A stretch of 62,235 bases of DNA from Kiloniellales bacterium (GTDB taxonomy: Bacteria > Pseudomonadota > Alphaproteobacteria > Kiloniellales > JAKSBE01), in contig JASJBF010000024.1 of NCBI GenBank assembly GCA_030066685.1, positions 1-62,235 on the forward strand, in the 5' to 3' direction. Positions 1 through 62,235 of this stretch are shown here, piece after piece. The position numbers and the translations under genes are program-made. The notes beneath the pieces are model-generated. The model saw only the letters and a program-made list of their open reading frames with translations. It was not told the origin of the DNA and searched no databases. Each line of letters begins with the position of its first letter. Position 1 is the stretch's first letter.

Positions 1-2
1 AG

Positions 3-1268
3 GCGGCCCTGGGCGCGGGCGCCCAGAGCGGCGACATCGTGGTCCAGGTGACCGGCGCCTCGGGCTGGGGCGCGGCCACCCAGGCGGTCGCCTTCACGGC
101 CGCCGGGGTCGACCAGGCGGCAACGCCACTGCTCTCCCAGGCGAGCAGTCCGGGCACGGCCGAGACCGCGATCGCGGCCAGCATCACGACCGGCGCCAAG
201 TCGCTGCTGGTCAGCGCCTTCGGCCTGGGCGACCAGGCGACCTGGGCGCCCGGTGCGGGCGAGACCCAGGCCGGCTACGCCGGCTCCGGCTCGGCGGCCG
301 GCGGGGCGAGCACCGAGGTCGCGGGCCCCGGCACCGCAGACATGAGCTGGTCGGGCCCGGCGCCGCCGGGTAGGCGGCGGCGGCAGCGCCGGCGACGTGG
401 TCGAGCGCTACGCCTACGACCCCCACGGCGAGGGCCTGGACGAGGGGGCCTGGGCAGCATTGCCTTCCGCTACGCCGGCCAGCGCTACGACGCCGAGACC
501 AAGCTGATCTACATGCGCGCGCGCTACTACAGCGTCGCCATCGGCCGCTTCCTCTCCCCCGATCCCATCGGCTACGAAGACGGCTTCAACCTCTACACCT
601 ACGCCGCCAACTCGCCCCTCAACTTCATCGACCCCACGGGCCTTCTCGCAGCTCGGAGCTTCATTTTCGACGGCCGCTCTCTTCGCGAGACCGACTATTT
701 ACAAAGGACACCAACGTTTCTGGAACGCACGGCGAATTTCATTGCGCGTAACGAGGAGAAGATCGTCGTCGGAGTCCGTGTAGGAATTGCGGCGGGGGCG
801 CTTTTGGCGGACCTCTTGACGGTACCCTCCGGTGAAGGGCTCGCCGGTGCGGCCGCTGCGCGCAGCCTCGGCCGCAGACTTATCGATTGGCTCTTGGGCA
901 AGGACCAAGTCATCTATAACAATGGTTGGCAAACCCGAGATGGACGTTTTGCCAGCCCACGGAGCTCTGGCCAAACGACATACCAGTTTGCGGAGCGACT
1001 TCCATGGGACTCTATCGCTCAGAAGCCTGGATGGTCAGTTATCCGTGGTAGGGTCTATGCGCGAAACAGCGCGGGAGATATTAGGATCTATGATGGAGTG
1101 GCGGTCAGCCCGAGGGGGCGAGTCATAGGTCTTGAGATCAAGACGGGTCTGTCCCGGAACTCCCGGCAACTCGGCTTCGATAGAGGAATCAACACGCAGA
1201 ATCCCGCATCTGCTTTTGGAGAGAACACCGGCCTTGTCATAGGTCGAGCATTCCATATCAAGTTATAG
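3..1268 (+). CDS. Rhs-family polymorphic toxin, 3' part, PD-(D/E)xK-like tip (5' end outside window)
   Basis: The reading frame is open at the window edge, so the true start lies upstream. Three parts are visible. An N-terminal Gly/Ala/Ser/Thr-rich beta-type segment ends near 350 and is not Rhs-like. A classic Rhs core end follows at about 455-645, with FRYAGQRYDAET, RARYYS, GRFLSPDPIG, Y.YAANSPLN and DPTG. A variable tip of about 200 residues follows. The tip ends with D..IYDG.....G...GLEIKTG, the spacing of a PD-(D/E)xK nuclease core, so DNase activity is inferred. Around 360-448 the frame looks scrambled (Arg-rich), while the +1 frame reads VVERYAYDPHGE, a genuine Rhs repeat. This points to two compensating frameshifts or a rearrangement. 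The tip is less GC-rich than its surroundings, as usual for exchanged Rhs tips. The next gene is probably its immunity partner. Confidence 0.75.
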   Translation, partial: AALGAGAQSGDIVVQVTGASGWGAATQAVAFTAAGVDQAATPLLSQASSPGTAETAIAASITTGAKSLLVSAFGLGDQATWAPGAGETQAGYAGSGSAAGGASTEVAGPGTADMSWSGPAPPGRRRRQRRRRGRALRLRPPRRGPGRGGLGSIAFRYAGQRYDAETKLIYMRARYYSVAIGRFLSPDPIGYEDGFNLYTYAANSPLNFIDPTGLLAARSFIFDGRSLRETDYLQRTPTFLERTANFIARNEEKIVVGVRVGIAAGALLADLLTVPSGEGLAGAAAARSLGRRLIDWLLGKDQVIYNNGWQTRDGRFASPRSSGQTTYQFAERLPWDSIAQKPGWSVIRGRVYARNSAGDIRIYDGVAVSPRGRVIGLEIKTGLSRNSRQLGFDRGINTQNPASAFGENTGLVIGRAFHIKL

Positions 1269-1277
1269 GGAGGTGCG

Positions 1278-1928
1278 ATGGGGCAAGATCTGGATGTAAG
1301 GCCGTGTGTTCTCGAGATGTTGAACGACAACGTGGATCGGGTGCTCTTGCCGCAGGGATTCCGCCGACCCAATCGATCGAAGTCGTACGATCGTGAGATC
1401 GGCGCGACGACACAGGGAATCAACATTCTGGTGGAGAAGCGGCCGCGCTACTATCCCGGCGCCGTGGCGCATATCCGCCCGTGGGTTTCCGTGTCCATGA
1501 AGACTGTCGGCCGGATTGCCAAGGACCTGGTCGACGACAACTTGGACCTTCTGGGCGGCAGCGCAGAGATCGTCGTCAACCAGCCGATCGAGCTGGTCGC
1601 ACCGAAAGATAGACACGAGGAGTGGTATGCCTTCTCCGGCGAGGACTTCGCGGAGATCGGCGCGGGGGTCGCGGCCTTCATCGGCACCTGGATCCTGCCG
1701 TTCCTGGAAGACTACCGGGAGCCGGCGGATTTGATCAGGGGCGCGGCACGTCAGGACGACCGGCTGATCCGGCAGAAGCACTTCTGGATATTCGTGATGG
1801 CCGCGCACATCGAGCTTGGCGAAGCGGAGGCGGCGAAGCGATTGCTTGCCGAGCACTTTTCCGGCTTGGGGCTGAGGCGCCGCTTCGCGCCGGTCTACGC
1901 CTATTTCGGCGAGAAGGCTTTCGATTGA
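1278..1928 (+). CDS. Probable cognate immunity protein of the Rhs toxin
   Basis: This 216-residue cytosolic protein has no signal peptide or membrane segment. It starts 9 bp after the Rhs toxin stop, with GGGAGG just upstream of the ATG. The sequence resembles DUF4304-type proteins in general feel (basic N-terminus, VSVSMKTVGRIAKDL, then a helical C-terminus ending in FAPVYAYFGEKAFD), but I do not recognise a family with certainty. The immunity role rests on position: Rhs and related toxins are almost always followed directly by a small cytosolic gene that neutralises the tip domain. Moderate GC, like the tip, supports joint transfer. Confidence 0.65.
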   Translation: MGQDLDVRPCVLEMLNDNVDRVLLPQGFRRPNRSKSYDREIGATTQGINILVEKRPRYYPGAVAHIRPWVSVSMKTVGRIAKDLVDDNLDLLGGSAEIVVNQPIELVAPKDRHEEWYAFSGEDFAEIGAGVAAFIGTWILPFLEDYREPADLIRGAARQDDRLIRQKHFWIFVMAAHIELGEAEAAKRLLAEHFSGLGLRRRFAPVYAYFGEKAFD

Positions 1929-2002
1929 CGGCCTCGAGGCCTTTGACGTCTGGCCCGAGAGGTCTGGTCCGGCGAGACTGAAGGGCGGCGGAGGACAGCG
2001 AG

Positions 2003-2395
2003 ATGATGAGCTCAAAGGCACTGCGCGCGGGACTGTCGTGCGTCTCGATGGTCGCGGCTCTGGTTCTCGGGCTCGGCGCCTGTGTCGGCCCCCGCGAGGC
2101 CAATCCTTCCGGCCTGTACTTGAGCTAAGACGGCGCCGAACGCATCTTGGTCGAGGCCTCCCGGCGCATTCGCTTTCAGATCCGCCTGGATGAGGCCGAT
2201 TCCGATCGGCTGACGGATCGGGAGTACCAGAAGTACTCGATTTGGCCGAAGAGCAGAAGGCTGGTCCCCTACCCGATGAGATCTGCGGGAGCTTTTGGGA
2301 TCGGCAAGTTCAAATGGCTGTGGAAAGACGGCAGGATCGCCAAGACCGACGACAAGACCGGGGAGGTCATCACTTGGTTCGAGTGGCAAGGCTAG
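2003..2395 (+). pseudogene. Small lipoprotein gene interrupted by an in-frame TAA
   Basis: The ATG at 2003 opens a lipoprotein signal peptide (MMSSKALRAG..., hydrophobic stretch, lipobox LGLGAC at residues 22-27). After 41 codons it meets TAA at 2126-2128. The same frame then runs on without a stop to TAG at 2393-2395, reading DGAERILVEASRRIRF...WKDGRIAKTDDKTGEVITWFEWQG, which looks like a folded small protein domain. The join GLYLS-stop-DGAERI reads as one continuous lipoprotein of about 130 residues. A nonsense mutation is the simplest explanation; readthrough or a base-call error are alternatives. The terminal TAG comes from the edge of the repeat that follows. Function is unknown. Confidence 0.6.
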
Positions 2396-2508
2396 AGCGG
2401 GATGATTTGAAGTCGAATCGACTTCAAATCTGAATCCCGCTCTACTTCAACAGATCAGAGCACGATTCAGATATGAGGTTGCTTCAACCTCATATCATCG
2501 TGCTCTAG
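2392..2508. repeat. Composite double-hairpin repeat, copy 1 (117 bp)
   Basis: The element runs from CTAG to CTAG. It holds two 50-nt hairpins (2394-2443 and 2457-2506) separated by 13 nt (ACTTCAACAGATC). Hairpin 1 opens with AGAGCGGGAT and closes with ATCCCGCTCT; hairpin 2 opens with AGAGCACGAT and closes with ATCGTGCTCT. Hairpin 1 read backwards aligns with hairpin 2 over its whole length: same arms, same 3-nt TCA bulge on one side, same inner-stem length. The differences are mostly paired substitutions. This is a head-to-head pair of related units, like a REP/BIME. A second copy lies at 19283-19399. The first CTAG supplies the stop codon of the broken lipoprotein gene. Confidence 0.85.
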
Positions 2509-2704
2509 CGCCGGGCCCGGTCGCGCGCCTGGGCGCAGGTCTCCCGTCGGACGCGAAGCTCGAAGGAACGGCGAGGGCGGATGTCGGCCGGGGCGAGGGC
2601 GGAAACCTCTGGGCCGAGACGGCGCGGCGCGGCTGCGGGCGCCCGGCTCCGCCCTCTTCCCGGCGCGTCCGGCGCGCGGCGCTCCGGCCCGGGCCGCGCG
2701 GGAT

Positions 2705-2718
2705 TTGACCCGGATCAA
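2705..2718. promoter_or_regulatory. FNR/FixK-type box upstream of hsp20
   Basis: The sequence TTGACCCGGATCAA matches the FNR-family consensus TTGAT-N4-ATCAA with one mismatch. Its centre lies about 72 bp before the hsp20 start codon, which would suit a class II site with a leader of about 30 nt. Control of hsp20 by an oxygen-responsive FNR/FixK regulator is inferred. Confidence 0.45.
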
Positions 2719-2783
2719 GGCGCGTCCGGCGCGGCGCGGGCAGGCTGGCGCTCACCTCAGGATGCCAGATATGGGAGCGCCCG

Positions 2784-3200
2784 ATGGTCGAGAAGTCCCA
2801 CACCGCCGGTTGGTGGCCGAACCTCTATGAACCGCTGCGCAGCATGGGCCAGAAGCTGGCCGAGTGGTTCGCGCCGAGGTCCGACGCCTCGGCCGTGGAC
2901 GACTATTACGAGGTCAACGTCGAGCTGCCCGGGGTCAAGGCCGGCGACGTCGACGTCTCGGTCCACGACAACAACCTGGTGGTCCGCGGCGAGAAGCGCT
3001 TCGAGCACAGCGAGACCGGCCGCACCTACTTCTTCTCCGAGCGCGAGTACGGCGCCTTCCAGCGCAGCTTCCGCCTGCCCCCGGACGCCGACGCCGAGAA
3101 GATCGACGCCGAGTTCAGGGACGGCGTGCTCCGCCTGAGGATCGCCAAGCGCAGCGCCACACAGGTGGCCGGCAAGAAGATCGAGGTGCGCCAGGCCTGA
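2784..3200 (+). CDS. Small heat shock protein, Hsp20/alpha-crystallin family
   Basis: This 138-residue cytosolic holdase chaperone binds unfolding proteins without ATP. The alpha-crystallin domain spans about residues 38-130: DDYYEVNVELPGVKAGDVDVSV, NNLVVRGEKR, YGAFQRSFRLPPDADAEKIDAEFRDGVLRLRIAKR. The GVLRL motif and the G-x-F-x-R-x-x-x-LP strand are diagnostic. The N-terminal 37 residues are short and Trp-rich (GWWPNLYEPL). Length is normal for the family. The gene stands alone; a 7-bp GC hairpin follows at 3205. The FNR-like box upstream suggests induction at low oxygen rather than, or besides, heat. No clear RpoH promoter was found. Confidence 0.93.
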   Translation: MVEKSHTAGWWPNLYEPLRSMGQKLAEWFAPRSDASAVDDYYEVNVELPGVKAGDVDVSVHDNNLVVRGEKRFEHSETGRTYFFSEREYGAFQRSFRLPPDADAEKIDAEFRDGVLRLRIAKRSATQVAGKKIEVRQA

Positions 3201-3204
3201 GGCG

Positions 3205-3221
3205 CCCCGCGCGACGCGGGG
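3205..3221 (+). terminator. Short GC hairpin after hsp20
   Basis: CCCCGCG, loop CGA, CGCGGGG makes a perfect 7-bp stem 4 bp after the hsp20 stop. No T-run follows, so it is a weak intrinsic terminator at best. Confidence 0.35.
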
Positions 3222-3443
3222 GTCGGGCAGCCTAGAGCCCCGGCCCGCGCCGCTGCGATGGCATGAGGCCCCAGTATCCGCAATGCAACTGTGTCGAAAT
3301 GAAAACATCGGCACGGCTGCGCTTGACTTCTCAAAGGTTTTGACTCAGGACATCTTGCGTCGCAACGGCGTCTTGATCCCGACCCGATTTGTATTGGGGG
3401 GAATCGGGGGCCGTCTTACGCCAACTTTACTTGCGAGTTCGAG

Positions 3444-3788
3444 ATGAAAATCCTTCCCGTCCTGGCCTTGCTTCTGGCCATGCCCCTGTTATCCGGCTGC
3501 GCGATCTTCGGCGTCGCCGCGGTCGGCACCGCGGTCGCGGAGGGCGCCACCGCCGACGACGACCCCGATGCCTCGAACGGCATCGTCGCCCGGCAATGGC
3601 AGGCCGCCTGCGCCGCGGTCGACGGCACCGTCGACCCCAAGAGCGGCGACTGCAACGGCGACCTCTTCGCCTACTTCTTCGGCGGCGAGAAGCCCGAGCC
3701 GGCCGAGCCGCAGCCAGAGCCGGCCCAGTACCAGCCGCAGCCGCCGCAGGCCCAGCCGCAGCCCGTCGAGGCCCAGCCGGTCCAGTAG
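3444..3788 (+). CDS. Small lipoprotein with a Pro/Gln-rich tail
   Basis: The 114-residue product starts with a lipoprotein signal (MKILPVLALLLAMPLLSGC; lipobox LSGC, Cys19). A short Ala/Gly-rich linker follows, then a small central part with two further cysteines (QAACAAVDG, SGDCNGD). The last 35 or so residues are a repeat of Glu/Gln-Pro units (EPAEPQPEPAQYQPQPPQ...). Such tails are usually extended spacers near peptidoglycan. No family is recognised. It stands alone between hsp20 and the YD-repeat gene. The AT-richer 100 bp upstream is the likely promoter region. Confidence 0.7.
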   Translation: MKILPVLALLLAMPLLSGCAIFGVAAVGTAVAEGATADDDPDASNGIVARQWQAACAAVDGTVDPKSGDCNGDLFAYFFGGEKPEPAEPQPEPAQYQPQPPQAQPQPVEAQPVQ

Positions 3789-4081
3789 GGCCGGCCGGCC
3801 GAAACACCGGCGCCGCCGCAGGCCCCCGCCGCCGGTGAGCGCCCTGAACGCTCAGACCGGCGGGGCGGCCATCGCCGGCTACACGGTGCCGGCGGCCGCC
3901 GGCCGGTTGCTCCCGGCCGCCTCAACCTAGCGAAGCGATGTCGTAGAGCCCTGGTTGCGCATGCTTCTCTGTCCGTGGCTTTCCATCGCGAGACCTACCG
4001 ATTCTGGTAGCTGTGTTTTTCCGGGGTTCGTCTAGACTGATCCGAGTTGTGATCACCCTGCCAGAGAGGAGCGATCGGGCG

Positions 4082-4294
4082 ATGCGGATGAAGCTACTTT
4101 CCGGGCTTTCGGTCCTGCTGCTCTGCGGCGCGCTCCTCGGGGCGGCCGTGCCGGCGGGGGCCGGGAGCGTGTCCTACGAGTACGATGCGCTGGGGCGGCT
4201 GGAGCGGATCATCTATGACGACGGCACGGTCATCGAGTTCGTCTACGACGCCGCCGGCAACCGGACCAGCCGGGTGGTCACGCCCGGGACCTGA
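4082..4294 (+). CDS. Secreted mini-protein made of a single YD (Rhs) repeat unit
   Basis: The ATG at 4082 has a good Shine-Dalgarno (AGAGAGGAG, 4063-4071). The 70-residue product has a Sec signal peptide (LLSGLSVLLLCGALLGAAVPAGAG), and the mature part is essentially one YD-repeat pair: YEYDALGRLERIIYDDGT and VYDAAGNRTSRV. YD repeats normally occur in tens, forming the Rhs/Tc cocoon; an exported protein with only one is odd. It may be a remnant of a larger Rhs protein or a stand-alone small protein. The Rhs tail at the window start gives a local link. Upstream, 3789-4081 holds only a weak 5-bp hairpin followed by TTTTT at about 3995-4020. Confidence 0.65.
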   Translation: MRMKLLSGLSVLLLCGALLGAAVPAGAGSVSYEYDALGRLERIIYDDGTVIEFVYDAAGNRTSRVVTPGT

Positions 4295-4397
4295 GGGCGC
4301 TCTTTATCTCGAGGTATCTCGGCGCGCAGGGGCGGCTTCCCGGGTTTGGCTGGGTGGCGCTTGCCGACCTTACGCTTTGCCGCTATCCCCTGCCGCC

Positions 4398-4898
4398 ATG
4401 CCCCTGATCCCATCGCGCGGCGATCTCTTCGCGACGCCCGGCCTCCAGGGCCTCGGCCACGGCTGCAACTGCGCCGGGTCCATGGGCAAGGGGATCGCGG
4501 TGGCCTTTCGCGAACGCTGGCCGGAGATGTATGCGGCCTATAAGGAACGCTGCCGGGACGGGCGCTTCGGCCTCGGCGATGTGTTCCTCTGGGAGGAGGA
4601 CGGGGTCTGCGTCTTCAACCTCGGGACCCAGAAGAGCTGGCGCAGCCGGGCCGAGCTGCCCGCGATTCGCCGTGCGGTCGCCGAGACGCTGCGCTTGGCC
4701 GAGGCCCGGGGCCTGGCCGAGGTCGCCCTGCCGCGGATCGGCGCCGGGCTCGGTGGCCTGGACTGGGACGAGGTGCGCTCTTTGCTCGAAGAGCTGACCG
4801 CGGAGTCGCCGGTCCGGCTGCTTGTCTGCGAGGACCATGTTCCGGGTGCGCCGCTGCGGCCCTTGGGTGCAGAGCCGCAGGCGGACTCCTCCGGGTGA
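4398..4898 (+). CDS. Macro-domain protein (ADP-ribose binding/hydrolase type)
   Basis: Macro domains bind ADP-ribose or remove it from macromolecules. The ATG at 4398 gives 166 residues covering one macro domain. The phosphate loop reads GHGCNCAGSMGKGIAVAFRE, followed by WPEMYAAYKERC, and the second loop is IGAGLGGLDWDEV. This layout resembles the ALC1/DarG-like class, which includes TARG1-type deacylases. No DarT-like ADP-ribosyltransferase lies beside it, so a toxin-antitoxin role is not supported here. Translation from further upstream adds only low-complexity sequence. The prepilin peptidase gene starts about 40 bp downstream. Confidence 0.85.
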   Translation: MPLIPSRGDLFATPGLQGLGHGCNCAGSMGKGIAVAFRERWPEMYAAYKERCRDGRFGLGDVFLWEEDGVCVFNLGTQKSWRSRAELPAIRRAVAETLRLAEARGLAEVALPRIGAGLGGLDWDEVRSLLEELTAESPVRLLVCEDHVPGAPLRPLGAEPQADSSG

Positions 4899-4935
4899 CT
4901 GCCGCCCCTTGCCGGGCGCGGCCGGCGGGCCGATC

Positions 4936-5736
4936 ATGCCGGCGCCGCTGGAGCGGGGCCGCGCTGTGTCCGACGTCTTTCTTCTGCTGATCTCGCCCTT
5001 CGTGGGCAGCTTTCTCGGGGTGCTGGTGCTGCGGCTGCCGCGCGGCGAGGGGGTGGTGGCCGGGCGCTCGCGCTGCCCGCACTGCGGGACGACCCTGGGC
5101 GCGGCGGACCTGGTGCCGCTGCTGTCCTACCTGCTACGCGCGGGCAAGTGCCGGCACTGCGGGGCGCGGCTGTCCTGGCTCTATCCGGGGATCGAGCTGG
5201 CCGCGCTGGGGGTTGCGGGCTGGGCGCTCTGGGTGCTTTCCGGGAGCGGGCAGGCCGCGGGCTGGCTGGTCTGGGCCGGGGCGGCGCTGGGCTGGGCGCT
5301 GCTGGCCCTGGCCTTGATCGACCTGCGGCACTTCCTGCTGCCGGACGCGCTCACCCTGCCGCTGATCCCGGCCGGGCTGGCGGTGGCCTGGCTGGTCGAG
5401 CCGAGCAAGCTGCTGCCCCACGGGATCGGCGCGGCGGCCGGCTTCGCCGCCTTCACCGTGCTCACCTGGGGCTACCGGCGCTTTCGCGGGCGCGAGGGCC
5501 TGGGCCTGGGCGACGCCAAGCTCTTCGCCGCCGCCGGGGCCTGGGTCTCCTGGCAGGGGCTCGGCTCGGTGCTGCTCTGGGCCGTGCTGCCGGCGCTGGC
5601 GGTGACCCTGGTGCTGGGGCTGCGCCGCGGCGGACTGTCCGGGCGCACGCCGCTGCCCTTCGGCGCCTACCTGGCGGCGGGGCTCTGGCTGACCTGGCTC
5701 TACGGCCCGCTGCAGCCGACCTGGGCGCTGCCCTGA
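4936..5736 (+). CDS. gspO: Type IV prepilin peptidase (GspO/PilD family)
   Basis: This inner-membrane aspartic protease cleaves, and usually N-methylates, the prepilins. Here those are GspG, H, I, J and K, and perhaps the Flp pilin at 29 kb, although Flp pilins often use CpaA. The N-terminal zinc motif is present (CPHCG at about 47 and CRHCG at about 73). Catalytic aspartates lie in IDLRHFLLPD (about 128) and in the GxGD motif GLGLGDAKL (about 190). Seven to eight hydrophobic segments are visible. The length, 266 residues, is normal. A GTG at 4966 (SDVFLLLISPF) is an equally plausible start. It sits about 1 kb before gspE, so the peptidase belongs to the type II locus although it is transcribed separately. 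Confidence 0.9.
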   Translation: MPAPLERGRAVSDVFLLLISPFVGSFLGVLVLRLPRGEGVVAGRSRCPHCGTTLGAADLVPLLSYLLRAGKCRHCGARLSWLYPGIELAALGVAGWALWVLSGSGQAAGWLVWAGAALGWALLALALIDLRHFLLPDALTLPLIPAGLAVAWLVEPSKLLPHGIGAAAGFAAFTVLTWGYRRFRGREGLGLGDAKLFAAAGAWVSWQGLGSVLLWAVLPALAVTLVLGLRRGGLSGRTPLPFGAYLAAGLWLTWLYGPLQPTWALP

Positions 5737-5796
5737 GCGGGCCGAGGCGCCCTGCGGTTGCAAGCCGCGCGGGATCGTATCATCCTCTTGATCTAC

Positions 5797-5830
5797 GGCG
5801 AGACGGGGGCCGGGGGGGCCTCGTCTCGCC
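5797..5830 (+). terminator. Hairpin terminator after gspO
   Basis: GGCGAGACG and CGTCTCGCC form a 9-bp perfect stem around a G-rich 16-nt loop, 60 bp after gspO. No strong T-run follows. Confidence 0.5.
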
Positions 5831-5967
5831 GTGCTCTATAGCGTTGAGTGAGGGCGGGATTCGGACCCGACGTCCGGTCGGCTTCGAAGCGTTCCGCTCC
5901 AGGTCATGAAAGGCCGCCGCCCGCGCGGTTCGTCGCGGCGGCGGGCGCAGTTCCGGGGGGAATAAGA

Positions 5968-6204
5968 ATGCGATATGTGGTTGTTGTGCTGGCGCTGCTC
6001 TGCCTTGGCGCCTGCGCCAAGGAGGTCGTCTGGTCCAAGCCCGGCGTCACGGCCGAGCAGCTGGAGAAGGACAAGGCGGCCTGCACCAAGGAGGTTCCCA
6101 AGGCCGCCGGCGGCGGCACGGGCTCGGCGCCGACCACCTACCGGCTCAAGCAGATCCAGCCCAAGTGCATGGAAGGCCTGGGCTACACCCGGAGCCTGGA
6201 GTAG
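5968..6204 (+). CDS. Small outer-membrane-type lipoprotein
   Basis: The ATG at 5968 gives 78 residues with a lipoprotein signal (MRYVVVVLALLCLGACAK; lipobox LGAC, Cys16). The mature part (EVVWSKPGVTAEQLEKDKAACTKEV...YRLKQIQPKCMEGLGYTRSLE) contains two cysteines that could pair. The W.KPG.T..Q...D...C pattern is common in short proteobacterial lipoproteins in which a small residue group recurs before a C-terminal CMEA.GY-like motif. Function is unknown. It lies between gspO and the T2SS operon and ends before a strong terminator, so it is a single-gene unit. Confidence 0.75.
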   Translation: MRYVVVVLALLCLGACAKEVVWSKPGVTAEQLEKDKAACTKEVPKAAGGGTGSAPTTYRLKQIQPKCMEGLGYTRSLE

Positions 6205-6253
6205 GGCGGCGCGCCGGCCCGCCGCCGGGCCGGGCGCGAAACTCGGAAAAAGT

Positions 6254-6285
6254 AAGCGGGCCGGTCTTCATGACCGGCCCGCTTT
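6254..6285 (+). terminator. Strong intrinsic terminator
   Basis: AAGCGGGCCGGT, loop CTTCATG, ACCGGCCCGCTT makes a 12-bp stem followed by T, with AAAAA upstream on the other side. It ends the lipoprotein transcript and isolates the T2SS operon. Confidence 0.8.
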
Positions 6286-6796
6286 GCGGGGGAGTGGAGC
6301 GAGTGGGCTGAACGGTGAGGGCCTTCAGTCGCCTGACGACCTTCGTGTTCAGCCTAGGGTCGCAACTTGCCACCGGAAGGCTGCTCTCTCCGATCCTGGT
6401 GGCGGGCGGGTGACCAAGCCGGCCCGCCGGGCCACGACCATTGAGAGTGCCAACACAGGAAAAAGACTACCGCTACTCTTGCGGGAAAATCAATAGAGGA
6501 ATTGCTGCCTGTCGCCTTTACGCCTTCACCGCGTCACATTTTTGCGGCCTCTAGGGAGGGGAACGGTTGCGCCCAAGGGCGCGGGGCGGCCGCGGAAACC
6601 GGCCCGAAGCGGGCGCTCTCGCGTGCGGGTTGAAACACTTTGTCGCGGCGGCGGGGCGCGGTAAACTGGCCCCGCGCCCGACGGGCCCGGGCGCCGCGAT
6701 CCCGCGCTTCGGGGCCGCCGGGCGGACCGGGGCGCGGCAGCGGGTTCGGGCCGGCGGCCGAGACTGGCGACACCAAGGAGGAGAGGGACGGTCCCC
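6286..6796 (+). promoter_or_regulatory. Leader/promoter region of the gspE operon with motif shared with gspC
   Basis: No convincing gene lies in these 511 bp. At 6627-6661 the sequence GGGT-N5-CACTTTGTCG-N7-GGG-N-CGCGG occurs; the same pattern is found upstream of gspC at 13961-13995. The gspE ribosome site AAGGAGGAG lies 14-20 bp before its ATG. Confidence 0.45.
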
Positions 6797-8503
6797 ATGC
6801 TGGATCGTGCCCAAGAGGTTCCGGAGATCGACGACCTGATCGGCGCGCGACTGGTCGCCCAGGGCAAGCTGGAGCAGAGCGCGCTGCAACGGGCCGAACG
6901 CGCGCGCGCGGAGAGCGGCGAGCGCCTGGACCGGGTGCTGACCCGGCTCGGCCTGGTCGGTGAGCGCGACATGGCCGAGGCCATGGCCGCCGAGCTGGAG
7001 CTGCCGATCGTCGGCGCCGAGGACTACCCCGAGGCGCCGGTCCTGGACGGCCTGCTCTCGGTGCGCTTCCTGAAGAACAGCCGGGTCCTGCCGCTCTCGG
7101 AAGACGAGGCCGGGATCGCGCTGGCCATGGCCGACCCGCTGGATCGCTTCGCGATCGAGGCCGTGGCCCTGCGCGCCGAGCGGCCGGTGCGGCCGCACGT
7201 CGCGGTGGCGGCCGAGCTGGAGAACGCGCAGGAGCGGCTCTACAGCGGCGGCAAGACCTCGATCGACCAGATCGCAGAGAGCCTCGAGGAGGGCGACGAG
7301 GAGACCACCGAGGCCGACGTCGAGCGGCTGCGCGACCTGGCCAGCGAGGCGCCGGTGATCCGGATCGTCAACCACCTGATCACCAAGGCGGTCGAGGCGC
7401 GGGCCTCGGACATTCACATCGAGCCCTTCGAGGCCCAGCTCCGGGTGCGCTACCGGATCGACGGTGTGCTGCAGGACGTCGACGCGCCGCCGGCCCGGCT
7501 GCGCGCGGCGATCATCTCGCGCATCAAGATCATGGCCAAGCTCAACATCGCCGAGCACCGCCTGCCCCAGGACGGCCGGATCAAGATCGTCGCCCGCGGC
7601 AAGGAGATCGACCTGCGCGTCTCGACCCTGCCGGCGCTGCACGGCGAGGGCGTGGTGCTGCGCATCCTGGACCGCGAGGGCGTGGTCCTGGACTTCGATT
7701 CCCTCGGCTTCGACGACACGACCCAGGGCCGGTTCCTCGACCTGATCGAGCGGCCGACCGGGATCATGCTGGTGACCGGGCCGACCGGCAGCGGCAAGAC
7801 CACCACCCTCTACACCTCGCTCACCCACTTGAACTCGCCGGAGAAGAAGATCATCACCGTCGAGGACCCGGTCGAGTACCAGCTGCGCGGAGTCAACCAG
7901 ATCCAGGTCAAGCCCAAGATCGGCCTGACCTTCGCCAACGCCCTGCGCTCGATCCTGCGCCAGGACCCGGACATCATCATGATCGGCGAGATCCGCGACC
8001 TGGAGACCGCGCAGATCGCGGTCCAGGCGGCGCTGACCGGGCACCTGGTCCTGGCGACCCTGCACACCAACACCGCCGCGGCGACCATCACCCGGCTGCT
8101 CGACATGGGGGTCGAGGACTACCTGGTGACCTCGACCGTGGTCGGGATCCAGGCCCAGCGCCTGGTGCGCCGGCTCTGCCCGGCCTGCCGCGAGCCCTAC
8201 CAGGCCCTGCCCGAGCTGGTCCGGCAGATCGACCCGCAGGCCGAGGGCCCGATGACGCTCTACCGGCCCAAGGGCTGCAAGCAGTGCAACGGCCAGGGCT
8301 ACCGCGGCCGCATGGGCGTGCTGGAGGTCCTGCCGATGACCGACGAGGTCCGCCGCCTGGTCCTGCAGCACGCCGAGTCGCAGGAGATCCACAAGGCCGC
8401 GGTCGCCGCCGGCATGCGCTCGATGTATCAGGACGGCGTGACCAAGGCCCGCCTGGGCGTCACCACCCTGGAAGAGGTGGTCCGGGTGACCAGCGAGCAG
8501 TAG
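6797..8503 (+). CDS. gspE: Type II secretion ATPase GspE
   Basis: This cytoplasmic hexameric ATPase powers pseudopilus assembly at the inner-membrane platform. Of 568 residues, about 1-150 are the N-terminal GspE domains (MshEN-like, LTRLGLVGERDMAEAMAAELELP). The ATPase core includes Walker A GPTGSGKTTT (about 328), the Asp box TVEDPVEY, Walker B IIMIGEIRDLETA and the His box LATLHTNTA. The C-terminal zinc tetracysteine is present (CPAC at about 460, CKQC at about 494), as in true GspE. It is the first gene of gspEFGHIJLM. Confidence 0.97.
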   Translation: MLDRAQEVPEIDDLIGARLVAQGKLEQSALQRAERARAESGERLDRVLTRLGLVGERDMAEAMAAELELPIVGAEDYPEAPVLDGLLSVRFLKNSRVLPLSEDEAGIALAMADPLDRFAIEAVALRAERPVRPHVAVAAELENAQERLYSGGKTSIDQIAESLEEGDEETTEADVERLRDLASEAPVIRIVNHLITKAVEARASDIHIEPFEAQLRVRYRIDGVLQDVDAPPARLRAAIISRIKIMAKLNIAEHRLPQDGRIKIVARGKEIDLRVSTLPALHGEGVVLRILDREGVVLDFDSLGFDDTTQGRFLDLIERPTGIMLVTGPTGSGKTTTLYTSLTHLNSPEKKIITVEDPVEYQLRGVNQIQVKPKIGLTFANALRSILRQDPDIIMIGEIRDLETAQIAVQAALTGHLVLATLHTNTAAATITRLLDMGVEDYLVTSTVVGIQAQRLVRRLCPACREPYQALPELVRQIDPQAEGPMTLYRPKGCKQCNGQGYRGRMGVLEVLPMTDEVRRLVLQHAESQEIHKAAVAAGMRSMYQDGVTKARLGVTTLEEVVRVTSEQ

Positions 8504-8521
8504 CCCGAGCGAGCCGCGAGG

Positions 8522-9742
8522 ATGCCGACCTTCCACTACAAATCGGTCGCCGAAAGCGGCGAGGTCGTCGAGGGCCAGCTCGAGGCCAGCGACCAGACCG
8601 CGGCGGTCGCCCGGCTGCAGCGCCTGGGCCACGTGCCGCTCAAGATCGACAGTGCCGCGAGCGGCCTCTCGCTCGACTTCCTCAAGCAGGACGTCTCCTT
8701 CCGGCGCGGCCTGGGCACGCGCGACATCACCACGGTGACCCGCCAGGTCGCGACCCTGCTGGGCGCCGGGCTGCCGCTCGACCGGGCCCTCGACATCCTG
8801 GTCGAGATGGCCGAGCAGGCGCCGCAGCGCCGCCTGGTCGCGAAGATCGTCGAGGAGGTCCGCGGCGGCGCGACCCTGGCCGACGCCCTCGACAAGCAGG
8901 AGGAGACCTTCCCGGTCTACTACCGCTCGATGGTCCGGGCCGGCGAGGCCGGCGCCACCCTGGAGGCGGTGCTGGGGCGCCTGGCCGACTTCATGGAGCG
9001 CTCCCAGGCGATGCGCGCCCAGGTCCGCTCGAGCCTGATCTACCCGACGATCCTGCTGGTCTTCGCCGGACTGTCGCTGGCCGTGATGCTGACCTTCGTG
9101 GTGCCGACCTTCAAGCCGCTGCTCGACGACGCCGGCACCGAGCTGCCGCTCTCGACGCAGATCGTGATCGCCGCCGGCGACGTCTTCGAGGCCTACTGGT
9201 GGCTGATGCTGCTCGGCGCCGTGGCCGCCTTCTTCGGCGCGCGGGCGGCGCTGGCCCGGCCGGCGACCCGGCTGTGGTGCCATCGGCACCTGCTGCGCCT
9301 GCCACTGGCCGGGCAGCTTTGGGTCAAGATCGACGTCGCGCGCTTCGCGCGCACGCTCTCGACCCTGCTCAGCAACGGCGTGGTGCTGCTCTCGGCCCTG
9401 GCCCTGACCCGGGACGTGCTGAGCAACGCCGCCCTGGCCGATCTGCTCGGCCGGATCGAGCCCGACGTCAAGGCCGGCCGCGGCCTGGCCGAGCCCCTGG
9501 CCGAGAGCGGCCTCTTCCCGATCCTGGCGGTGCAGCTGCTGCGGGTCGGCGAGGAGAGCGGCCACCTGGAGGAGATGCTGGCCAAGCTGGCCGAGATCTA
9601 CGACGCCGACGCGGCGACCACGATCCAGCGCCTGCTGGCGTTGCTGGTGCCGATGCTCACCCTGGGCCTCGGCCTGCTGATCGCCTTCATCATCGCCTCG
9701 ATCCTGATGGCGCTGTTCAGCATCAACGAGCTCGTGCTCTAG
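8522..9742 (+). CDS. gspF: Type II secretion inner-membrane platform protein GspF
   Basis: This polytopic protein is the membrane core that couples GspE to the pseudopilins. At 406 residues it is of normal length. It shows the two GspF domains: a first with FRRGLGTRDITTVTRQVATLLGAGLPLDRALDIL, and a second with KIDVARFARTLSTLLSNGVVLLSALALT. Hydrophobic segments lie at about 170-195, 220-240 and 372-400. The ATG follows gspE by 18 bp, with GCGAGG as a weak ribosome site. It is co-transcribed with gspE and gspG. Confidence 0.96.
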   Translation: MPTFHYKSVAESGEVVEGQLEASDQTAAVARLQRLGHVPLKIDSAASGLSLDFLKQDVSFRRGLGTRDITTVTRQVATLLGAGLPLDRALDILVEMAEQAPQRRLVAKIVEEVRGGATLADALDKQEETFPVYYRSMVRAGEAGATLEAVLGRLADFMERSQAMRAQVRSSLIYPTILLVFAGLSLAVMLTFVVPTFKPLLDDAGTELPLSTQIVIAAGDVFEAYWWLMLLGAVAAFFGARAALARPATRLWCHRHLLRLPLAGQLWVKIDVARFARTLSTLLSNGVVLLSALALTRDVLSNAALADLLGRIEPDVKAGRGLAEPLAESGLFPILAVQLLRVGEESGHLEEMLAKLAEIYDADAATTIQRLLALLVPMLTLGLGLLIAFIIASILMALFSINELVL

Positions 9743-9756
9743 ACAGACGGAGATGA

Positions 9757-10239
9757 ATGGGACCCATGACGGAGACTGACGGCAGAACGGCACCGGATCA
9801 GGAGGAGCGGGCGAAGACCCGAAGGCGCCGCCGTGGCGAGGCGGGTTTCACCTTGCTCGAGCTGCTGGTCGTGATGACGATCCTCGGCCTGCTGGCGGCG
9901 GTCGCCGGCGTGGTCGTGATCGGCCAGTTCACCAAGGCGCAGACCGACGCCGCCAGGCTGCAGCTCGATTCGATCTCCGCCGGGCTCGACCTCTACTACC
10001 TCGACCACGGCCGCTATCCCAGCGAGGACGAGGGCCTGATGGCCCTGGTCGAGGCGCCGGCCGACAGCGACGCCTGGCGCGGGCCCTACCTGAAGGACGA
10101 GAAGGCGATCACCGATCCCTGGAAGCGGGTCTTTCTCTACCGCTACCCGGGCCAGCACGGCAGGTACGACCTCTATTCGCTGGGCGCGGACAACGCCGAA
10201 GGCGGCGACGATGACAACAGCGACGTCACCAGCTGGTGA
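9757..10239 (+). CDS. gspG: Major pseudopilin GspG
   Basis: GspG is the main subunit of the type II pseudopilus. The prepilin motif GEAGFTLLELLVVMTILGLLAAV follows a long leader of about 30 residues rich in Arg/Lys, with cleavage by GspO after the Gly and conserved Glu at +5. The C-terminal part shows family hallmarks: YYLDHGRYPSEDEGLMAL, GPYLKD, DPW and YSLGADNAEGGDDDNSD, the calcium-binding loop of GspG. The start is uncertain; an ATG at 9766 is in frame and the Shine-Dalgarno ACGGAG at 9747-9752 could serve either. The 3' end overlaps gspH by 29 bp. Confidence 0.95.
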   Translation: MGPMTETDGRTAPDQEERAKTRRRRRGEAGFTLLELLVVMTILGLLAAVAGVVVIGQFTKAQTDAARLQLDSISAGLDLYYLDHGRYPSEDEGLMALVEAPADSDAWRGPYLKDEKAITDPWKRVFLYRYPGQHGRYDLYSLGADNAEGGDDDNSDVTSW

Positions 10240-10693
10240 CACGGCATCTCGAGGCGACCCGGCGGCGGGCTTCACCCTGCTGGAGCTGCTGGTCGTCGTC
10301 GCGATCATCGGGCTGATCTTCGCGGTCCTGCCGACGGGCGTCTTCGGCGGCCGTGAAGGGGTCGAGTTGCGCGCCACCGCCCGCCAAGTCGCCGAGGACC
10401 TGCGCCGCGCCCGCGGCCAGGCGATCGCCGGCAACCGCGAGGTCGCCTTCCTGCTGGACCTGGAGCAGCGGCGCTTCGGGCTCCCAGGGCGCGGTGCCCT
10501 GGCCGCGCTGCCGGAGGGCGTCGAAGCCGAGGTCTTGACCGCCAGCGAAGCCCTGAGCGAGGCCACCCAGGCCAGCATCCGCTTCTTTCCCGACGGCAGC
10601 TCGACCGGCGGCGCGGTGACCCTGAGCGGCGCCGGCAAGAGCTACGAGATCACCGTGCGCTGGCTGACCGGGGAGGTGCGCCTTGCCGAGTGA
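10211..10693 (+). CDS. gspH: Minor pseudopilin GspH
   Basis: The 160-residue protein has the prepilin motif AAGFTLLELLVVVAIIGLIFAVL with a 15-residue leader. A GspH-like beta region follows: LRATARQVAEDLRRARGQAIAGNREVAFLLDLEQRRF, and near the end ASIRFFPDGSSTGGAVTLS, typical of the GspH/FimT fold. It overlaps gspG at its start and gspI at its end, indicating translational coupling. Confidence 0.92.
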   Translation: MTTATSPAGDTASRGDPAAGFTLLELLVVVAIIGLIFAVLPTGVFGGREGVELRATARQVAEDLRRARGQAIAGNREVAFLLDLEQRRFGLPGRGALAALPEGVEAEVLTASEALSEATQASIRFFPDGSSTGGAVTLSGAGKSYEITVRWLTGEVRLAE

Positions 10694-11084
10694 CCGCAAG
10701 GTCCGGCCCGGCGAGCGGGGCTTTACCCTGTTCGAGGTCCTGATCGCCTTCACGATCTTCGCCTTCAGCTTCGGCGCCATCCTGCAGGTCTTCTCGAGCG
10801 GGGCGCGCAACGCCGGAGTCGCCCGCGCCTATGCCGTCGCCCTGGGCCATGCCCAGTCGCAGCTCGAGCGCCTGGGCATCGAGGAGCCCCTGGAGACCGG
10901 GCAGAGCTCGGGCGTGCTGGACGGCGGCATGGCCTGGCGTCTCGAGGTCGCGCCCTACGAAGAGCAGCCCTCCGAGGACTCCCTGCTCCGCGCCTTCCTG
11001 GTCAAGGCGACGGTGACCTGGCGGGACGGCGGCCAGGAGCGCGCGGTGACGCTGTCCAGCCTACGCCTGCGGGGGACGCAATGA
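10683..11084 (+). CDS. gspI: Minor pseudopilin GspI
   Basis: The 133-residue product carries the prepilin motif RGFTLFEVLIAFTIFAFSFGAIL, then AYAVALGHAQSQLERLGIEEPLETGQSSG, which matches the conserved A...A..QLE.LG..L..G of GspI. The start codon is TTG at 10683, supported by GGGGAGG 5-8 bp upstream; ATG-initiated alternatives would cut into the prepilin motif. It overlaps gspH by 11 bp and shares ATGA with gspJ. GspI forms the pseudopilus tip with GspJ and GspK. Confidence 0.92.
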   Translation: MPSDRKVRPGERGFTLFEVLIAFTIFAFSFGAILQVFSSGARNAGVARAYAVALGHAQSQLERLGIEEPLETGQSSGVLDGGMAWRLEVAPYEEQPSEDSLLRAFLVKATVTWRDGGQERAVTLSSLRLRGTQ

Positions 11085-11716
11085 CCGAGGCGGCCCCCGG
11101 CCAGCGCGGCTTCACACTGCTGGAGCTGCTGGTGGCGGTCTCGGTCTTCGCCCTGCTCAGCGTCATGATGTACGGCGGCCTCAGCTTCGGCGTCCGGGCC
11201 TGGGAGCGGGTCGGCGAGGCCGACACCCGGCAGAGCGACGTCCAACTCGTGCAGAACCTGCTGCGCCGGGCCTTCGCGGAGGTCCAGCCGGTCGAGGTCG
11301 GCGGCCCGCGGCGGCGCCTGCGCCTGGCCTTCGAGGGCGGCCGCGACGGCCTGGCCTTCGTCGGCCCCCTGCCGGCCCACCTGGGGCCGGGCGGCAACTA
11401 CCTGATCGGCCTGCAGGTCGAGGGCAGAGGCCGGGAGCGGGCCCTGACCCTGCGCTGGGAGGTCTTCCGCGAGGAGCGTCCCGACCTGGACTTCACCGAG
11501 GCGGCCGAACGGGAGGTCCTCCTGCTCGGCGTCCGGGACCTGCGGCTGCGCTACTACGGGGCCGAGGACGAGGCACTCTCGCCCCAGTGGCGGCCCGAGT
11601 GGCGCGACGACGAGGCGCTGCCCCGCCTGATCCGGGCCGAGGTCGCCTTCGCCCCGGGCGACCGGCGCGTCTGGCCAGAGCTGGTCGCCGCCCTGATGAC
11701 CGACGAGTTCCTGTAG
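11081..11716 (+). CDS. gspJ: Minor pseudopilin GspJ
   Basis: The 211-residue product has the prepilin motif QRGFTLLELLVAVSVFALLSVMMYGGL. The GspJ region follows (VQLVQNLLRRAFAEVQPVE, LALTLRWEVFREER, LLLGVRDLRLRYYGAEDE, LPRLIRAEVAF), of the type that packs against GspI and GspK at the pseudopilus tip. The ATG overlaps the gspI stop (ATGA). In most T2SS operons gspK comes next; here gspL follows after 33 bp, and gspK lies about 5.7 kb away on the other strand. Confidence 0.92.
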   Translation: MTEAAPGQRGFTLLELLVAVSVFALLSVMMYGGLSFGVRAWERVGEADTRQSDVQLVQNLLRRAFAEVQPVEVGGPRRRLRLAFEGGRDGLAFVGPLPAHLGPGGNYLIGLQVEGRGRERALTLRWEVFREERPDLDFTEAAEREVLLLGVRDLRLRYYGAEDEALSPQWRPEWRDDEALPRLIRAEVAFAPGDRRVWPELVAALMTDEFL

Positions 11717-11749
11717 CTTTCCCCGGCTTGCCTGTAGGATGGCAGGACG

Positions 11750-12838
11750 ATGATGACCTGGCTGAGATTGCCGTTCCGTCTCTTCGGCGCCTTCCTGCGC
11801 TGGTGGCTCACCGAGCTTGCCGGCCTGATCCCTCGTCGCCTGCGGCGGCCCTTGTCGGGGGGCGGCGAGACCGTGGTCCTGGAGCCGGCCGGCGATGCCG
11901 AGGGCGAGAGCGGCAGCCTCTTCCTGCGCCGCGGCGAGGAGGTCGAGGCGCTGGGCAGCTTCGGCGAGGGGCTCGCCGCCCTGCCGGCCAAGGCGCGGCG
12001 GGGCCGGCGGACCATCACCCTGGCGCTGCCGCCCGGCCGCGCGGTGACCCAGCGGGTCCGGCTGCCGCTGGCGGCGGAGGACACCCTGCGGGAGGTGATC
12101 GGCTTCGAGATGGACCGCCTGACGCCCTTCCGGCGGGAGGAGGTCTATTACGACCAGCGGGTCCTGGGCCGCGACCCCGAGCAGCAACAGCTCGAGGTCG
12201 AGCTCACCCTCAGCCCCAAGGCCGGCGTCGACGCCTTCCTGGAGCAAGCCGGCCGGCTCGGCCTGGCGCCGGAACGGGTCGACGTGGCGACCGCCGAGCC
12301 GGGCAAGCCGGCGGGCCTCGACCTGCTGCAGCGCGAGGTCCAGCGCGGCCCCGGGGGCTTCGCCCGGGCGATCACGCTGCTCCTGCTGCTCGCCGCGGTG
12401 AGTCTGGGTGCGGCGACGGTGATGATCCCCCTGGAGCGCAAGGCGCGCCTGGCGGAGCGCCTGCAGGGCGAGGTCGCGGCAGCACGCAAGGACGCGGCGG
12501 CGGCGCGCCAGCTCGAGAGCGAGCTCTCGGCGCAGCAGGCGCAGGTGCTTTACGTCCACGAGCTGAAAATGGCGACGCCGACCAAGTCGACGATCCTCAA
12601 CAACGTCACTCAGGTGCTGCCGGACGACACCTGGCTCTATCAGCTGCGGGTCAACGACGACCGCATCGAGATCTCCGGCTATGCGCCGAACTCCTCGTCC
12701 CTGATCCAGCTCTTCGAGGACGCCCCCGGCTTCGCCGAGCCGAAGTTCCGCGCCCCGGTAACCCAGGACCCAAAGCTGGGCGTCGACCGCTTTAGCCTCG
12801 AGCTGAAGATCCTCTCCGGCGGGGGCGAGCGGTCGTGA
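11750..12838 (+). CDS. gspL: Type II secretion assembly protein GspL
   Basis: GspL links GspE to the inner membrane. The 362-residue product has a cytoplasmic part with the actin-like pattern in reduced form (RRTITLALPPGRAVTQRVRLPLAAEDTLREVIGFEMDRLTPF), one membrane segment at about 207-228, and a periplasmic PilN-like domain (LNNVTQVLPDDTWLYQLRVNDDRIEISGYAPNSSSLIQLFE). The N-terminus has an amphipathic Trp-rich helix. This PilN-fused form of GspL is common in alphaproteobacteria. It overlaps gspM (GTGA). Confidence 0.9.
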   Translation: MMTWLRLPFRLFGAFLRWWLTELAGLIPRRLRRPLSGGGETVVLEPAGDAEGESGSLFLRRGEEVEALGSFGEGLAALPAKARRGRRTITLALPPGRAVTQRVRLPLAAEDTLREVIGFEMDRLTPFRREEVYYDQRVLGRDPEQQQLEVELTLSPKAGVDAFLEQAGRLGLAPERVDVATAEPGKPAGLDLLQREVQRGPGGFARAITLLLLLAAVSLGAATVMIPLERKARLAERLQGEVAAARKDAAAARQLESELSAQQAQVLYVHELKMATPTKSTILNNVTQVLPDDTWLYQLRVNDDRIEISGYAPNSSSLIQLFEDAPGFAEPKFRAPVTQDPKLGVDRFSLELKILSGGGERS

Positions 12839-13446
12839 ACGCCTTGAGCCCGCCGGTCCGCCGCCTCCTGGCGGTGACGCTCCTGGTCCTGCTGGTTTTC
12901 GGCGTCTATGCCGGCATCGTGGCGCCGCTGCAGCAGCGCTTCGCCGACTACGACGAGACCATCGCGCAGTCGGCCCGGCTCCTGGAGCGCTTCCGCCAGG
13001 AAACCCTGGATCCGGCGGCGCTGGAGCGGCAGCGGCGCAACCTGGAAAGCGCCCGGCGCGGTGCCGACGGGCTGCTCAAGGGCGACAACGAGGCCATCGC
13101 GGGCGCCTTCGTGCAGCACTTCGTGACCACGGCCGTGGAGGCCGAGGGCGGGACCCTGCGCTCGATCCAGGTGCTGCCGGTCAAATCCGAGAACGGCTTT
13201 CGCCGGATCGCAACGCGGGCCCAGATCAACGTCACGACCCCGGCGCTGCGCGACCTCCTGCACCGCATCGAGGCCTCGCGCCCCTTCCTCTTCATCGACA
13301 GCCTCGATGTCCGCCTCGGGCGCCAGCGCCGCTCGCGCGGCAAGGAAACCCCGGAGGAGGAGGTCCAGCTGCTGGTCCGGATGGACATCTTCGGATTCCT
13401 GGCGCCCGAGAAGCCGCCCGCCCTGCCGCCGGGCCAGGGGTCGTGA
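12835..13446 (+). CDS. gspM: Type II secretion protein GspM
   Basis: The 203-residue bitopic inner-membrane protein has one N-terminal membrane segment (LLAVTLLVLLVFGVYAGIVAPL), a coiled-coil stretch (about 30-75), and a ferredoxin-like periplasmic domain (LRSIQVLPVKSENGFRRIATRAQINVTTPALRDLLHRIEASRPFLFIDSLDVR). This matches the GspMb/PilO-like subclass. The GTG start overlaps the gspL stop. It is the last gene of the operon; GspM stabilises GspL and GspE. Confidence 0.9.
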   Translation: MNALSPPVRRLLAVTLLVLLVFGVYAGIVAPLQQRFADYDETIAQSARLLERFRQETLDPAALERQRRNLESARRGADGLLKGDNEAIAGAFVQHFVTTAVEAEGGTLRSIQVLPVKSENGFRRIATRAQINVTTPALRDLLHRIEASRPFLFIDSLDVRLGRQRRSRGKETPEEEVQLLVRMDIFGFLAPEKPPALPPGQGS

Positions 13447-13554
13447 GGCCGGGGGCGTGAAGCTCGGGCCGAAGGCCCGACACGGGTGCCGTGAGGGAGG
13501 GCCGAGGCGGCCGGCCCGGGCCTTTCAAGCCGAGCGGCCGGCGGGCCCGACGGT

Positions 13555-13752
13555 TCAGGTGACGAGCTGGACCGCCTTGCCGCCCGGCGCGGCGGCGTCC
13601 TCGACGACGGCGTTCAAGCGATCGGCAAGACCGCTCAATTCCTCGGCCGTGTCCTGGTCGCCGACGTCGATGGACTTAAGGATATGGACGGCAGCGCTCA
13701 AAAGTAGCGCATCCTGAATGGTTAGAGGAGAACCCTTAGAGCTAACATTCAT
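13555..13752 (-). CDS. Small hypothetical protein inside the T2SS locus
   Basis: The ATG at 13752 gives 65 residues: MNVSSKGSPLTIQDALLLS, then AAVHILKSIDVGDQDTAEE, then an amphipathic helix LSGLADRLNAVVEDA and a short tail. It looks like a compact helical cytosolic protein. An AGGTG lies about 8 bp upstream. An AT-rich region follows upstream with an imperfect inverted repeat (ACACCTGTTATA at 13759 against TATAAC...AGGTGT ending 13808) and possible -10-like TATAAC. GC is lower than in the flanking gsp genes. No family is recognised. It is transcribed against the operon and separates gspM from gspC. Confidence 0.5.
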   Translation of the reverse strand: MNVSSKGSPLTIQDALLLSAAVHILKSIDVGDQDTAEELSGLADRLNAVVEDAAAPGGKAVQLVT

Positions 13753-13906
13753 TGGGGGACACCTGTTATAAGCACTAGTCCAGAAAGATATAACTACAGG
13801 ATAGGTGTTATGCCTTCGTTTCCGCACCACTGTCTATTGCAAAGAAGGCATATCCCAATTGTGGTAAATAAGCGGCTTGAAATCGGCCGAAAACTTCAAG
13901 TAATTC

Positions 13907-13932
13907 TTAACACAAGGTTAAGGATGGCTTAA
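13907..13932. promoter_or_regulatory. Overlapping double CtrA-type box
   Basis: Three TTAA half-sites (13907, 13918, 13929) are spaced exactly 11 bp apart: TTAA-N7-TTAA-N7-TTAA. TTAA-N7-TTAA is the consensus for the alphaproteobacterial regulator CtrA. In a GC-rich genome three phased copies are unlikely by chance. Confidence 0.6.
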
Positions 13933-13960
13933 CGTTCGATCGCACCAGGCTTGGCAGGAC

Positions 13961-13995
13961 GGGTATAGGCACTTTGTCGGAGGCAAGGGTCGCGG
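13961..13995 (+). promoter_or_regulatory. Motif shared with the gspE leader
   Basis: GGGT-N5-CACTTTGTCG-N7-GGG-N-CGCGG matches the sequence at 6627-6661. It lies 270-300 bp before gspC. A common binding site or promoter core for both halves of the T2SS locus is inferred. Confidence 0.4.
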
Positions 13996-14267
13996 AACGG
14001 CCCGCTGCGCCGCCCGGACTGCCGGTCCGGCACGCGCGAGGCCGCCGCGGGCCGTCGTCGCCTCCGGCCCGGCGCCCGATCCTGCAGGCCGGGGCGCCGG
14101 CGGTGTGATCCAGGCCATCGACGGCGCGGCGCAGCCTGTGGCAAGCTTTCCTGGACTTCCCGATACGCGAGCCGAGCAGACGCCTGCGCCGAGCCGCCGG
14201 TTTCCATGCTAGGCTCGACCTAGCCCGCCGCGGTGGCGGGCGCGGCTTCACGGCAAAGGACGGCAGC

Positions 14268-14954
14268 ATGACCGCGCTCTCGGTCTTCAACCTGGCTCTG
14301 GCGGCGCTCTGCGGCGGCCTCGGATGGCTCGCCTACGCCGCCTACGAGGCGCCGCCGGCCGAGCTGCCGACGCAGAACGTGGCCGGCGCCGCGCCGTCCG
14401 ACGCGGCGGCCGCGCCCGGGTTCCGGCCTTTCCGAATGCCGCCGCAGCGGCGCTTCTCCGAGCTGGTCGAGCGGCCGCCCTTCACCCAGTCGCGCCGTCC
14501 GCCGGAGGCCTCGGCCCAGCCCCAGGCCCGCCAGCAGGAAGCGCCGCGCCGGGACCTGAAGCTCACCCTGATCGGGGTCGTCCTCCAGCCCGACCGGCAA
14601 TATGCCCTGGTGCAGCGCCCCGGCAAGAAGGCGGCGCAGCGCCTGTCCAGGGGCGAGAAGATCGACGGCTGGCAGGTCGAGGGGATTCTGCCCGACCGGG
14701 TGGTCCTGAGCCAGGCCAAGGAGGTCGTCGAGCTGAAGCTCAAGGACGCGAAGATCAAGCGGCCGAAGGCCAAGCGGCGGCAGCCGCGCCAGGCCCGCAA
14801 CGCGGAGGCCAAGGACCGGCGGCCGGCGGCCGCGGCCAATCCCGCCTCGCGACAGAAGCCGCCGGCCCAGGGCGGGCAGCGGCCCGACGCGGAAGAGGCG
14901 GACGAGGCGATGCCGGAGGACCTGCGCCGTGCCTTGCAGCAGCAGAGCCAATGA
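14268..14954 (+). CDS. gspC: GspC/GspN-like type II secretion protein
   Basis: GspC connects the inner-membrane platform to the secretin. The 228-residue product starts with a signal-anchor (LSVFNLALAALCGGLGWLAYAAY), then a proline-rich linker with the family signature RRFSELVERPPFTQSRRPP. A homology-region-like beta domain follows (LKLTLIGVVLQPDRQYALVQRPGKKAAQRLSRGEKIDGWQVEGILPDRVVLSQAKEVVELKL, about 96-158). The Lys/Arg/Ala/Pro-rich tail is disordered, and no PDZ domain is present. The ATG lies 185 bp before gspD and the two are probably co-transcribed. GspN is the alternative name for such short forms. Confidence 0.8.
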   Translation: MTALSVFNLALAALCGGLGWLAYAAYEAPPAELPTQNVAGAAPSDAAAAPGFRPFRMPPQRRFSELVERPPFTQSRRPPEASAQPQARQQEAPRRDLKLTLIGVVLQPDRQYALVQRPGKKAAQRLSRGEKIDGWQVEGILPDRVVLSQAKEVVELKLKDAKIKRPKAKRRQPRQARNAEAKDRRPAAAANPASRQKPPAQGGQRPDAEEADEAMPEDLRRALQQQSQ

Positions 14955-15138
14955 TCCGCCGGGACCTGACTGCGGGCTGGCCGGAGTCCTCTCGGGACCG
15001 GCGGGCGGCCGGATGACGTTTTGCTGACAGACCTTACGCGGATCCGTCGGCCGGATATTTGACGTGGATTCTCTCTCGCGCTGGTTGCTACACTCTGCGC
15101 CAGGAACGCAGGCGAGAGCGCAAGGAGGGGACGCTCGC

Positions 15139-17349
15139 GTGCCCAAGAAAACCAGAAGGTCCAGAACACCGGGCAGGAGGCGCGGTGGGATCGCCTACGT
15201 GACGACCCTGGCGATCTGCGCGACCCTCCTGACGGCCTGCGAGACCGAGCGCGAGCGAGCCGCCTTCTTCGAATCGGCGCGCCAGAAGGCAGCTCTGGTC
15301 GACACGGAGCCGACCCAGCCGCCGGGCACCCCCTACGGGCCCAGGGCGGAGCCCGGCACCGCGCGCGAGGTCGCTGGCTTCACCCAGCGGGGCAGCGGAC
15401 AGCTGGTCCAGACCAGCCTGGCGCCGACGCCGCTGGGCCGGGTCCAGCTCGCCGAGACCGGTGAGGGCGAGTTCACCCTCAACTTCGCGGACGCCGACCT
15501 GCGCGAGGTGATCCGCACCATGCTGCAGGACGTGCTGGAGACCAACTACACGGTCGATCCGCGGGTTCAGGGCACGGTGACCCTGCAGACCAGCCGGCCG
15601 CTCAGCCGCGACCAGATCCTGCCGACCTTGGAGGAGATCCTGCGCTTGAACGGCGCCGCGCTCGTCGAGAGCAGCGGCCTGTTCCGGGTCGTGCCCATCG
15701 AAGAGGCCGGCAAGACGGCGCCGAACCTGTCCTTCGACGACATTCGGGGCCGCGGCCTCAGCGTCCGTGTGATCCCCCTGCGCTTCGTGGCGGCGAGCGA
15801 GATCGAGTCCCTGCTCCAGGCCTTCTCCACGGTCGCCGGCGGGCTCACCATCGATTCCGCCCGCAACCTGGTCTTCGTCGCCGGAACCCGGCAGGAGCTG
15901 AGCAACCTGACCAACCTGGTCTCGGTGCTGGACGTCGACTGGATGAAGGGCATGTCCTTCTCCCTGAAGCCGCTGAAGTCGACCGGGCCGGATACCATGA
16001 TCGCCGAGCTGGAGCAGATCCTGCTCGACCCCTCGGGCCCGAACCTGGGGAACCTCTTGCGCTTCGTCCCGATCGAGCGGATGAACGCGGTGCTCATCGT
16101 CGCCAAGCAGCCCCGCTACCTGGACGAGGCCCTGCGCTGGATCGAACGGCTCGACCAGGGCGGGATCGACCAGCAGCGGCTCCACGTCTACTACGTGCAG
16201 AACCGCCGCGCTTCCGACCTGGCCGAGGTCCTCGGCCAGGTCTTCGGCGTCGAGACCTCGATCCTGGGCGACACCACTTCGTCCCTGGCACCCGGCCTGA
16301 CCCCGGTCACCCTGGCAACCGAGGGCGCCCCTGAGGGCGGCCCCGAGGCGGAGGCCGCCCCGAGCCCGCCGCCGGTCGGCGGCGGCGCGCCGGCCGCGGG
16401 CGGGACCGCTCTTGGCGGCCTGGGCGAGGTGCGGATCATCGCCGACCAGGAAAGCAACTCCCTGGTCACCTTGGCCAGCGCGACCGACTATCGCACCGTC
16501 TTGGCCGCGCTCAAGCAGCTCGACATCCTGCCGCTGCAGGTCTTGATCGAGGCGACCATCGCCGAAGTGACCTTGTCGGACGAACTGGACTTCGGCTTGC
16601 GCTATTTCTTCCAGGCGGGCGACAGCGAAATCAGCTTCTCGGACTTCGCCGACGGTGCGGTCGGGGCGATCTTCCCCGGTTTCAACTATGTCTTCGCGAA
16701 CAGCGACGCCACGGTTGCCCTGAACGCCCTGAAGGAGATCACCGACGTCAACGTGCTCTCGGCGCCCTCGATCGTCGTGCTGGACAACCAGACCGGCAAG
16801 CTCGAGGTCGGCGACCAGGTGCCGGTCACGACCCGGTCCTCGGTCAGCACCACGGACTCGGACGCGCCCGCGGTCAACGAGGTGGATCAGCGCGACACCG
16901 GCGTCATCCTGACCGTGACGCCGCGGGTCAACGCCGGTGGCCTGGTCATCCTCGAGGTGGTGCAGGAGGTCAGCGACGCGGTGGAGACGACGACCTCGAA
17001 CATCGATTCGCCGACCATCCAGCAGCGCAAGCTGGAGAGCACCATCGCGATCCAGAGCGGGGCGACCGTCGCGCTCGGCGGGTTGGTGCGCGACCGGATC
17101 AGCGAAACGACGAGCGGCATCCCGCTTCTGATGGACATTCCGCTCCTCGGCAACGTGTTCAAGACCAGGAGCAACGAGAAGACCCGTGTCGAGCTGCTGG
17201 TCCTGCTGCGGCCGAGGGTGATCCGGAATTCCGACGACGCACGGGCGCTGACCGAAGAGCTGCGGACCCGGCTGCCGGGCATCTTCCCGCCGGAAGAGGA
17301 GCCGGAGCCGGAGGCGCCCGAGGAAGCCCCGCCGGCCGGCACCTCCTGA
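15139..17349 (+). CDS. gspD: Type II secretion secretin GspD, lipoprotein form
   Basis: GspD is the outer-membrane channel of the T2SS. The GTG at 15139 has an excellent Shine-Dalgarno (AAGGAGGGG, 15122-15130), giving 736 residues. The signal sequence ends in a lipobox (LLTACE), so the secretin is probably self-lipidated and may not need a pilotin. The N0 domain spans about 110-190 (FADADLREVIRTMLQDVLETNYTVDPRVQGTVTL). N1-N3 follow, with a Pro/Gly/Glu insert in N3 near 395-425. The secretin core spans about 465-690 (VLIEATIAEVTL, VNVLSAPSIVVLDNQTGKLEVGDQVPV, TVALGGLVRDR, IPLLGNVF). The Glu/Pro-rich C-terminus is short, with no S-domain apparent. Confidence 0.95.
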   Translation: MPKKTRRSRTPGRRRGGIAYVTTLAICATLLTACETERERAAFFESARQKAALVDTEPTQPPGTPYGPRAEPGTAREVAGFTQRGSGQLVQTSLAPTPLGRVQLAETGEGEFTLNFADADLREVIRTMLQDVLETNYTVDPRVQGTVTLQTSRPLSRDQILPTLEEILRLNGAALVESSGLFRVVPIEEAGKTAPNLSFDDIRGRGLSVRVIPLRFVAASEIESLLQAFSTVAGGLTIDSARNLVFVAGTRQELSNLTNLVSVLDVDWMKGMSFSLKPLKSTGPDTMIAELEQILLDPSGPNLGNLLRFVPIERMNAVLIVAKQPRYLDEALRWIERLDQGGIDQQRLHVYYVQNRRASDLAEVLGQVFGVETSILGDTTSSLAPGLTPVTLATEGAPEGGPEAEAAPSPPPVGGGAPAAGGTALGGLGEVRIIADQESNSLVTLASATDYRTVLAALKQLDILPLQVLIEATIAEVTLSDELDFGLRYFFQAGDSEISFSDFADGAVGAIFPGFNYVFANSDATVALNALKEITDVNVLSAPSIVVLDNQTGKLEVGDQVPVTTRSSVSTTDSDAPAVNEVDQRDTGVILTVTPRVNAGGLVILEVVQEVSDAVETTTSNIDSPTIQQRKLESTIAIQSGATVALGGLVRDRISETTSGIPLLMDIPLLGNVFKTRSNEKTRVELLVLLRPRVIRNSDDARALTEELRTRLPGIFPPEEEPEPEAPEEAPPAGTS

Positions 17350-17361
17350 AGCAAGGTGATG

Positions 17362-17380
17362 TGAAGCCAAATCGGCTTCA
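17362..17380. terminator. Hairpin between convergent gspD and gspK, possible decayed repeat unit
   Basis: TGAAGCC, loop AAATC, GGCTTCA makes a 7-bp stem just after gspD and 3 bp from the gspK stop. It resembles the inner stem of the double-hairpin repeat copy at 19283 (AAGCC...GGCTT). It may terminate transcription from both sides. Confidence 0.4.
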
Positions 17381-17382
17381 GG

Positions 17383-18453
17383 TCAGTATCGGCGCTCCTC
17401 GGTATAAGGGGGGCTTGCCTCCGTCGCGCTTTCGGCGGTGGCCTCGGCGCTCCGCGAGCGTCCCTGTTTCCAGCTGAAGACGCGGAACGGCCGGTCCGAG
17501 CCGGGGACCAGGGCGACGATGGCCTCGCGCCGGAAACGCGCGCCCGTCTGCGTGAGCGCCTCGCTGGAGATGGAGTAGACCAGGCTGCCGGGGCCGGCCA
17601 GGTAGGCTTCGAAGTCCGCGAGCAGAGCGACCAGATCGGGGTCCTCGCCCTGGCGTTGGGCGAGCAGCGCCTCGATCGTCGAGGGGTCGATCTCGGGCAG
17701 GGCGCGCAGGGCCGCGGCGGGCGCGGTCAGGGGATCGATGCCGCGCGCTTCGGAATAGACGGTCAGGGCGGGCGCAAGTCGGTCGTAGAGCGACCGGCTG
17801 ACCCCGATCACCTGCTGGAGTTCCGCGACCGACTCGAAGGGCGCGTCCTTGGCGCCCTGGCTGCGGCCGGCGGCCTCGTAGTCGGCGTCCTCGGCGCCCT
17901 GCGGCCTGCGCTCCTTGTCGGGGTCCCGGAAGTCGGCGATCCGGTCGACCAGGACCTCGGGCTGCTCGGCCCCGTTGGCGCGCAGCAGGCCGAGAAGCAG
18001 GTCTTCCCGTGCGGCGTTGAGGTCGATCTTCCCGGCCTCGCTTTGGATCGCGATCTGCACGACGCCGTTCTCGAAGGGCCAGAGATAGGGCCGGCCGTCG
18101 AAGCGCAGGGCGTCGTTCGCCACCGGGTTGCCGGCGCTGGCCTCGCCGGACGTCGCCTCGGCCGCCTCGTCCAGCGCCGCCAGGATCCCGCTATCGCCGC
18201 CGGTCTGCACTTCCTCGAAGCTGTGGTAGAGCGCCAGGACCGCCCGATAGACGCCGGCGTCGGCCAGGGCCCGGGCGCCGGCATTGTCGACCAGGTTGCG
18301 GGTGACGCTGGTCTCGGTCCGGATCGTGCCGACGAAGCTGATCGCCATGGCGGCGAGCAGCACGATGACCCAGAGCACGGCGACCAGGGCGATCCCCCGG
18401 TTGGCGCGCCATCGCCTCGGCTTTCCCGTCTTCGCCTGCATGGTTCCAGACAC
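17383..18453 (-). CDS. gspK: Minor pseudopilin GspK
   Basis: GspK caps the pseudopilus tip. The 356-residue product has a basic leader, the prepilin motif RGIALVAVLWVIVLLAAMAISF (GspK typically lacks Glu5, as here), then the large helical insertion domain. Typical motifs are GKIDLNAAREDLLLGLL, VDRIADFRDPDKER, FESVAELQQVIGVSRSLYDRLAPALTVYSEARGIDPLTAP and ALPEIDPSTIEALLAQR. The start may be the GTG at 18453 or the ATG at 18441. It is transcribed towards gspD from its own promoter, an unusual place, since gspK normally sits between gspJ and gspL. Confidence 0.94.
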   Translation of the reverse strand: MSGTMQAKTGKPRRWRANRGIALVAVLWVIVLLAAMAISFVGTIRTETSVTRNLVDNAGARALADAGVYRAVLALYHSFEEVQTGGDSGILAALDEAAEATSGEASAGNPVANDALRFDGRPYLWPFENGVVQIAIQSEAGKIDLNAAREDLLLGLLRANGAEQPEVLVDRIADFRDPDKERRPQGAEDADYEAAGRSQGAKDAPFESVAELQQVIGVSRSLYDRLAPALTVYSEARGIDPLTAPAAALRALPEIDPSTIEALLAQRQGEDPDLVALLADFEAYLAGPGSLVYSISSEALTQTGARFRREAIVALVPGSDRPFRVFSWKQGRSRSAEATAESATEASPPYTEERRY

Positions 18454-18589
18454 CCGCCTTCATCCGACGACCGCGTCCCCCGAAGACTATAGCAGGAAAG
18501 GCCCCCGGCGCCGCTATGGCCCAAGGTTGATTACCTTGGCGACAGGCCCCAAGTCCGAAAGGGGAAACGCTCTGGGAGTCGATTCGGCC

Positions 18590-19060
18590 ATGCGCAGCGC
18601 TCTCGCTCTCTTGTCTCTCGCTCTCCTGCTCGCAGCGACGGAAGCCCAAGCGGCGGTGGGCAGCCGGGTGCTCGTCCAGGACGACGGCAGCCTCAAGATC
18701 AACGGGCGCGTCGTGCACCTCTTCGGGATCTATCTGCCCAAGGGCAACAGGACCTGCGACTCCTCGCTGGTGCCCGTCCGCTGTGCCTCGCGCGCGGCCA
18801 AGGCCCTGCGGTTCCGGATCCAGAGCATGATCTACTGCGAGAACGTCAGCAAGAACCGCGACGGCAGTCTCAACGCGGTCTGCCTGACCTCCAGCCGGGG
18901 CCAGGTCTTCGAGCCGCGCAGCGATCTGGCCGCCTACCTTCTCGAACGCGGCCTGGCCGTGGCCCTTCCGACGGCGCCCTTCGAATACAAGACGATCGAA
19001 CGGATCGCCAAGTCGCAGGGTCGCGGCTTCTGGGGTTTCTTCGCCGACAGCATCAATTAG
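18590..19060 (+). CDS. Exported staphylococcal-nuclease-fold (SNase-like) protein
   Basis: The ATG at 18590 gives 156 residues with a Sec signal peptide (MRSALALLSLALLLAATEAQA). The mature part has the SNase-like (OB-fold) outline: VQDDGSLKINGRVVHLFGIYLP, ASRAAKALRFRIQSMIYCENVSKNRDGSLNAVCLTSS, then DLAAYLLERGLAVALP and a C-terminal YKTIERIAKSQGRGFWGFF. The usual L.GID.PE metal-site motif is replaced by LFGIYLPKG, so the catalytic Asp is missing and nuclease activity is doubtful. Four cysteines may form disulfides. It is divergent from gspK and could be a T2SS substrate (inference from position). A bidirectional terminator follows. Confidence 0.75.
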   Translation: MRSALALLSLALLLAATEAQAAVGSRVLVQDDGSLKINGRVVHLFGIYLPKGNRTCDSSLVPVRCASRAAKALRFRIQSMIYCENVSKNRDGSLNAVCLTSSRGQVFEPRSDLAAYLLERGLAVALPTAPFEYKTIERIAKSQGRGFWGFFADSIN

Positions 19061-19395
19061 CCCACGCAAAAAAGGGAGGCGGCACTAGCCGGTGCCGCCT
19101 CGACAAGAAGCAGGGAGGGCCGACCTCAAGACTTCGGCCGGCACAACGGTGGGATCGTGACCACCGATAGAAACGCAACCACCTGTATCCTAGCAAGGTT
19201 TCCTACTCGTAGAAGTGGTATATTTCACTTCCCGGCTCAAAGCCGCGAAAAGCCGCCCGGCGGTCGCGGCGGCCGTTCGAGGCTAGAGCGGGATGACATT
19301 AAGCCAATCCGGCTTCATGTCTGAATCCCGCTCTACTTCAACAGTTTAGAGCACGATTCAGATATGAGGTTGCTTCAACCTCATATCATCGTGCT
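19061..19395. other. Intergenic region with terminator and repeat copy 2
   Basis: The 335 bp between two convergent genes hold the hairpin at 19076-19101, an AT-richer stretch at 19155-19240 without a clear function, and the 117-bp composite repeat at 19283-19399. No gene is seen. Confidence 0.6.
19076..19101. terminator. Bidirectional intrinsic terminator
   Basis: GAGGCGGCAC, loop TAGCCG, GTGCCGCCTC makes a 10-bp perfect stem. On the minus strand a TTTTTT run follows, so it best terminates the sensor kinase transcript coming from the right; it also follows the SNase-like gene on the plus strand. Confidence 0.7.
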
Positions 19396-19399
19396 CTAG
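19283..19399. repeat. Composite double-hairpin repeat, copy 2 (117 bp)
   Basis: It has the same length and layout as the copy at 2392-2508: CTAG, hairpin 19285-19334, 13-nt spacer ACTTCAACAGTTT, hairpin 19348-19397, CTAG. Hairpin 2 is identical in both copies. Hairpin 1 keeps its outer arm but its inner stem differs (AAGCC/GGCTT instead of AAGTCGA/TCGACTT), with changes on both sides of the stem. The right-hand CTAG supplies the TAG stop codon of the minus-strand sensor kinase. Confidence 0.85.
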
Positions 19400-21924
19400 A
19401 GGTGCCGTTCGGGATAGAGTTCCGCCTCGACCCGGTCGAGCAGGCGCAGCAACTCGCCCAGCGCCGTTTCACGCGAGGACGCCGTGGCCGCTTCGGCGCA
19501 AGCCGCGTCCTTCGCCGCCGCGGCCTCGGGGGCCGTCCAGGCCCGGATCTTCCGGAGCAGGTCGTCGGGATAGAAGGGCTTCGAGATGTAGTCGTTCATC
19601 CCCGCGTCCAGGCAGCGGTCGCGGTCGTCGCTCATGGCGTTCGCCGTCAGGGCGATGATCGGGATGCGGGCGATCTCGCCCTTCAGGCCGCGGATCCGCC
19701 GCGACGTGGTCAGGCCGTCCATGATCGGCATCTGCATGTCCATGAGCACGATGTCGTAGGGACGGCTCTCCAAAGCTTCCAGCACCTCCCGGCCGTTGCC
19801 GACGCAGTCCGCGTAGTGCCCGGCCTGGGCCAGGACGGTCCGGGCCAGCATGGCGTTAACCTGGTTGTCCTCGGCGACCAGGACGCGGGCGCGCGGCTCG
19901 CCGGCGCCGGCAGACTCGCCTTCGCCGTTCTGCCCGGCCGGAGTCACCCGGACCGCCTTGGTCCCGGCCGACGGCAGGGCACAGTCGAGCAGGCTGCTCG
20001 GGCGCACCGGCTTGATCAGGCAGCAGCCGTAGCCCAGCTCCCTGGCCTCGGCGGCGTCCAAGCCGGAGTAGTGGGCCGAGAGCACCAGGAAGGGGGGCCG
20101 GTCGCCGCTCTGCTCCTGGATCAGGCGGACCAGGTCCTGCCGCTCCTGCTCGTCCAGCGCGTCGCTGATCACCGCCGAGGTGAAGCGGCGACCGGCCGCC
20201 CCCGCCGCCGCCAGGGCCTCCCGGGCCGCCGCGGCGCCCTCCACGGCCACGGCGCGGGCGCCGAGGGAGGCCAGCTGCAGGTCGAGGATCCGGCGGCTGA
20301 CCGGCTGCGGTTCGACGATCAGCGTGCGCTCCTTCTCCAGCGCCGATCGCGCGGCCTTGAAGCGGCATCGATCCACGGCGCCGGTCTCGATCCCGAGCGG
20401 GACCCGAAACCAGAAGCGGCTGCCTTCGTCGGGCTCGCTCTCGACGCCGATCTCGCCGCCCATCAGCTCGACCAGCTGCTTGCTGATCGCGAGACCCAGC
20501 CCGGAGCCGCCGTGCCGCCGGGTCGAGGAATCGTCGATCCGGGAAAAGCGCTGGAAGAGCTTGTCCATTTCCTCCGGCGGTATGCCCATCCCGCTGTCGG
20601 TGACGTCGAAGCGCAGGCAGATGAGGCCGTCGGCGCGCGAAACCGGATCCAGCAAGACCTCGATCGCGACCCCGCCGGCGTCGGTGAACTTTATGGCGTT
20701 GTCGGTCAGGTTCATCAGGATCTGCCGCAGGCGTCCGACGTCGCCCGTCAGCTGCGTCGGGATCTCGGGCGACACGAAGACGGCGAAGTCGATCTCCTTG
20801 TCCGATGCGCGCTGGCTGAGCAGCTCGGCGACCCCGTCGACGGCGGAGATCAGATTGAAGCTGGCAATCTCGAGCTCGACCTTGCCGGACTCGATCTTCG
20901 AGAAGTCGAGGAGGTCGTTGATGAGGTCGAGAAGCTGCTCGCCCGAGCGCCGGGAAACCGAAGCGAAGAGGTGCTGATCCTCGTCCAGCTCGGTGTCGAG
21001 CAGAAGGCCGAGCATGCCCAGGACACCGTTCAGCGGCGTCCGGATCTCGTGGCTCATGTTCGCCAGGAAGTCGGACTTCGCCCGGTTGGCCAGCTCGGCC
21101 TGCTCCTTTGCCACCCGCTCGGCGCGGCGCAGCTCGACCTCGGCCGTGACGTCGGTCCCGGTGCCGCGGTAGCCCCTGAAAATCCCCTGATCGTCGTAGA
21201 TCGGCTTGCCGCTGATCTGCCAGTGATGGCTCCTGCCGGAGGCATCGACGTGCTCGTAGCGGAAGTCCTTGAAGGGCTCCCGGGCGTCCAGCTGCCTGAG
21301 GTGGGCCTGGACGTAGGGCGTGTCGGGGTTGCTGATGAACTCGCGCCGGGTCTTGCCCAGCAGGCCGGTCGGGTCGAGCCCGGTGATGTCGCTCCAGCGG
21401 TCGGACAGATAGACGATGCGCAGCTGGGCGTCCATCTCCCAGAACCAGTCGGAGGCGACGTCGGCGAAGTCCCGGAACCTTTGCTCGCTGGCGCTGAGCG
21501 CCCGCTCGGCCAGGCGCCGCTCGGTGACGTCCTGGACCACGCCGAGCAGGGCCTCGACCTTGCCGTGGTCGTCCAGCTCGCAGAGCCCCTGGACCACGAC
21601 ATGGCGCAGGCCGCCGTCCGGCCGCACCAGGCGGAGCTCGAAGCCGAAGCCCTCCTTGTCGGCCAGCGAGCGCTCCAGATGGCGCCGGACCAGCTCGCGG
21701 TCGTCGGGATGATAGGCCGCGATGGCGCCGTCGATGGAAGGCTCGAAGCCGTCCGGGTCGAGCCCGTGGATCCGGTAGACCTCGTCGGACCAATAGAGAT
21801 GGCCGCTGTCGACGGTCCAGCGCCAATGGCCGATGTGCGCCGTCTCCTCGGCCAGGCAGAAGAGCCGGATCTTTTCCTGCAAGGGAAGATCGACCGGGCC
21901 CAGAACTGCCCGCTCCTGCGCCAT
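19396..21924 (-). CDS. Hybrid sensor histidine kinase (PAS-PAS-HisKA-HATPase-REC-REC)
   Basis: The 842-residue kinase, from the ATG at 21924, has no membrane segment and is probably cytosolic. Two PAS domains occupy about 20-130 and 150-270. HisKA follows with the phospho-His in [17 protein letters not shown] (about 290). The HATPase shows N-box [23 protein letters not shown] and [14 protein letters not shown] degenerate first receiver (RTLIVEPQP...VISDALDEQ) precedes a canonical second receiver ([34 protein letters not shown]). No HPt domain follows, so the relay partner is elsewhere. An in-frame extension upstream to 22044 is not needed. A CtrA-type box lies 63-77 bp upstream. Confidence 0.93.
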
Positions 21925-21986
21925 CTTGCTCACGTGAAGGCCCCTGCCATCGGAGTCGGCGGACGGGGCATAGTGACCAAGGCGCC

Positions 21987-22001
21987 TTAAATTGCGCTTA
22001 A
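21987..22001. promoter_or_regulatory. CtrA-type box upstream of the hybrid kinase
   Basis: TTAA-ATTGCGC-TTAA, embedded in a dyad CCTTAA-N7-TTAAGG, lies 63-77 bp before the kinase start codon in the kinase/phoD intergenic region. It is an exact match to TTAA-N7-TTAA. Confidence 0.6.
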
Positions 22002-22048
22002 GGTACCGACCGCTGCCGTCGCCCCGCAGGCCGAGGCGCGTCAAACGC

Positions 22049-22089
22049 CTGTCACCGAAGGGACGGCCTTCCTGTCACGCTCCTGTCGC
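22049..22089 (+). promoter_or_regulatory. Pho-box-like direct repeats upstream of phoD
   Basis: CTGTCAC (22072) and CTGTCGC (22083) are 11 bp apart, the exact geometry of a PhoB box (two CTGTCA-type 7-mers with a 4-nt spacer). A further CTGTCAC lies at 22049. They sit 44-84 bp before the phoD start. Confidence 0.65.
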
Positions 22090-22132
22090 AAACTCTCGGC
22101 TCTCCAGAGGACTCGATCAGGAGCGAGCCGAT

Positions 22133-23704
22133 ATGTCTGCAGGAAATAAGTTTAACTTCCTATTCTCCCGTCGCCGGTTTCTCACCCAGGCTTCGGCCGG
22201 TGCGGGCCTGGCCCTGTCCGGGCTGGTCGCGGCGCCGCGCCTGTCCTTCGCCGCGGCCCGGCCGCGCCTGACCCATGGGCTGCAGAGCGGCGACGTCGGC
22301 ATGACCTCGGGCGTGATCTGGGCCCGGGCCGACCGACCATCGCGCATGATCGTGGACTACGCGACCACGGAGTCCTTCCGCGACGCCAGGCGGCTGCGCG
22401 GCCCCGCGGCGATCAGCACCAGCGATTTCACCGCCAAGATGGAGCTGCGCGACCTGCCCTCCGGCCAGGAGATATTCTACCGGGTCCGATTCCAGGACCT
22501 GGCCGACGTCAACGCCGAGAGCGAGCCTCTGGTCGGCCGCTTCCGGACCGCGCCGGCGCAGAAGCGGTCGCTCCGCTTCTGCTGGACCGGCGACACCTGC
22601 GGCCAGGGCTGGGGGATCAACGAGGACTGGGGCGGCATGACGGGCTACGAGGCGATGCGCCGCAGCCAGCCGGACTTCCTGATCCACTCCGGCGACACGA
22701 TCTACGCCGACGGCCCCATCGAGGCCGAGCGCAAGCTGGAGGACGGCACGATCTGGAAGAACGTCGTCACCAAGGAAAAGTCCAAGGTCGCTGAGACCAT
22801 GACCGAGTTCCGCGGCAACTACCAGTACAACCTGATGGACGCCAACGTGCAGCGCTGCAATGCCGAGGTGCCGGTCCTGGCCCAGTGGGACGACCATGAG
22901 ACGGTGAACAACTGGTACCCCAACGAGGTCCTCACCGACGACCGCTACAGCGTCAAGAGCGTCGGCCTCCTGGCCGCGCGGGCGAACCGCGCCTTCCTCG
23001 AGTACATGCCGATCCGCACCACGGGGATGGACGCCGAGCAGATCCACCGGGTCATCCACTACGGGCCGCTGCTCGACATATTCATGATCGACAAGCGCAG
23101 CTTCCGGGCGGACAACGGCCGGAACCGGCAGCCGCAGCCGGGCCCCGAGACGGCCTTCCTGGGGCGGGAGCAGATCGCCTGGCTGAAGCGGGAGCTGCTG
23201 GCCAGCAAGGCGACCTGGAAGCTGATCGCTTCGGACATGCCCGTCGGCCTGGTGGTGCGCGACGGCGATGAGAACTTCGAGAACGGTGCCAACGGCGACG
23301 GCCAGGTGCTCGGCCGCGAGCACGAGATCGCCGACCTGCTGCGCTTCATCAAGCACAACGACGTCAAGAACACGGTCTGGTTCACCGCCGACGTGCACTA
23401 CACCGCGGCCCATTTCTACGACCCGGACAAGGCGCAGTTCCAGGACTTCGAGCCCTTCTGGGAATTCGTCTCCGGGCCGATCCACGCCGGATCCTACGGG
23501 CCCAACGCGGTCGACAACACCTTTGGCCCGCAGGTGGTCTTCGCTAAGCACCCGCCCGAGGGGAAGAAGAACCTGCCGCCCTCCGACGGCCTGCAGTTCT
23601 TCGGCCAGGTCGACATCGACGGCGAGAGCGAGGCCATGACCGTCACCCTCAAGGACATCGCCGAGCAGGACCTCTACAGCGTCACCCTGGAGCCGAAGGT
23701 TTAG
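22133..23704 (+). CDS. phoD: Tat-exported alkaline phosphatase, PhoD family
   Basis: PhoD hydrolyses phosphate mono- and diesters in the periplasm or outside the cell, using Ca/Fe. The ATG at 22133 (AGGAG 9 bp upstream) gives 523 residues. A twin-arginine signal is clear: SRRRFLTQASAGAGLALSGL ending AFAA-like. The N-terminal PhoD_N domain (THGLQSGDVGMTSGVIWARADRPSRM) precedes the phosphatase domain, with CWTGDTCGQG, HSGDTIYADGP, LAQWDDHETVNNWYP and WFTADVHYTAAHF carrying the metal ligands. The Pho-box repeats upstream indicate induction by phosphate starvation. It is followed by a double-hairpin element starting at its stop codon. Confidence 0.94.
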   Translation: MSAGNKFNFLFSRRRFLTQASAGAGLALSGLVAAPRLSFAAARPRLTHGLQSGDVGMTSGVIWARADRPSRMIVDYATTESFRDARRLRGPAAISTSDFTAKMELRDLPSGQEIFYRVRFQDLADVNAESEPLVGRFRTAPAQKRSLRFCWTGDTCGQGWGINEDWGGMTGYEAMRRSQPDFLIHSGDTIYADGPIEAERKLEDGTIWKNVVTKEKSKVAETMTEFRGNYQYNLMDANVQRCNAEVPVLAQWDDHETVNNWYPNEVLTDDRYSVKSVGLLAARANRAFLEYMPIRTTGMDAEQIHRVIHYGPLLDIFMIDKRSFRADNGRNRQPQPGPETAFLGREQIAWLKRELLASKATWKLIASDMPVGLVVRDGDENFENGANGDGQVLGREHEIADLLRFIKHNDVKNTVWFTADVHYTAAHFYDPDKAQFQDFEPFWEFVSGPIHAGSYGPNAVDNTFGPQVVFAKHPPEGKKNLPPSDGLQFFGQVDIDGESEAMTVTLKDIAEQDLYSVTLEPKV

Positions 23705-23828
23705 CGCACTTCCCGATCAGACGCGTTCGCGTCTGGCCGGGAGTAGTGCGCCAATACCTTGAAGTTCCGGCATTACATCCGATCAGATGGATCGCAGAGC
23801 GATTCCATCTGATCGGATGATGCCCTAG
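23702..23828. repeat. Composite double-hairpin element, divergent type
   Basis: It starts at the TAG stop of phoD and ends at CTAG. Hairpin 1 (23704-23751) pairs GCGCACT...CAGACGCG with CGCGTCTG...AGTGCGC, with an unpaired GT on the right arm. Hairpin 2 (23769-23824) pairs GGCAT/CATCCGATCAGATGG with CCATCTGATCGGATG/ATGCC, with an unpaired TA on the left arm. The spacer is 17 nt. Sequence differs from the 117-bp copies, but the layout is the same: two bulged hairpins with bulges facing the spacer. The remaining bases to 24005 hold no gene. Confidence 0.7.
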
Positions 23829-24005
23829 ACACCGGAAGCAGTCATCTTTGCAAGGCTGCAGCCGCCTACGGCCTTACCAGACCGGGCGGCTGCAGCCGGG
23901 TCGATGTCGAGGCGTCCGATCGGGTAACAAATGTTCAAGACGGCAGGCGAGCACGGCTGTAGATACAGGCTGTAACGCATGCTCTACCCAGCCGGAGAGC
24001 CTTTC

Positions 24006-24359
24006 ATGACCGTTCGACGCATTGTCGCCAACCTCAAGGCGGCGGATCCCAGCTCGGCCCGGGACTTCTATGAGACCCTGCTTGACCTCCAGGTCGTGAT
24101 GGACCTGGGCTGGATCCTGACCTTTGCGGCCGAGGCGTCGGCACCGCCCCAGATCAGCATCGCCAGCGACGGCGGCTCGGGAACGGACGTTCCTGATCTC
24201 TCCATCGAGGTGGACGACTTGGACGAAATCTATCGGCGGGCGATCGCCGCCGGCTACGAGATCGTCTACGAGCTCACCGACGAGCCCTGGGGTGTTCGGC
24301 GCTTTTTCGTCCGCGATCCTCTTGGCCGGACCCTGAACATCCTGTCCCATTCGGATTAG
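24006..24359 (+). CDS. VOC (glyoxalase/bleomycin-resistance/dioxygenase) superfamily protein
   Basis: The ATG at 24006 has GGAG 8 bp upstream; this gives 117 residues, one VOC module with paired beta-alpha-beta-beta-beta units. MTVRRIVANLKAADPSSARDFYETLLDLQVVMDLGWILTFA forms the first half; DLSIEVDDLDEIYRRAIAAGYEIVYELTDEPWGVRRFFVRDPLGRTLNILSH forms the second, with the typical W/Y-G-x-R-x-F-x-V-x-D-P-x-G-x-x-x-N ending. Metal ligands cannot be assigned surely (candidate Glu in SIEVDD). The substrate is unknown. It stands alone between the phoD element and the glycosylase. Confidence 0.85.
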   Translation: MTVRRIVANLKAADPSSARDFYETLLDLQVVMDLGWILTFAAEASAPPQISIASDGGSGTDVPDLSIEVDDLDEIYRRAIAAGYEIVYELTDEPWGVRRFFVRDPLGRTLNILSHSD

Positions 24360-24439
24360 GCGCGCCCTCGCCAAGCCGGAGACGGCGGCACGGGGTCCAG
24401 GATTGATCGCGGACGGCGGGCGGGGGAGGATGGCCCGCC

Positions 24440-25339
24440 ATGCCGGAGCTGCCCGACATCACCGACTACATCGAGGCCCTGAAGCCGCGGCTGCTCGGCC
24501 AGCCCCTGGCCGGGATCCGGCGCAGCAGCCCCTTCCTGCTGCGCAGCGTCGCGCCGCCGCTGGCGGCCTTCACGGACCGCCCGGCGGTCGAGATCCTGCG
24601 CCTTGGCAAGCGCATCGCCCTGGGCTTCGAGGGCGACCTCTGGCTGGTCCTGCACCTGATGATCGCCGGCCGTCTGCACTGGAAGGAGGCGGGCGCGGAG
24701 ATCCCTGGGAAGCGCGGCCTGGCGGCCTTCGATTTCCCGACGGGGACCCTGATCCTGACCGAGGCGGGGTCCAAGAGGCGCGCCTCGCTCCACGCCGAGG
24801 CGGGACGCGCGGCCATGCTGGCGCACCATCCCGGCGGGCTGGAGGTCCTGGAGACGACGCTGGCCGACTTCGCCGCCGCCCTGCGGCGGGAGAACCACAC
24901 CGTGAAGCGCGCCCTGACCGACCAGCGGATCTTCAGCGGCATCGGCAACGCCTATTCGGACGAGATCCTGCACCGGGCGCGGCTCTCGCCGGTCGCCATG
25001 ACCGCCAAGCTCGGCGATGCCGAGGTCGAGCGGCTCTTCGCCGGGGCCCGGGAGACCCTGAACGCGTGGTGCGACCGCCTGCGCCGGGAGACCGGCGACG
25101 GCTTTCCCGGCAAGGTCACCGCCTTTCGGCCCGAGATGGCGGTGCATGGCAAGTTCGGCCAGCCCTGTCCGGTCTGCGGCACGGAAGTCCAGCGGATCCG
25201 CCACGCCAGCAACGAGACCAACTACTGCCCGCGCTGCCAGACCGAGGGCCGGATCCTGGCCGACCGCTCGCTTTCCCGCCTGCTCAAGTCCGACTGGCCG
25301 CGCAACATCGAAGAGCTGGAGGGCAGGCGCAAGGCGTGA
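24440..25339 (+). CDS. Fpg/Nei-family DNA glycosylase, paralogue lacking the zinc-finger Arg
   Basis: These base-excision enzymes remove oxidised bases and cut the backbone by beta/delta elimination. The N-terminal catalytic PELPD (Pro2 after Met removal, Glu3) is present, as is the lysine in [10 protein letters not shown]. The helix-two-turn-helix region ([31 protein letters not shown]) is intact. The C-terminal zinc finger is C-x2-C-x16-C-x2-C (CPVCG...NYCPRC). In E. coli Fpg an arginine in the zinc finger contacts DNA; the matching place here reads SNETNYC, with Asn. It therefore belongs to the paralogous Fpg/Nei subgroup rather than mutM proper. 299 residues, single gene. Confidence 0.9.
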
Positions 25340-25412
25340 CCCGGCGGCCCGGGAGGCCGGCGCGCGCCAGGGTTAACCAAGGCTTCAGGCCGCCGACCTT
25401 AGGATCCGGGCC

Positions 25413-26126
25413 ATGCCACACGATCTGCCGTCGCCCGACCTCGGAGTCTTCACCTGCTCGCACGTGATCGAGGAGAGGCAGCCGATCCTCCACGTCTCCC
25501 ATGACGCCGACGGGGATTGGCAGTTCCTCTGCGGCCAGGATCACCGCGACCTGCCGTCGGAGAGCTGCAGGCTGGTCTGCCTGAAGCACCTTCTGGCGCG
25601 CGACGCCTCGCTGGCACCGCTGGTCGGCAAGCTCTGCCGCCACTGGTCGGCCTGGCGCGAGACGCCCGACGCGGCCTGGGAGCTCCAGGACGACCTGGAG
25701 ACCACCATTCGGGACAACATCGCCGAGTTCGGCTGGCACGTCATGCTGGTCTCGGGGGACGCCGACGGGCCGGGCTTCGGCTATTCGATCGGCCTCTTCG
25801 AGGCCTTCGCGCGGCCGGAGATCCTGATCGTCGGCCTCAATGCCGAGCTCATGCACGCCATGATCAACGCGATCGGCGAAGACCTGAAGGCCGGCGCGGT
25901 CTTCGAGGCGGAGGGGCGCCACGCCGGGATCATCGACGGTTTCGACTGCGCGATGCGGGCGGTGGCGCCGGCGCACTATCCGGACTACCTCGGCTACGCC
26001 CGCTGGTACTACGGCGGCGACGACTTCCCGGTCCTGCACTGCGTCTGGCCCGACAGGGCGGGGCGCTTCCCCTGGGAAGACGGCTTCGATCCGGACTTGC
26101 GCGACATCCAGCCGGACCTGCGGTGA
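25413..26126 (+). CDS. DUF4262-like protein with N-terminal DUF2185-like segment
   Basis: The 237-residue cytosolic protein has two visible parts. Residues about 10-65 (VFTCSHVIEERQPILHVSHDADGDWQFLCG...SCRLVCLKHLLARD) resemble the small cysteine-containing DUF2185-type module. Residues about 95-235 (DNIAEFGWHVMLVSGDADGPGFGYSIGLFEAFARPEILIVGL...WYYGGDDFPVLHCVWPDRAGRFPWEDGF) have the G-x-GF-Y-S-x-GL and HCVWPD-x-x-G-x-FPW patterns of DUF4262 proteins. Such proteins occur as immunity or accessory genes, but the role here is unknown. The next gene begins 1 bp after its stop, so the two are probably co-transcribed. Confidence 0.75.
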   Translation: MPHDLPSPDLGVFTCSHVIEERQPILHVSHDADGDWQFLCGQDHRDLPSESCRLVCLKHLLARDASLAPLVGKLCRHWSAWRETPDAAWELQDDLETTIRDNIAEFGWHVMLVSGDADGPGFGYSIGLFEAFARPEILIVGLNAELMHAMINAIGEDLKAGAVFEAEGRHAGIIDGFDCAMRAVAPAHYPDYLGYARWYYGGDDFPVLHCVWPDRAGRFPWEDGFDPDLRDIQPDLR

Positions 26127-26127
26127 G

Positions 26128-27489
26128 GTGGCGGCGGCGCGCCAGGCGCTGAAGCAGGGCATCGCCCTCCAGAAGGCCGGCCGGCTTCTTGGTGCAGCTC
26201 GGGTCTACGCCCGGCTCGTCAAGGAGGATGACCGCAACGCCGACGCCTGGCACCTGCTGGGCACGGTGGAGATCGGCCGCGGCAACTTCGACGCGGCCGA
26301 GCGGCTGATCGGCAAGGCCCTGGCGCTGCAGCCGGACAACGCAGTCTTCCATCACAACCTGGCCTACGTGCTGGGCGCCCAGAGCCGGACCGGGGAGGCC
26401 GAGGCCGGCTATCGACGGGCCGTCGCGCTGGACCCGGACTACGCCGAAGCGCACTTCAACCTGGCGCAGTCGATCCGGGTCACGCCGGGCGATCCGCTGA
26501 TCGCCTCGCTGCAGCGCCTGCTGACCAAGCCTCGGCTGTCTCAGTCGGCGCGCTGCTTTCTGGGCTTTGCGGCCGGCAAGGTCTACGACGACCTGGGCGA
26601 CTGCGACCGCGCCTTCGGGCACTACCTGGAGGGCAACCGGGCCAAGGGCGCCCGGCCCAACCCGGCCTACGGCGGCGCCTACCTCGAGCGCATCCTCGCG
26701 GTCTGCGATCGCGCGCTCCTGGCCACCCGGCCGCGGGGCGGCGGGGGCCGCGCCACCCCGGTCTTCATCGTCGGGATGCCGCGCTCGGGGACCTCGCTGG
26801 CCGAGCAGGTCCTGGCCAGCCACCCCGCGGTCTTCGGCGCGGGCGAGCTGCCCTACCTCGACCGCATCGCCGAGGCGCTCGGCGGCCGCTGCCCGGGCGA
26901 CGCGGTCTATCCGGAGTGCCTGCCCGCTGTGCCGCGGCCGGTCCTGGAGGGCTTCGCCGAGAGCTATCGCAAGGAGAGCCTGGCCCCGGCCGCCGGCGCG
27001 GCGGTCGTCACAGACAAGGCGCCGCTGAACTTCCGCCACCTGGGCCTGATTGCCCTGCTGTTTCCCGAAGCGCGGATCGTGCACTGCCGCCGCGATGCCC
27101 TGGACACCTGCCTGTCCTGCTTCTTCCAGAACTTCGCCAGGGGCCAGGAGTACAGCTTCGATCTCGCCGCGCTCGGCCGCTTCTACCGGGACTATCGCAG
27201 GATGATGGCGGCCTGGGCCGAGGTCCTGCCGCTCGAGATCTTCGACCTCGACTACGAGGACCTCGTCGGCGACCTCGAGGGCGTCGGCCGCCGGCTCCTG
27301 GCCTTCTGCGGGCTGGACTGGCATCCGGACTGCGCGCGCTTCTTCGAGACCCGGCGCCCGGTCCTGACGGCCAGCCGGATGCAGGTGCGCCGGCCGCTCT
27401 ACGCCTCCTCGATCGGCAAGTGGCGGCGCTACGCGCACCACCTGGGCCCGCTGATCGAAGCCCTCGGCCCCTACGCCAAAGGGCAGTGA
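26128..27489 (+). CDS. TPR-domain sulfotransferase
   Basis: The 453-residue product (GTG start directly after the previous stop) combines three TPR units at about 1-120 (AWHLLGTVEIGRGNFDAAERLIGKALALQPDNAVFHHNLAYVLGAQ) with a C-terminal sulfotransferase domain. The PAPS-binding loop is PVFIVGMPRSGTSLAEQVLASHP (about 212-234); the 3'-phosphate part is IVHCRRDALDTCLSCFFQNF. FDLDYEDLVGD and LAFCGLDW are typical of the Sulfotransfer_3 group. Known relatives resemble tyrosylprotein sulfotransferases, but the acceptor is unknown here. No membrane segment is seen. Confidence 0.88.
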   Translation: MAAARQALKQGIALQKAGRLLGAARVYARLVKEDDRNADAWHLLGTVEIGRGNFDAAERLIGKALALQPDNAVFHHNLAYVLGAQSRTGEAEAGYRRAVALDPDYAEAHFNLAQSIRVTPGDPLIASLQRLLTKPRLSQSARCFLGFAAGKVYDDLGDCDRAFGHYLEGNRAKGARPNPAYGGAYLERILAVCDRALLATRPRGGGGRATPVFIVGMPRSGTSLAEQVLASHPAVFGAGELPYLDRIAEALGGRCPGDAVYPECLPAVPRPVLEGFAESYRKESLAPAAGAAVVTDKAPLNFRHLGLIALLFPEARIVHCRRDALDTCLSCFFQNFARGQEYSFDLAALGRFYRDYRRMMAAWAEVLPLEIFDLDYEDLVGDLEGVGRRLLAFCGLDWHPDCARFFETRRPVLTASRMQVRRPLYASSIGKWRRYAHHLGPLIEALGPYAKGQ

Positions 27490-27514
27490 TATCGGCCAGG
27501 AGTCGAGTTTCTCA

Positions 27515-27539
27515 TACCCCACATAGTGACTTCGGGGTA
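27515..27539. other. Short inverted repeat upstream of sensor kinase
   Basis: TACCCC and GGGGTA flank 13 nt in the AT-richer gap 27490-27702. It could be an operator or a weak terminator of the sulfotransferase gene. Nothing else stands out in this gap. Confidence 0.25.
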
Positions 27540-27702
27540 AACCAAATTAGCTATTTAATTTCAGACGCTTAGCATTGTCTCCATAACCGATTTTTCAGGC
27601 TTGCCACCCTAGCTTGACCGTCTGGTCGCTCGGGACCGCCGGCCCTCCGGGCGACGGGCGGTCCGGCGCGAAAAGAGTCCAAGAATCGGGTGAAGCCGTC
27701 CC

Positions 27703-28947
27703 ATGTCTACGGGCCTCGTCGCCGTCCTGTCGGTCTTGCTGGCAGTCGTGTTGCTGGAGCGCCTGGCGGCCCGGCGGAAGGCGGCGGAACGGACGACTCA
27801 GCTGCCCCGGCTCGCCCTGGAGGACGCCGCGGTCGCGGTTCTGTGGATCGATCCCGCCGGCCGGCTGCTCTACGCCAATCGCCGTGCCTGCGAAAGCCTG
27901 GGCTACGATCGCGACGAACTGCTCTCGAAGACCATTCACGACCTCGATCCGACGCTGGGCGCCGAACGCTGGCAGGCGCGCTGGCAAAGCCTGACCGACC
28001 AAGGCTCGCTGCGCTTCGAGGCCAACCACAGGCGTCGCGACGGCACGATCCTGCCCGTCGAAATCGGCGCGAACCTGGTCGACCCCGGCGGCCAGCGCTA
28101 CGCCTGCGCCTTTCTGCGCGACCTCACCGCCCTGAAGTCGGCCCAGGCGGCGCTGCGCCGGGCCAAGGACATCGCGGCCTCGGCCAGGTCCGCGAACGAC
28201 GCGAAGTCCATGTTCCTGGCCAACGTGAGCCACGAGCTGCGGACCCCGCTGACCTCGATCATCGGCTTCTCGGAGGTCCTGCTGCAGGAGCGCTACGGCG
28301 CGCTCGGCAGCCGCGAGTACCGGCAGTTCGCCGAAAGCATCCGCGAGAGCGGCGGCGATCTGCTGGGCCTGATCAACGACATCCTCGACATCTCCAAGAT
28401 CGAGGCGGGACGCATGGAGCTCTGCGAGGAGGACGCGGAGCTCGCCCACGTCGTCCAGGCCTGCCTGAGGCTGATCGGACAGCGCGCCCAGGATGCCGGG
28501 CTGACGGTCGTCGATGAGGTGCCGTCGGATCTGCCGCGGGTCTGCGTCGACGTCCGGCTGCTGAAGCAGATCCTGCTCAACCTCCTGTCCAATGCCATCA
28601 AGTTCACCCCGGAGGGTGGCAGCGTGACCCTGGCCGCAGGTCGCGAAGCCGACGGCGGCCTCTGGCTCTCGGTCCAGGACAGCGGCATCGGCATCGCCCG
28701 CCAGCACCACGAGCTGGTCTTCGAGCCCTTCGAGCAGGTCGACAACGTCAGATCGCGGCGCTACCCCGGGACCGGCCTGGGCCTGCCCATCGCAAAAAAG
28801 ATCGTCGAGCTGCACGGCGGCAGGGTCGCGCTGGAGAGCGAACTCGCGGAGGGGACCAAGATCACCCTGCGCCTGCCTGCCGCGCGTGTCCTCGGCCCGA
28901 GAGCGCCGGCCCAGACCGAAGCCGCCAATATTCGCCGCCTGTCGTGA
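27703..28947 (+). CDS. PAS sensor histidine kinase
   Basis: The 414-residue kinase has one N-terminal membrane segment (LVAVLSVLLAVVLLERLAA), then a PAS domain (about 38-150; AVLWIDPAGRLLYANRRACESLGYDRDELL). HisKA carries the phospho-His in NVSHELRTPLTSIIGFSEVLL (about 180), followed by DILDISKIEAGRMEL. The HATPase has NLLSNAIKFTPEGG, DSGIGIARQHHELVFEPFEQVD and GTGLGLPIAKKIVELHGG. No receiver is attached and no response regulator is adjacent, so it is an orphan kinase. It resembles the PleC/DivJ-type kinases of alphaproteobacteria only in general architecture. Confidence 0.92.
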   Translation: MSTGLVAVLSVLLAVVLLERLAARRKAAERTTQLPRLALEDAAVAVLWIDPAGRLLYANRRACESLGYDRDELLSKTIHDLDPTLGAERWQARWQSLTDQGSLRFEANHRRRDGTILPVEIGANLVDPGGQRYACAFLRDLTALKSAQAALRRAKDIAASARSANDAKSMFLANVSHELRTPLTSIIGFSEVLLQERYGALGSREYRQFAESIRESGGDLLGLINDILDISKIEAGRMELCEEDAELAHVVQACLRLIGQRAQDAGLTVVDEVPSDLPRVCVDVRLLKQILLNLLSNAIKFTPEGGSVTLAAGREADGGLWLSVQDSGIGIARQHHELVFEPFEQVDNVRSRRYPGTGLGLPIAKKIVELHGGRVALESELAEGTKITLRLPAARVLGPRAPAQTEAANIRRLS

Positions 28948-29092
28948 GGCCGACTCCTGGTAAACGGTTGGTTACTATATAAGTATAGAAGAAATACCTG
29001 TGTGACATTACCTGTGACGAAAACATTTATTAACAGATTCCGGGCAGTATTCATAAGTCTGTCTGTTTGGATATCGGGAAGGGATGGCGTTC

Positions 29093-29266
29093 ATGTCGCA
29101 CCTCAAGAATTTCGTCAGGGACGAATCCGGCGCGACCTCCATGGAATACGCCTTTATTGCTGCCCTGATCGGTCTCGCCATCGTCGGTGGACTGACGACG
29201 CTCGGCACCTCGGTCGACAGCGCTTTCCAGGGCTTCGCCACGCACCTCAGCACAAACACCCCCTGA
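29093..29266 (+). CDS. Flp/Fap-type pilin subunit
   Basis: The ATG at 29093 is best placed relative to the Shine-Dalgarno GGGAAGGG (29076-29083); an ATG at 29084 would add three residues. The 57-residue prepilin has a short leader and the Flp signature RDESGATSMEYAFIAALIGLAIVGGLTTLG, with Glu and Tyr in the processing motif (G/ATSMEY). Flp pilins form tight-adherence (Tad) pili. No tad/cpa genes are in the window, so the assembly machinery must be elsewhere. The upstream 28948-29080 is AT-rich (TATATAAG at about 28976) and is the probable promoter. A strong terminator follows. Confidence 0.9.
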   Translation: MSHLKNFVRDESGATSMEYAFIAALIGLAIVGGLTTLGTSVDSAFQGFATHLSTNTP

Positions 29267-29360
29267 TCGACGCGGGAGACACTCCCCAGGGCGGGGCCTG
29301 CGCCCTGGAGAGCAGCCCGGCCGGAGCGTCGGCGATCAAGACAGGCCTCGATGGATCGGC

Positions 29361-29393
29361 AAGAGACCTGGCCCTGAGCGGCCGAGGTCTCTT
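29361..29393 (+). terminator. Intrinsic terminator after the Flp pilin gene
   Basis: AAGAGACCT and AGGTCTCTT make a 9-bp stem with a GGCC/GGCC extension inside, followed by CGTCTTT. It ends the pilin transcript. The remainder of 29267-29565 holds no gene. Confidence 0.7.
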
Positions 29394-29565
29394 CGTCTTT
29401 CCGGGGGTGGCTTCTCCGAGGCGGCCGTCCCGCTGATACTAAGGAGCCTGGAGCTTCGGCGGCTCCCGCCGGCGATCCGACCTCGGCGTCCGCGGGCATA
29501 CGCCGTCCGCGCGGCCGCCCGCGGGATCGCGGCTCCGAGAGGCGTGCGCCGCGGCGGCGCGGCGC

Positions 29566-30087
29566 CTACCAGCGAAGGATCAGGTAGCCGTTGCGGACTT
29601 CGTAGCTCTCCAGGCGGGACAGGAAGCTCATGCCCAGGAGCGAGATCGACATCGGCGCATCGTTGACGATGGCATCGACGTCCTCCAGGTAGATCTCCTC
29701 GATCCGCAGGTCGCGGAGCCGGACCGGCGCGGCCCGGCCGTAGCCGTTGGCGGTCTTGGTGCGGATCGTGTAGTTCAGTTCGTCGAAGTTGATGCCGATC
29801 GCGTCGGCGGCCTCGTGGTTGAGGAAGATGCCGCTGGCACCGGTGTCGACCAGGAAGGGCACCTCGGCGCCGTCGATCATCACGTCAAGGTAGTAATGGC
29901 CGTCCCGGGACACCGGGATGCTCATCTCGTTGCCGCTGTATTGCATGGGCGCTTCGCTGCGGGCCACGGCCGCGGTCTGCGGCGCCCTGTCGGCCGCCGG
30001 TCCGCTCCAGTCCTGCTTCGCGAGGAAACTGGCCCCGAAGACCACGAAACCGACCAGGAACACCGTCCTGATGGACCACCAGAGCAT
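29566..30087 (-). CDS. Membrane-anchored retropepsin-like aspartic protease (TIGR02281 type)
   Basis: The 173-residue product has an N-terminal membrane anchor (IRTVFLVGFVVFGASFLA) and a periplasmic protease domain. GHYYLDVMIDGAEVPFLVDTGASGIFLNHEAADAIGI carries the single catalytic DTGA motif; the flap and C-terminal hydrophobic loop are ISLLGMSFLSRLESYEVRNGYLIL. One active-site Asp per chain means it must dimerise, as retroviral proteases do. This family is common in alphaproteobacteria. It is a single gene, convergent with the Flp pilin; substrates are unknown. Confidence 0.9.
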   Translation of the reverse strand: MLWWSIRTVFLVGFVVFGASFLAKQDWSGPAADRAPQTAAVARSEAPMQYSGNEMSIPVSRDGHYYLDVMIDGAEVPFLVDTGASGIFLNHEAADAIGINFDELNYTIRTKTANGYGRAAPVRLRDLRIEEIYLEDVDAIVNDAPMSISLLGMSFLSRLESYEVRNGYLILRW

Positions 30088-30270
30088 CGCTCTTCCCCCC
30101 TGTGCTGCTGCGAACGGCAGTGGAGGCTCAAGTATCCCGCGCTTCGTATAAGGCTCTGTTAACGGGCGGAAGAGGAATTTATTCCTGAATCTGTCGGCCC
30201 GCCCCGCGAGGCCCCGGACCGGTCACGCGGTTCCATGCGGTGCCGCCAGATACCGGCGGATCCGGCGCCG

Positions 30271-30867
30271 TCAGCGGTGCCGGTTCTGCGAGGGCTGCGC
30301 CAGGGCGGGCAGGTTCACCTCCGGCGGCGCGGTCAGGGTTTGGAGATCCTCGCGCGAGCTCTGGTGCTCGAACTCGAGGGGCCTCTCGGCCTCCGCCGGC
30401 ACCTTCGGCGGCAGCTTGGGCTGCGGCGCGGCGTAGAACTTCTTCTCGCGCTGCTCGAGGCTCGGCTGGAAGGGCTTGCCCATCATCAGGGGCTGGCCCT
30501 TGCTTTCGGCCTCGCGCTTGGCGCCGTGCATCTGCTTCGCCAGCTGCTTGTCCCAGGGCAGGACGTAGGCCCGGGGCTCGGTCACGCCTTCCATTTCCAG
30601 CCAGACGTAGATCGCCTCGCCTTCCTTCATGCGGGTGCCGAGGACCTGGGCCTGCTTGGCCTGGCGGTGCAGCCATTCCAGATCGGCCGGCTTCGGCCGG
30701 CTCAGCAGATCGGTCATGGTGAAGTAGGCGACGGGCAGGAAGAAGGCCAGGGTGCAGAGCGCGGTGCACTTCAGCCAGACCTTGCGCGGTGTCCAGATGG
30801 CGATGCTGCCCAGGATGCCGGCCAGCACCGTGACGCCGGCGAAGAACGGAAGCAGCTCGTTCATCAC
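30271..30867 (-). CDS. Membrane protein of the MotA/ExbB-like unit (third gene)
   Basis: The 198-residue product has two N-terminal membrane segments (LLPFFAGVTVLAGILGSIAIW and CTALCTLAFFLPVAYFTMTDLL). An extramembrane region follows: KPADLEWLHRQAKQAQVLGTRMKEGEAIYVWLEMEGVTEPRAYVLPWDKQLAKQMHGAKREAESKGQPLMMGKPFQPS, then a Pro/Gln/Glu-rich tail. The EAIYVWLE....PRAYVLPWD...A..... pattern is a recognisable small-protein signature, but I cannot name the family. Its ATG overlaps the stop of the preceding gene by 4 bp (ATGA), so it belongs to the same operon as the channel and the DUF2135-like protein. Confidence 0.75.
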   Translation of the reverse strand: MMNELLPFFAGVTVLAGILGSIAIWTPRKVWLKCTALCTLAFFLPVAYFTMTDLLSRPKPADLEWLHRQAKQAQVLGTRMKEGEAIYVWLEMEGVTEPRAYVLPWDKQLAKQMHGAKREAESKGQPLMMGKPFQPSLEQREKKFYAAPQPKLPPKVPAEAERPLEFEHQSSREDLQTLTAPPEVNLPALAQPSQNRHR

Positions 30868-31478
30868 GACCTCGCGGCGCGCAGCGGCTTTGGCAGGTCG
30901 TGAACGCTGCCGGGCAGAAGATAGCCTTCCCGGTCCAGCGAGAAGCGGAAGGCGGTCAGCTCCTCGCCGTCGCGCCGCAGCGTCACCTGGGTGTTGAGGA
31001 TCTGGCGCGCCGCCTCCTTGGGGTTGCGCTTGATGCTGACCACGATCGACACCGGCAGCGGGAAGATGCCCTCGTTGTTGCGGTACATGTGGACGTTGAC
31101 CGTGTACTCGCCGGCCGGCACGCCGCGGCTGTAGGAGACCTCGTAGTTCAGGTTGGTGACGTCGGCCTGGCGGCCGAGGTCGTCGCGCAGCAGGTTGAAG
31201 ATCTGGCCGCCCTTGTTGGAATAGCCGACCGGCACGTCGCCGGGCGCCTCGACCCAGAGGTCGACGTCGGCGTCGACGCTGTCGGACCAGCGCAGCTCGA
31301 CGATCACGTTGCCCGGGCTGTCGATGCTCTCCTTGGCCTTGGCCGGCGGGTTGAGGTGCGGCAGCAGCAGAATCACCATCGCCACGAAGCCGGCGAGGGC
31401 GAGCAGGATCACGTCACGGAAGACGGTGTCCGTGCCCTCCTCGTCGTCGAAGAAATCAAGATTCGGCATGGTGTTCAC
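30864..31478 (-). CDS. Single-pass membrane protein with DUF2135-like periplasmic domain
   Basis: The 204-residue product has an acidic cytoplasmic N-terminus (MPNLDFFDDEEGTDTVFRD), one membrane helix (VILLALAGFVAMVILLLPHL) and a periplasmic beta domain. This topology matches MotB/ExbD/TolR, which supply the proton-carrying helix. No Asp lies inside the hydrophobic core, although Asp residues precede it (TVFRD). The periplasmic part reads VIVELRWSDSVDADVDLWVEAPGDVPVGYSNKGGQ...GVPAGEYTVNVHMYRNN, the D-x-D-x-D-L-W/H pattern of DUF2135/YfaP-type beta-sandwich domains that probably bind calcium. No OmpA or TolR domain is present. It overlaps the channel gene by 23 bp. Confidence 0.75.
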   Translation of the reverse strand: MNTMPNLDFFDDEEGTDTVFRDVILLALAGFVAMVILLLPHLNPPAKAKESIDSPGNVIVELRWSDSVDADVDLWVEAPGDVPVGYSNKGGQIFNLLRDDLGRQADVTNLNYEVSYSRGVPAGEYTVNVHMYRNNEGIFPLPVSIVVSIKRNPKEAARQILNTQVTLRRDGEELTAFRFSLDREGYLLPGSVHDLPKPLRAARS

Positions 31479-32214
31479 CGAATTCGATCAAGCCGGTGAT
31501 CAGCTTCGCGGTGCCGCCGGCCAGGAGCCGGTAGTTGGCCATGAGCCAGAGGTTGAGGATCGCGCCGACCAGGGTGGTGTAGAGCGCGGTCGACATGCCC
31601 GCGACCAGGGTCGAGACCATGGGCGAGACCGATTCGATGTCGGAGGCCTTCTCCGGATCGACGCCGGACAGGGCGATGATGAAGCCGACCACCGTGCCGA
31701 CCAGGCCGAGCAGGACCAGGCTGCCGGCGATGTGCCGGATGCCCGAAATGCGCTGGCTCAGCTTGATCCGCATCGCGGCGGAGAGGATCGCGCGGCTGCC
31801 GTCGCTGCGGCCGCGGACCTGCGCCAGGTAGGCGGCGGCCTTGGAGGGCACCAGGGGATCGAAATCGTGCAACAGGTTCAGCTCGCGGCTGGTCTGCCAG
31901 ACCCGAAGGGCGCAGAACACCAGGCCGACCAGAAAGACGAGGAAGATGATCGCGCAAAGGCGGGTCTGGTCGGCCATCGTCACCATCTCGACGAAGCCCT
32001 GGAACCAGGCCGCGCCCAGAAGGGCGAAGGCGATGATGTTCAGTAGCGTGAAGCGGAACAGCAGGAGGAACTGGAAAGGCGTCTGCTCGTTGGGCCGGAA
32101 CTGGGACATGATCCAGGCCAGCTGGCGATTGCCGGCGAATTGATCGCTGCCGTGGAGTTCGGCGCCTGCGGTCAGGCCATGTGCCTCTCTAGCGGCTGGG
32201 GCGGTCGGTCCCAT
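31456..32214 (-). CDS. MotA/TolQ/ExbB-like proton channel subunit
   Basis: The 252-residue product has about three to four membrane helices: FLLLFRFTLLNIIAFALLGAAWF, LCAIIFLVFLVGLVFCALRVW, IAGSLVLLGLVGTVVGFIIALSG and VAGMSTALYTTLVGAILNLWLMANY. The last two carry the MotA/TolQ/ExbB signature (L.GT..G.I.AL and GM..AL.TTL.G.....). Such proteins form pentamers that conduct protons and drive a partner helix dimer. The ATG at 32214 has GAGGAG 8 bp upstream. It is the first gene of a three-gene unit and lies 166 bp downstream of the type I secretion genes on the same strand. Confidence 0.88.
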   Translation of the reverse strand: MGPTAPAAREAHGLTAGAELHGSDQFAGNRQLAWIMSQFRPNEQTPFQFLLLFRFTLLNIIAFALLGAAWFQGFVEMVTMADQTRLCAIIFLVFLVGLVFCALRVWQTSRELNLLHDFDPLVPSKAAAYLAQVRGRSDGSRAILSAAMRIKLSQRISGIRHIAGSLVLLGLVGTVVGFIIALSGVDPEKASDIESVSPMVSTLVAGMSTALYTTLVGAILNLWLMANYRLLAGGTAKLITGLIEFGEHHAES

Positions 32215-32380
32215 CTGCGCTCTCCTCGTGTCGTCAAGCCCTCGGGCGGGCGGGCGGCGACGGGCTCTTGCCGTCGGGAGAGTCTCGCATTCCTGCGATT
32301 CCGCCGGGCGCCTTCGCCCTGGACAATGCCGCAGTCTATGTCCTTAAGGTTAACGCAGGCTTTACGGCCCGGAGGCCGGC

Positions 32381-33739
32381 TCAGCGCTCGTCGAAGGCGT
32401 TGTCCAGCGAGCGGTAGACCGGCTTCAGCAGGTACTCCAGCAGGGTCTTGCCGCCGGTGTTGATCCGGGCGTCGACCACCATGCCCGGCAGGATCAGGTT
32501 GCGCTCGGGTTGATTGCCGACATGGTTCTTGTCCAGGGAGATCGTCGCCTTGTAGTAGGGCTCGCCGTTCTCGTCCTGGAAGGTCGAGGCCGAGACCTGG
32601 GTCACGGTGCCCGGGATCGTGCCGTAGCGGACCGTGTCGTAGGTGCTGATGCTGACCTCGGCCTTCTGGTCGACCCGGATGTGTCCGACGTCGCGGGGCG
32701 AGAGCCGGACCTCGGCGACCATGACGTCGTCGATCGGCACGATCTCCATCAGGATCTCGCCGGGCGCGATTACGCTGCCCAGGGTGCGGGTGTTCAGGCC
32801 TTTGACCCGGCCCCGCACCGGCGCCTTGATGTCGAGCCGGACCACCCGGTCCTCCAGCTTGGCCAGCAGCTCGGTCACCTGCGCCAGCTCGGCGCTGACC
32901 GTGCCCATCTCGTCGAGGGCCTCGTTGCGCAGGCGCGCTTCAAGCTCGGCCAGGCTGCTCCTGGCCTCGGCCTTGGCCTCGCGGGCCCGGGCCTGCTCGC
33001 CGACGACTGCGGCCAGGTCGCCGCGGGCCTTGCTGAGGTTGCGCTTGGTCTCGAGGTAGACGACGCGCGACACCAGGCCCTTCTTCAGCAGCTGGTCGCG
33101 CATGCCGACCTCTTCCTCGACGATCTCGACCTGGGCCTCGAGGCTGGCCCGTTGCTCGCCCAGGGCGTCGATCTCGGCCTGGCGCTGGTCGATCCGGGAC
33201 AGCAGGACCTCGCGCTGGCTGTCGCGGGTCCGCCGCTGCATCTCGAGGATCGCCTCCTGGTCGCGGATCAGGGCCGGGAAGGTCTCGCCCGAGGTAAAGT
33301 CCGGCGCGCTGTCGAGGACGAAGGCGCGCAGCCGCTCGGCTCGGACCGCGAGGGCCGCCTGGCGCGCCCTGAGCTGCTCGAGCTCGCCCTCGGCGGCGGC
33401 GCGTTCGAGCAGGACGAGCACCTCGTCGGCCTCGACCAGCTGGCCCTCGGAGACCCGGAGGTCGGAGACGATGCCGCCCTCCAGGTGCTGCACGACGTGG
33501 ACCGAGCCGGCCGGCATGACCTGGCCGTCGCCGACCGCGGTTTCCTGGACCTCGGTGACGCCGGCCAGGACCAGGAAGCCGCCGACCAGGACGCTGAGGG
33601 TGATCAGGAGCTGCCGCAGCAGGCGCGGCGGTCCGGCCTCCTCGAGCAGCAGGGGCTGGGAGAGGAAGCGCACGGTGCGCTGGCGGCCCCGCGACTTGGC
33701 GTCGTCGTCTTTTTTCGGAAGCATCAGGGGAGCGTTCAT
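32381..33739 (-). CDS. HlyD-family type I secretion periplasmic adaptor
   Basis: This 452-residue membrane-fusion protein bridges the inner-membrane ABC exporter and a TolC-type channel. One membrane segment (LLITLSVLVGGFLVLAGVTEV) precedes a lipoyl half (VQHLEGGIVSDLRVSEGQLVEADEVLVLL). A long coiled-coil hairpin spans about 125-290. The second lipoyl half and beta-barrel follow (APVRGRVKGLNTRTLGSVIAPGEILMEIVP...AEVRLSPRDVGHIRVDQKAEVSISTYD), ending LLEYLLKPVYRSLDNAFDER, a typical type I HlyD/PrtE ending. Its ATG overlaps the stop of the upstream ABC gene (ATGA). Confidence 0.93.
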   Translation of the reverse strand: MNAPLMLPKKDDDAKSRGRQRTVRFLSQPLLLEEAGPPRLLRQLLITLSVLVGGFLVLAGVTEVQETAVGDGQVMPAGSVHVVQHLEGGIVSDLRVSEGQLVEADEVLVLLERAAAEGELEQLRARQAALAVRAERLRAFVLDSAPDFTSGETFPALIRDQEAILEMQRRTRDSQREVLLSRIDQRQAEIDALGEQRASLEAQVEIVEEEVGMRDQLLKKGLVSRVVYLETKRNLSKARGDLAAVVGEQARAREAKAEARSSLAELEARLRNEALDEMGTVSAELAQVTELLAKLEDRVVRLDIKAPVRGRVKGLNTRTLGSVIAPGEILMEIVPIDDVMVAEVRLSPRDVGHIRVDQKAEVSISTYDTVRYGTIPGTVTQVSASTFQDENGEPYYKATISLDKNHVGNQPERNLILPGMVVDARINTGGKTLLEYLLKPVYRSLDNAFDER

Positions 33740-35913
33740 GCCGCGGCAGCCTCCTGCATCTTTGCAAGCACAGCCTCGGGATGCCCGGCCAGGGCGACCA
33801 TGCCGGAATCGAGCACGATCAAGCGGTCGGCCAGGCGCATGTGACTGGGGCGCTGGGTGACGATGAAGACGGTCGCCCGGCCGCGCAGCTGCTGCAGCTT
33901 GCGCATCAGCGCGGTGTCGCCGGCGGCGTCGAGGTGATAGGCGGGCTCGTCGAGGAGGTAGATCGAGGCCTGGGTGACGTAGGCCCGGGCCAGGATGATC
34001 TTCTGCTTCAGGCCGCGCGGCAGCTGGCGCTGCAGGCGGTCGGTCAGGCGGGTCTCGAAGCCCTCGGGCAGCGAGAGGATGTCCTCCAGCAGGCCGGCAT
34101 CGAGGGCGGCCTGGGCCAGTTCGGCGTCGCTGGCGGTCGGATTGGCCAGGCGCAGGTTCTGGGCGATCGTGCCGTGGAAGAGGTGGCAGGTCTGCGGGAC
34201 GTAGCCGATCGAGGTGCGCAGCTCGCCGACGTCGAGCTGCCGCAGGTCGATGCCGTCGATCATCACCGCGCCGGCCTGGGGCTGGTAGAGGCCGGCGATC
34301 AGCTTGAGGACCGAGGACTTGCCGACGCCGTTGGCGCCAGCCACGGCGACCATCTCGCCGGGCTTGACCGTGAAGTTGATGCCGAAGAGGGCCGGCTCGG
34401 AATCGGCGGTGTAGCGCAGGCTGGCCCGGCGGAAGGCGACCTCGCCCTTGAAGCTGCGCAGGCCCGAGCCGATCCGGCCCGGCTCCCGCTCGAGCTTGAG
34501 GCGCATCAGCTGGTTCATCTGCTTCAGGCCGAGCTTGACCTGCTCCAGCCGGGTCAGGCTGAGAAAGCCGACCTGCAGCGGCGACAGCACCCGCCAGACC
34601 AGGGCCATGGTGGCGATCAGGGCACCGACGGTCATCGCCCCGTCCAGCACCTGCAAGGTTCCGAGGGTCGCGGTGGCGATGCCGGCTGCGAACATCAGGG
34701 TCTGGGACAGGGTCTGCACGAAGACCGAGATCCGGCTGGTCCGGAAGTTGGCGAGCGCGGCCTTGGCGCCGATCTCCCGGTAGCGGCCGCTCCAGGTCCG
34801 CTCCAGGGCGCACTGCTTGATCGCCCGCATGTTCGAGATCATCTCGATGGCGAAGGACTGGCGCCGGGCCCGGGCCTCGCCGGACTCCGCCACGGCGCCG
34901 CGCATGCTGGGCAGGATGGCGAGCGCGGCGCAGAGGAAGACCGCGGTCAGGATGATCGGGATCCAGGCCAGGGGACCGGCGATGAGGCCGATCACGGCGA
35001 CGAAGATCACCAGGAAGGGCAGCTCCAGGAAGACCCCGGCCAGGGGTCCGGTGAAGAACTCGCGCACGGATTCGAACTGCCTGAGGCGCGAGACCTGGGC
35101 GCCGATCGTGGCACGCTCGGTCATGACGATGGGCAGGTGCAGGATCTGTTGCAGCGCCGCGGCGCCGAGGATCACGTCGATGCGCGCTCCGACGTAGGCC
35201 AAGACGCGGGCCCGGAGGAACCGCAGGGCGGCGTCTATGGCCAGGGCCAGAAGGACCCCTAAGAACAGGAAGCCAAGGGTCGAGAGCGACCGGCTCGGGA
35301 TGACCCGGTCATAGACCGTCATGATGAACAGCGGCACGGCGAGGGCCAGGACGCTGTTGAGGAAGGTGATCCCCAGCATCTGCAGGACCAGGCCGCGGAA
35401 GCGCTGCGCGACCGACCGAAACCAGTCGTCCTGCGGCCGGCGCTCGGCCTCGCCGTCGGAGTCCCGTGCCGAGACGAAGTAGGCGGTGCCCGCCATCGGC
35501 AGGGCGGCCTGGAAGCCGGTCTCGGCGGTCGCGGCGTCGAAGGCCCGGAAGCCGCCGTCGGCTTCTTCGAGCAGCACCTTGGCCGCGCCGTCATCCGGCA
35601 CGAAGAGGCAGGGCAGCAGCCGAGGATCCAGGTGGTCGAGGCTGAGCTCGGCCGGCCGGGTGACGTAGTTCAGGTTGGCCAGGACGTTGAGCAGGTCGAC
35701 GATGTCGAGGCTGTCGGCGAAGTGCGGCATGGCCTCCGCGAGCTGCCGCGGGTTGCCGTGCCAGCCCAGGGCCGAGAGCAGCGGCATGAGGCAGGCGGCG
35801 ATGTCCGAGATCGCCCGGAACTCCCCCAGCTCGCCGCTCTGCAGGATCTGCTCCAGGCGATCGTGGCGCTGCCTCTGGGCGCCCCCGGTGCTGGCTGGGA
35901 CCAGGGCGCCCAT
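33736..35913 (-). CDS. Type I secretion ABC transporter, C39-like N-terminus, non-canonical signature motif
   Basis: The 725-residue protein has an N-terminal C39-peptidase-like domain (about 30-150) without a catalytic Cys in the usual place. Six membrane helices and a nucleotide-binding domain follow. Walker A is GANGVGKSS, the Q-loop is YVPQTCHLF, Walker B is SIYLLDEPAYHLD. The position of LSGGQ reads LPRGLKQK, and the H-loop reads VTQRPSH. Such domains recognise rather than cleave substrates in RTX-type exporters. It is the second of two ABC genes and overlaps both neighbours. Together with the first it probably forms a heterodimer; no RTX substrate gene was seen in the window. Confidence 0.9.
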   Translation of the reverse strand: MGALVPASTGGAQRQRHDRLEQILQSGELGEFRAISDIAACLMPLLSALGWHGNPRQLAEAMPHFADSLDIVDLLNVLANLNYVTRPAELSLDHLDPRLLPCLFVPDDGAAKVLLEEADGGFRAFDAATAETGFQAALPMAGTAYFVSARDSDGEAERRPQDDWFRSVAQRFRGLVLQMLGITFLNSVLALAVPLFIMTVYDRVIPSRSLSTLGFLFLGVLLALAIDAALRFLRARVLAYVGARIDVILGAAALQQILHLPIVMTERATIGAQVSRLRQFESVREFFTGPLAGVFLELPFLVIFVAVIGLIAGPLAWIPIILTAVFLCAALAILPSMRGAVAESGEARARRQSFAIEMISNMRAIKQCALERTWSGRYREIGAKAALANFRTSRISVFVQTLSQTLMFAAGIATATLGTLQVLDGAMTVGALIATMALVWRVLSPLQVGFLSLTRLEQVKLGLKQMNQLMRLKLEREPGRIGSGLRSFKGEVAFRRASLRYTADSEPALFGINFTVKPGEMVAVAGANGVGKSSVLKLIAGLYQPQAGAVMIDGIDLRQLDVGELRTSIGYVPQTCHLFHGTIAQNLRLANPTASDAELAQAALDAGLLEDILSLPEGFETRLTDRLQRQLPRGLKQKIILARAYVTQASIYLLDEPAYHLDAAGDTALMRKLQQLRGRATVFIVTQRPSHMRLADRLIVLDSGMVALAGHPEAVLAKMQEAAAA

Positions 35914-37691
35914 CAGGCCGATGCCTCCTCTTGCGGCGCCTGCGGCTCGGCCTTGAGCTTGAGCCGGCTGTCCTGAAGCAGGAACTGCCGGTCGGCCAGA
36001 GCGAGCAGCGAGGGACGATGGCTCACCAGGATGACGGTGGCCGCGCCCTTGAGGCTGGCGATCGCGGTCTTGAGCGTGTCGTCGCTGCGCCGGTCGAGCC
36101 CGGAGTTGGCCTCGTCGAAGAGCACCACCTTCGGCGTGCCGGCCAGGGCGCGGGCCATGGCGATGCCTTGCTGCAGGCCGGTCGGCAGGGCTTCGAAGGC
36201 GCCTTCGCCGACCTTGGTCTCGTAGCCGGCCGGCAGGCGGTTGATCGCCTCGTCGAGGCGCAGCAGGCGGGCGGCTTCCAGCGCCTGGTTGATCTTCCCG
36301 GGCCCGGCGAAGGACGTCAGGTTGTCCATGATCGTGCCCTTGAACAGGACCGCGCTCTGCGGCAGGTAGGCGACCTGCTCGCGCAGCGAATGCGGGTCCA
36401 GATCGCGGATGTCCTGGCCGTCGAAGCAGACCTCCCCCTCGGTCGGCTTCAGGGCGTTGAGGATCAGCATCAGCAGGGTCGACTTGCCGCTTCCGGTGTC
36501 GCCGCTGACGCCGATCACCTCGCCGGCGCCGATCGAGAGGTTGACGTCGCGGAACAGAGGCGGCGCACCCGGATAGCCGAAGGTCAGGTTCCTGAGCTCG
36601 ATCGCGCCGCGGATCTCGCCGGCCGGCGCCGCGTCGGCCTCGGCTTCCGGATCCATGTCGAAGATCTGCTGCAGGCGCTCGCGGGCGACGCTGATGTTCT
36701 GGAACTGGGTCCAGAGCGACAGCGCGCGCAGGGGCGGCTGGACCGAGCGCCCGGCGAGCAGGGTGCAGGCGGCCAGGCCGCCGATGCTCAGCTGGCCGTC
36801 GATCACCAGGATCGCGCCCAAGGCGCCGACGCCGACCATGGTCAGGTTGGAGAAGCCGGCACCCAGGCCTTGCGCCAGGTTGCTGAAAAAGGTGGTGTCG
36901 TAGGTGCTGGCCGCGCTGCTCTCCTGAAGCCGGTCGTAGCGGCGCTGCATCTGCGCTTCCATCGCCAGGCCCTTGACCGTGTTGATACCGGTCAGCACCT
37001 CGATGATGAAGCTGTAGCGGCGGTCGTCCAGCGTGGCCCGGGTCTCCAGGGCCAGCTTCAGCTGCCGCCCGACCAGCAGGGCGGCCCCGGCCAGCAGGAC
37101 CAGCGCCAGCATTGGCACCAGGACCAGAAAGCCGCCGATGAAGGCGACCAGACCGAGGAAGAGCAGGACGAAGGGCAGGTCGACGACCAGGATCTTGGCC
37201 TGTCCGGAAAGAAAGTCCCGCAGGGTGTCGACGGCGTTCAGACGGTCCAGGTGGACGCCGGGCGCCTCGCGCTCGAAGCTGCCGATGTCGCAGGACACCA
37301 GGCGGTCGACCGCGCGGCAGCCGGCGATCTGCTCGAACTGCGCGGCATGCCAGCCCAGGATGTTGGCGCGCGCCACCCGCAGCACGCCGTCGATCACCAG
37401 GGCGGCGACCAGGCCCAGCATCAGGATCAGCAGGGTGTCGGTCGCGGTGTTCGGAATGATGCGGTCGTAGATCTGCAGCAGGACCGCGGGCAAGGCCAGC
37501 GAGAGCACGTTGATGGTCAGCGACGCCGCCGTCACGCCGCGCGAGGGCCGCGGCAGGTTCTCGAGCTCGCTGGCCGAGGGTGACCAGCGGCCGCTCTTCG
37601 CGAGCTCGGAAAGGAGGGTGGTCGGCGACGACACGAAGGCTCCAATTGCAGACGCCACGGCCAGGTCTGGTGGCCCGGTCCGCTGAGACAT
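35913..37691 (-). CDS. Type I secretion ABC transporter, partner subunit
   Basis: The 592-residue protein has six membrane helices (about 60-330) and a nucleotide-binding domain: Walker A GDTGSGKST, Q-loop AYLPQSAVLF, Walker B KVVLFDEANSGLD, H-loop LVSHRPS. The signature motif reads LPTGLQQG instead of LSGGQ. It lacks the C39-like domain of its partner. The ATG at 37691 has GGAG close upstream; an in-frame TTG at 37703 is the alternative start. Its stop and the next start share one base (TGATG). It heads the ABC-ABC-HlyD operon, and the AT-rich 37692-37899 is its promoter region. Confidence 0.9.
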   Translation of the reverse strand: MSQRTGPPDLAVASAIGAFVSSPTTLLSELAKSGRWSPSASELENLPRPSRGVTAASLTINVLSLALPAVLLQIYDRIIPNTATDTLLILMLGLVAALVIDGVLRVARANILGWHAAQFEQIAGCRAVDRLVSCDIGSFEREAPGVHLDRLNAVDTLRDFLSGQAKILVVDLPFVLLFLGLVAFIGGFLVLVPMLALVLLAGAALLVGRQLKLALETRATLDDRRYSFIIEVLTGINTVKGLAMEAQMQRRYDRLQESSAASTYDTTFFSNLAQGLGAGFSNLTMVGVGALGAILVIDGQLSIGGLAACTLLAGRSVQPPLRALSLWTQFQNISVARERLQQIFDMDPEAEADAAPAGEIRGAIELRNLTFGYPGAPPLFRDVNLSIGAGEVIGVSGDTGSGKSTLLMLILNALKPTEGEVCFDGQDIRDLDPHSLREQVAYLPQSAVLFKGTIMDNLTSFAGPGKINQALEAARLLRLDEAINRLPAGYETKVGEGAFEALPTGLQQGIAMARALAGTPKVVLFDEANSGLDRRSDDTLKTAIASLKGAATVILVSHRPSLLALADRQFLLQDSRLKLKAEPQAPQEEASA

Positions 37692-37899
37692 TTCTCCGAA
37701 CAAACCCCTTATGATTTAAAGATTATTACTTGCTGTTTGGTTAATTGGCGGAATCCCTGGGGATGCAGGGGGATCGCCACGCTCGGGAGCGACTTGGCCC
37801 GCCGTCGGACGTCGGGCAGATCCGTTATCCTCCAAGACGCAAAATACAGGTAAAGGATTTAAAATATAGATACAGAAACAGATTTACGGTTGTGACGAT
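37692..37899 (-). promoter_or_regulatory. AT-rich promoter region of the type I secretion operon
   Basis: This is one of the least GC-rich stretches of the window, lying between the EamA stop and the first ABC gene. Several A/T blocks (for example at 37708-37740 and 37845-37915) make a promoter likely, but no specific -35/-10 pair or operator can be assigned. Confidence 0.4.
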
Positions 37900-38865
37900 T
37901 TACAGAGATTTATTCTTGTCATTGCCAGTGCCGAGGGGCAGCGCCAGCACCACGGCCAGGCCCAGGCAGACCAGGACCAGGGCCAGGATCTCGGCCGGCC
38001 CGACCGCCTCGCCCAGCAGCAGCGCGCTGGCGAAGACGCCGACCACCGGGATCGCCAGGGTCCCGATCGCGGCGATGGCGGCCGGGAACAACCCGATCAG
38101 CTTGAACCAGGCCCAGTGGCAGAAGATCATCGGGAAGGCGATGGTGTAGACCAGGGCGGCCTGGGCTCCGGGGCTCAGGAGTCCCGGGTCGGGGACACCG
38201 TCGAGCAGGAGCGCGCCCAGGGCCACCGGCAGGCCGCCGGCAAGCAGCTGCCAGCCGGTCAGGACGATGGTCGGGGCGGTCCAGGCGAAGCGCTTGAACA
38301 GCAGGCTGCCCAGCGCCCAGGAGAAGGCGGCGCAGAGCACCAGCAGCGATCCCAGCGGGGCGGTCCCCAGGGCCGCGATCTCCGGCCCGATCAGGCTGGC
38401 CAGGCCGGCGAGCCCGAGGCCGAGGCCCAGGACCTTGCGCCGGGTCAGGGCCTCGCCGAGCAGGGGAACGGCGATCAGGGAGGCCCAAAGCGGCATGGTG
38501 AAGGCGATGATCACCGCCCGGCCGGCCGGAATCAGGCCGACGCCGTAGGCGGTCAGCATGTGCCAGCCGGTGATCGCGAAGACCGCGCAGAGCAGCAGCG
38601 GCCCGCGCTCGCGCCGGGGCACCCGGAGGCCGAGGCCGGAGAGTCGCGCGATCGCCAGCAGGGCGCAGCCGGCGGGCAGCAAGCAGAGCAGGCGGAAGCC
38701 CCAGGGCGAGAGCTCGCCCAGGACGATCTTCATGGCCGGCCAGTTGCTGCCCCAGAACAGGGTCAGGGCGGCCAGCAGCAGGAAGCCGGCCGGGGGCAGG
38801 TCGCCCGGGCCGGGCTTCGCCGCCCCCGGGCCTGCCGGCGCCTCGCCCGGCTGCGCGTCAGGCAT
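37900..38865 (-). CDS. EamA/DMT-superfamily transporter
   Basis: The 321-residue inner-membrane protein has ten hydrophobic helices forming two EamA repeats: GFLLLAALTLFWGSNWPAMKIVLGELSPWGFRLL in the first, and GSLLVLCAAFSWALGSLLFKRFAWTAPTIVLTGWQLLAGGLPVAL in the second, each starting with the F/W-G-S/A pattern. These are metabolite exporters or importers of the drug/metabolite family. The substrate is unknown. The start overlaps the DUF1289 gene by 8 bp, so the two are translated together. Confidence 0.9.
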   Translation of the reverse strand: MPDAQPGEAPAGPGAAKPGPGDLPPAGFLLLAALTLFWGSNWPAMKIVLGELSPWGFRLLCLLPAGCALLAIARLSGLGLRVPRRERGPLLLCAVFAITGWHMLTAYGVGLIPAGRAVIIAFTMPLWASLIAVPLLGEALTRRKVLGLGLGLAGLASLIGPEIAALGTAPLGSLLVLCAAFSWALGSLLFKRFAWTAPTIVLTGWQLLAGGLPVALGALLLDGVPDPGLLSPGAQAALVYTIAFPMIFCHWAWFKLIGLFPAAIAAIGTLAIPVVGVFASALLLGEAVGPAEILALVLVCLGLAVVLALPLGTGNDKNKSL

Positions 38866-39100
38866 CCGATCCAGACCGGCGCGCGGCGCAGCGGGTCAGG
38901 ACCGCCTGCTTCTCGGCCGCGGAGAGGATCGGCCAGTCACGGATCTCGTCGACGTGGCGGAAGCAGCCGATGCAAAGGTCGTTGGCGTCGTCCAGCTGGC
39001 AGACCGCAATGCAGGGCGAGGGGACCGAGGTGTCCGGCTGCGCCCGGCGCGCCCTGCGCCGGCGCCGCCTTTCGCTGCGCGCGTCCTCTATCGCGGTCAT
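38858..39100 (-). CDS. DUF1289 family protein
   Basis: The ATG at 39100 gives 80 residues. A basic Arg-rich N-terminus (RSERRRRRRARRAQ) precedes the DUF1289 core: SPCIAVCQLDDANDLCIGCFRHVDEIRDWPILSAAEKQAVL. Its four cysteines (C-x3-C-x8-C-x2-C) probably bind a metal or Fe-S cluster. DUF1289 proteins are small, widespread in proteobacteria and of unproven function. It is the first gene of a two-gene unit with the EamA transporter and is divergent from the adenylate cyclase. Confidence 0.9.
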   Translation of the reverse strand: MTAIEDARSERRRRRRARRAQPDTSVPSPCIAVCQLDDANDLCIGCFRHVDEIRDWPILSAAEKQAVLTRCAARRSGSDA

Positions 39101-39291
39101 GCCGACTCCCTCGCCACCTCTCCCTTCGGGCCGCGGCATCATAGGGACTCGCCGCGCGGCGTCCAGCGGCAAGAGCGACGGTGCCGGTTCCCGCCGCGAC
39201 GCCGCCGTTTGCAAACGCCCGGCCGCGCAATAGGATCGGCCTGCCACGGCACGGGGCTTCGGCCCGGCATCGGGTTGGGGGACGCACGACC

Positions 39292-40950
39292 ATGATTCGC
39301 CGTCTGCGCCTGATCAGCGGGCTCACGCTCTTCGTCTTCCTGACGACGCACCTGATCAACCACGCCCTCGGCCTGGTTTCGCTTTCGGCGATGGAGGCGG
39401 GACGGGAGGCCTTCCTGGCGCTCTGGCGCAACCTGCCGGCGACGCTCTGGCTCTACGGCGCGCTTCTGGTCCACGTCGGGCTGGCCTTCTGGGCGGTCTA
39501 CCAGCGGCGCCGGCTGGTCATGCCGCCCTGGGAGTGGGTCCAGCTACTCTTCGGCCTGGCGATCCCGCTGCTGGCCGTCCAGCACGTCTTCGGCACCCGG
39601 GTCGCCCACGAACTCCTGGGCACCGAGGACAGCTACGCCTACGTGCTCCAGGTATACTGGGTGCTGGACCCCGGGCTGGTGCCGCGCCACGTCGCGCTGG
39701 TGCTGATCGCCTGGGGCCACGGCTGCATCGGGCTGCACTTCTGGCTGCGCCTGAAGTCCTGGTACCCGCGCTGGCTGCCGGTCACCTACGCTCTGGCGAT
39801 CGTGCTGCCGCTGGTCGGCCTGCTCGGCTTCATGGTCGCGGGCCTCGAGGTCCGGCGCCTGGCCGAGGATCCCCAATGGCTGGCCGCCCTGCCCGACGCG
39901 GCCGGCCGCGACCGGCTGGACTGGATCTTCCGCCTGTTCCTGGCGGCCTTCCTGTCCCTGCTCGCCCTGACCGTGATCGCGCGCCAGCTGCGCAACGCCT
40001 GGGAAGGACGACGGGGCGCGATCCAGGTGACCTATCCGAACGGCCGCCGGATCGCGGCCGCGGCCGGCGCCTCGATCCTCGAGGTGAGCCGGGCGGCGGG
40101 GATTCCCCACGCCGCGGTCTGCGGTGGCCGGGGCCGCTGCTCGACCTGCCGGGTCCGGGTCGCGGCGGGCTTGGAGGCGCTGCCGCCGCCGGACGATGCG
40201 GAGCGGCGGGTGCTGGCCCGGGTCGAGGCGCCACCGCAGGTTCGCCTGGCCTGCCAGACCCGGCCCACCGCCGACGTCGAGGTCGTGCCGCTGCTCGCGC
40301 CGGCCGCCGATGCCACGGCCGCGCGGAGCCGGCCCGGCTACCTGCAGGGCGACGAGCGCGAAATCGCCATCCTCTTCGCCGACATCCGGGGCTTTACCAG
40401 CCTGTCCGAGAACCGCCTGCCCTACGACGTGGTCTTCCTGCTCAACCAGTACTTCCGCGCCATGGGCGAGGCGGTCGAGGAGGCCGGCGGCCGGCTCGAC
40501 AAGTTCATCGGCGACGGGGTCATGGCGCTCTTCGGCATCGAGCGCGGCTTGGCGGACGGCAGCCGCCGGGCCCTCGACGCCGCCCGGCGCATGTCCCTGC
40601 GCCTGGCCGAGATGAACGCGGTCCTGCGCGGCGACCTGCCGGAGCCCCTGCGGATCGGCATCGGGATCCACAGCGGCCCGGTGATCGTCGGCGAGATGGG
40701 CTACGGGCCGGCGGTGTCCCTGACCGCGGTCGGTGACAGCGTGAACACCGCGAGCCGGCTGGAAGCCCTGACCAAGGAGCTCGAGGTCCAGCTCCTGGTC
40801 TCGGAGCCCGTCGTCCGGGCGGCCGGCCTCGCGCTCCCGGGCTTCCCGCGCCAGGCCCTCGAGCTGCGCGGCCGCAAGGGCGCTCTGACCGCCGTTGCGG
40901 TCAAGGACGCCCGGCGCCTGGACCTCGACGGGACGGCGGAAACGGCCTGA
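39292..40950 (+). CDS. Membrane adenylate cyclase with 2Fe-2S ferredoxin domain
   Basis: The 552-residue product, from the ATG at 39292, has an N-terminal membrane region of about six helices (1-235) with several His residues (TTHLINHAL, LLVHVGLAF, QHVFGTRVAHELL, WGHGCIGLHFWLRL), like a haem-b or succinate-dehydrogenase-type anchor. A ferredoxin domain follows at about 245-345 with C-x5-C-x2-C and a distal C (VCGGRGRCSTC...LACQT). The class III cyclase domain spans about 355-530: ILFADIRGFTSLSE, LDKFIGDGVMALFG and TAVGDSVNTASRLE. The Lys/Asp pair predicts ATP as substrate. Redox control of cAMP synthesis is inferred. Confidence 0.92.
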   Translation: MIRRLRLISGLTLFVFLTTHLINHALGLVSLSAMEAGREAFLALWRNLPATLWLYGALLVHVGLAFWAVYQRRRLVMPPWEWVQLLFGLAIPLLAVQHVFGTRVAHELLGTEDSYAYVLQVYWVLDPGLVPRHVALVLIAWGHGCIGLHFWLRLKSWYPRWLPVTYALAIVLPLVGLLGFMVAGLEVRRLAEDPQWLAALPDAAGRDRLDWIFRLFLAAFLSLLALTVIARQLRNAWEGRRGAIQVTYPNGRRIAAAAGASILEVSRAAGIPHAAVCGGRGRCSTCRVRVAAGLEALPPPDDAERRVLARVEAPPQVRLACQTRPTADVEVVPLLAPAADATAARSRPGYLQGDEREIAILFADIRGFTSLSENRLPYDVVFLLNQYFRAMGEAVEEAGGRLDKFIGDGVMALFGIERGLADGSRRALDAARRMSLRLAEMNAVLRGDLPEPLRIGIGIHSGPVIVGEMGYGPAVSLTAVGDSVNTASRLEALTKELEVQLLVSEPVVRAAGLALPGFPRQALELRGRKGALTAVAVKDARRLDLDGTAETA

Positions 40951-40995
40951 ACCGCCGGCGGGCGGGACGCCGCGCGGCCCAGGCGCCGACTCCGG

Positions 40996-41523
40996 TCAGC
41001 CGCTGCCGGCCTTCTTCTTGTAGTCGTCGATGGCGTCCCGCAGCTTGTAGTACTGGTCGCAGCCGAAGAAGCAGGCGTCGTCCAGGACCTCCAGGCGCTT
41101 CTCCGCCTTGCCAAGATCGCCGACCTGCAGCCAGAGCTCGCCCAGGTACTCGTTGGCGCCGAGGTGATCCGGGTCGATCGAAAGGGCTTGCTGGTAGAAG
41201 CGCACCGCCTCGTCCATCTTGCCGAGCTGGCGGTGGGTGTAGCCGAGGTAGTTGTAGGCGTCGGCGTCCTCGGGATCCGATGCCACCACCTTCTGCAGCA
41301 GCGGGATCGCCGCCTGGTAGTTCTTCTTGTCGATCTCCTTCACGGCGGCCCGGTATTCGGGACTGGAAAAGAACAAGTCGGCGTCACGGCCACCGCCGCC
41401 TTCACCGCCGCCGCCCCCGCCACCGCCACCACCGCCGCCACCACCGCCGTCGGCAAGGGCGGGCGTGGCGCCGAGGCAGAGCGCGAGAACAAGGGCACCG
41501 GTCGTCTTGGCAAGGAAAGTCAT
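40996..41523 (-). CDS. Exported TPR protein with polyglycine tract (paralogue A)
   Basis: The 175-residue product has a Sec signal peptide (KTTGALVLALCLGATPALAD), then about 20 residues that are almost all Gly, then two to three TPR units (YQAAIPLLQKVVASDPEDADAYNYLGYTHRQLGKMDEAVRFYQQALSIDPDHLGANEYLGELWLQVGDLGKAEKRLEVL). It ends in a conserved DDACFFGCDQYYKLRDAIDDYKK with two cysteines. It is a tandem duplicate of the next gene, from which it differs mainly by the Gly insertion. It is presumably periplasmic and mediates protein contacts; the partner is unknown. Confidence 0.85.
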   Translation of the reverse strand: MTFLAKTTGALVLALCLGATPALADGGGGGGGGGGGGGGGEGGGGRDADLFFSSPEYRAAVKEIDKKNYQAAIPLLQKVVASDPEDADAYNYLGYTHRQLGKMDEAVRFYQQALSIDPDHLGANEYLGELWLQVGDLGKAEKRLEVLDDACFFGCDQYYKLRDAIDDYKKKAGSG

Positions 41524-41762
41524 GGTCTCCGTCTCCGGTGAGTTGCTGCTTGGGGTTCGAGCTACCCCTAGGAAACACCGGCAAGAGCCATCGCTTGTCG
41601 TGACAAAACCGGGTCTAGGTTGGCGCAGGATTCAGACCGGAAGGGAGGAGGAAGTCGACAGGCAAACCCGCAAGCGCTGCGCGCCGGAGCTTCACGCTGC
41701 GCGTTCAAGAAGCGTCGGACGGCGGCGCCAGGCACTCGCCAGGATTTCGGCCCGGGCCGTCC

Positions 41763-42245
41763 TCAGCTGCTGCCGGTCCGCTTCTTGTAGGCGTCGATGG
41801 CGTCCCGCAGCTTGTAGTACTGGTCGCAGCCGAAGAAGCAGGCATCGTCCAGCACTTCCAGGCGCTGCTCCGCCTTGCCCAGGTCGCCGACTTGCAGCCA
41901 GAGCTCGCCCAGGTACTCGTTGGCGCTGAGATGCTCCGGGTCGATGGCCAGCGCCTTCTCGTAGAAGCCGACCGCGTCCTCCATCTTGCCGAGCTGGCGG
42001 TGGGTGTAGCCGAGATAGTTGTAGGCGTCGGCGTCCTGCGGGTCCGAGGCCACCACCTTCTGCAGCAGCGGGATCGCCGCCTGGTAGTTCTTCTTGTCGA
42101 TCTCCCTGACCGCCGCCCTGAAGTCCGGGTTGACCGGGGTCGCGTTCTCCGTTCGGGAGCTGAAAGTGCGGTCGGCCAGCGCGGGCGTCACGCCGAGGCA
42201 GAGGGCCAGAACGAGGGCGCCGGTCGTCTTGGAAAGGGGGATCAT
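41763..42245 (-). CDS. Exported TPR protein (paralogue B)
   Basis: The ATG at 42245 gives 160 residues. The signal peptide (KTTGALVLALCLGVTPALAD), TPR units and C-terminal DDACFFGCDQYYKLRDAIDAYKK are almost identical to paralogue A. Here the linker reads RTFSSRTENATPVNP in place of the polyglycine. Both genes also share about 50 bp upstream (GGAGAC before the ATG), so the duplication included the promoter-proximal part. The gap of 239 bp between the genes suggests separate promoters. Confidence 0.87.
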   Translation of the reverse strand: MIPLSKTTGALVLALCLGVTPALADRTFSSRTENATPVNPDFRAAVREIDKKNYQAAIPLLQKVVASDPQDADAYNYLGYTHRQLGKMEDAVGFYEKALAIDPEHLSANEYLGELWLQVGDLGKAEQRLEVLDDACFFGCDQYYKLRDAIDAYKKRTGSS

Positions 42246-42368
42246 GGTCTCCATCTCCGATGTGCTGCTGCGTCGGTTTCGGGCTCGCATCACCAAGCAG
42301 CTGGTAATTCTTGCCGGCCACGGCAAGCTTCGACCGGCGGCTACGTGCATTGCTGGCTGAGAAAGAGG

Positions 42369-42530
42369 ATGGTGATGGAGGTCGATTTCGGCAAGACCGC
42401 AGAAGACGACAGCCGGCACCGGGCGGCGGCCTTCGATCGCGCGCACGCGGCCCCGCTCGACGCCGGGTTCCCGGAGGATCCCCTGGTCGTGCCGCAGCGC
42501 TGCTTTGCCCTGATCGCCGTCAGCGGCTGA
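42369..42530 (+). pseudogene. Remnant of a class I SAM methyltransferase gene (internal deletion)
   Basis: The 53-codon frame starts MEVDFGKTAEDDSRHRAA, which matches the opening of a common methyltransferase group (typically DFGKTAADYARHRAGFP). It ends GFPEDPLVVPQRCFALIAVSG, like the usual C-terminus of the same group (FPDEPLAVPHRVFALVAR). The roughly 200 residues that should lie between are absent. It reads as an in-frame deletion fusing the two ends. The SAM-binding motifs are gone, so no enzyme activity is expected. Its 3' end overlaps recX by 11 bp. Confidence 0.5.
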
Positions 42531-43131
42531 GCCCCGGCGCGGTGGCCTCGTCTTCCAGCGCCTCGGAGGATTCGGCGTCGATGACCCTGAGGACGAGGTC
42601 CGAGGCGAAGCCGCGGCGGGCCAGGGCGGCGAGGTCGCGGTCGCGCCGTGCCGCACGCTCGGCCGCCGGCCGGTAGGGCCCGAGCCGGCGCCGGCGGGCG
42701 TAGGCCAGGGCCGCGGCCAGGTCGGGATCGCCGGTCTCATCGCGCAGGCCGGCCAGGGCGGCGGCGATCTCCTCCTCGCCGACGCCCTTCTGCAGCAGCA
42801 GCAGGCGGATCCCGCGCAGCGACTGGCCGCGGCGGGCCAGGCTGCGCGCGCGGGCCTCGGCATAGCGGGCGTCGTCCAGCAGGCCGCTTTCCAGGAAGCG
42901 GGCGATCAGGGCTTCGACGGCGGCGTGGCCCGCTGCGACATTGCTGTCGTGCACCCGCGCCGAGCGGGCGACCTTGCGGCGCAGGACCTGGCGCAGGTTG
43001 TCGGCCGAGGTCGCGTAGCGGTCGAGGTAGAACAGCGCCGCGCGTTCCAGGGAGGCGGGGGTCGCCTTCTTCGGCAGCCTGCGCCGCGCGTCCGTTTTTC
43101 CAGTCTCCGCTCTTCTCTCCGACTCCGCCAT
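42520..43131 (-). CDS. recX: RecX-family regulatory protein
   Basis: RecX binds RecA filaments and limits recombination. The 203-residue product has the helical three-helix repeats of the family: SLERAALFYLDRYATSADNLRQVLRRKVARSARVH, LIARFLESGLLDDARYAEARARSLARRGQSLRGIRLLLLQKGVGEEEIAAAL, and AALAYARRRRLGPYR...RDLAALARRGFASDLVLRVID. The LDD-x-x-Y-A motif is diagnostic. recA is not in the window, as is common in alphaproteobacteria. It is divergent from the ABC-2 permease pair. Confidence 0.92.
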   Translation of the reverse strand: MAESERRAETGKTDARRRLPKKATPASLERAALFYLDRYATSADNLRQVLRRKVARSARVHDSNVAAGHAAVEALIARFLESGLLDDARYAEARARSLARRGQSLRGIRLLLLQKGVGEEEIAAALAGLRDETGDPDLAAALAYARRRRLGPYRPAAERAARRDRDLAALARRGFASDLVLRVIDAESSEALEDEATAPGLSR

Positions 43132-43211
43132 CGCCGCGCGAGGATGCCACGATCGCCGCGGGGCCGACCAGCGCCTTGCCTTGTTCGGCCACTCGGCCTA
43201 TCTGAGCGGAC

Positions 43212-44027
43212 ATGGAAATGCGCAGCTTCGGCGATCGCCCGCCGGCACCCCGGGTGATCGGAGCGGTCAATTGGCGGGGCCTCTGGACGCTCTATCTGAA
43301 GGAGGTCCGGCGCTTCCTCAACGTCTACACCCAGACCCTGCTCGCGCCGATCGTCACCACCCTGCTGTTCCTGGCCATCTTCACCCTGGCCCTGGGCCGC
43401 AGCGTGCAGACCGCCGGCGGCGTCGGCTACGCCGAGTTCCTGGCGCCGGGCCTGATCATGATGGCGATCATGCAGAACGCCTTCGCCAACACCTCCTCGT
43501 CGCTGGTCATCGCCAAGGTCCAGGGCAACATCGTCGACATGCTGATGCCGCCGCTCTCGGCCAGCGAGCTCGCCTTGGCCCACGCCGCCGGCGGGGTGAC
43601 CCGCGGGGTCCTGGTCGGGCTGGCGGTCGGGCTGGCGATGTGGGCCTTCGTGCCGCTCGGCCTGCACAGCCCCTGGCTGATCCTCTTCTTCGCGGTCAAC
43701 GCTTCGCTGATGCTGGCCCTGCTCGGCATGATCGGCGGCATCTGGGCGGAGAAATTCGATCATATCGCGGCGGTCACCAACTTCGTGATCACCCCGCTGT
43801 CCTTCCTCTCGGGCACCTTCTACTCGATCGAGCGGCTGCCCGACGGCTGGGAGGCCATCGCCCACTTCAACCCTTTCTTCTATCTGATCGACGGCTTCCG
43901 CTACGGCTTCATCGGCCACGCCGACGGCCTGCCCGGGATCGGCGCGGCGGTGGTCCTGGCCGTCAACCTGGCGCTCTGGCTGCTGGCCTACCGGATGATC
44001 GCCACCGGCTACCGGCTCAAGGCCTAG
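43212..44027 (+). CDS. ABC-2 type transporter permease (first of tandem pair)
   Basis: The 271-residue protein has six membrane helices with the ABC2_membrane signature: NWRGLWTLYLKEVRRFLNVYTQTLLAPIVTTLLFLAIFTLALG, then GYAEFLAPGLIMMAIMQNAFANTSSSLVIAKVQGNIVDMLMPPLSASEL, then FVITPLSFLSGTFYSIERLPDGWEAIAHFNPFFYLIDGFRYGFIG. Related permeases export polysaccharides, lipids or drugs. No ATPase gene is adjacent in the window. It is followed within 2 bp by a homologous permease. Confidence 0.92.
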   Translation: MEMRSFGDRPPAPRVIGAVNWRGLWTLYLKEVRRFLNVYTQTLLAPIVTTLLFLAIFTLALGRSVQTAGGVGYAEFLAPGLIMMAIMQNAFANTSSSLVIAKVQGNIVDMLMPPLSASELALAHAAGGVTRGVLVGLAVGLAMWAFVPLGLHSPWLILFFAVNASLMLALLGMIGGIWAEKFDHIAAVTNFVITPLSFLSGTFYSIERLPDGWEAIAHFNPFFYLIDGFRYGFIGHADGLPGIGAAVVLAVNLALWLLAYRMIATGYRLKA

Positions 44028-44028
44028 T

Positions 44029-44859
44029 GTGGTGGGGGGCCAGGCCCGGGACATGCCGCCGCCCGCGACCCTGACGCCGCCGCGACGCTACGGCCCCGTC
44101 AACTGGCTGGGCCTCTGGTCGCACTACCGGCGTGGGATCCGGCGCTTCCTCGACTTCGCCTGGGAGTCGCTCGGCGGGCCCTGCGTCTTCACCCTGCTGT
44201 TCCTGGCGGTCTTCGCCGTCGCCTTCGGCGCCGAGCGGGAGGTCGCCCAAGGGGTCACCTACACCAGCTTCATCGCACCCGGACTGGTGATGTTCTCGCT
44301 CTGCTACACCGCCTTCGAGATGGCCGGCTTCTCGGTCCTCGACGACAAGAACAACCGGACCATCGAGGACCTGCTGGCGGCGCCGCTCTCGCCGCTGGAG
44401 GTCATGGCCGGCTACGTGCTCTCGGCCATGGCCAGCGCAGCGATGAGCGGGATCCTGGTCGGGCTGGTGGTGGCGCTCTTCGTCGGCCTGCCGCTGCTGG
44501 CGCCGCTGCAGGTCCTGGGCTTCGCGCTCCTCGGCACCCTGCTCTTCGCCCTGCTCGGGACCCTGGTCGGGCTCTGGGCGGAGAAGTGGGAGCACTACAG
44601 CTTCGCCGACAGCTTCCTGATCCTGCCGCTTGGCCTGCTGTCGGGCACCTTCTTTCCGATCGCCAGCCTGCCCGAGCTCGGCCAGGCGCTGATCGTCTTC
44701 AACCCGGTGTTCCATGTCATCGACGGATTCCGCGCCGCCTTCATCGGCTTTGCCGAGACCGCCGCCTGGCAGGGCTTCCTGCTGGTCGGCCTGCTCGACC
44801 TGCTGCTCGCCGCTCTGGTCTGGCGGCTTTTCGCCCGCGGCTACAAGATCAAGGCTTGA
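44029..44859 (+). CDS. ABC-2 type transporter permease (second of tandem pair)
   Basis: The 276-residue protein is homologous to the preceding one: VNWLGLWSHYRRGIRRFLDFAWESLGGPCVFTLLFLAVFAVAFG, TYTSFIAPGLVMFSLCYTAFEMAGFSVLDDKNNRTIEDLLAAPLSPLEVMAGYV, SFLILPLGLLSGTFFPIASLPELGQALIVFNPVFHVIDGFRAAFIG. The start is a GTG right after the previous stop; an in-frame ATG at 44053 is an alternative. The pair may form a heterodimeric permease served by an ATPase encoded elsewhere. Confidence 0.9.
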   Translation: MVGGQARDMPPPATLTPPRRYGPVNWLGLWSHYRRGIRRFLDFAWESLGGPCVFTLLFLAVFAVAFGAEREVAQGVTYTSFIAPGLVMFSLCYTAFEMAGFSVLDDKNNRTIEDLLAAPLSPLEVMAGYVLSAMASAAMSGILVGLVVALFVGLPLLAPLQVLGFALLGTLLFALLGTLVGLWAEKWEHYSFADSFLILPLGLLSGTFFPIASLPELGQALIVFNPVFHVIDGFRAAFIGFAETAAWQGFLLVGLLDLLLAALVWRLFARGYKIKA

Positions 44860-44902
44860 GCCCCTACCGATTTATTAAGCTTTCCCTGCTGGATTGCCGA
44901 CC

Positions 44903-45811
44903 ATGGTCCATCACATGAAGTCTTCCATCCTCCGCACCCTGGTCCTGGGGCTCTGGCTCCTGCTGCCGGGCTCGGCCTGGGGCGGCGCCCTGCCCTATGG
45001 CCAGGGCCTGTTGTGGCAGGTCGAGGCGCCCAACGGCCGGATCAGCCACGTCCTCGGGACCTTTCACACCAGCGATCCGAGGATCCTGGCACTGCCGGCA
45101 CCGGTCGCCGAAGCGATCGACCGGGCCGAGACCCTGGCCGTCGAGATCGTCCTGACCCCGAGAGACCAGCAGGCCCTGGCCATGGCCGCGATTCTGCGCG
45201 ACGGGCGCAGCCTCGATCAGATCCTGGGCCCGAAGCTCTTCGCGCGCAGCGCCATCGCGGCCCAGTCCTACGGCCTCGGGGCGACGCAGCTGCGGCTCTT
45301 CAAGCCTTGGGGGCTGCTCTCGCTCTTCGCCATGCCGCCGGAGGAGCTGCAACGCCAGCAGCGCGGCGCCCGGGCGCTCGATTTCCACCTTCAGGACCTG
45401 GCCAGCAGCCAGGGCAAGCCGGTCGTGCCCTTGGAGAGCCTCGACGAGCAGATCGCGGTCTTCGACTCGCTTTCGGACGCCGAGCAGGTGATGCTGCTAA
45501 GGTCGACCCTCGACGAGCAGGAGGAGAACCCGGGCCTCTTCGAGGACATGGTGAGGCACTACCTGGCCCGGGACCTGGCTGCGATCTACGGCATGATGTC
45601 GGAGCTGTCCAAGGACGTGGACCCCGAGTTCCAGGCCCGTTTCGTCGAAGGGCTGGTCGACCGGCGTAACGCCACGATGGTCGAGCGCTCCGAGAGCCTG
45701 CTGGCGCAGGGCGGCGCGGTGATCGCGGTCGGCGCCCTCCACCTGCCGGGCCGGACGGGAATGCTCAGCCTCCTGGCCGAGCGCGGCTACAAGGTCTCTC
45801 GGGTCTACTGA
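44903..45811 (+). CDS. TraB/GumN-family protein (first of tandem pair)
   Basis: The product is about 302 residues with a signal peptide (SSILRTLVLGLWLLLPGSAWGGA). The TraB/GumN pattern has two conserved Gly-x-x-His sites: HVLGTFHTSDPRIL near the start and IAVGALHLPGRTGMLSLLAERGYKVSRVY at the end. Between them lie the typical acidic AVEIVLTP, LFKPWGLLSLFAMP and VVPLESLDEQIAVFDSL. Members are proposed metalloproteases. Start choice is uncertain (44903 or 44915). A paralogue follows. Confidence 0.88.
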   Translation: MVHHMKSSILRTLVLGLWLLLPGSAWGGALPYGQGLLWQVEAPNGRISHVLGTFHTSDPRILALPAPVAEAIDRAETLAVEIVLTPRDQQALAMAAILRDGRSLDQILGPKLFARSAIAAQSYGLGATQLRLFKPWGLLSLFAMPPEELQRQQRGARALDFHLQDLASSQGKPVVPLESLDEQIAVFDSLSDAEQVMLLRSTLDEQEENPGLFEDMVRHYLARDLAAIYGMMSELSKDVDPEFQARFVEGLVDRRNATMVERSESLLAQGGAVIAVGALHLPGRTGMLSLLAERGYKVSRVY

Positions 45812-45909
45812 GCCGGCGGCCCCGCCCGCCGGCCCCCTCGAGGAGGCTCAAGGAAAATTAAGCCTGTCGTGGCAACTTCGGACCGCCCCGGTTCGGAGGA
45901 TCTCAAGCC

Positions 45910-46818
45910 ATGTCAGTAGGACTTTCATCTCGCCGGCTCTGCCTCGCCCTGACCATCCTCTTCCTGTCGATCGCCCCGGCAGGTGCGGCCGACCCTCTGC
46001 TGCACGGCCAGGGCATCTTCTGGCGCATCGAAGGCAAGGGCGCGAAGCCCAGCCACATCCTGGGGACCTTCCACACCGCGGACCAGCGCGTCCTCGACCT
46101 CACGGCCACGATCGGCGAAGCGCTCCGGGCCGCGCGCAGCGTGACCCTGGAGCGGGTCATGACCTACGACGACGGCCTGAAGGTCCAGGAGGCGATGATG
46201 CTCGACGGGCGGCGCGATCTCGAGCAGATCCTCGGCAGGAAGCTGTTCAACGAGGTCGCCCTCGCCGCCCGGGCCTATCGCATGCGGCCGGCGGACCTGC
46301 GCCGCCTGAAGCCCTGGGCGGTCTACCTGCTGCTCGGCTCCCCGCCGGGCGAAGCGATCCGCCAGGGCATGGGCACCCCCTTCCTCGACTACATGCTGCA
46401 ACAGGCGGCGGAGCAGATGGGCAAGCCGGTCTACGGCCTGGAGCGGGTCGAGGACGTCTTCGGCTTCTTCGACGAGCTCAGCCGGGAGCGGCAGGTCACC
46501 CTGGTCCAGGCCGCCCTGCGCTTCAACTACTACGTCGACAATCACTTCTACAAGGCGCTGCGCTTCTATCTGCGGGCCGACATGGCCGGCCTCATGGCCT
46601 ACTTCGACCGCCAGTACCGCCTCGAGGACCAGGGCTTGGCCGCGGTCCTGCAGGCCCGCTTCATCGACGAGCGCAACGCGGTCATGGTCCGGAATATGCA
46701 GAAGCAGCTGAAGGCCGGGCGGGCCTTCGTCGCGGTCGGCGCGGCGCACCTGCCGGGCGAGAAGGGCGTCCTCCACCTTCTAGAGAAGCGCGGCTACACC
46801 GTCACGCGGGTCTACTGA
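45910..46818 (+). CDS. TraB/GumN-family protein (second of tandem pair)
   Basis: The 302-residue product has a signal peptide (LCLALTILFLSIAPAGAA) and the same landmarks as the preceding gene: HILGTFHTADQRVL, LERVMTYDDG, LKPWAVYLLLGSP, VYGLERVEDVFGFFDEL, and a terminal VAVGAAHLPGEKGVLHLLEKRGYTVTRVY. The Glu expected in the first half (E in LEIxLTP-type sequence) is kept as LERVM. A tandem duplication with strong divergence is inferred. GGAGG lies 8-12 bp before the ATG. Confidence 0.9.
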   Translation: MSVGLSSRRLCLALTILFLSIAPAGAADPLLHGQGIFWRIEGKGAKPSHILGTFHTADQRVLDLTATIGEALRAARSVTLERVMTYDDGLKVQEAMMLDGRRDLEQILGRKLFNEVALAARAYRMRPADLRRLKPWAVYLLLGSPPGEAIRQGMGTPFLDYMLQQAAEQMGKPVYGLERVEDVFGFFDELSRERQVTLVQAALRFNYYVDNHFYKALRFYLRADMAGLMAYFDRQYRLEDQGLAAVLQARFIDERNAVMVRNMQKQLKAGRAFVAVGAAHLPGEKGVLHLLEKRGYTVTRVY

Positions 46819-46857
46819 AGCCTGTCCTACGGTTGACGGCGCGGGGCCGGGCCGCCC

Positions 46858-46963
46858 GGAGCAGCCTGCGTTCACGTGAACGCAGAAGAGCTGCTCCGCC
46901 TGTATCAAGACAGATCAAATTACCCGCACTCAATTGATTTCAATTGAGTGCGGTTTGATCTAG
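46858..46963. repeat. Composite double-hairpin element, third sequence type
   Basis: Hairpin 1 (46858-46897) has outer arms GGAGCAGC/GCTGCTCC, an inner perfect palindrome CTGCGTTCACGTGAACGCAG, and an unpaired AAGA on the right side. A 14-nt spacer follows. Hairpin 2 (46912-46961) is 50 nt, with outer arms AGATCAAA/TTTGATCT, an unpaired TTAC on the left side, and inner stem CCGCACTCAATTGA/TCAATTGAGTGCGG. It ends in CTAG at 46960-46963. The layout equals that of the elements at 2392, 19283 and 23702. Confidence 0.7.
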
Positions 46964-47023
46964 TCTCGAACTGCTGGCTGCGGCCGAGATTCCACATCCG
47001 AGCGACCGGAAGGGAGACCAGGC

Positions 47024-48202
47024 GTGATCGACGCGCTGATGCCGACCTACGCCCGCGCCGAGCTCGCCTTCGAGCGCGGCGAGGGGCCCTATCTCTACAC
47101 CGCCGAGGGTCGGCGATACCTGGACTTCGCCTCGGGGATCGCGGTCAATTCCCTGGGCCACGGCCATCCGCATCTGGTCGCGGCGCTGAGCGCCCAGGCG
47201 CAGAAGCTCTGGCACGTCTCCAACCTCTATCGGATTCCCGAGGCCGAGCGCCTGGCGCGCCGCCTGGTCGAGACGACCTTCGCGGACACCGTGTTCTTCT
47301 CGAACTCCGGAGCCGAGGCCATCGAGTGCGGGCTCAAGCTGGTGCGCAAGTACCATCACCGGACCGGACACCCGGAGCGCTACCGGGTCATCACCTGCAG
47401 CGGCGCCTTCCACGGCCGCACCCTGACGACCATCTCGGCCGCCGCCAATCCCAAGTACCTGGAGGGCTTCGCGCCGGCGGTCGAGGGCTTCGACAACGTC
47501 GCCTTCGGCAACATGAACGAGCTGCGCGCGGCGATCACGCCCCAGACCGCGGCAATCCTGGTCGAGCCGATCCAGGGCGAGGGCGGCATCCGGCCGGCCG
47601 ACCTGGCCTACCTGCGCGCCCTGCGCGAGGTCTGCGACGAGTTCGGCCTGCTGCTCTTCCTCGACGAGGTCCAGTGCGGGGTCGGCCGGACCGGCCGCCT
47701 CTTCGCGCACGAATGGGCGGGGATCCGCCCGGACGTCATGGCCGTGGCCAAGGGCCTGGGCGGCGGCTTCCCGATCGGCGCCTGCCTGGCGACCGAGGCG
47801 GCGGCGGTCGGTATGACCGCGGGCTCCCACGGCTCGACCTTCGGCGGCAACCCCCTGGCCGTGGCAGTCGGCAACGCCGTGCTGGACGTGGTGTCGTCGG
47901 AGGGCTTCCTCGAGCGGGTCGAGGCCGTGGCCGCCCAACTGCGTGAAGGCCTGGAGAGCCTGGTCGAGCGCCACTCGGGTCTTCTGGCCGAGGTCCGCGG
48001 CGCCGGCCTGATGCTCGGCCTGCGCTGCCGGGTCCCCAACGTCGAGCTGGTGGACCGGCTGCGCGACGGCGGCCTGCTCACCGTGCCGGCGGCCGAGAAC
48101 GTGGTGCGGATCCTGCCGCCGCTGATCATCGAGGCGCAGCAGGTCGAGGAGGCCCTGGGCATCCTGGAGCAGGCCTGCGAGGGCTGGCCAAAGGCCGCCT
48201 GA
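47024..48202 (+). CDS. argD: Acetylornithine aminotransferase (PLP-dependent, class III)
   Basis: ArgD makes N-acetylornithine from the semialdehyde in arginine synthesis and can serve in lysine synthesis. The GTG at 47024 has AAGGGAG 7 bp upstream, giving 392 residues. Hallmarks are [73 protein letters not shown], the PLP lysine in [14 protein letters not shown] (about 243), and [11 protein letters not shown]. In many alphaproteobacteria argF follows; here hslO follows after 82 bp with no argF. Confidence 0.94.
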
Positions 48203-48284
48203 GAGGCGGCCGACAAGAGGCCGCGGCCGGAGGCCTGCCCGCGGCGGGCTTGCGCCCGCGCGCCGTCGACACGAATTTGCAGGT

Positions 48285-49241
48285 ATGGAGATCCGGAACG
48301 TGGACAGTGATGCCCCTTTTGGCGGGTCCGACCGCATGACCGATGCGGTGGAGCCCTTCCTGGTCGAGGCCTGCGGCCTGCGGGGACGTCTGTTGCGCCT
48401 CGGGCCCCTGGTCGAGACCGTGTTGTCGCGGCACGCCTATCCGGAGGCCGTGGCCGGCCGCCTGGGCGAGCTGCTGGCCCTGACCGGCCTGCTGTCCTCT
48501 ATGCTGAAGTTCGAAGGCGTCTTCTCGCTGCAGACCCGCGGCGACGGTCCGATCTCGATGATGGTCAGCGACGTGACCGCGGCCGGCGCGCTGCGTGGCT
48601 TCGCCCAGTTCGACGCGGAACGCCTGGAGGCGCTGCTCGACCGCGCCGGGCCGGGCACGCCGAGCCTGCCGCACCTGCTGGGCACGGGCTACCTGGCCTT
48701 CACCGTCGACCAGGGCGTGCACAGCGAGCGCTACCAGGGCATCGTCGAACTGAACGGCGCCACCCTGACCGACTGCGTGCACCATTACTTCGGCCAGTCC
48801 GAACAGCTGGCCACGGTGGTCAAGCTGGCGGCCGCCCGGGTCGACGGCCGCTGGCGGGCCGGCGCGATCATGCTGCAGCGCATGCCGCGGGAGGAGGCGC
48901 AGGCTCAGCAGCTCTCCGAGGAGGAAGCCGAGGAGGGCTGGCGCCGCGGCTGCGCCTTCCTGGGCAGCTGCACCGAGACGGAGCTGCTCGATCCGCAGCT
49001 CGCGCCCAACCGGCTGCTTTACCGGCTGTTCCACGAGGACGGCGTGCGGGTCTTCGAGCCCCGGCCGCTGACCCTCGGCTGCCGCTGCTCACGCGACCGG
49101 GTCGCGCGCATCCTGGCTTCGATCCCGCCAGCGTCGCTGGAGGAGTACAAGGTCGAGGACGCCGTGGTCATGACCTGTCAGTTCTGCAACATCGACTACC
49201 GCTTCGACGAGACCGAGCTGGCCGAGATCCTGGCACCTTGA
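48285..49241 (+). CDS. hslO: Redox-regulated chaperone Hsp33
   Basis: Hsp33 is a cytosolic holdase switched on by oxidation. The 318-residue product has the core domain (VLSRHAYPEAVAGRLGELLALTGLLSSMLKFEGVFSLQTRGDGPISMMVSDVTAAGALRGFAQ, then YQGIVELNGATLTDCVHHYFGQSEQL). The C-terminal zinc redox switch is CxC at about 266 (GCRCSRDRV) and CxxC at about 298 (TCQFC). An ATG at 48336 is an alternative start. It lies directly downstream of argD. Confidence 0.95.
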   Translation: MEIRNVDSDAPFGGSDRMTDAVEPFLVEACGLRGRLLRLGPLVETVLSRHAYPEAVAGRLGELLALTGLLSSMLKFEGVFSLQTRGDGPISMMVSDVTAAGALRGFAQFDAERLEALLDRAGPGTPSLPHLLGTGYLAFTVDQGVHSERYQGIVELNGATLTDCVHHYFGQSEQLATVVKLAAARVDGRWRAGAIMLQRMPREEAQAQQLSEEEAEEGWRRGCAFLGSCTETELLDPQLAPNRLLYRLFHEDGVRVFEPRPLTLGCRCSRDRVARILASIPPASLEEYKVEDAVVMTCQFCNIDYRFDETELAEILAP

Positions 49242-49307
49242 TCGCGCCGCCGCCGCGGCGTAAAGACGTGCCAGGACTTGAACCCCAGCCTGGCTAAGGA
49301 CCCGGAC

Positions 49308-49907
49308 ATGCTTAGGTTTCCCGGCCTCAAGGCCGTTCATCTGCTCGCCCTTGCCGCGCTCGCCCTCGCCGGCTGCGAGATCACGCCGGAGCGCAACATC
49401 TACCCGGAGCTGACCTACCAGCATCTCGACCCGATCCGGCTCGACGTCCGCGACATCGTGGTCGAACAGGCCTACACCCCACCGCTCTCGGAGCCGAACG
49501 TCGACCACGACTTTCCGGTCAAGCCGATGGACGCCGCGGCGCGCTGGGCCCAGGACCGGCTGGTCGCGGCCGGCGCGACCAAGACCGCGACCTTCGTGAT
49601 TCGCGACGCCGCCGTGGTCGAGGTCCCTTTGGAGCAGTCGGGGGGGGTGACCGGCGCGCTGACCACCGAGCAGTCGGAGCGCTACGACGCCCACCTCGAG
49701 GTCCAGATCGTGATCAAGGACGATCGCGGCTGGGAGGAGGTCAATCTGGTCACCGAGGTGAACCGGACCTTGACCGTATCCGAGGACGTGACCCTGAACG
49801 AGCGCGAGAAGGCCTGGTACGAGCTGACCGAGAAGCTGATGGCCGACATGAACGAGCGGCTCGACGAGGGCATCGAGCAGAACTTCCAGCGCTATCGGGT
49901 CCGTTGA
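49308..49907 (+). CDS. Lipoprotein of unknown function
   Basis: The ATG at 49308 (AAGGA 7 bp upstream) gives 199 residues with a lipoprotein signal (LKAVHLLALAALALAGCE; lipobox LAGC). The mature part is a mixed alpha/beta domain: LDVRDIVVEQAYTPPLSEPNVDHDFPVKPMDAAARWAQDRLVAAGATKTATFVIRDAAVVEVPL...AHLEVQIVIKDDRGWEEVNLVTEVNRTLTVSEDVTLNEREKAWYELTEKLMADMNERLDEGI. The pattern recalls small outer-membrane lipoproteins that accompany hslO in alphaproteobacteria, but no function is known to me. It is convergent with trkH. Confidence 0.8.
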   Translation: MLRFPGLKAVHLLALAALALAGCEITPERNIYPELTYQHLDPIRLDVRDIVVEQAYTPPLSEPNVDHDFPVKPMDAAARWAQDRLVAAGATKTATFVIRDAAVVEVPLEQSGGVTGALTTEQSERYDAHLEVQIVIKDDRGWEEVNLVTEVNRTLTVSEDVTLNEREKAWYELTEKLMADMNERLDEGIEQNFQRYRVR

Positions 49908-49922
49908 TCGGGCCCGCCCGGC

Positions 49923-51371
49923 CTACTCCCGCCAGAAGGCTCGGGTCACCAGCACCAGGACGGTGAAGAGCTCGAGCCGGCCGAGCAGCATGCCGGCCGA
50001 CAGCAGCCACTTGGCGGCGTCGGGCAGGGGCGCGAAGTTGCCGGCTGGCCCGATGATGTCGCCCAGGCCGGGGCCGACGTTTGAGATCGCGGTCGCGGCG
50101 CCGGAGACGGCGGTGACGAAGTCGAGGCCGAGGAAGCCCAGGCCCAGGGCCAGGACCGCGAAGCTGGCGGCATAGAGGAAGAAGAAGCTCATCACCGATT
50201 CCGCGACCCGCTCGGGAATCGGCCGCTTGTTGTAGTAGGCGATGAAGACTCCGTTGGGCTGCAGGAGCTTCCTGAGCTGCACCAGCGCGGTCGCATGGAC
50301 GACCTGGAAGCGGAAGATCTTGATCCCGCAGGTCGTCGAGCCGGCGCAGCCGCCGACGAACATCAGCACGAAGAGGATCGACATCGCGTAGCCGCCCCAG
50401 GCGCCGAAGTTGGTGGTCGAATAGCCGGTCCCGGTCATCACCGAGATGGTGTTGAAGGCGGCGTAGCGCAGCGCCCCGGTGGCGTCCTCCATCTGGCCGG
50501 TCCGGTAGAGCCAGAAGGCGACGCTGAGGATCCCGAAGGCCAGGATCATGAGCATCCATTGGACCTGGCTGTCCTTGAAGATCACCAGGGGCCGGCCCTG
50601 CGCGGCGCGCAGGTAGAGCACGAAGGGGATGCTGCCAAGCACCATGAAGAGGCAGATCGCCCAGTCGATCGCCGCGCTGTCGTAGTAGCCGATCGAAGCG
50701 TCCCGGGTCGAATAGCCGCCGGTCGCGATCGAGGTCATGGCGTGGGCGACGGCGTCGAAGCCGGACATGCCCAGCAACCAGAGCACGATGGCGCCCAGCG
50801 CGGTGAGGGCGACGTAGACGAAGCCGATGCGGCCCGCCAGTTGCGCCGCGCGCGGCATCACCTTGTCGGTCTCGAAGGCCTCGACCCGGAAGAGCTGCAT
50901 GCCGCCGACCTGCAGGATCGGCAGGATGGCGACCGCCATGACGATGATGCCGATGCCGCCCAGCCACTGCAGGATCGCGCGCCACAGCAGAATCCCGGGC
51001 GGCGCATAGTCGAGGCCGATGATTACCGTCGAGCCGGTGGTCGTGACCCCCGACATGGACTCGAAGAAGGCGTCCGTGTAGCTGAGCTCGAGGCCGGAGA
51101 AGGCGAGCGGCAGGGCGGCGAAGGTCGCGATCACCAGCCAGGCCAGGTTGGTCATCAGGAAGGCCTGACGCAGGCTGAAGCTCTTCCAGCCGGCGCGGGT
51201 GGTCAGGACCATGAGCGCGCCGACGAAGAAGGTCAGGGCGGCCGAGGCGGCGAAGACCTGCCAGTCGTCGTGTCCCACGGCAACATCGACGATCGCCGGG
51301 ATGATCATGGCGATCGCGAGGATGACCAGCAGGATCCCGATGATGAAGACGACCGGCCGCAGGTCGATCAT
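49923..51371 (-). CDS. trkH: Trk-type potassium uptake transporter, membrane subunit TrkH
   Basis: This 482-residue inner-membrane K+ channel-like subunit has about ten hydrophobic helices. The four pore-loop regions include SMSGVTTTGSTVI (first), ATGGYSTRD (second), VMTGTGYSTTNF (third) and AISNVGPGLGDIIGP (fourth), each with the conserved filter Gly. FVGGCAGSTTCGIKIFR is typical of TrkH. The cytosolic partner TrkA is not in the window. Confidence 0.94.
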   Translation of the reverse strand: MIDLRPVVFIIGILLVILAIAMIIPAIVDVAVGHDDWQVFAASAALTFFVGALMVLTTRAGWKSFSLRQAFLMTNLAWLVIATFAALPLAFSGLELSYTDAFFESMSGVTTTGSTVIIGLDYAPPGILLWRAILQWLGGIGIIVMAVAILPILQVGGMQLFRVEAFETDKVMPRAAQLAGRIGFVYVALTALGAIVLWLLGMSGFDAVAHAMTSIATGGYSTRDASIGYYDSAAIDWAICLFMVLGSIPFVLYLRAAQGRPLVIFKDSQVQWMLMILAFGILSVAFWLYRTGQMEDATGALRYAAFNTISVMTGTGYSTTNFGAWGGYAMSILFVLMFVGGCAGSTTCGIKIFRFQVVHATALVQLRKLLQPNGVFIAYYNKRPIPERVAESVMSFFFLYAASFAVLALGLGFLGLDFVTAVSGAATAISNVGPGLGDIIGPAGNFAPLPDAAKWLLSAGMLLGRLELFTVLVLVTRAFWRE

Positions 51372-51533
51372 GCCGTCAATCCGTGGCTGCTCCGCTCCGG
51401 AGGCCGCCGGGCGCGACCGCGGCGGTCCCGCGGCGCCCCTTCGGCTCTCCGGCGCGGGAGCATAGCAAAACCCACCGGGCCGTCGATGCCGAAATAACCC
51501 CGCTCGCTTGGGCGTTTACGGCCCGTTCGAGCT

Positions 51534-52205
51534 CTATCCGTAAACCTGGGTGCCGCCCTGGGGGGTGCCGACCAGGGCGAGGAACTCGCGTCGGGTGGTG
51601 GCGTTGGAGCGGAACTGGCCCAGCATGCAGCTGGTCACCATCGAGACCCCCGGCTTGTGAACGCCGCGGGTGGTCATGCACTGATGCGCCGCCTCGATCA
51701 CCACCGCCACGCCGTTTGGCTCCAGCACGTCGTTGATGGTGTTGGCAATCTGGACGGTCATCTTCTCCTGGATCTGCAGCCGCCGGGCATAGGCGTCGAC
51801 CACCCGCGCCAGCTTGCTGATGCCGACCACGCGGTGGCTCGGCAGATAGGCGATGTGGGCGCAGCCGATGATCGGCGCCAAGTGATGCTCGCAGTGGGAC
51901 TCGAAGCGGACCTGCCGCAGCAGGACCATCTCGTCATAGCCTTCGGTCTCGGTGAAGGTCCGCTCCAGCAGGGCGCGGGGATCCGTCCGGTAGCCCGAGA
52001 AGAACTCCTCCCAGGCGCGCGCGACCCGGGCCGGCGTGTCCAGCAAGCCCTCCCGGGCCGGATCGTCTCCGGCCCAGCGCAGCAGCGTCTTCACCGCGGC
52101 TTCGGCCTCCGCCAGGCTCGGCCGCGCGGCCGCGCTCTCGAGTTCCGAGCCGCTCCGCTCCGCCTCGGCCTTGCCGTCGATCACCTGCGCTATGCTGTCG
52201 GTCAC
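51534..52205 (-). CDS. folE: GTP cyclohydrolase I
   Basis: FolE converts GTP to 7,8-dihydroneopterin triphosphate, the first step of folate (and, through QueD, queuosine) synthesis. Of 223 residues the first 35 form a variable extension. The core shows [44 protein letters not shown] (Cys and His zinc ligands), [29 protein letters not shown] and [19 protein letters not shown] (third zinc ligand Cys). A single gene with apaG 62 bp upstream on the same strand. Confidence 0.95.
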
Positions 52206-52267
52206 GCTCCGTCCTCTCCTTCCCGGTGCGAAGCCTGCCGGCTGCGGCCTGTTCCCGGCGCCGCCGG

Positions 52268-52660
52268 TCAGTTCAGGTTGATTCTCTGGTAGGGGCTGTC
52301 CAGGGAGAAGGCCGGGATGGTCACGCTGAAGCGGCCGCCCAGGGTGTCCTCCATCTCGTAGCTGCCCATCATGATGCCAGAAGGGGTCGGCAGCGGCGTG
52401 CCGCTGGTGTACTCAAAGCTCCCGCCCGGCTCGAGCACGGGCTGCTCGCCGACCACGCCGGCGCCCCTGACCTCCTGAACCTGGCCCAGGGCGTCGGTGA
52501 TCTGCCAGTAGCGGTTCAGCAGCTGTACGGTCTGCTGGCCCTCGTTCTCGATCCGGACGTGGTAGGCCCAGACGTAGTGGTTGTCCTCCGGCGCGGATTG
52601 GTCGTCCAGGTAGATCGGCTCTACGGTCACCCGGATGGAACGCGTCGTTTCGCTGTACAT
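52268..52660 (-). CDS. apaG: ApaG protein
   Basis: The 130-residue product is one fibronectin-type-III-like ApaG domain: [95 protein letters not shown]. The HVWAY-x-V/R-IEN and L-x-R-x-W-x-I-T-D motifs are diagnostic. ApaG has been linked to Co/Mg resistance and pyrophosphate binding. In many alphaproteobacteria it lies beside argD-argF-hslO; here trkH and folE intervene. Confidence 0.94.
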
Positions 52661-52787
52661 CTGGCTGGCTTCCCAAAGTCGGCGTTCGAACCGGGAGTCT
52701 ACCCCGGAACGCGGGCCCGAAGACAGACCTCTTCGGGCGCCGCGTCAAGCCCGCGCAGCGGGTCCGAATGCGGAAAATTCGATACCT

Positions 52788-53501
52788 CTAGGAGCCGGTC
52801 GCCTTGGACAGGCTGGGTGCCGCCGGCGCCGGCGCGGCCGCCGGATCCTCGCCCAGCTTGAGGACGGCGCCGCCGGTGGCCTCGGCGTCGGCCGGGTCGT
52901 GGGTGACCAGCAGGGTCGGCAGGCCCTCGGCGCGGGCATGGTCGAAGACGAAGCGGCGAAACCGCGCCCTGAGTGCCACGTCGAGCTTTGAGAAGGGCTC
53001 GTCCAGCAGGAGGGCGCGGGGCTCGGCCAGCAGGGTCCGCATCAGCGCGACCCGAGCCCGCTGTCCGCCCGACAGGGTGGCCGGGTCGCGGTCGCCGAAG
53101 CCATTCAGGTCGGCCTCGGCCAGGGCCTCGCGGACCCTCTGCCGCCGCGCCTTGCGGCCGCGGACCCAGGTCGGCAGGCCGAAGGCGAGGTTCTCGGCCA
53201 CCGAGAGGTGCGGGAACAGCAGGTCGTCCTGGAACAGGATGCCGACCCGGCGCCGCTCCGGCGGCAGCGCCGCCAGGTCGCTGCCGTCGAGCCTGATCTC
53301 GCCGATGCTGCGGAAGGCCGGGTCGAGGGTGCCGCAGATCAGCGCCAGCAGGCTGGACTTGCCGCTGCCGCTGGGGCCCATGAGGGTGACGATCTCGCCC
53401 GGCGCCACCGCCAGGTCGAGCGGGCCCAGAAGCGGGCGGCCGTTCAGCTCCAGGCCGACCTGGTGCAATTCCAGGGCGCCGGCGAGTCTCGGCCAGGTCA
53501 T
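52788..53501 (-). CDS. ynjD: ABC transporter ATP-binding protein (YnjD type)
   Basis: The 237-residue ATPase energises the importer of the two preceding genes. Walker A is GPSGSGKSS, Q-loop GILFQDDLLFPHLSV, signature LSGGQRARVALMRTLL, Walker B ALLLDEPFSKLD, H-loop LLVTHDPAD. The short Ala/Pro tail is low complexity. The ATG overlaps the permease stop (ATGA). The family lies close to ThiQ and PotA-like proteins; ynjD is named from the company of ynjB and ynjC. Confidence 0.85.
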   Translation of the reverse strand: MTWPRLAGALELHQVGLELNGRPLLGPLDLAVAPGEIVTLMGPSGSGKSSLLALICGTLDPAFRSIGEIRLDGSDLAALPPERRRVGILFQDDLLFPHLSVAENLAFGLPTWVRGRKARRQRVREALAEADLNGFGDRDPATLSGGQRARVALMRTLLAEPRALLLDEPFSKLDVALRARFRRFVFDHARAEGLPTLLVTHDPADAEATGGAVLKLGEDPAAAPAPAAPSLSKATGS

Positions 53502-55240
53502 TCGATCACCCTCATGTCCTTACGATGTCGGAACAGCCAGGCCGGGATCAAGAGCGCCAGGCTGAAGGCGAGCAGCGGCAGAAGGGCCTGGAAGAAGGCG
53601 TAAACCGCGATCACCCGGCGGTCGCCGCCGGCCGAGAGGCTCACCGCCTCGGTGGTCAGGGTGACGAAGCGCCCGGCGCCGGCGAAGAGGGTCGGCAGGT
53701 ACTGGGCGACGCTGACCGCGAAGCCGACGGCAAGGGCGAAGAGCAGCGGCCGCAGCAGCATCGGCAGCTTGACCGTCCAGAACACCCGGCCCGGCCGGGC
53801 GCCCAGGCAGAGCGCGCTGCGAACGTAGCGCTCGTCCAGGGCGCGGAAGGGCTCGGCCAGGGCCAGGAAGACGTAGGGCAGGACGAAGAGCAGGTGGCTC
53901 CAGACCACGGCCGCCCAGCCGCCGTCGAAGCCTAGGCGCACGGCGATGACCTGGGCGCCGAAGAGGAAGGCGACCTGGGGCACCAGAAGCGGCAGGTAGA
54001 GCAGCCAGAGAATCCGGCCGGTCGGGTGCAGGCCGTGACGCTTCTCGTTCTCCAGGCAGCCGAGGACCAGGACCAGGGCGATCGCCGCCGCGGCCAGCCC
54101 GACCAGCAGGGTGGTGCCGCCGGCCCAGACCAGGCCGTCCGTCTGGCGTAGCCAGTTGTCGAGGCTCCACTCCGCGGGCAGCGCCTCGGGATAGCGCCAG
54201 CGCCGGGCGAAGGACCAGACCGCCAGGCCCAGCATCCCGGCGATCGAAAGGCCGAAGCAGAGCGCGACCAGGGCTGCGACGCCGCCCGGGAGCAGGGGGC
54301 CGGCGCGCCCGCGGCCGCCGGCGAAAAGCCAGCGGCGGCCGAGCCGGACCGCCAGGCGCTCGCCCAGATGCCAGAGGCCGAGCGCGGCCGCCACCAGGAG
54401 CAGCTGCAGGGTCGCCCCGGCGGCGCCGAGGAAGCGCAGGCTCAGCTCCGGATCGTGGAACCAGCGGAAGACCAGCACGGCCAGGGGCGGCGGGGTCGCG
54501 GGCGCCAGGATCATCGCCATGTCGACCACCGACAAGGAATAGGCGATCACGGCGTAGATCGGCAGGCGGATCTGCGGGTAGATCGCCGGCAGCACGGTCT
54601 TGATCCAGGCCATGGCCGGGCCGTAGCCCAGGGTGCGGGCCACCGCCAGGCGCTGGTCGGCGCGGGTTTGGCCGATCGCGCCCAGCATCATCAGCAGCAG
54701 GAAGGGCAGCTCCTTCAAGGTCAGGCCCAGGGCCAGCGCCAGGCCGTAGGGGTCCTGAACGATGGCCAGGTCGAGGGGCCGCTCCCAGCCGGTCAGGCCG
54801 GGCGAGACCAGGCGGGCGAGCCAGCCGCTGGGCGCGATCAGGAAGGCCAGTCCGATCGCCAGGGCGACGTGCGGCATGGCCAGCAACGGCGCCAGCAGGC
54901 GGCGGAGCAGGAAGAAGGCCCGGGTCTTGTAGCAGGTCGCCAGGAAGCCGACGGCGAGAACGAAGGTGGCCAGGCTCGCCAGGAGCCCGCTGACCAGGGT
55001 CAGGCGCAGGCTGCTGCCCAGCCCGGGGTGGGCGGCCAGCTCGAACCAGGGCCTCAGGCCGAAGCTCTCGCCGCCCAGGGCCGGAAGGTAGCCGAAGGCC
55101 GGCAGCCAGGTGCCGATCAGCCCGGCGGCGATCGGCCCCAGGAACAGCAGCAGAGTTGCGACCGGGACCGCCCGCAGCCAGCGGCCGCGCGCCGGGGCCG
55201 CCGCCCCGGCCAGGGTCAGCGGCTGTAGCGCGCCAGCCAT
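53498..55240 (-). CDS. ynjC: ABC transporter permease, double-length (YnjC type)
   Basis: The 580-residue inner-membrane protein is two binding-protein-dependent permease domains in one chain, each with an EAA-like loop (ARTLGYGPAMAWIKTVLPAIYPQI near 200; ALCLGARPGRVFWTVKLPMLLRPL near 480). About twelve helices are visible. Such fused permeases occur in ThiP, FbpB and YnjC. The substrate is unknown. Its start overlaps the binding-protein gene by 25 bp and its stop overlaps the ATPase gene by 4 bp. Confidence 0.88.
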   Translation of the reverse strand: MAGALQPLTLAGAAAPARGRWLRAVPVATLLLFLGPIAAGLIGTWLPAFGYLPALGGESFGLRPWFELAAHPGLGSSLRLTLVSGLLASLATFVLAVGFLATCYKTRAFFLLRRLLAPLLAMPHVALAIGLAFLIAPSGWLARLVSPGLTGWERPLDLAIVQDPYGLALALGLTLKELPFLLLMMLGAIGQTRADQRLAVARTLGYGPAMAWIKTVLPAIYPQIRLPIYAVIAYSLSVVDMAMILAPATPPPLAVLVFRWFHDPELSLRFLGAAGATLQLLLVAAALGLWHLGERLAVRLGRRWLFAGGRGRAGPLLPGGVAALVALCFGLSIAGMLGLAVWSFARRWRYPEALPAEWSLDNWLRQTDGLVWAGGTTLLVGLAAAAIALVLVLGCLENEKRHGLHPTGRILWLLYLPLLVPQVAFLFGAQVIAVRLGFDGGWAAVVWSHLLFVLPYVFLALAEPFRALDERYVRSALCLGARPGRVFWTVKLPMLLRPLLFALAVGFAVSVAQYLPTLFAGAGRFVTLTTEAVSLSAGGDRRVIAVYAFFQALLPLLAFSLALLIPAWLFRHRKDMRVIE

Positions 55241-56421
55241 TCGGCCTCGATCTTGGTCATCCAGGAGGGGTGCGGCTCCGGCAGGACCGGGCCCAGCGCG
55301 TCGGGGGGCAGTGTCGCCGGCCCTTTGGGCAGGGCGTCGAAGAGGCGGCGCTGATCGGGCGTCAGCTTGGCCAGGTCGAGCACGGTGTCGTCGCCCCAGA
55401 CCTCGCTGCTCTGCTTGCGGGCCTGCGCCTCCGGGCTCAGCAGGAAGTTGGCCACCACCATGGCGCCTTCGACGTTGCTGGCGTTGTAGGGAATGGCGAC
55501 GAAGTGGGTGTTGCCGATCGTGCCCTCGGGGAAGACGAAGACCCGCGCGCTTTCGGGCAGCTGCCCGTCGGCGATCAGGGAGGAGGTCTCCGAGGGGTGG
55601 AAGGAGAGGGCGATGTCGATCTCGCCGTCATTGAGCAGCTGACGCTGGGCCGGGCCGCTGGCCGGGAAGGACTCGCCGTCGCGCCACATGAAGGGATGCA
55701 GGGTCTCGAGATAGCGCCACAGCGGCGTGGTCACCGCCCGGAACGTGGCCTCGTCCGGCACCTCGGCCTGCAGCACGGCGGGATCCTCCGCGAGCTCGAT
55801 CAGCGCCTGCTTCAGAAAGGTCGAGCCGAGGAAGTCCGGCGGGGCGGGATAGGTGAAGCGGCCCCGGTTGATGGCGCTCCAGACCGCCAGAGCCGCGGCG
55901 TTCTGCGGCGGGGCCTGGATCCGGGCGCTGTCGTAGACGAAGTTGAACTTGGCCATGCCCCAGGGCGCTTCCAGGCCGTCGGTGGGGACGGTGAAATCGA
56001 CCAGGGTGGTCGGCTTGCCCACGAAGTCGACCAGGGCGTGGTTCGGCAAGTCTTCGACGAAGGGCCCGTGGAGCAGCCCCTGCGCCTTCATGGCGGCGAA
56101 GTTCTCGCCGTTGATCCAGATCAGGTCGATCGTACCGCCCTCCGCCCGCCCGGCGGTCTTCTCCGCCAGGACCCGGGACACCGCCTCGGCCGTGTCGGTC
56201 AGCTTGACGTGGCGCAGGGTGACGCCGTGGTCCTCGGCGACCCGGCTGCCGACCCAGGTGATATAGGCGTTGATCCGCTCGTCGCCGCCCCAGGCGTTCC
56301 AGAACACCGTCTGGCCGCGCGCCTGCTCCAGGATCGCGTTCCAGTCGGCGGCCCGGGCGGGCGGGGCGGCCTGCAGGAACAGCAGCGCGAGGGTCACGAG
56401 GGCAGCCGTCAGCCGAGCCAT
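55216..56421 (-). CDS. ynjB: ABC transporter substrate-binding protein (YnjB type)
   Basis: This 401-residue periplasmic binding protein has a Sec signal (RLTAALVTLALLFLQAAPPARA). The YnjB/COG4134 pattern begins DWNAILEQARGQTVFWNAWGGDERINAYITWVGSRVAEDHGVTLRHVKLTDTAEAVSRVLAEK, with LIWINGENFAAMKAQGLLHGPFVEDLPN and the characteristic WGMAKFNFVYDSARI following. It is the first gene of the importer operon, which has its promoter in 56422-56655, shared with the divergent bactofilin gene. The ligand is unknown. Confidence 0.9.
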   Translation of the reverse strand: MARLTAALVTLALLFLQAAPPARAADWNAILEQARGQTVFWNAWGGDERINAYITWVGSRVAEDHGVTLRHVKLTDTAEAVSRVLAEKTAGRAEGGTIDLIWINGENFAAMKAQGLLHGPFVEDLPNHALVDFVGKPTTLVDFTVPTDGLEAPWGMAKFNFVYDSARIQAPPQNAAALAVWSAINRGRFTYPAPPDFLGSTFLKQALIELAEDPAVLQAEVPDEATFRAVTTPLWRYLETLHPFMWRDGESFPASGPAQRQLLNDGEIDIALSFHPSETSSLIADGQLPESARVFVFPEGTIGNTHFVAIPYNASNVEGAMVVANFLLSPEAQARKQSSEVWGDDTVLDLAKLTPDQRRLFDALPKGPATLPPDALGPVLPEPHPSWMTKIEAEWLARYSR

Positions 56422-56655
56422 GGATACCTGTCCTTTCCAGATTCACAGACGCTCGGTTCCCGGCCCGGCCAGGGGAGCGTTCCGGAGGGGCGCGCGGAGA
56501 ATATCCCGTGAATCCCGGCATGTCAGCCATTCTGCGGATCTCCGGAGGGCGCCGCGGCGCCGCCGGGGAAGGGATTTGCGGAGGCTTTGCGAAGCGGTCA
56601 CTATGCAGTCCAGAACCGTCCGACGAAGGGACAGCCGACAGAGAGGGGGATCAAT

Positions 56656-57600
56656 ATGTCGGTCTCGAACGGGGAGGACAGGCCGCCCGAAATGGGCAAA
56701 GAGGCGGCCGGCCGCAAGGGGGTCGGCCCGAAAAGCAACGGCCAGAAGGGCAAAGGCCGGATCAACGGCGGGGGCCTCAACGGCGGTGGGCCGGTCGACG
56801 GCCAGACGATGCCGTCGATCATCGGGCCGGACGTCATCGTCGTCGGCGATCTGCAGAGCCAGGGGCCGGTTCAGATCGAGGGCCGGATCGAGGGTGACGT
56901 CGATTCGCCGGCCGTGGTCGTCGGCAAGGACGCCTATATCGACGGCTCGGTCTCCGCGGATCAGGTGCGGATCCTGGGCGCGGTGGCCGGCTGGGTCCGG
57001 GCCGCCAAGGTCTCGATCGCCGAGACCGGGCGGGTCGACGGCTGCATTCAGCACCGGGAGCTGGTTTCCGAGCGGCCGGGTGGCTGGCGGGCCCTAGGGC
57101 GCCTGATCCCCGCCTCCCTGACCGATCGGCAGCGCTGGCTGCTGGTCCGCAACCTGTCGCTGGCCATCGTGTTCCTGCTGCTGGTCTATTTCCTCGGCCA
57201 CAGCGGGCGCTGGTCCTTCGTCCAGGACCTGCCCGCGGTCCTGGCGCCGGTGCTGGGCGACCAGAACGTCGTCGCCTTCCTGGCCTTCGGCTTCCTGGTG
57301 CTGCTTGGCTATGCCGGGGCCCGGGCCCAGCTCGCGGCGGACGGCAGCCTGCGCCGCCGGCTGGTGGACCTGGAGCGCAAGCTGGCGCAGCTGCGTCGCA
57401 GCGGGGCGCCGCGCAGCGCGGGGCCGGCCAAGGCCGCCGAGTCCGCGGCCCTGGCCGAGCTGACCGAGCGCTTGACGGCGATGGAGCGGCGCTTCGCCGG
57501 GCTCGCCGGAGAGGGTCCGGCCGCGACCCTGGGCCTGCCGGCCAAGTCCGCCGGCCGACCCCGGCACCGGCAGACGTCGCAGCGCGGCGCCGGCTCCTGA
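56656..57600 (+). CDS. Bactofilin with two C-terminal membrane segments (bactofilin 1)
   Basis: The ATG at 56656 (AGGGGG 7 bp upstream) gives 314 residues. A disordered Gly/Lys/Asn-rich N-terminus (1-50) precedes a bactofilin beta-helix at about 52-135: IIGPDVIVVGDLQSQGPVQIEGRIEGDVDSPAVVVGKDAYIDGSVSADQVRILGAVAGWVRAAKVSIAETGRVDG. Two membrane helices follow (NLSLAIVFLLLVYFLGHSG; VVAFLAFGFLVLLGYAGARA) and a coiled-coil C-terminus. Bactofilins polymerise into membrane-associated cytoskeletal filaments; most bind membrane by a short N-terminal sequence. A built-in membrane anchor is unusual. Confidence 0.82.
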   Translation: MSVSNGEDRPPEMGKEAAGRKGVGPKSNGQKGKGRINGGGLNGGGPVDGQTMPSIIGPDVIVVGDLQSQGPVQIEGRIEGDVDSPAVVVGKDAYIDGSVSADQVRILGAVAGWVRAAKVSIAETGRVDGCIQHRELVSERPGGWRALGRLIPASLTDRQRWLLVRNLSLAIVFLLLVYFLGHSGRWSFVQDLPAVLAPVLGDQNVVAFLAFGFLVLLGYAGARAQLAADGSLRRRLVDLERKLAQLRRSGAPRSAGPAKAAESAALAELTERLTAMERRFAGLAGEGPAATLGLPAKSAGRPRHRQTSQRGAGS

Positions 57601-57728
57601 TCCCGGCGCGGGTTCGGCTCAGACGAGACCTGCCTGCGGTCCCGTCCGGCCGGATGTATCCGCTACCACGCAGAGGCCCGTTGCGACATCAGCTTCGGGG
57701 CGCTTTGCCGGTACCCCGCGGCGGGATG

Positions 57729-58280
57729 TCAGTCGTCTCCGGCCGACGGCTGGCCGCGCTTGGAAGATCCCTGACCCTTGCGCGCGCCAGCGGCGCGGGT
57801 CCCGGCCTCCGCGGTGGTGTCCGAGGCCTTGCCGACCGGCTTGCGGCCGCCGAAGGCGACCGCCTGGCTCGGCCGGCGCAGCACGCCTTCGAAGTGGGCG
57901 TCCGGCTCGATCACCACGTCGTCGTGGACCAGGACGTCGTCGCTGATCAGCTTCGCCGTGCTGGCCACGGTCAGCTGCTTGGTCTCGACGTTGCCGTCGT
58001 AGGCGCCTTCGATCAGGATCCGCTCGGCCAGGACGTTGCCCTGCATCGACCCGCCCTCGAGGATCGTGAGGGCATGGCATTCGATGTCGCCCTCGACCTC
58101 GCCGCCGATCTGCAGCTCGCCGTCTTCGTCGAGTTGAAAAAAGCCGCGGACCACCACTCGGTCGAGCGAGGTCTCGCGGCGCCGGGGCTCGCCGTCCTTC
58201 GGCGCTCCCAGCTTCAATCCGGCCTCGGACCCCTTGCCGCTGCCGTCGATATTGGACTTGTCTATCTTGGAAGAGAACAT
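57729..58280 (-). CDS. Bactofilin 2
   Basis: The 183-residue product has a short N-terminus, then a bactofilin core at about 38-140: TSLDRVVVRGFFQLDEDGELQIGGEVEGDIECHALTILEGGSMQGNVLAERILIEGAYDGNVETKQLTVASTAKLISDDVLVHDDVVIEPDAHFEGVLRR. The repeating G-x-I/V-x-G...G pattern with one turn about every 17 residues marks the beta-helix. The C-terminus is disordered. It belongs to a minus-strand series with bactofilins 3 and 4, each with its own intergenic gap of about 220-260 bp. Confidence 0.9.
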   Translation of the reverse strand: MFSSKIDKSNIDGSGKGSEAGLKLGAPKDGEPRRRETSLDRVVVRGFFQLDEDGELQIGGEVEGDIECHALTILEGGSMQGNVLAERILIEGAYDGNVETKQLTVASTAKLISDDVLVHDDVVIEPDAHFEGVLRRPSQAVAFGGRKPVGKASDTTAEAGTRAAGARKGQGSSKRGQPSAGDD

Positions 58281-58539
58281 CTGCGGTCACCCCGTGTCGG
58301 CCGGGCCGGTCTCAACCGGTCTGCCGGCCTGATTTGCCAGATTTGGCCAAGGCTCGCCGAGCCGGCCTCAGGGGGCACCCCCCGCGGTCCGATCCCCGAA
58401 ACCTGCTGCTGCCGTCGCTCGCCCGGGCCGAGCCGTCAGGCTCCGGCCCGCACGCTACGCCGCGGTGAAGACCGACCGGACAGGCGGCGCGCCGCTGCGG
58501 CGCCGCCCGGCCGGCGAAGATCTCCGGACGCCCCGAGCG

Positions 58540-59052
58540 CTAGCCGTTCGAGCGGCCGCTGCCCCGGGAGCTGCCGTTGCCTCGCGCCGAGTCCTTGGCC
58601 TCGGCGGCGTTAGGGCGCCGGAGCTGGCCTTCGAAGTGGCTGTCCGGCTCGATCACCACGGTGTCGTAGACCAGGATGTCGTTGCTCACGACCTTGGCGT
58701 GGCTGGCCAGGGTGAAGTGGTTGGTCGAGATGTTGCCGTTGAAGGTGCCCTTGACGATGACCGATTCGGCGTTGACGTCGCCGCTCATGGTGCCGCTTTC
58801 CATGACGTGCATCGCGTGGCACTTGATGTTGCCTTCGACGTTGCCGCCGATCTGCAGCTCGCCGTCCTCGGTCAGGGTGAAGGCGCCGCGGATGACCACC
58901 TTGTCGAGGGAGGTCGCGACACCCGCCTGGCCATTGGTCCGCGGCTTTCGGTCCGCGGCGAGGCCGTTCTCCTTGATCGGCGATGCGGGGTAGGGGTTGC
59001 TGGACGACTCGGCCTTCTCGCCAGTCGCGGGAGTGTCGGTGTTGGACGCCAT
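58540..59052 (-). CDS. Bactofilin 3
   Basis: The ATG at 59052 has GGAGG 4 bp upstream, giving 170 residues. The core (about 48-148) reads TSLDKVVIRGAFTLTEDGELQIGGNVEGNIKCHAMHVMESGTMSGDVNAESVIVKGTFNGNISTNHFTLASHAKVVSNDILVYDTVVIEPDSHFEGQLRRP, about half identical to bactofilin 2. N- and C-termini are Ser/Asn/Gly-rich and disordered. The close likeness of 2 and 3, and of the first part of 4, indicates local duplication. The gap 59053-59273 is AT-richer and holds its promoter. Confidence 0.92.
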   Translation of the reverse strand: MASNTDTPATGEKAESSSNPYPASPIKENGLAADRKPRTNGQAGVATSLDKVVIRGAFTLTEDGELQIGGNVEGNIKCHAMHVMESGTMSGDVNAESVIVKGTFNGNISTNHFTLASHAKVVSNDILVYDTVVIEPDSHFEGQLRRPNAAEAKDSARGNGSSRGSGRSNG

Positions 59053-59273
59053 GATTCCTCCAGGCATGAGCGAGGCGTAGAGTTTTGGTCGTCCAATATA
59101 TGGCTAAAGACATACCCTTTTGGGTTGAAGCATCTCTTGCCCTAAAGCGACCGCAACACCGCGCCTTCCTTGAGATGAGAGCTGGGCGAAACTTGGCATC
59201 GCCGCCATTAAGACCGAGTAAAATCTGGAATGCAGGATAAATTCTCTGCAACCGATGGTCGTTCGACCGGGGC

Positions 59274-62144
59274 TCAGCACCCCGCAGACTCGTCGGACTT
59301 CGACCAGTTGCCGTCCTCGTCACAGGCATAGGACCCGGCGCGCTCGCCGTCGCGCAGGATCACCCGGCGGAAGCCGACCGGCCAGTAGACCAGGGAGTCG
59401 TTCGGCTCGAAGAGCGAGAGCAGAAGCTCGCCCTCGGCCGGGTCGTCGCAGGGGGCCCCGACGCCGTTGCTCTGCCGGCGCCGTTCGATCTGGCCCGGCG
59501 GGGCGCCGCCCGCGCCGTACTTGACCAGGATTGCCTGGTCGCCGCCGGCGGGATCCGGCCGCCGTGCGCTCGCCGCCAGGCCCCGGCTCCGTCGTGCCAG
59601 CTGCCAGCCCTCGTCCTCGGCGCCATAGGCCGGCAGGGGCGCACGCGCCTCTTCGAGCGAGAAGGGGGCGATGAGGCGGGCGACCTGGCGGCCGAGGTCC
59701 TCGACCTCTTCCGGTGCCAGGACCTGCGTTTCGGGTCGGGCGGGCGCGGAGGCGGCGTCCGGAGCGGGGAGCGGGGCTTGTGCCGGCATCCTGAGGTAGG
59801 GCTCCGTGGACTCCGGCGGCGCGCTGTCCGGCGCCCTCTGCCGGCCCTCCGCCTGGGGGGTCGGGCTCCGGAGGGCGATCGCGACCGGTGCCGGGTCGGG
59901 ATCCCGCGGTGGGGGCCGGTCGGGGGCGCCGTCCGGCTTCGGGATCTCCAGGACCGGCTCGGCCCCGGGCGCCTGCTCAGGCACCGCGAGGAACGCGAGC
60001 TCCGGCTCCGGGGCCGCTGGCGGCCCCTGTGGGGCCTCGTGCTCGAGGGATTCCTCCAATCCCGCCGACGCATCCGGGGGTGCCGGCGAGGCCTCGACCT
60101 GGGGCGGTGGCGCCGGCGGGTCTGCGGCGGGCGGCGCCGCGGGGGCGAGGTCGGCGAGGATTGATTCCGCCGAATCCTTGGGCGTTGGTGGGACGCGCGG
60201 CCGCAGGGCAGGCCGAATCGGCGGCGGTGCCGGTGGCAGGTCGCCAGCCGCCGCCGCAGCCCCGACCGCCTTCTGGGCCTCCGCCGCCGGGGCCGGCTCT
60301 GCGGCGGGCACGGGCGGCGGGGCACCGGGCGCCGCCGCGGCTTGGCCCCCGGCAGGGTCATGGTCCGCCGGGGCGGCCTTGAAGACCGGCGCCGCCGCGT
60401 CCGCGGCGGGCTCCGCTCCCCCTGGGCTCTCTGCCGGCTCGGCCTCTGGGAGGGAGTCCTCCTCCGGCGCCGCCTCGGGCAGGGCTTGCGCCACCGCCGC
60501 CAGCAGCTGCAAAGGAGCCGGCGTCGGGCCGGATGCCGCTGCCGCGCCCGAGGCGGACTCCGCTTCCTCTTGGCTCTCTTCCGGCTCGGCCTCGGGGGCG
60601 GAGTCCGCCTCCGGCTCTGCCGCCGCTGCGGCCTGCGTCTCTGCCGGAAGCGGCTTCCAGAGGGCCGGCGTCGGGCCGGCTGCCGCCGCGTCCGAGGCGG
60701 ACGCCGTTTCCTCTTGGCTCTCGTCCGGCTCGGCCTCGCAGGCGGGGTCCTCATCCGGCGCTGCCGCAGGTGCGGCCTGCGCCTCCACCGGAAGCGGCTC
60801 CGAGGGGGCCGGCATCGGGCCAGCCGCCGCCGCGTCCGAGGCGGGCGCCGCTTCCTCTTGGCTCTTTTCCGGCTCGGCCTCGGGAGCGGACTGCTCCTCC
60901 GGCTCTGCCGCCGCTGCGGCCTGCGCCTCCGCCGGAATCGGCTCCGAGGGGGCCGGCGTCGGGCCGGCTGGCGCCGCGTCCGAGGCGGACGTCGCTTCCT
61001 CTTGGCTCTCTTCCGGCTCGGCCTCGGGGGCGGGGTCCTCCTCCGGCTTTGCCGCAGGTGCGGCCTGCGTCTCTGCCGGAATCGGCTCCGAGGAGGCCGT
61101 CGTCGGGCCGGCCGGCGCCGCCGGCGCGGCTGCCGCCTCTGCGTTGGCATCGTCCTCGGGGTCTTCCTTCGCGACGAGTTCGGCGGGCTCGCCGTCCGCG
61201 CCCGACTCGCTCGGCGGGAGCTCGCCGAGGGCGGCCTGGCGCAGCAGGGCGAGGGTCTCCTCGTAGCCCCGCTCCTTGGCCAGGAGCATCGGCATCTCGC
61301 CGGCGAGGTTGCGTTCCGCCAGGTCGGCACCGGCGGTCAGCAGGGCGCGGACGATCTCGGTCCGCCCGCGCCGGGCGGCCTCGATCAGCGGCGTGCTGCC
61401 GTCGCCGCGGGCGGCGCTGGGATCGGCCCCGCCGGCGAGCAGCAGCTCCACCAGGCGCTGGGCGCCGCGGTCGCTGGCCAGCAACAGCGGGGTCTCGCCC
61501 TCGGCGTTGCAGCGGTCGGGATCCGCCCCCGCGCCCAGCAGCAGCTCGGCGATCTCGACCCGCAGGCCGGCGATCGCCAGGGTCAGGGCGGTCATGCCCT
61601 CGGGCGCGTCGGCGTCGGGGTCGGCGCCGGCCAGCAGCAGGCGGCCGACGATCTTGGTATCGCCCTTGGCGATGGCTTCGACCAGGGCGCTGTCGCCTTC
61701 GGAGAAGCGCCAGGCGGCCATGGTCTCGGCGGCCAGGCGGTCGGACTCCGCGGCGGCGGCGGAGCGGGCGAAGCCGCGCTCCGGGCTGTCCTCGCCCTCG
61801 CCCGGGCGCTGCAGCTCGCCGCGGAACAGGCACTCGGGCTCGATCAGGACCTTCTCGTAGGCGGTGATCCGGCCGCCGATGACCACGGCGTCTTTGGTCG
61901 CGGTGAAGACGCTGGTCTCGACGTTGCCGCAGAAGTTGCCCTGGATCACCACCCAGTCGGCCCGGATCGTCCCCTTGACGGTGCCGCCGGGCGGCACGAT
62001 CAGGGCGTGGCAGGTGAGATCGCCCTCCAGGACGCCTTCGATCTGCAGCTCGCCGTCCTCGCTCTGCGAGAAGGGGCCGCTGATCATCACGTCGCGGAAG
62101 GAGATGACCGTGCGCTGCCTGCGCTGCGGCGGGTCGTGACCCAA
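59274..62144 (-). CDS. Bactofilin-ankyrin repeat fusion with long Ala/Pro/Glu-rich tail (bactofilin 4)
   Basis: The start is a TTG at 62144 with GGAG 8 bp upstream; no suitable ATG precedes the bactofilin core. The 956-residue product has a bactofilin domain at about 12-112 (ISFRDVMISGPFSQSEDGELQIEGVLEGDLTCHALIVPPGG...VLIEPECLFRGELQRP). Four to five ankyrin repeats follow at about 150-305 (DSALVEAIAKGDTKIVGRLLLAGADPDADAPEGMTALTLAI...). A low-complexity region (about 340-850) includes five 48-residue repeats. A small C-terminal globular part (about 885-956) has SLVYWPVGFRRVILRDGERAGSYACDEDGNW. No signal peptide or membrane segment is seen. Its role as a filament-linked scaffold is inferred. 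Confidence 0.85.
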   Translation of the reverse strand: MGHDPPQRRQRTVISFRDVMISGPFSQSEDGELQIEGVLEGDLTCHALIVPPGGTVKGTIRADWVVIQGNFCGNVETSVFTATKDAVVIGGRITAYEKVLIEPECLFRGELQRPGEGEDSPERGFARSAAAAESDRLAAETMAAWRFSEGDSALVEAIAKGDTKIVGRLLLAGADPDADAPEGMTALTLAIAGLRVEIAELLLGAGADPDRCNAEGETPLLLASDRGAQRLVELLLAGGADPSAARGDGSTPLIEAARRGRTEIVRALLTAGADLAERNLAGEMPMLLAKERGYEETLALLRQAALGELPPSESGADGEPAELVAKEDPEDDANAEAAAAPAAPAGPTTASSEPIPAETQAAPAAKPEEDPAPEAEPEESQEEATSASDAAPAGPTPAPSEPIPAEAQAAAAAEPEEQSAPEAEPEKSQEEAAPASDAAAAGPMPAPSEPLPVEAQAAPAAAPDEDPACEAEPDESQEETASASDAAAAGPTPALWKPLPAETQAAAAAEPEADSAPEAEPEESQEEAESASGAAAASGPTPAPLQLLAAVAQALPEAAPEEDSLPEAEPAESPGGAEPAADAAAPVFKAAPADHDPAGGQAAAAPGAPPPVPAAEPAPAAEAQKAVGAAAAAGDLPPAPPPIRPALRPRVPPTPKDSAESILADLAPAAPPAADPPAPPPQVEASPAPPDASAGLEESLEHEAPQGPPAAPEPELAFLAVPEQAPGAEPVLEIPKPDGAPDRPPPRDPDPAPVAIALRSPTPQAEGRQRAPDSAPPESTEPYLRMPAQAPLPAPDAASAPARPETQVLAPEEVEDLGRQVARLIAPFSLEEARAPLPAYGAEDEGWQLARRSRGLAASARRPDPAGGDQAILVKYGAGGAPPGQIERRRQSNGVGAPCDDPAEGELLLSLFEPNDSLVYWPVGFRRVILRDGERAGSYACDEDGNWSKSDESAGC
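60387..61109 (-). repeat. Coding tandem repeat, five units of about 144 bp
   Basis: Within the bactofilin-ankyrin gene, residues 346-586 are five units of 48 residues (one has 49). The unit pattern is GPTPAPSEP-IPAEAQAA, then an acidic part EPE...APEAEPE.SQEE, then an Ala/Ser part ending DAAAA. The first four units are closely similar at DNA level; the fifth has diverged. Such an array is expected to expand and contract. Confidence 0.75.
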
Positions 62145-62235
62145 GGGGCGTCTCCTGCTCTGCCCGGACGCCGGGCGGAAAGGCCAGAAGTGCCGCCATG
62201 CTTAGGGGTTCGAGGTTAAGAAGTCCTTCCGCTGA

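Follow-up and report, generated by a model that had tools for sequence, protein, structure and literature searches.

Three overlapping open reading frames, designated A, B and C, are present on the minus strand of the window (the whole 62,235-nucleotide stretch of DNA that was analysed), as had been claimed in a preliminary description of this DNA. The features of the locus are as follows:

31456..32214, minus strand: gene A, predicted ExbB/MotA-type channel subunit of 252 aa (PF01618 match, four predicted helices)
30864..31478, minus strand: gene B, predicted single-pass ExbD/MotB-like subunit of 204 aa with a DUF2135-like periplasmic domain (hydropathy, hhalign)
30271..30864 (or 30867), minus strand: gene C, two-helix membrane protein of 197-198 aa, C-terminal part predicted periplasmic (hydrophobic segments, loop charge)
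31413..31415, minus strand: codon for Asp22 of B, a candidate proton carrier where the helix begins on its cytoplasmic side (conservation, hhalign)
31140..31268, minus strand: acidic cluster of B (D71, D73, D99, D100, D106, N111 and E113), candidate Ca2+ site (conservation)
30867..31331, minus strand: periplasmic beta domain of B, remote DUF2135 relative (hhalign, AlphaFold2 model)

The open reading frame of B extends to 31478; most relatives start at the equivalent of the ATG at 31469. With B starting at 31469, the overlap of A with B in the window is 14 nt long, and a single base (TGATG) is common to B and C. The overlap between A and B is again 14 nt in relatives, with 8 nt in six loci and 23 nt in one. 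B and C usually share 1 or 4 nt in relatives, and three loci instead have gaps, of 2, 4 and 30 nt. The recurrence of the overlaps in relatives indicates that they are more than chance.

The A gene product matched the Pfam family MotA_ExbB (PF01618) with an E value of 9.1e-9 and 35.6 bits, above the curated cut-off of 22.9, which agrees with its initial description as a MotA/TolQ/ExbB-type channel. Hydropathy analysis gave hydrophobic stretches at residues 45-79, 77-109, 158-187 and 202-220, which are read as four helices, and the loops of the aligned family alternate in charge as expected with four helices. Two motifs, G170-x-x-G173-T174-V-x-G177 and A210-L-x-T213-T214-L-x-G217, were conserved among 165 bacterial and viral rows. 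Position 174 was Thr in 152 rows, Asn in 12 and Met in one, and position 214 was Thr in 159 rows and Ser in six. From the motifs, we take T174 and T214 to be the counterparts of the pore threonines of TolQ and ExbB. The last helix of A (A-L-x-T-T-x-x-G) resembles that of a protein encoded in the same genome (L002), presumably of the MotA type, and the sole match of the A family profile to PDB sequences at E 1 or better was MotA (8gqy, E 0.012). Four further MotA_ExbB matches were detected elsewhere in the genome of the window, and we take these, from their motifs, to be TolQ- and MotA-type proteins.

The B gene product contains one hydrophobic segment (residues 17-46), consistent with the single-pass protein envisaged in the preliminary description, and the segment is followed by D71-V-D73-L-W. 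The helix opens with F-R-D22-V-I, which places a protonatable residue at the helix mouth, where that description had proposed to look for one. Asp22 was kept in all 28 covering rows of the first alignment (29 members), in all 29 rows of a wider alignment, in 110 of 115 viral rows and in 163 of the 168 ungapped rows when bacterial and viral sequences were taken together; it was also found in the B protein of each of six deposited phages examined. The residue was lost in five viral loci, four of which form one clade (L138, L140, L141 and L149) and the fifth of which (L150) is a similar fragment outside the tree. All five retain A, and also C where the contig extends far enough. The loss of Asp in these loci implies that the proton step would not be universal.

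Profile comparison by hhalign aligned the Asp of B on the Asp of the ExbD/TolR profile when the first 60 residues of B were used (P 8.8e-5, probability 60%), and whole B gave P 2.1e-4 and a probability of 46%. Control comparisons with the same ExbD/TolR profile gave P values of 0.021 for the reversed B profile, 0.052 for C, 0.21 for the N-terminus of C and 0.5 for A. The B profile was built from bacterial and viral rows, and the ExbD/TolR profile from 29 rows of relatives (26 distinct) that were picked by helix motif, eight of which have Asn in place of Asp. The match of B to ExbD rests on one helix, with hhalign probabilities of no more than 46-60%. The window copy of B had no match in Pfam or NCBIfam; PF02472 (ExbD/TolR) was neither among the three families matched by the 29 B members nor among the matches listed for 56 diverse B members, one of which matched MotB_plug (E 0.059). 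As in proteins of the ExbD/TolR type, B has a single N-terminal helix with an Asp at its cytoplasmic end, and its gene adjoins a channel gene. The single-pass topology, the gene order and the key residue point to a B subunit of the superfamily type, whereas its head differs, and we infer that Asp22 carries protons.

The periplasmic head of B was described at the outset as neither an OmpA nor a TolR domain, and this held: comparison of the head with the ExbD/TolR profile gave P 0.48, and no OmpA-type family was among the Pfam matches of window B or of the 29 members. The accompanying proposal of a DUF2135-like partner held in the sense of a remote relation. The head aligned by hhalign with Escherichia coli YfaP (DUF2135) at P 3.7e-6 and a probability of 87%, with 20 shuffles giving P 0.063-0.58. 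A single YfaP was used as the DUF2135 representative because DUF2135 and TerD proteins were absent from the 36 genomes scanned for each (the genome of the window and 35 relatives, at E 0.001 for DUF2135). The Pfam DUF2135 model (PF09906) gave weak matches to 14 of the 29 B members (best E 0.0057) and to five of the 56 diverse members (best E 2.3e-4). It gave none to window B even at E 5. Judged from these comparisons, the B head is a remote relative of DUF2135.

The acidic cluster of the head is nearly invariant. D71, D73 and E113 were each present in 171 of 171 bacterial and viral rows, D99, D100 and N111 in 170 each, and D106 in 169, with two gaps. D99 and D100 lie within a pattern used in one of the IMG/VR scans, so their conservation in viruses is partly by selection; D71, D73, D106, N111 and E113 lie outside every scan pattern. 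The cluster is a plausible candidate for a Ca2+ site, in line with the calcium-dependent ligand suggested in the preliminary description. The AlphaFold2 model of B was of moderate quality (mean pLDDT 69, pTM 0.59), and a Foldseek search with it returned no match at E 0.001. In a structural second look, the top row was a Ca2+-binding beta sandwich of the TerD type (3ibz; Z 7.2, rmsd 5.6, 126 aligned), and 2kxt gave Z 5.6, rmsd 4.5 and 121 aligned, both being values of Z below 8 that may reflect no more than a common arrangement. The first structural rows also included DUF4425 and MmpS5 chains.

The C gene product contains two hydrophobic segments, at residues 1-26 and 29-54, in keeping with the two-helix membrane protein expected of the third gene. 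The loop between them (residues 24-34) has a mean net charge of +2.1 over 155 rows, and a positive loop is taken to lie inside, so the tail of C should lie outside. C had no family match, and its model was weak (pTM 0.37) and gave no confident structural match.

The trio is conserved in Alphaproteobacteria and in some Gammaproteobacteria. B was detected in 17 of 38 genomes, including that of the window. Across the class it was present in 38 of 289 genomes, and across the phylum, with a wider profile and a threshold of E 1e-8, in 16 of 398; a scan of named genomes yielded 13 loci with alpha-, gamma- or simply proteobacterial titles. A, B and C occurred in this order in 29 of 30 bacterial loci, two of which are repeats (L037 of L007 and L038 of L006), and in the remaining one the contig ends before A. 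The class search left out six of its 33 loci in which B was uncalled (L084, L085, L091, L093, L096 and L112); in the other 27, A was recognised adjacent to B in 26 and C in 20. Another gene follows in place of C in L088, L094 and L102, the contig ends in L100, the gene order is A-C-B in L107, and L110 has no recognisable C. Ten more bacterial loci contained A and B in every case and C in nine. Azospirillum brasilense Sp7 has all three genes, and a search of plasmid records for B returned seven Azospirillum replicons. Conservation of the trio, on which the preliminary description had staked its proposal, is thereby upheld in bacteria, and the viral loci described below add to it.

No constant partner of the trio was recognised in bacteria. 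Scans of ten neighbour representatives revealed no common theme: the families were ThrRS, gamma-glutamyltranspeptidase, malate synthase, glycosyltransferase, universal stress protein, dehydrogenase and the aspartyl protease of the window, two representatives had no family, and one had a weak DUF3108_like match. The aspartyl protease beside the window trio was confined to this genus among the compared loci. The same was true of a type I secretion cluster upstream of the window trio (two ABC proteins and HlyD), which was rejected as a partner. A XoxF methanol dehydrogenase, guessed from neighbours of about 600 aa in L094, L102 and L088, was also rejected; family scans identified AspRS and sulfate adenylyltransferase. 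In ten loci of a distant clade of B, though not around the window, C is followed by a fourth gene. Its products are homologous (E 1.5e-29 or better against a profile of seven), with three copies in L089, and nine of the ten have a lipoprotein-type start as judged by eye, L326 being the one without. In L322-L324 and L330 the unit lies back to back with genes for a sensor kinase (UhpB-like in the one copy scanned) and a response regulator, an arrangement not found in L331.

Carriage of the trio by phages was unexpected and is absent from the preliminary description, and deposited phages show that it is real. B was detected in 27 of 50,697 deposited phage records, all of them Rhizobium or Sinorhizobium phages and some deposited twice, and queries with viral B proteins again returned 27 phage records each. 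Six deposited phages were examined (NV1.1.1, 16-3, RHph_TM3_3_14B, RHph_N3_19, RHph_I1_18 and RHph_N34), and all six contain A, B and C in order, with E values of 1.6e-22 to 7.2e-6 for A, 1.1e-44 to 2e-40 for B and 5e-15 to 0.0051 for C. In 16-3, a phage of Sinorhizobium meliloti that serves as a harmless laboratory system, the trio corresponds to p038, p040 and p042 of the deposited record. The A proteins of these phages are 113-158 aa long, and a homing endonuclease gene lies between A and B in two of the six. Two scans of IMG/VR, whose records are predicted viruses and in many cases fragments, yielded 110 and 371 stretches in which a B relative is encoded, and the best 80 of each were retained. 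From 159 viral loci, 115 were kept, one per distinct B C-terminus, although near relatives remain. The loci were read from plain open reading frames, with A and C accepted at E 0.05. A was found upstream and C downstream of B, on the same strand and within 2.5 kb, in 103 of these 115 loci. Three others have A without C, three have C without A, five may have a partner past the contig end, and one lacks A and has a contig that ends before C.

The tree built for B comprised 186 rows, 66 of them bacterial and 120 viral, and contained nine changes between bacterial and viral labels, at least four of which are forced by well-supported branches; it was made by a quick method with a midpoint root, has several long branches, and leaves out B rows no longer than 140 aa, L150 among them. 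The clade of the window (40 bacterial and four viral rows) and the distant clade (21 bacterial rows) both sit among viral branches. The label changes indicate that the unit was exchanged more than once between bacteria and phages.

The trio resembles TolQ-TolR and ExbB-ExbD in having a channel gene and a gene for a single-pass subunit, an Asp at the helix start, a pore Thr and a B protein of similar size. In contrast to those systems, its B head is related to DUF2135, it has a third subunit with two helices (C), and no gene of the Pal or TolB type, as in TolQ-TolR, was recognised beside it. The likeness to MotA-MotB lies in the four helices read in A and in its one PDB sequence match, but B has no OmpA-type domain or long linker, and A is shorter in the six phages. 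E. coli YfaP shares a related beta domain and a D-x-D-L motif with B; however, its gene adjoins yfaQ and yfaS and not a channel gene.

The available sections of two papers on the superfamily (PMC12505986 and PMC9389320) make no mention of DUF2135 or of a phage-encoded motor, and those of the AP-16-3 phage paper (PMC10460002) contain nothing on the trio genes. In full-text searches of a collection that lacks most subscription journals and the bioRxiv preprints, no paper combined DUF2135 with ExbB, and none combined 'Rhizobium phage' with ExbB. Titles and abstract openings among the matches listed from the wider literature described no such system. In the literature searched, the trio is an undescribed, conserved member of the superfamily whose head is new, which has a third subunit besides, and which is carried by phages.

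We favor, as the more probable account, a new family related to ExbB-ExbD, TolQ-TolR and MotA-MotB that forms a ring, passes protons by way of Asp22, acts on the cell envelope and has been swapped repeatedly with phages. The A subunits would form a ring in the inner membrane and a pair of B helices would thread it. By homology, protons would cross the interface of A and B via Asp22 of B and the Thr residues of the last two helices of A, and their passage would drive relative movement. The DUF2135-type head of B, with its probable Ca2+ site, is predicted to lie directly above the membrane, and C would contribute a second periplasmic domain through its two helices. B and C may then hand the movement on to a periplasmic or envelope ligand. 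Motor action and an envelope role are what we infer for the trio as a whole. The interpretation in the preliminary description is upheld in part; the structural models are of single chains, and a rotary motor of five A around two B, the 5:2 stoichiometry named there, is hypothetical. Where phages express the trio, its most likely target would be the envelope of their host cell, and in some lineages a secreted protease and lysis genes would act alongside it. A Tol-like role in upkeep in bacteria is speculative, as is envelope loosening or the exclusion of rivals during infection. It is possible, and we suggest it tentatively, that phages of Alphaproteobacteria carry a three-subunit proton motor with a Ca2+-binding, DUF2135-like head that remodels the host envelope during infection, by freeing the outer membrane from the wall before lysis or by keeping out rivals, and that bacteria repeatedly adopted or donated it.

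The genes near the trio in some viruses raise the alternative of a phage module for lysis or envelope release, in which the trio and a secreted trypsin-like protease would loosen the outer membrane, or the links that bind it to peptidoglycan, ahead of lysis or in its course, with the bacterial copies being domesticated. In 20 of the 115 viral loci, a cluster of trypsin-like proteases is encoded on the strand of B, 1.1-1.9 kb upstream of it. The protease family phrog_9683 matched 18 of 50 viral records, nine of them strongly (E 3.1e-40 or better), and in eight of these nine the match is a short way upstream of B. That in RHph_N34, the ninth, is 72 kb from B, however, and records with weaker matches only have none just upstream of B (RHph_N3_19 has one about 3 kb downstream); the family also matched 11 of 14 control genomes and is therefore broad. 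Clusters of endolysin, i-spanin and o-spanin (families from one member per cluster) precede A, B and C on the same strand in L161-L165. The spanin family phrog_214, however, matched 11 of the 50 viral records but also seven of the 14 control genomes. In five of these records (G334, G352, G355, RHph_TM3_3_14B and RHph_I1_18, the last three at E 0.001-0.006) it lies on the same strand and no more than 6 kb away, and in the other six it is distant or on the opposite strand. Endolysin phrog_181 was near the trio in three of six cases and GH108 in one of three. A general link to lysis across viruses was rejected, the link being true in some lineages only, and a lysis-linked role is plausible in those lineages. 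Bacterial copies were seen outside any phage context, except for L329 and perhaps L328, and collapse of the membrane potential by holins would rob a motor of its energy. We consider the lysis module rather unlikely.

Other explanations account for less of the evidence in our judgment. One is a Zorya-like device that would sense disturbance of the envelope and serve in antiviral defence or superinfection exclusion; phage carriage would suit the exclusion of rivals. The channel region of A gave weak matches to ZorA models (E 1.8e-6 with the window copy and 7.5e-9 with that of phage 16-3). The best NCBIfam ZorA model gave A 19.3 bits, below its cut-off of 100, and the matches are confined to the shared channel region (about residues 145-226 in the window). 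Unlike ZorA-ZorB, the trio lacks the long ZorA tail, and neither a known ZorB nor an OmpA-type domain was matched by B; the scanned neighbour representatives are not defence genes, and we regard such a device as improbable. Failure of A and B to assemble, with B a membrane-anchored DUF2135-like protein and the channel acting alone or as a simple leak, would fit the five viral loci without the Asp; it is hard to reconcile with the coupling of the genes, the conservation of the Asp elsewhere and the match to the ExbD/TolR profile, and appears quite improbable. The least probable reading is a TonB-like energizer that would help to import a metal-linked compound, PQQ-dependent alcohol oxidation being one possible setting. 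The trio and the fourth gene lie beside PQQ-linked genes in the genomes of one family (L325-L327), where L325 has a neighbour resembling a quinoprotein-relay metallohydrolase (75 bits, below the model cut-off of 300) and L327 has what we take, from the sequences, to be pqqBCDE-like genes, with similar ones in L326. Such neighbours were found in L325-L327 only, those of L094, L102 and L088 being the two enzymes named above; no TonB-type gene was noticed in passing, and the phage copies are hard to fit to this reading.

The motors known so far in this superfamily drive flagella, the uptake of nutrients, maintenance of the outer membrane, gliding and defence against phages. The trio adds to this range a family that has another kind of head and one more membrane subunit. 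Hundreds of predicted viral sequences contain it, which suggests that a proton-driven envelope machine is deployed by viruses, too.

Genes near A (the ExbB/MotA-type channel subunit), B (the single-pass, ExbD/MotB-like protein) and C (the two-helix membrane protein) in the window include:

32381-37703, minus strand, type I secretion set upstream of the trio (two ABC permease/ATPases and an HlyD adaptor)
29566-30087, minus strand, aspartyl protease with a hydrophobic start (gag-asp_proteas, E 3.9e-24)
29084-29266, plus strand, short open reading frame

The best model for the permease/ATPases was LssB-type, scoring under its cut-off. Among the loci compared, both the adjoining secretion set and the aspartyl protease immediately 3' of C were seen only in the window's genus. 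Judging by its motif, we take the short open reading frame to be Flp-type pilin-like.

Neighbors varied among bacterial loci. The trio and the mostly lipoprotein-like fourth gene adjoin PQQ-linked genes in L325-L327, including one for a quinoprotein-relay metallohydrolase-like protein and, presumably, pqqBCDE-like genes. Sensor kinase and response-regulator genes are oriented divergently from the trio in L322-L324 and L330, whose hosts have large genomes and belong to two genera within one family; unlike these, L331 lacks such a pair beside the trio. Similar genes in a row were also detected:

L089, 4942-7766, lipoprotein-like fourth gene present three times in tandem
L116, 7620-9334, two consecutive weakly B-like genes downstream of an A-like gene (one genome)

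In two rhizobial phages, a homing endonuclease gene lies between A and B:

L117, 4270-5007, homing endonuclease gene
L119, 4243-5001, homing endonuclease gene

Some phages carry a trypsin-like protease 5' of A (compare the aspartyl protease after C in the window). In L168, L170, L171, L174, L178, L180, and L181, a 320-aa membrane protein with a weak PHROG match, which we assume to be SbmA/BacA-like, is encoded approximately 1.5 kb downstream of B, and a presumably Hsp20-like gene lies upstream. The helix Asp of B (Asp22 in the window), the candidate proton-carrying residue, was lost in five viral loci (L138, L140, L141, L149, and L150), all of which retain A and B, and C as well where the contig permits.
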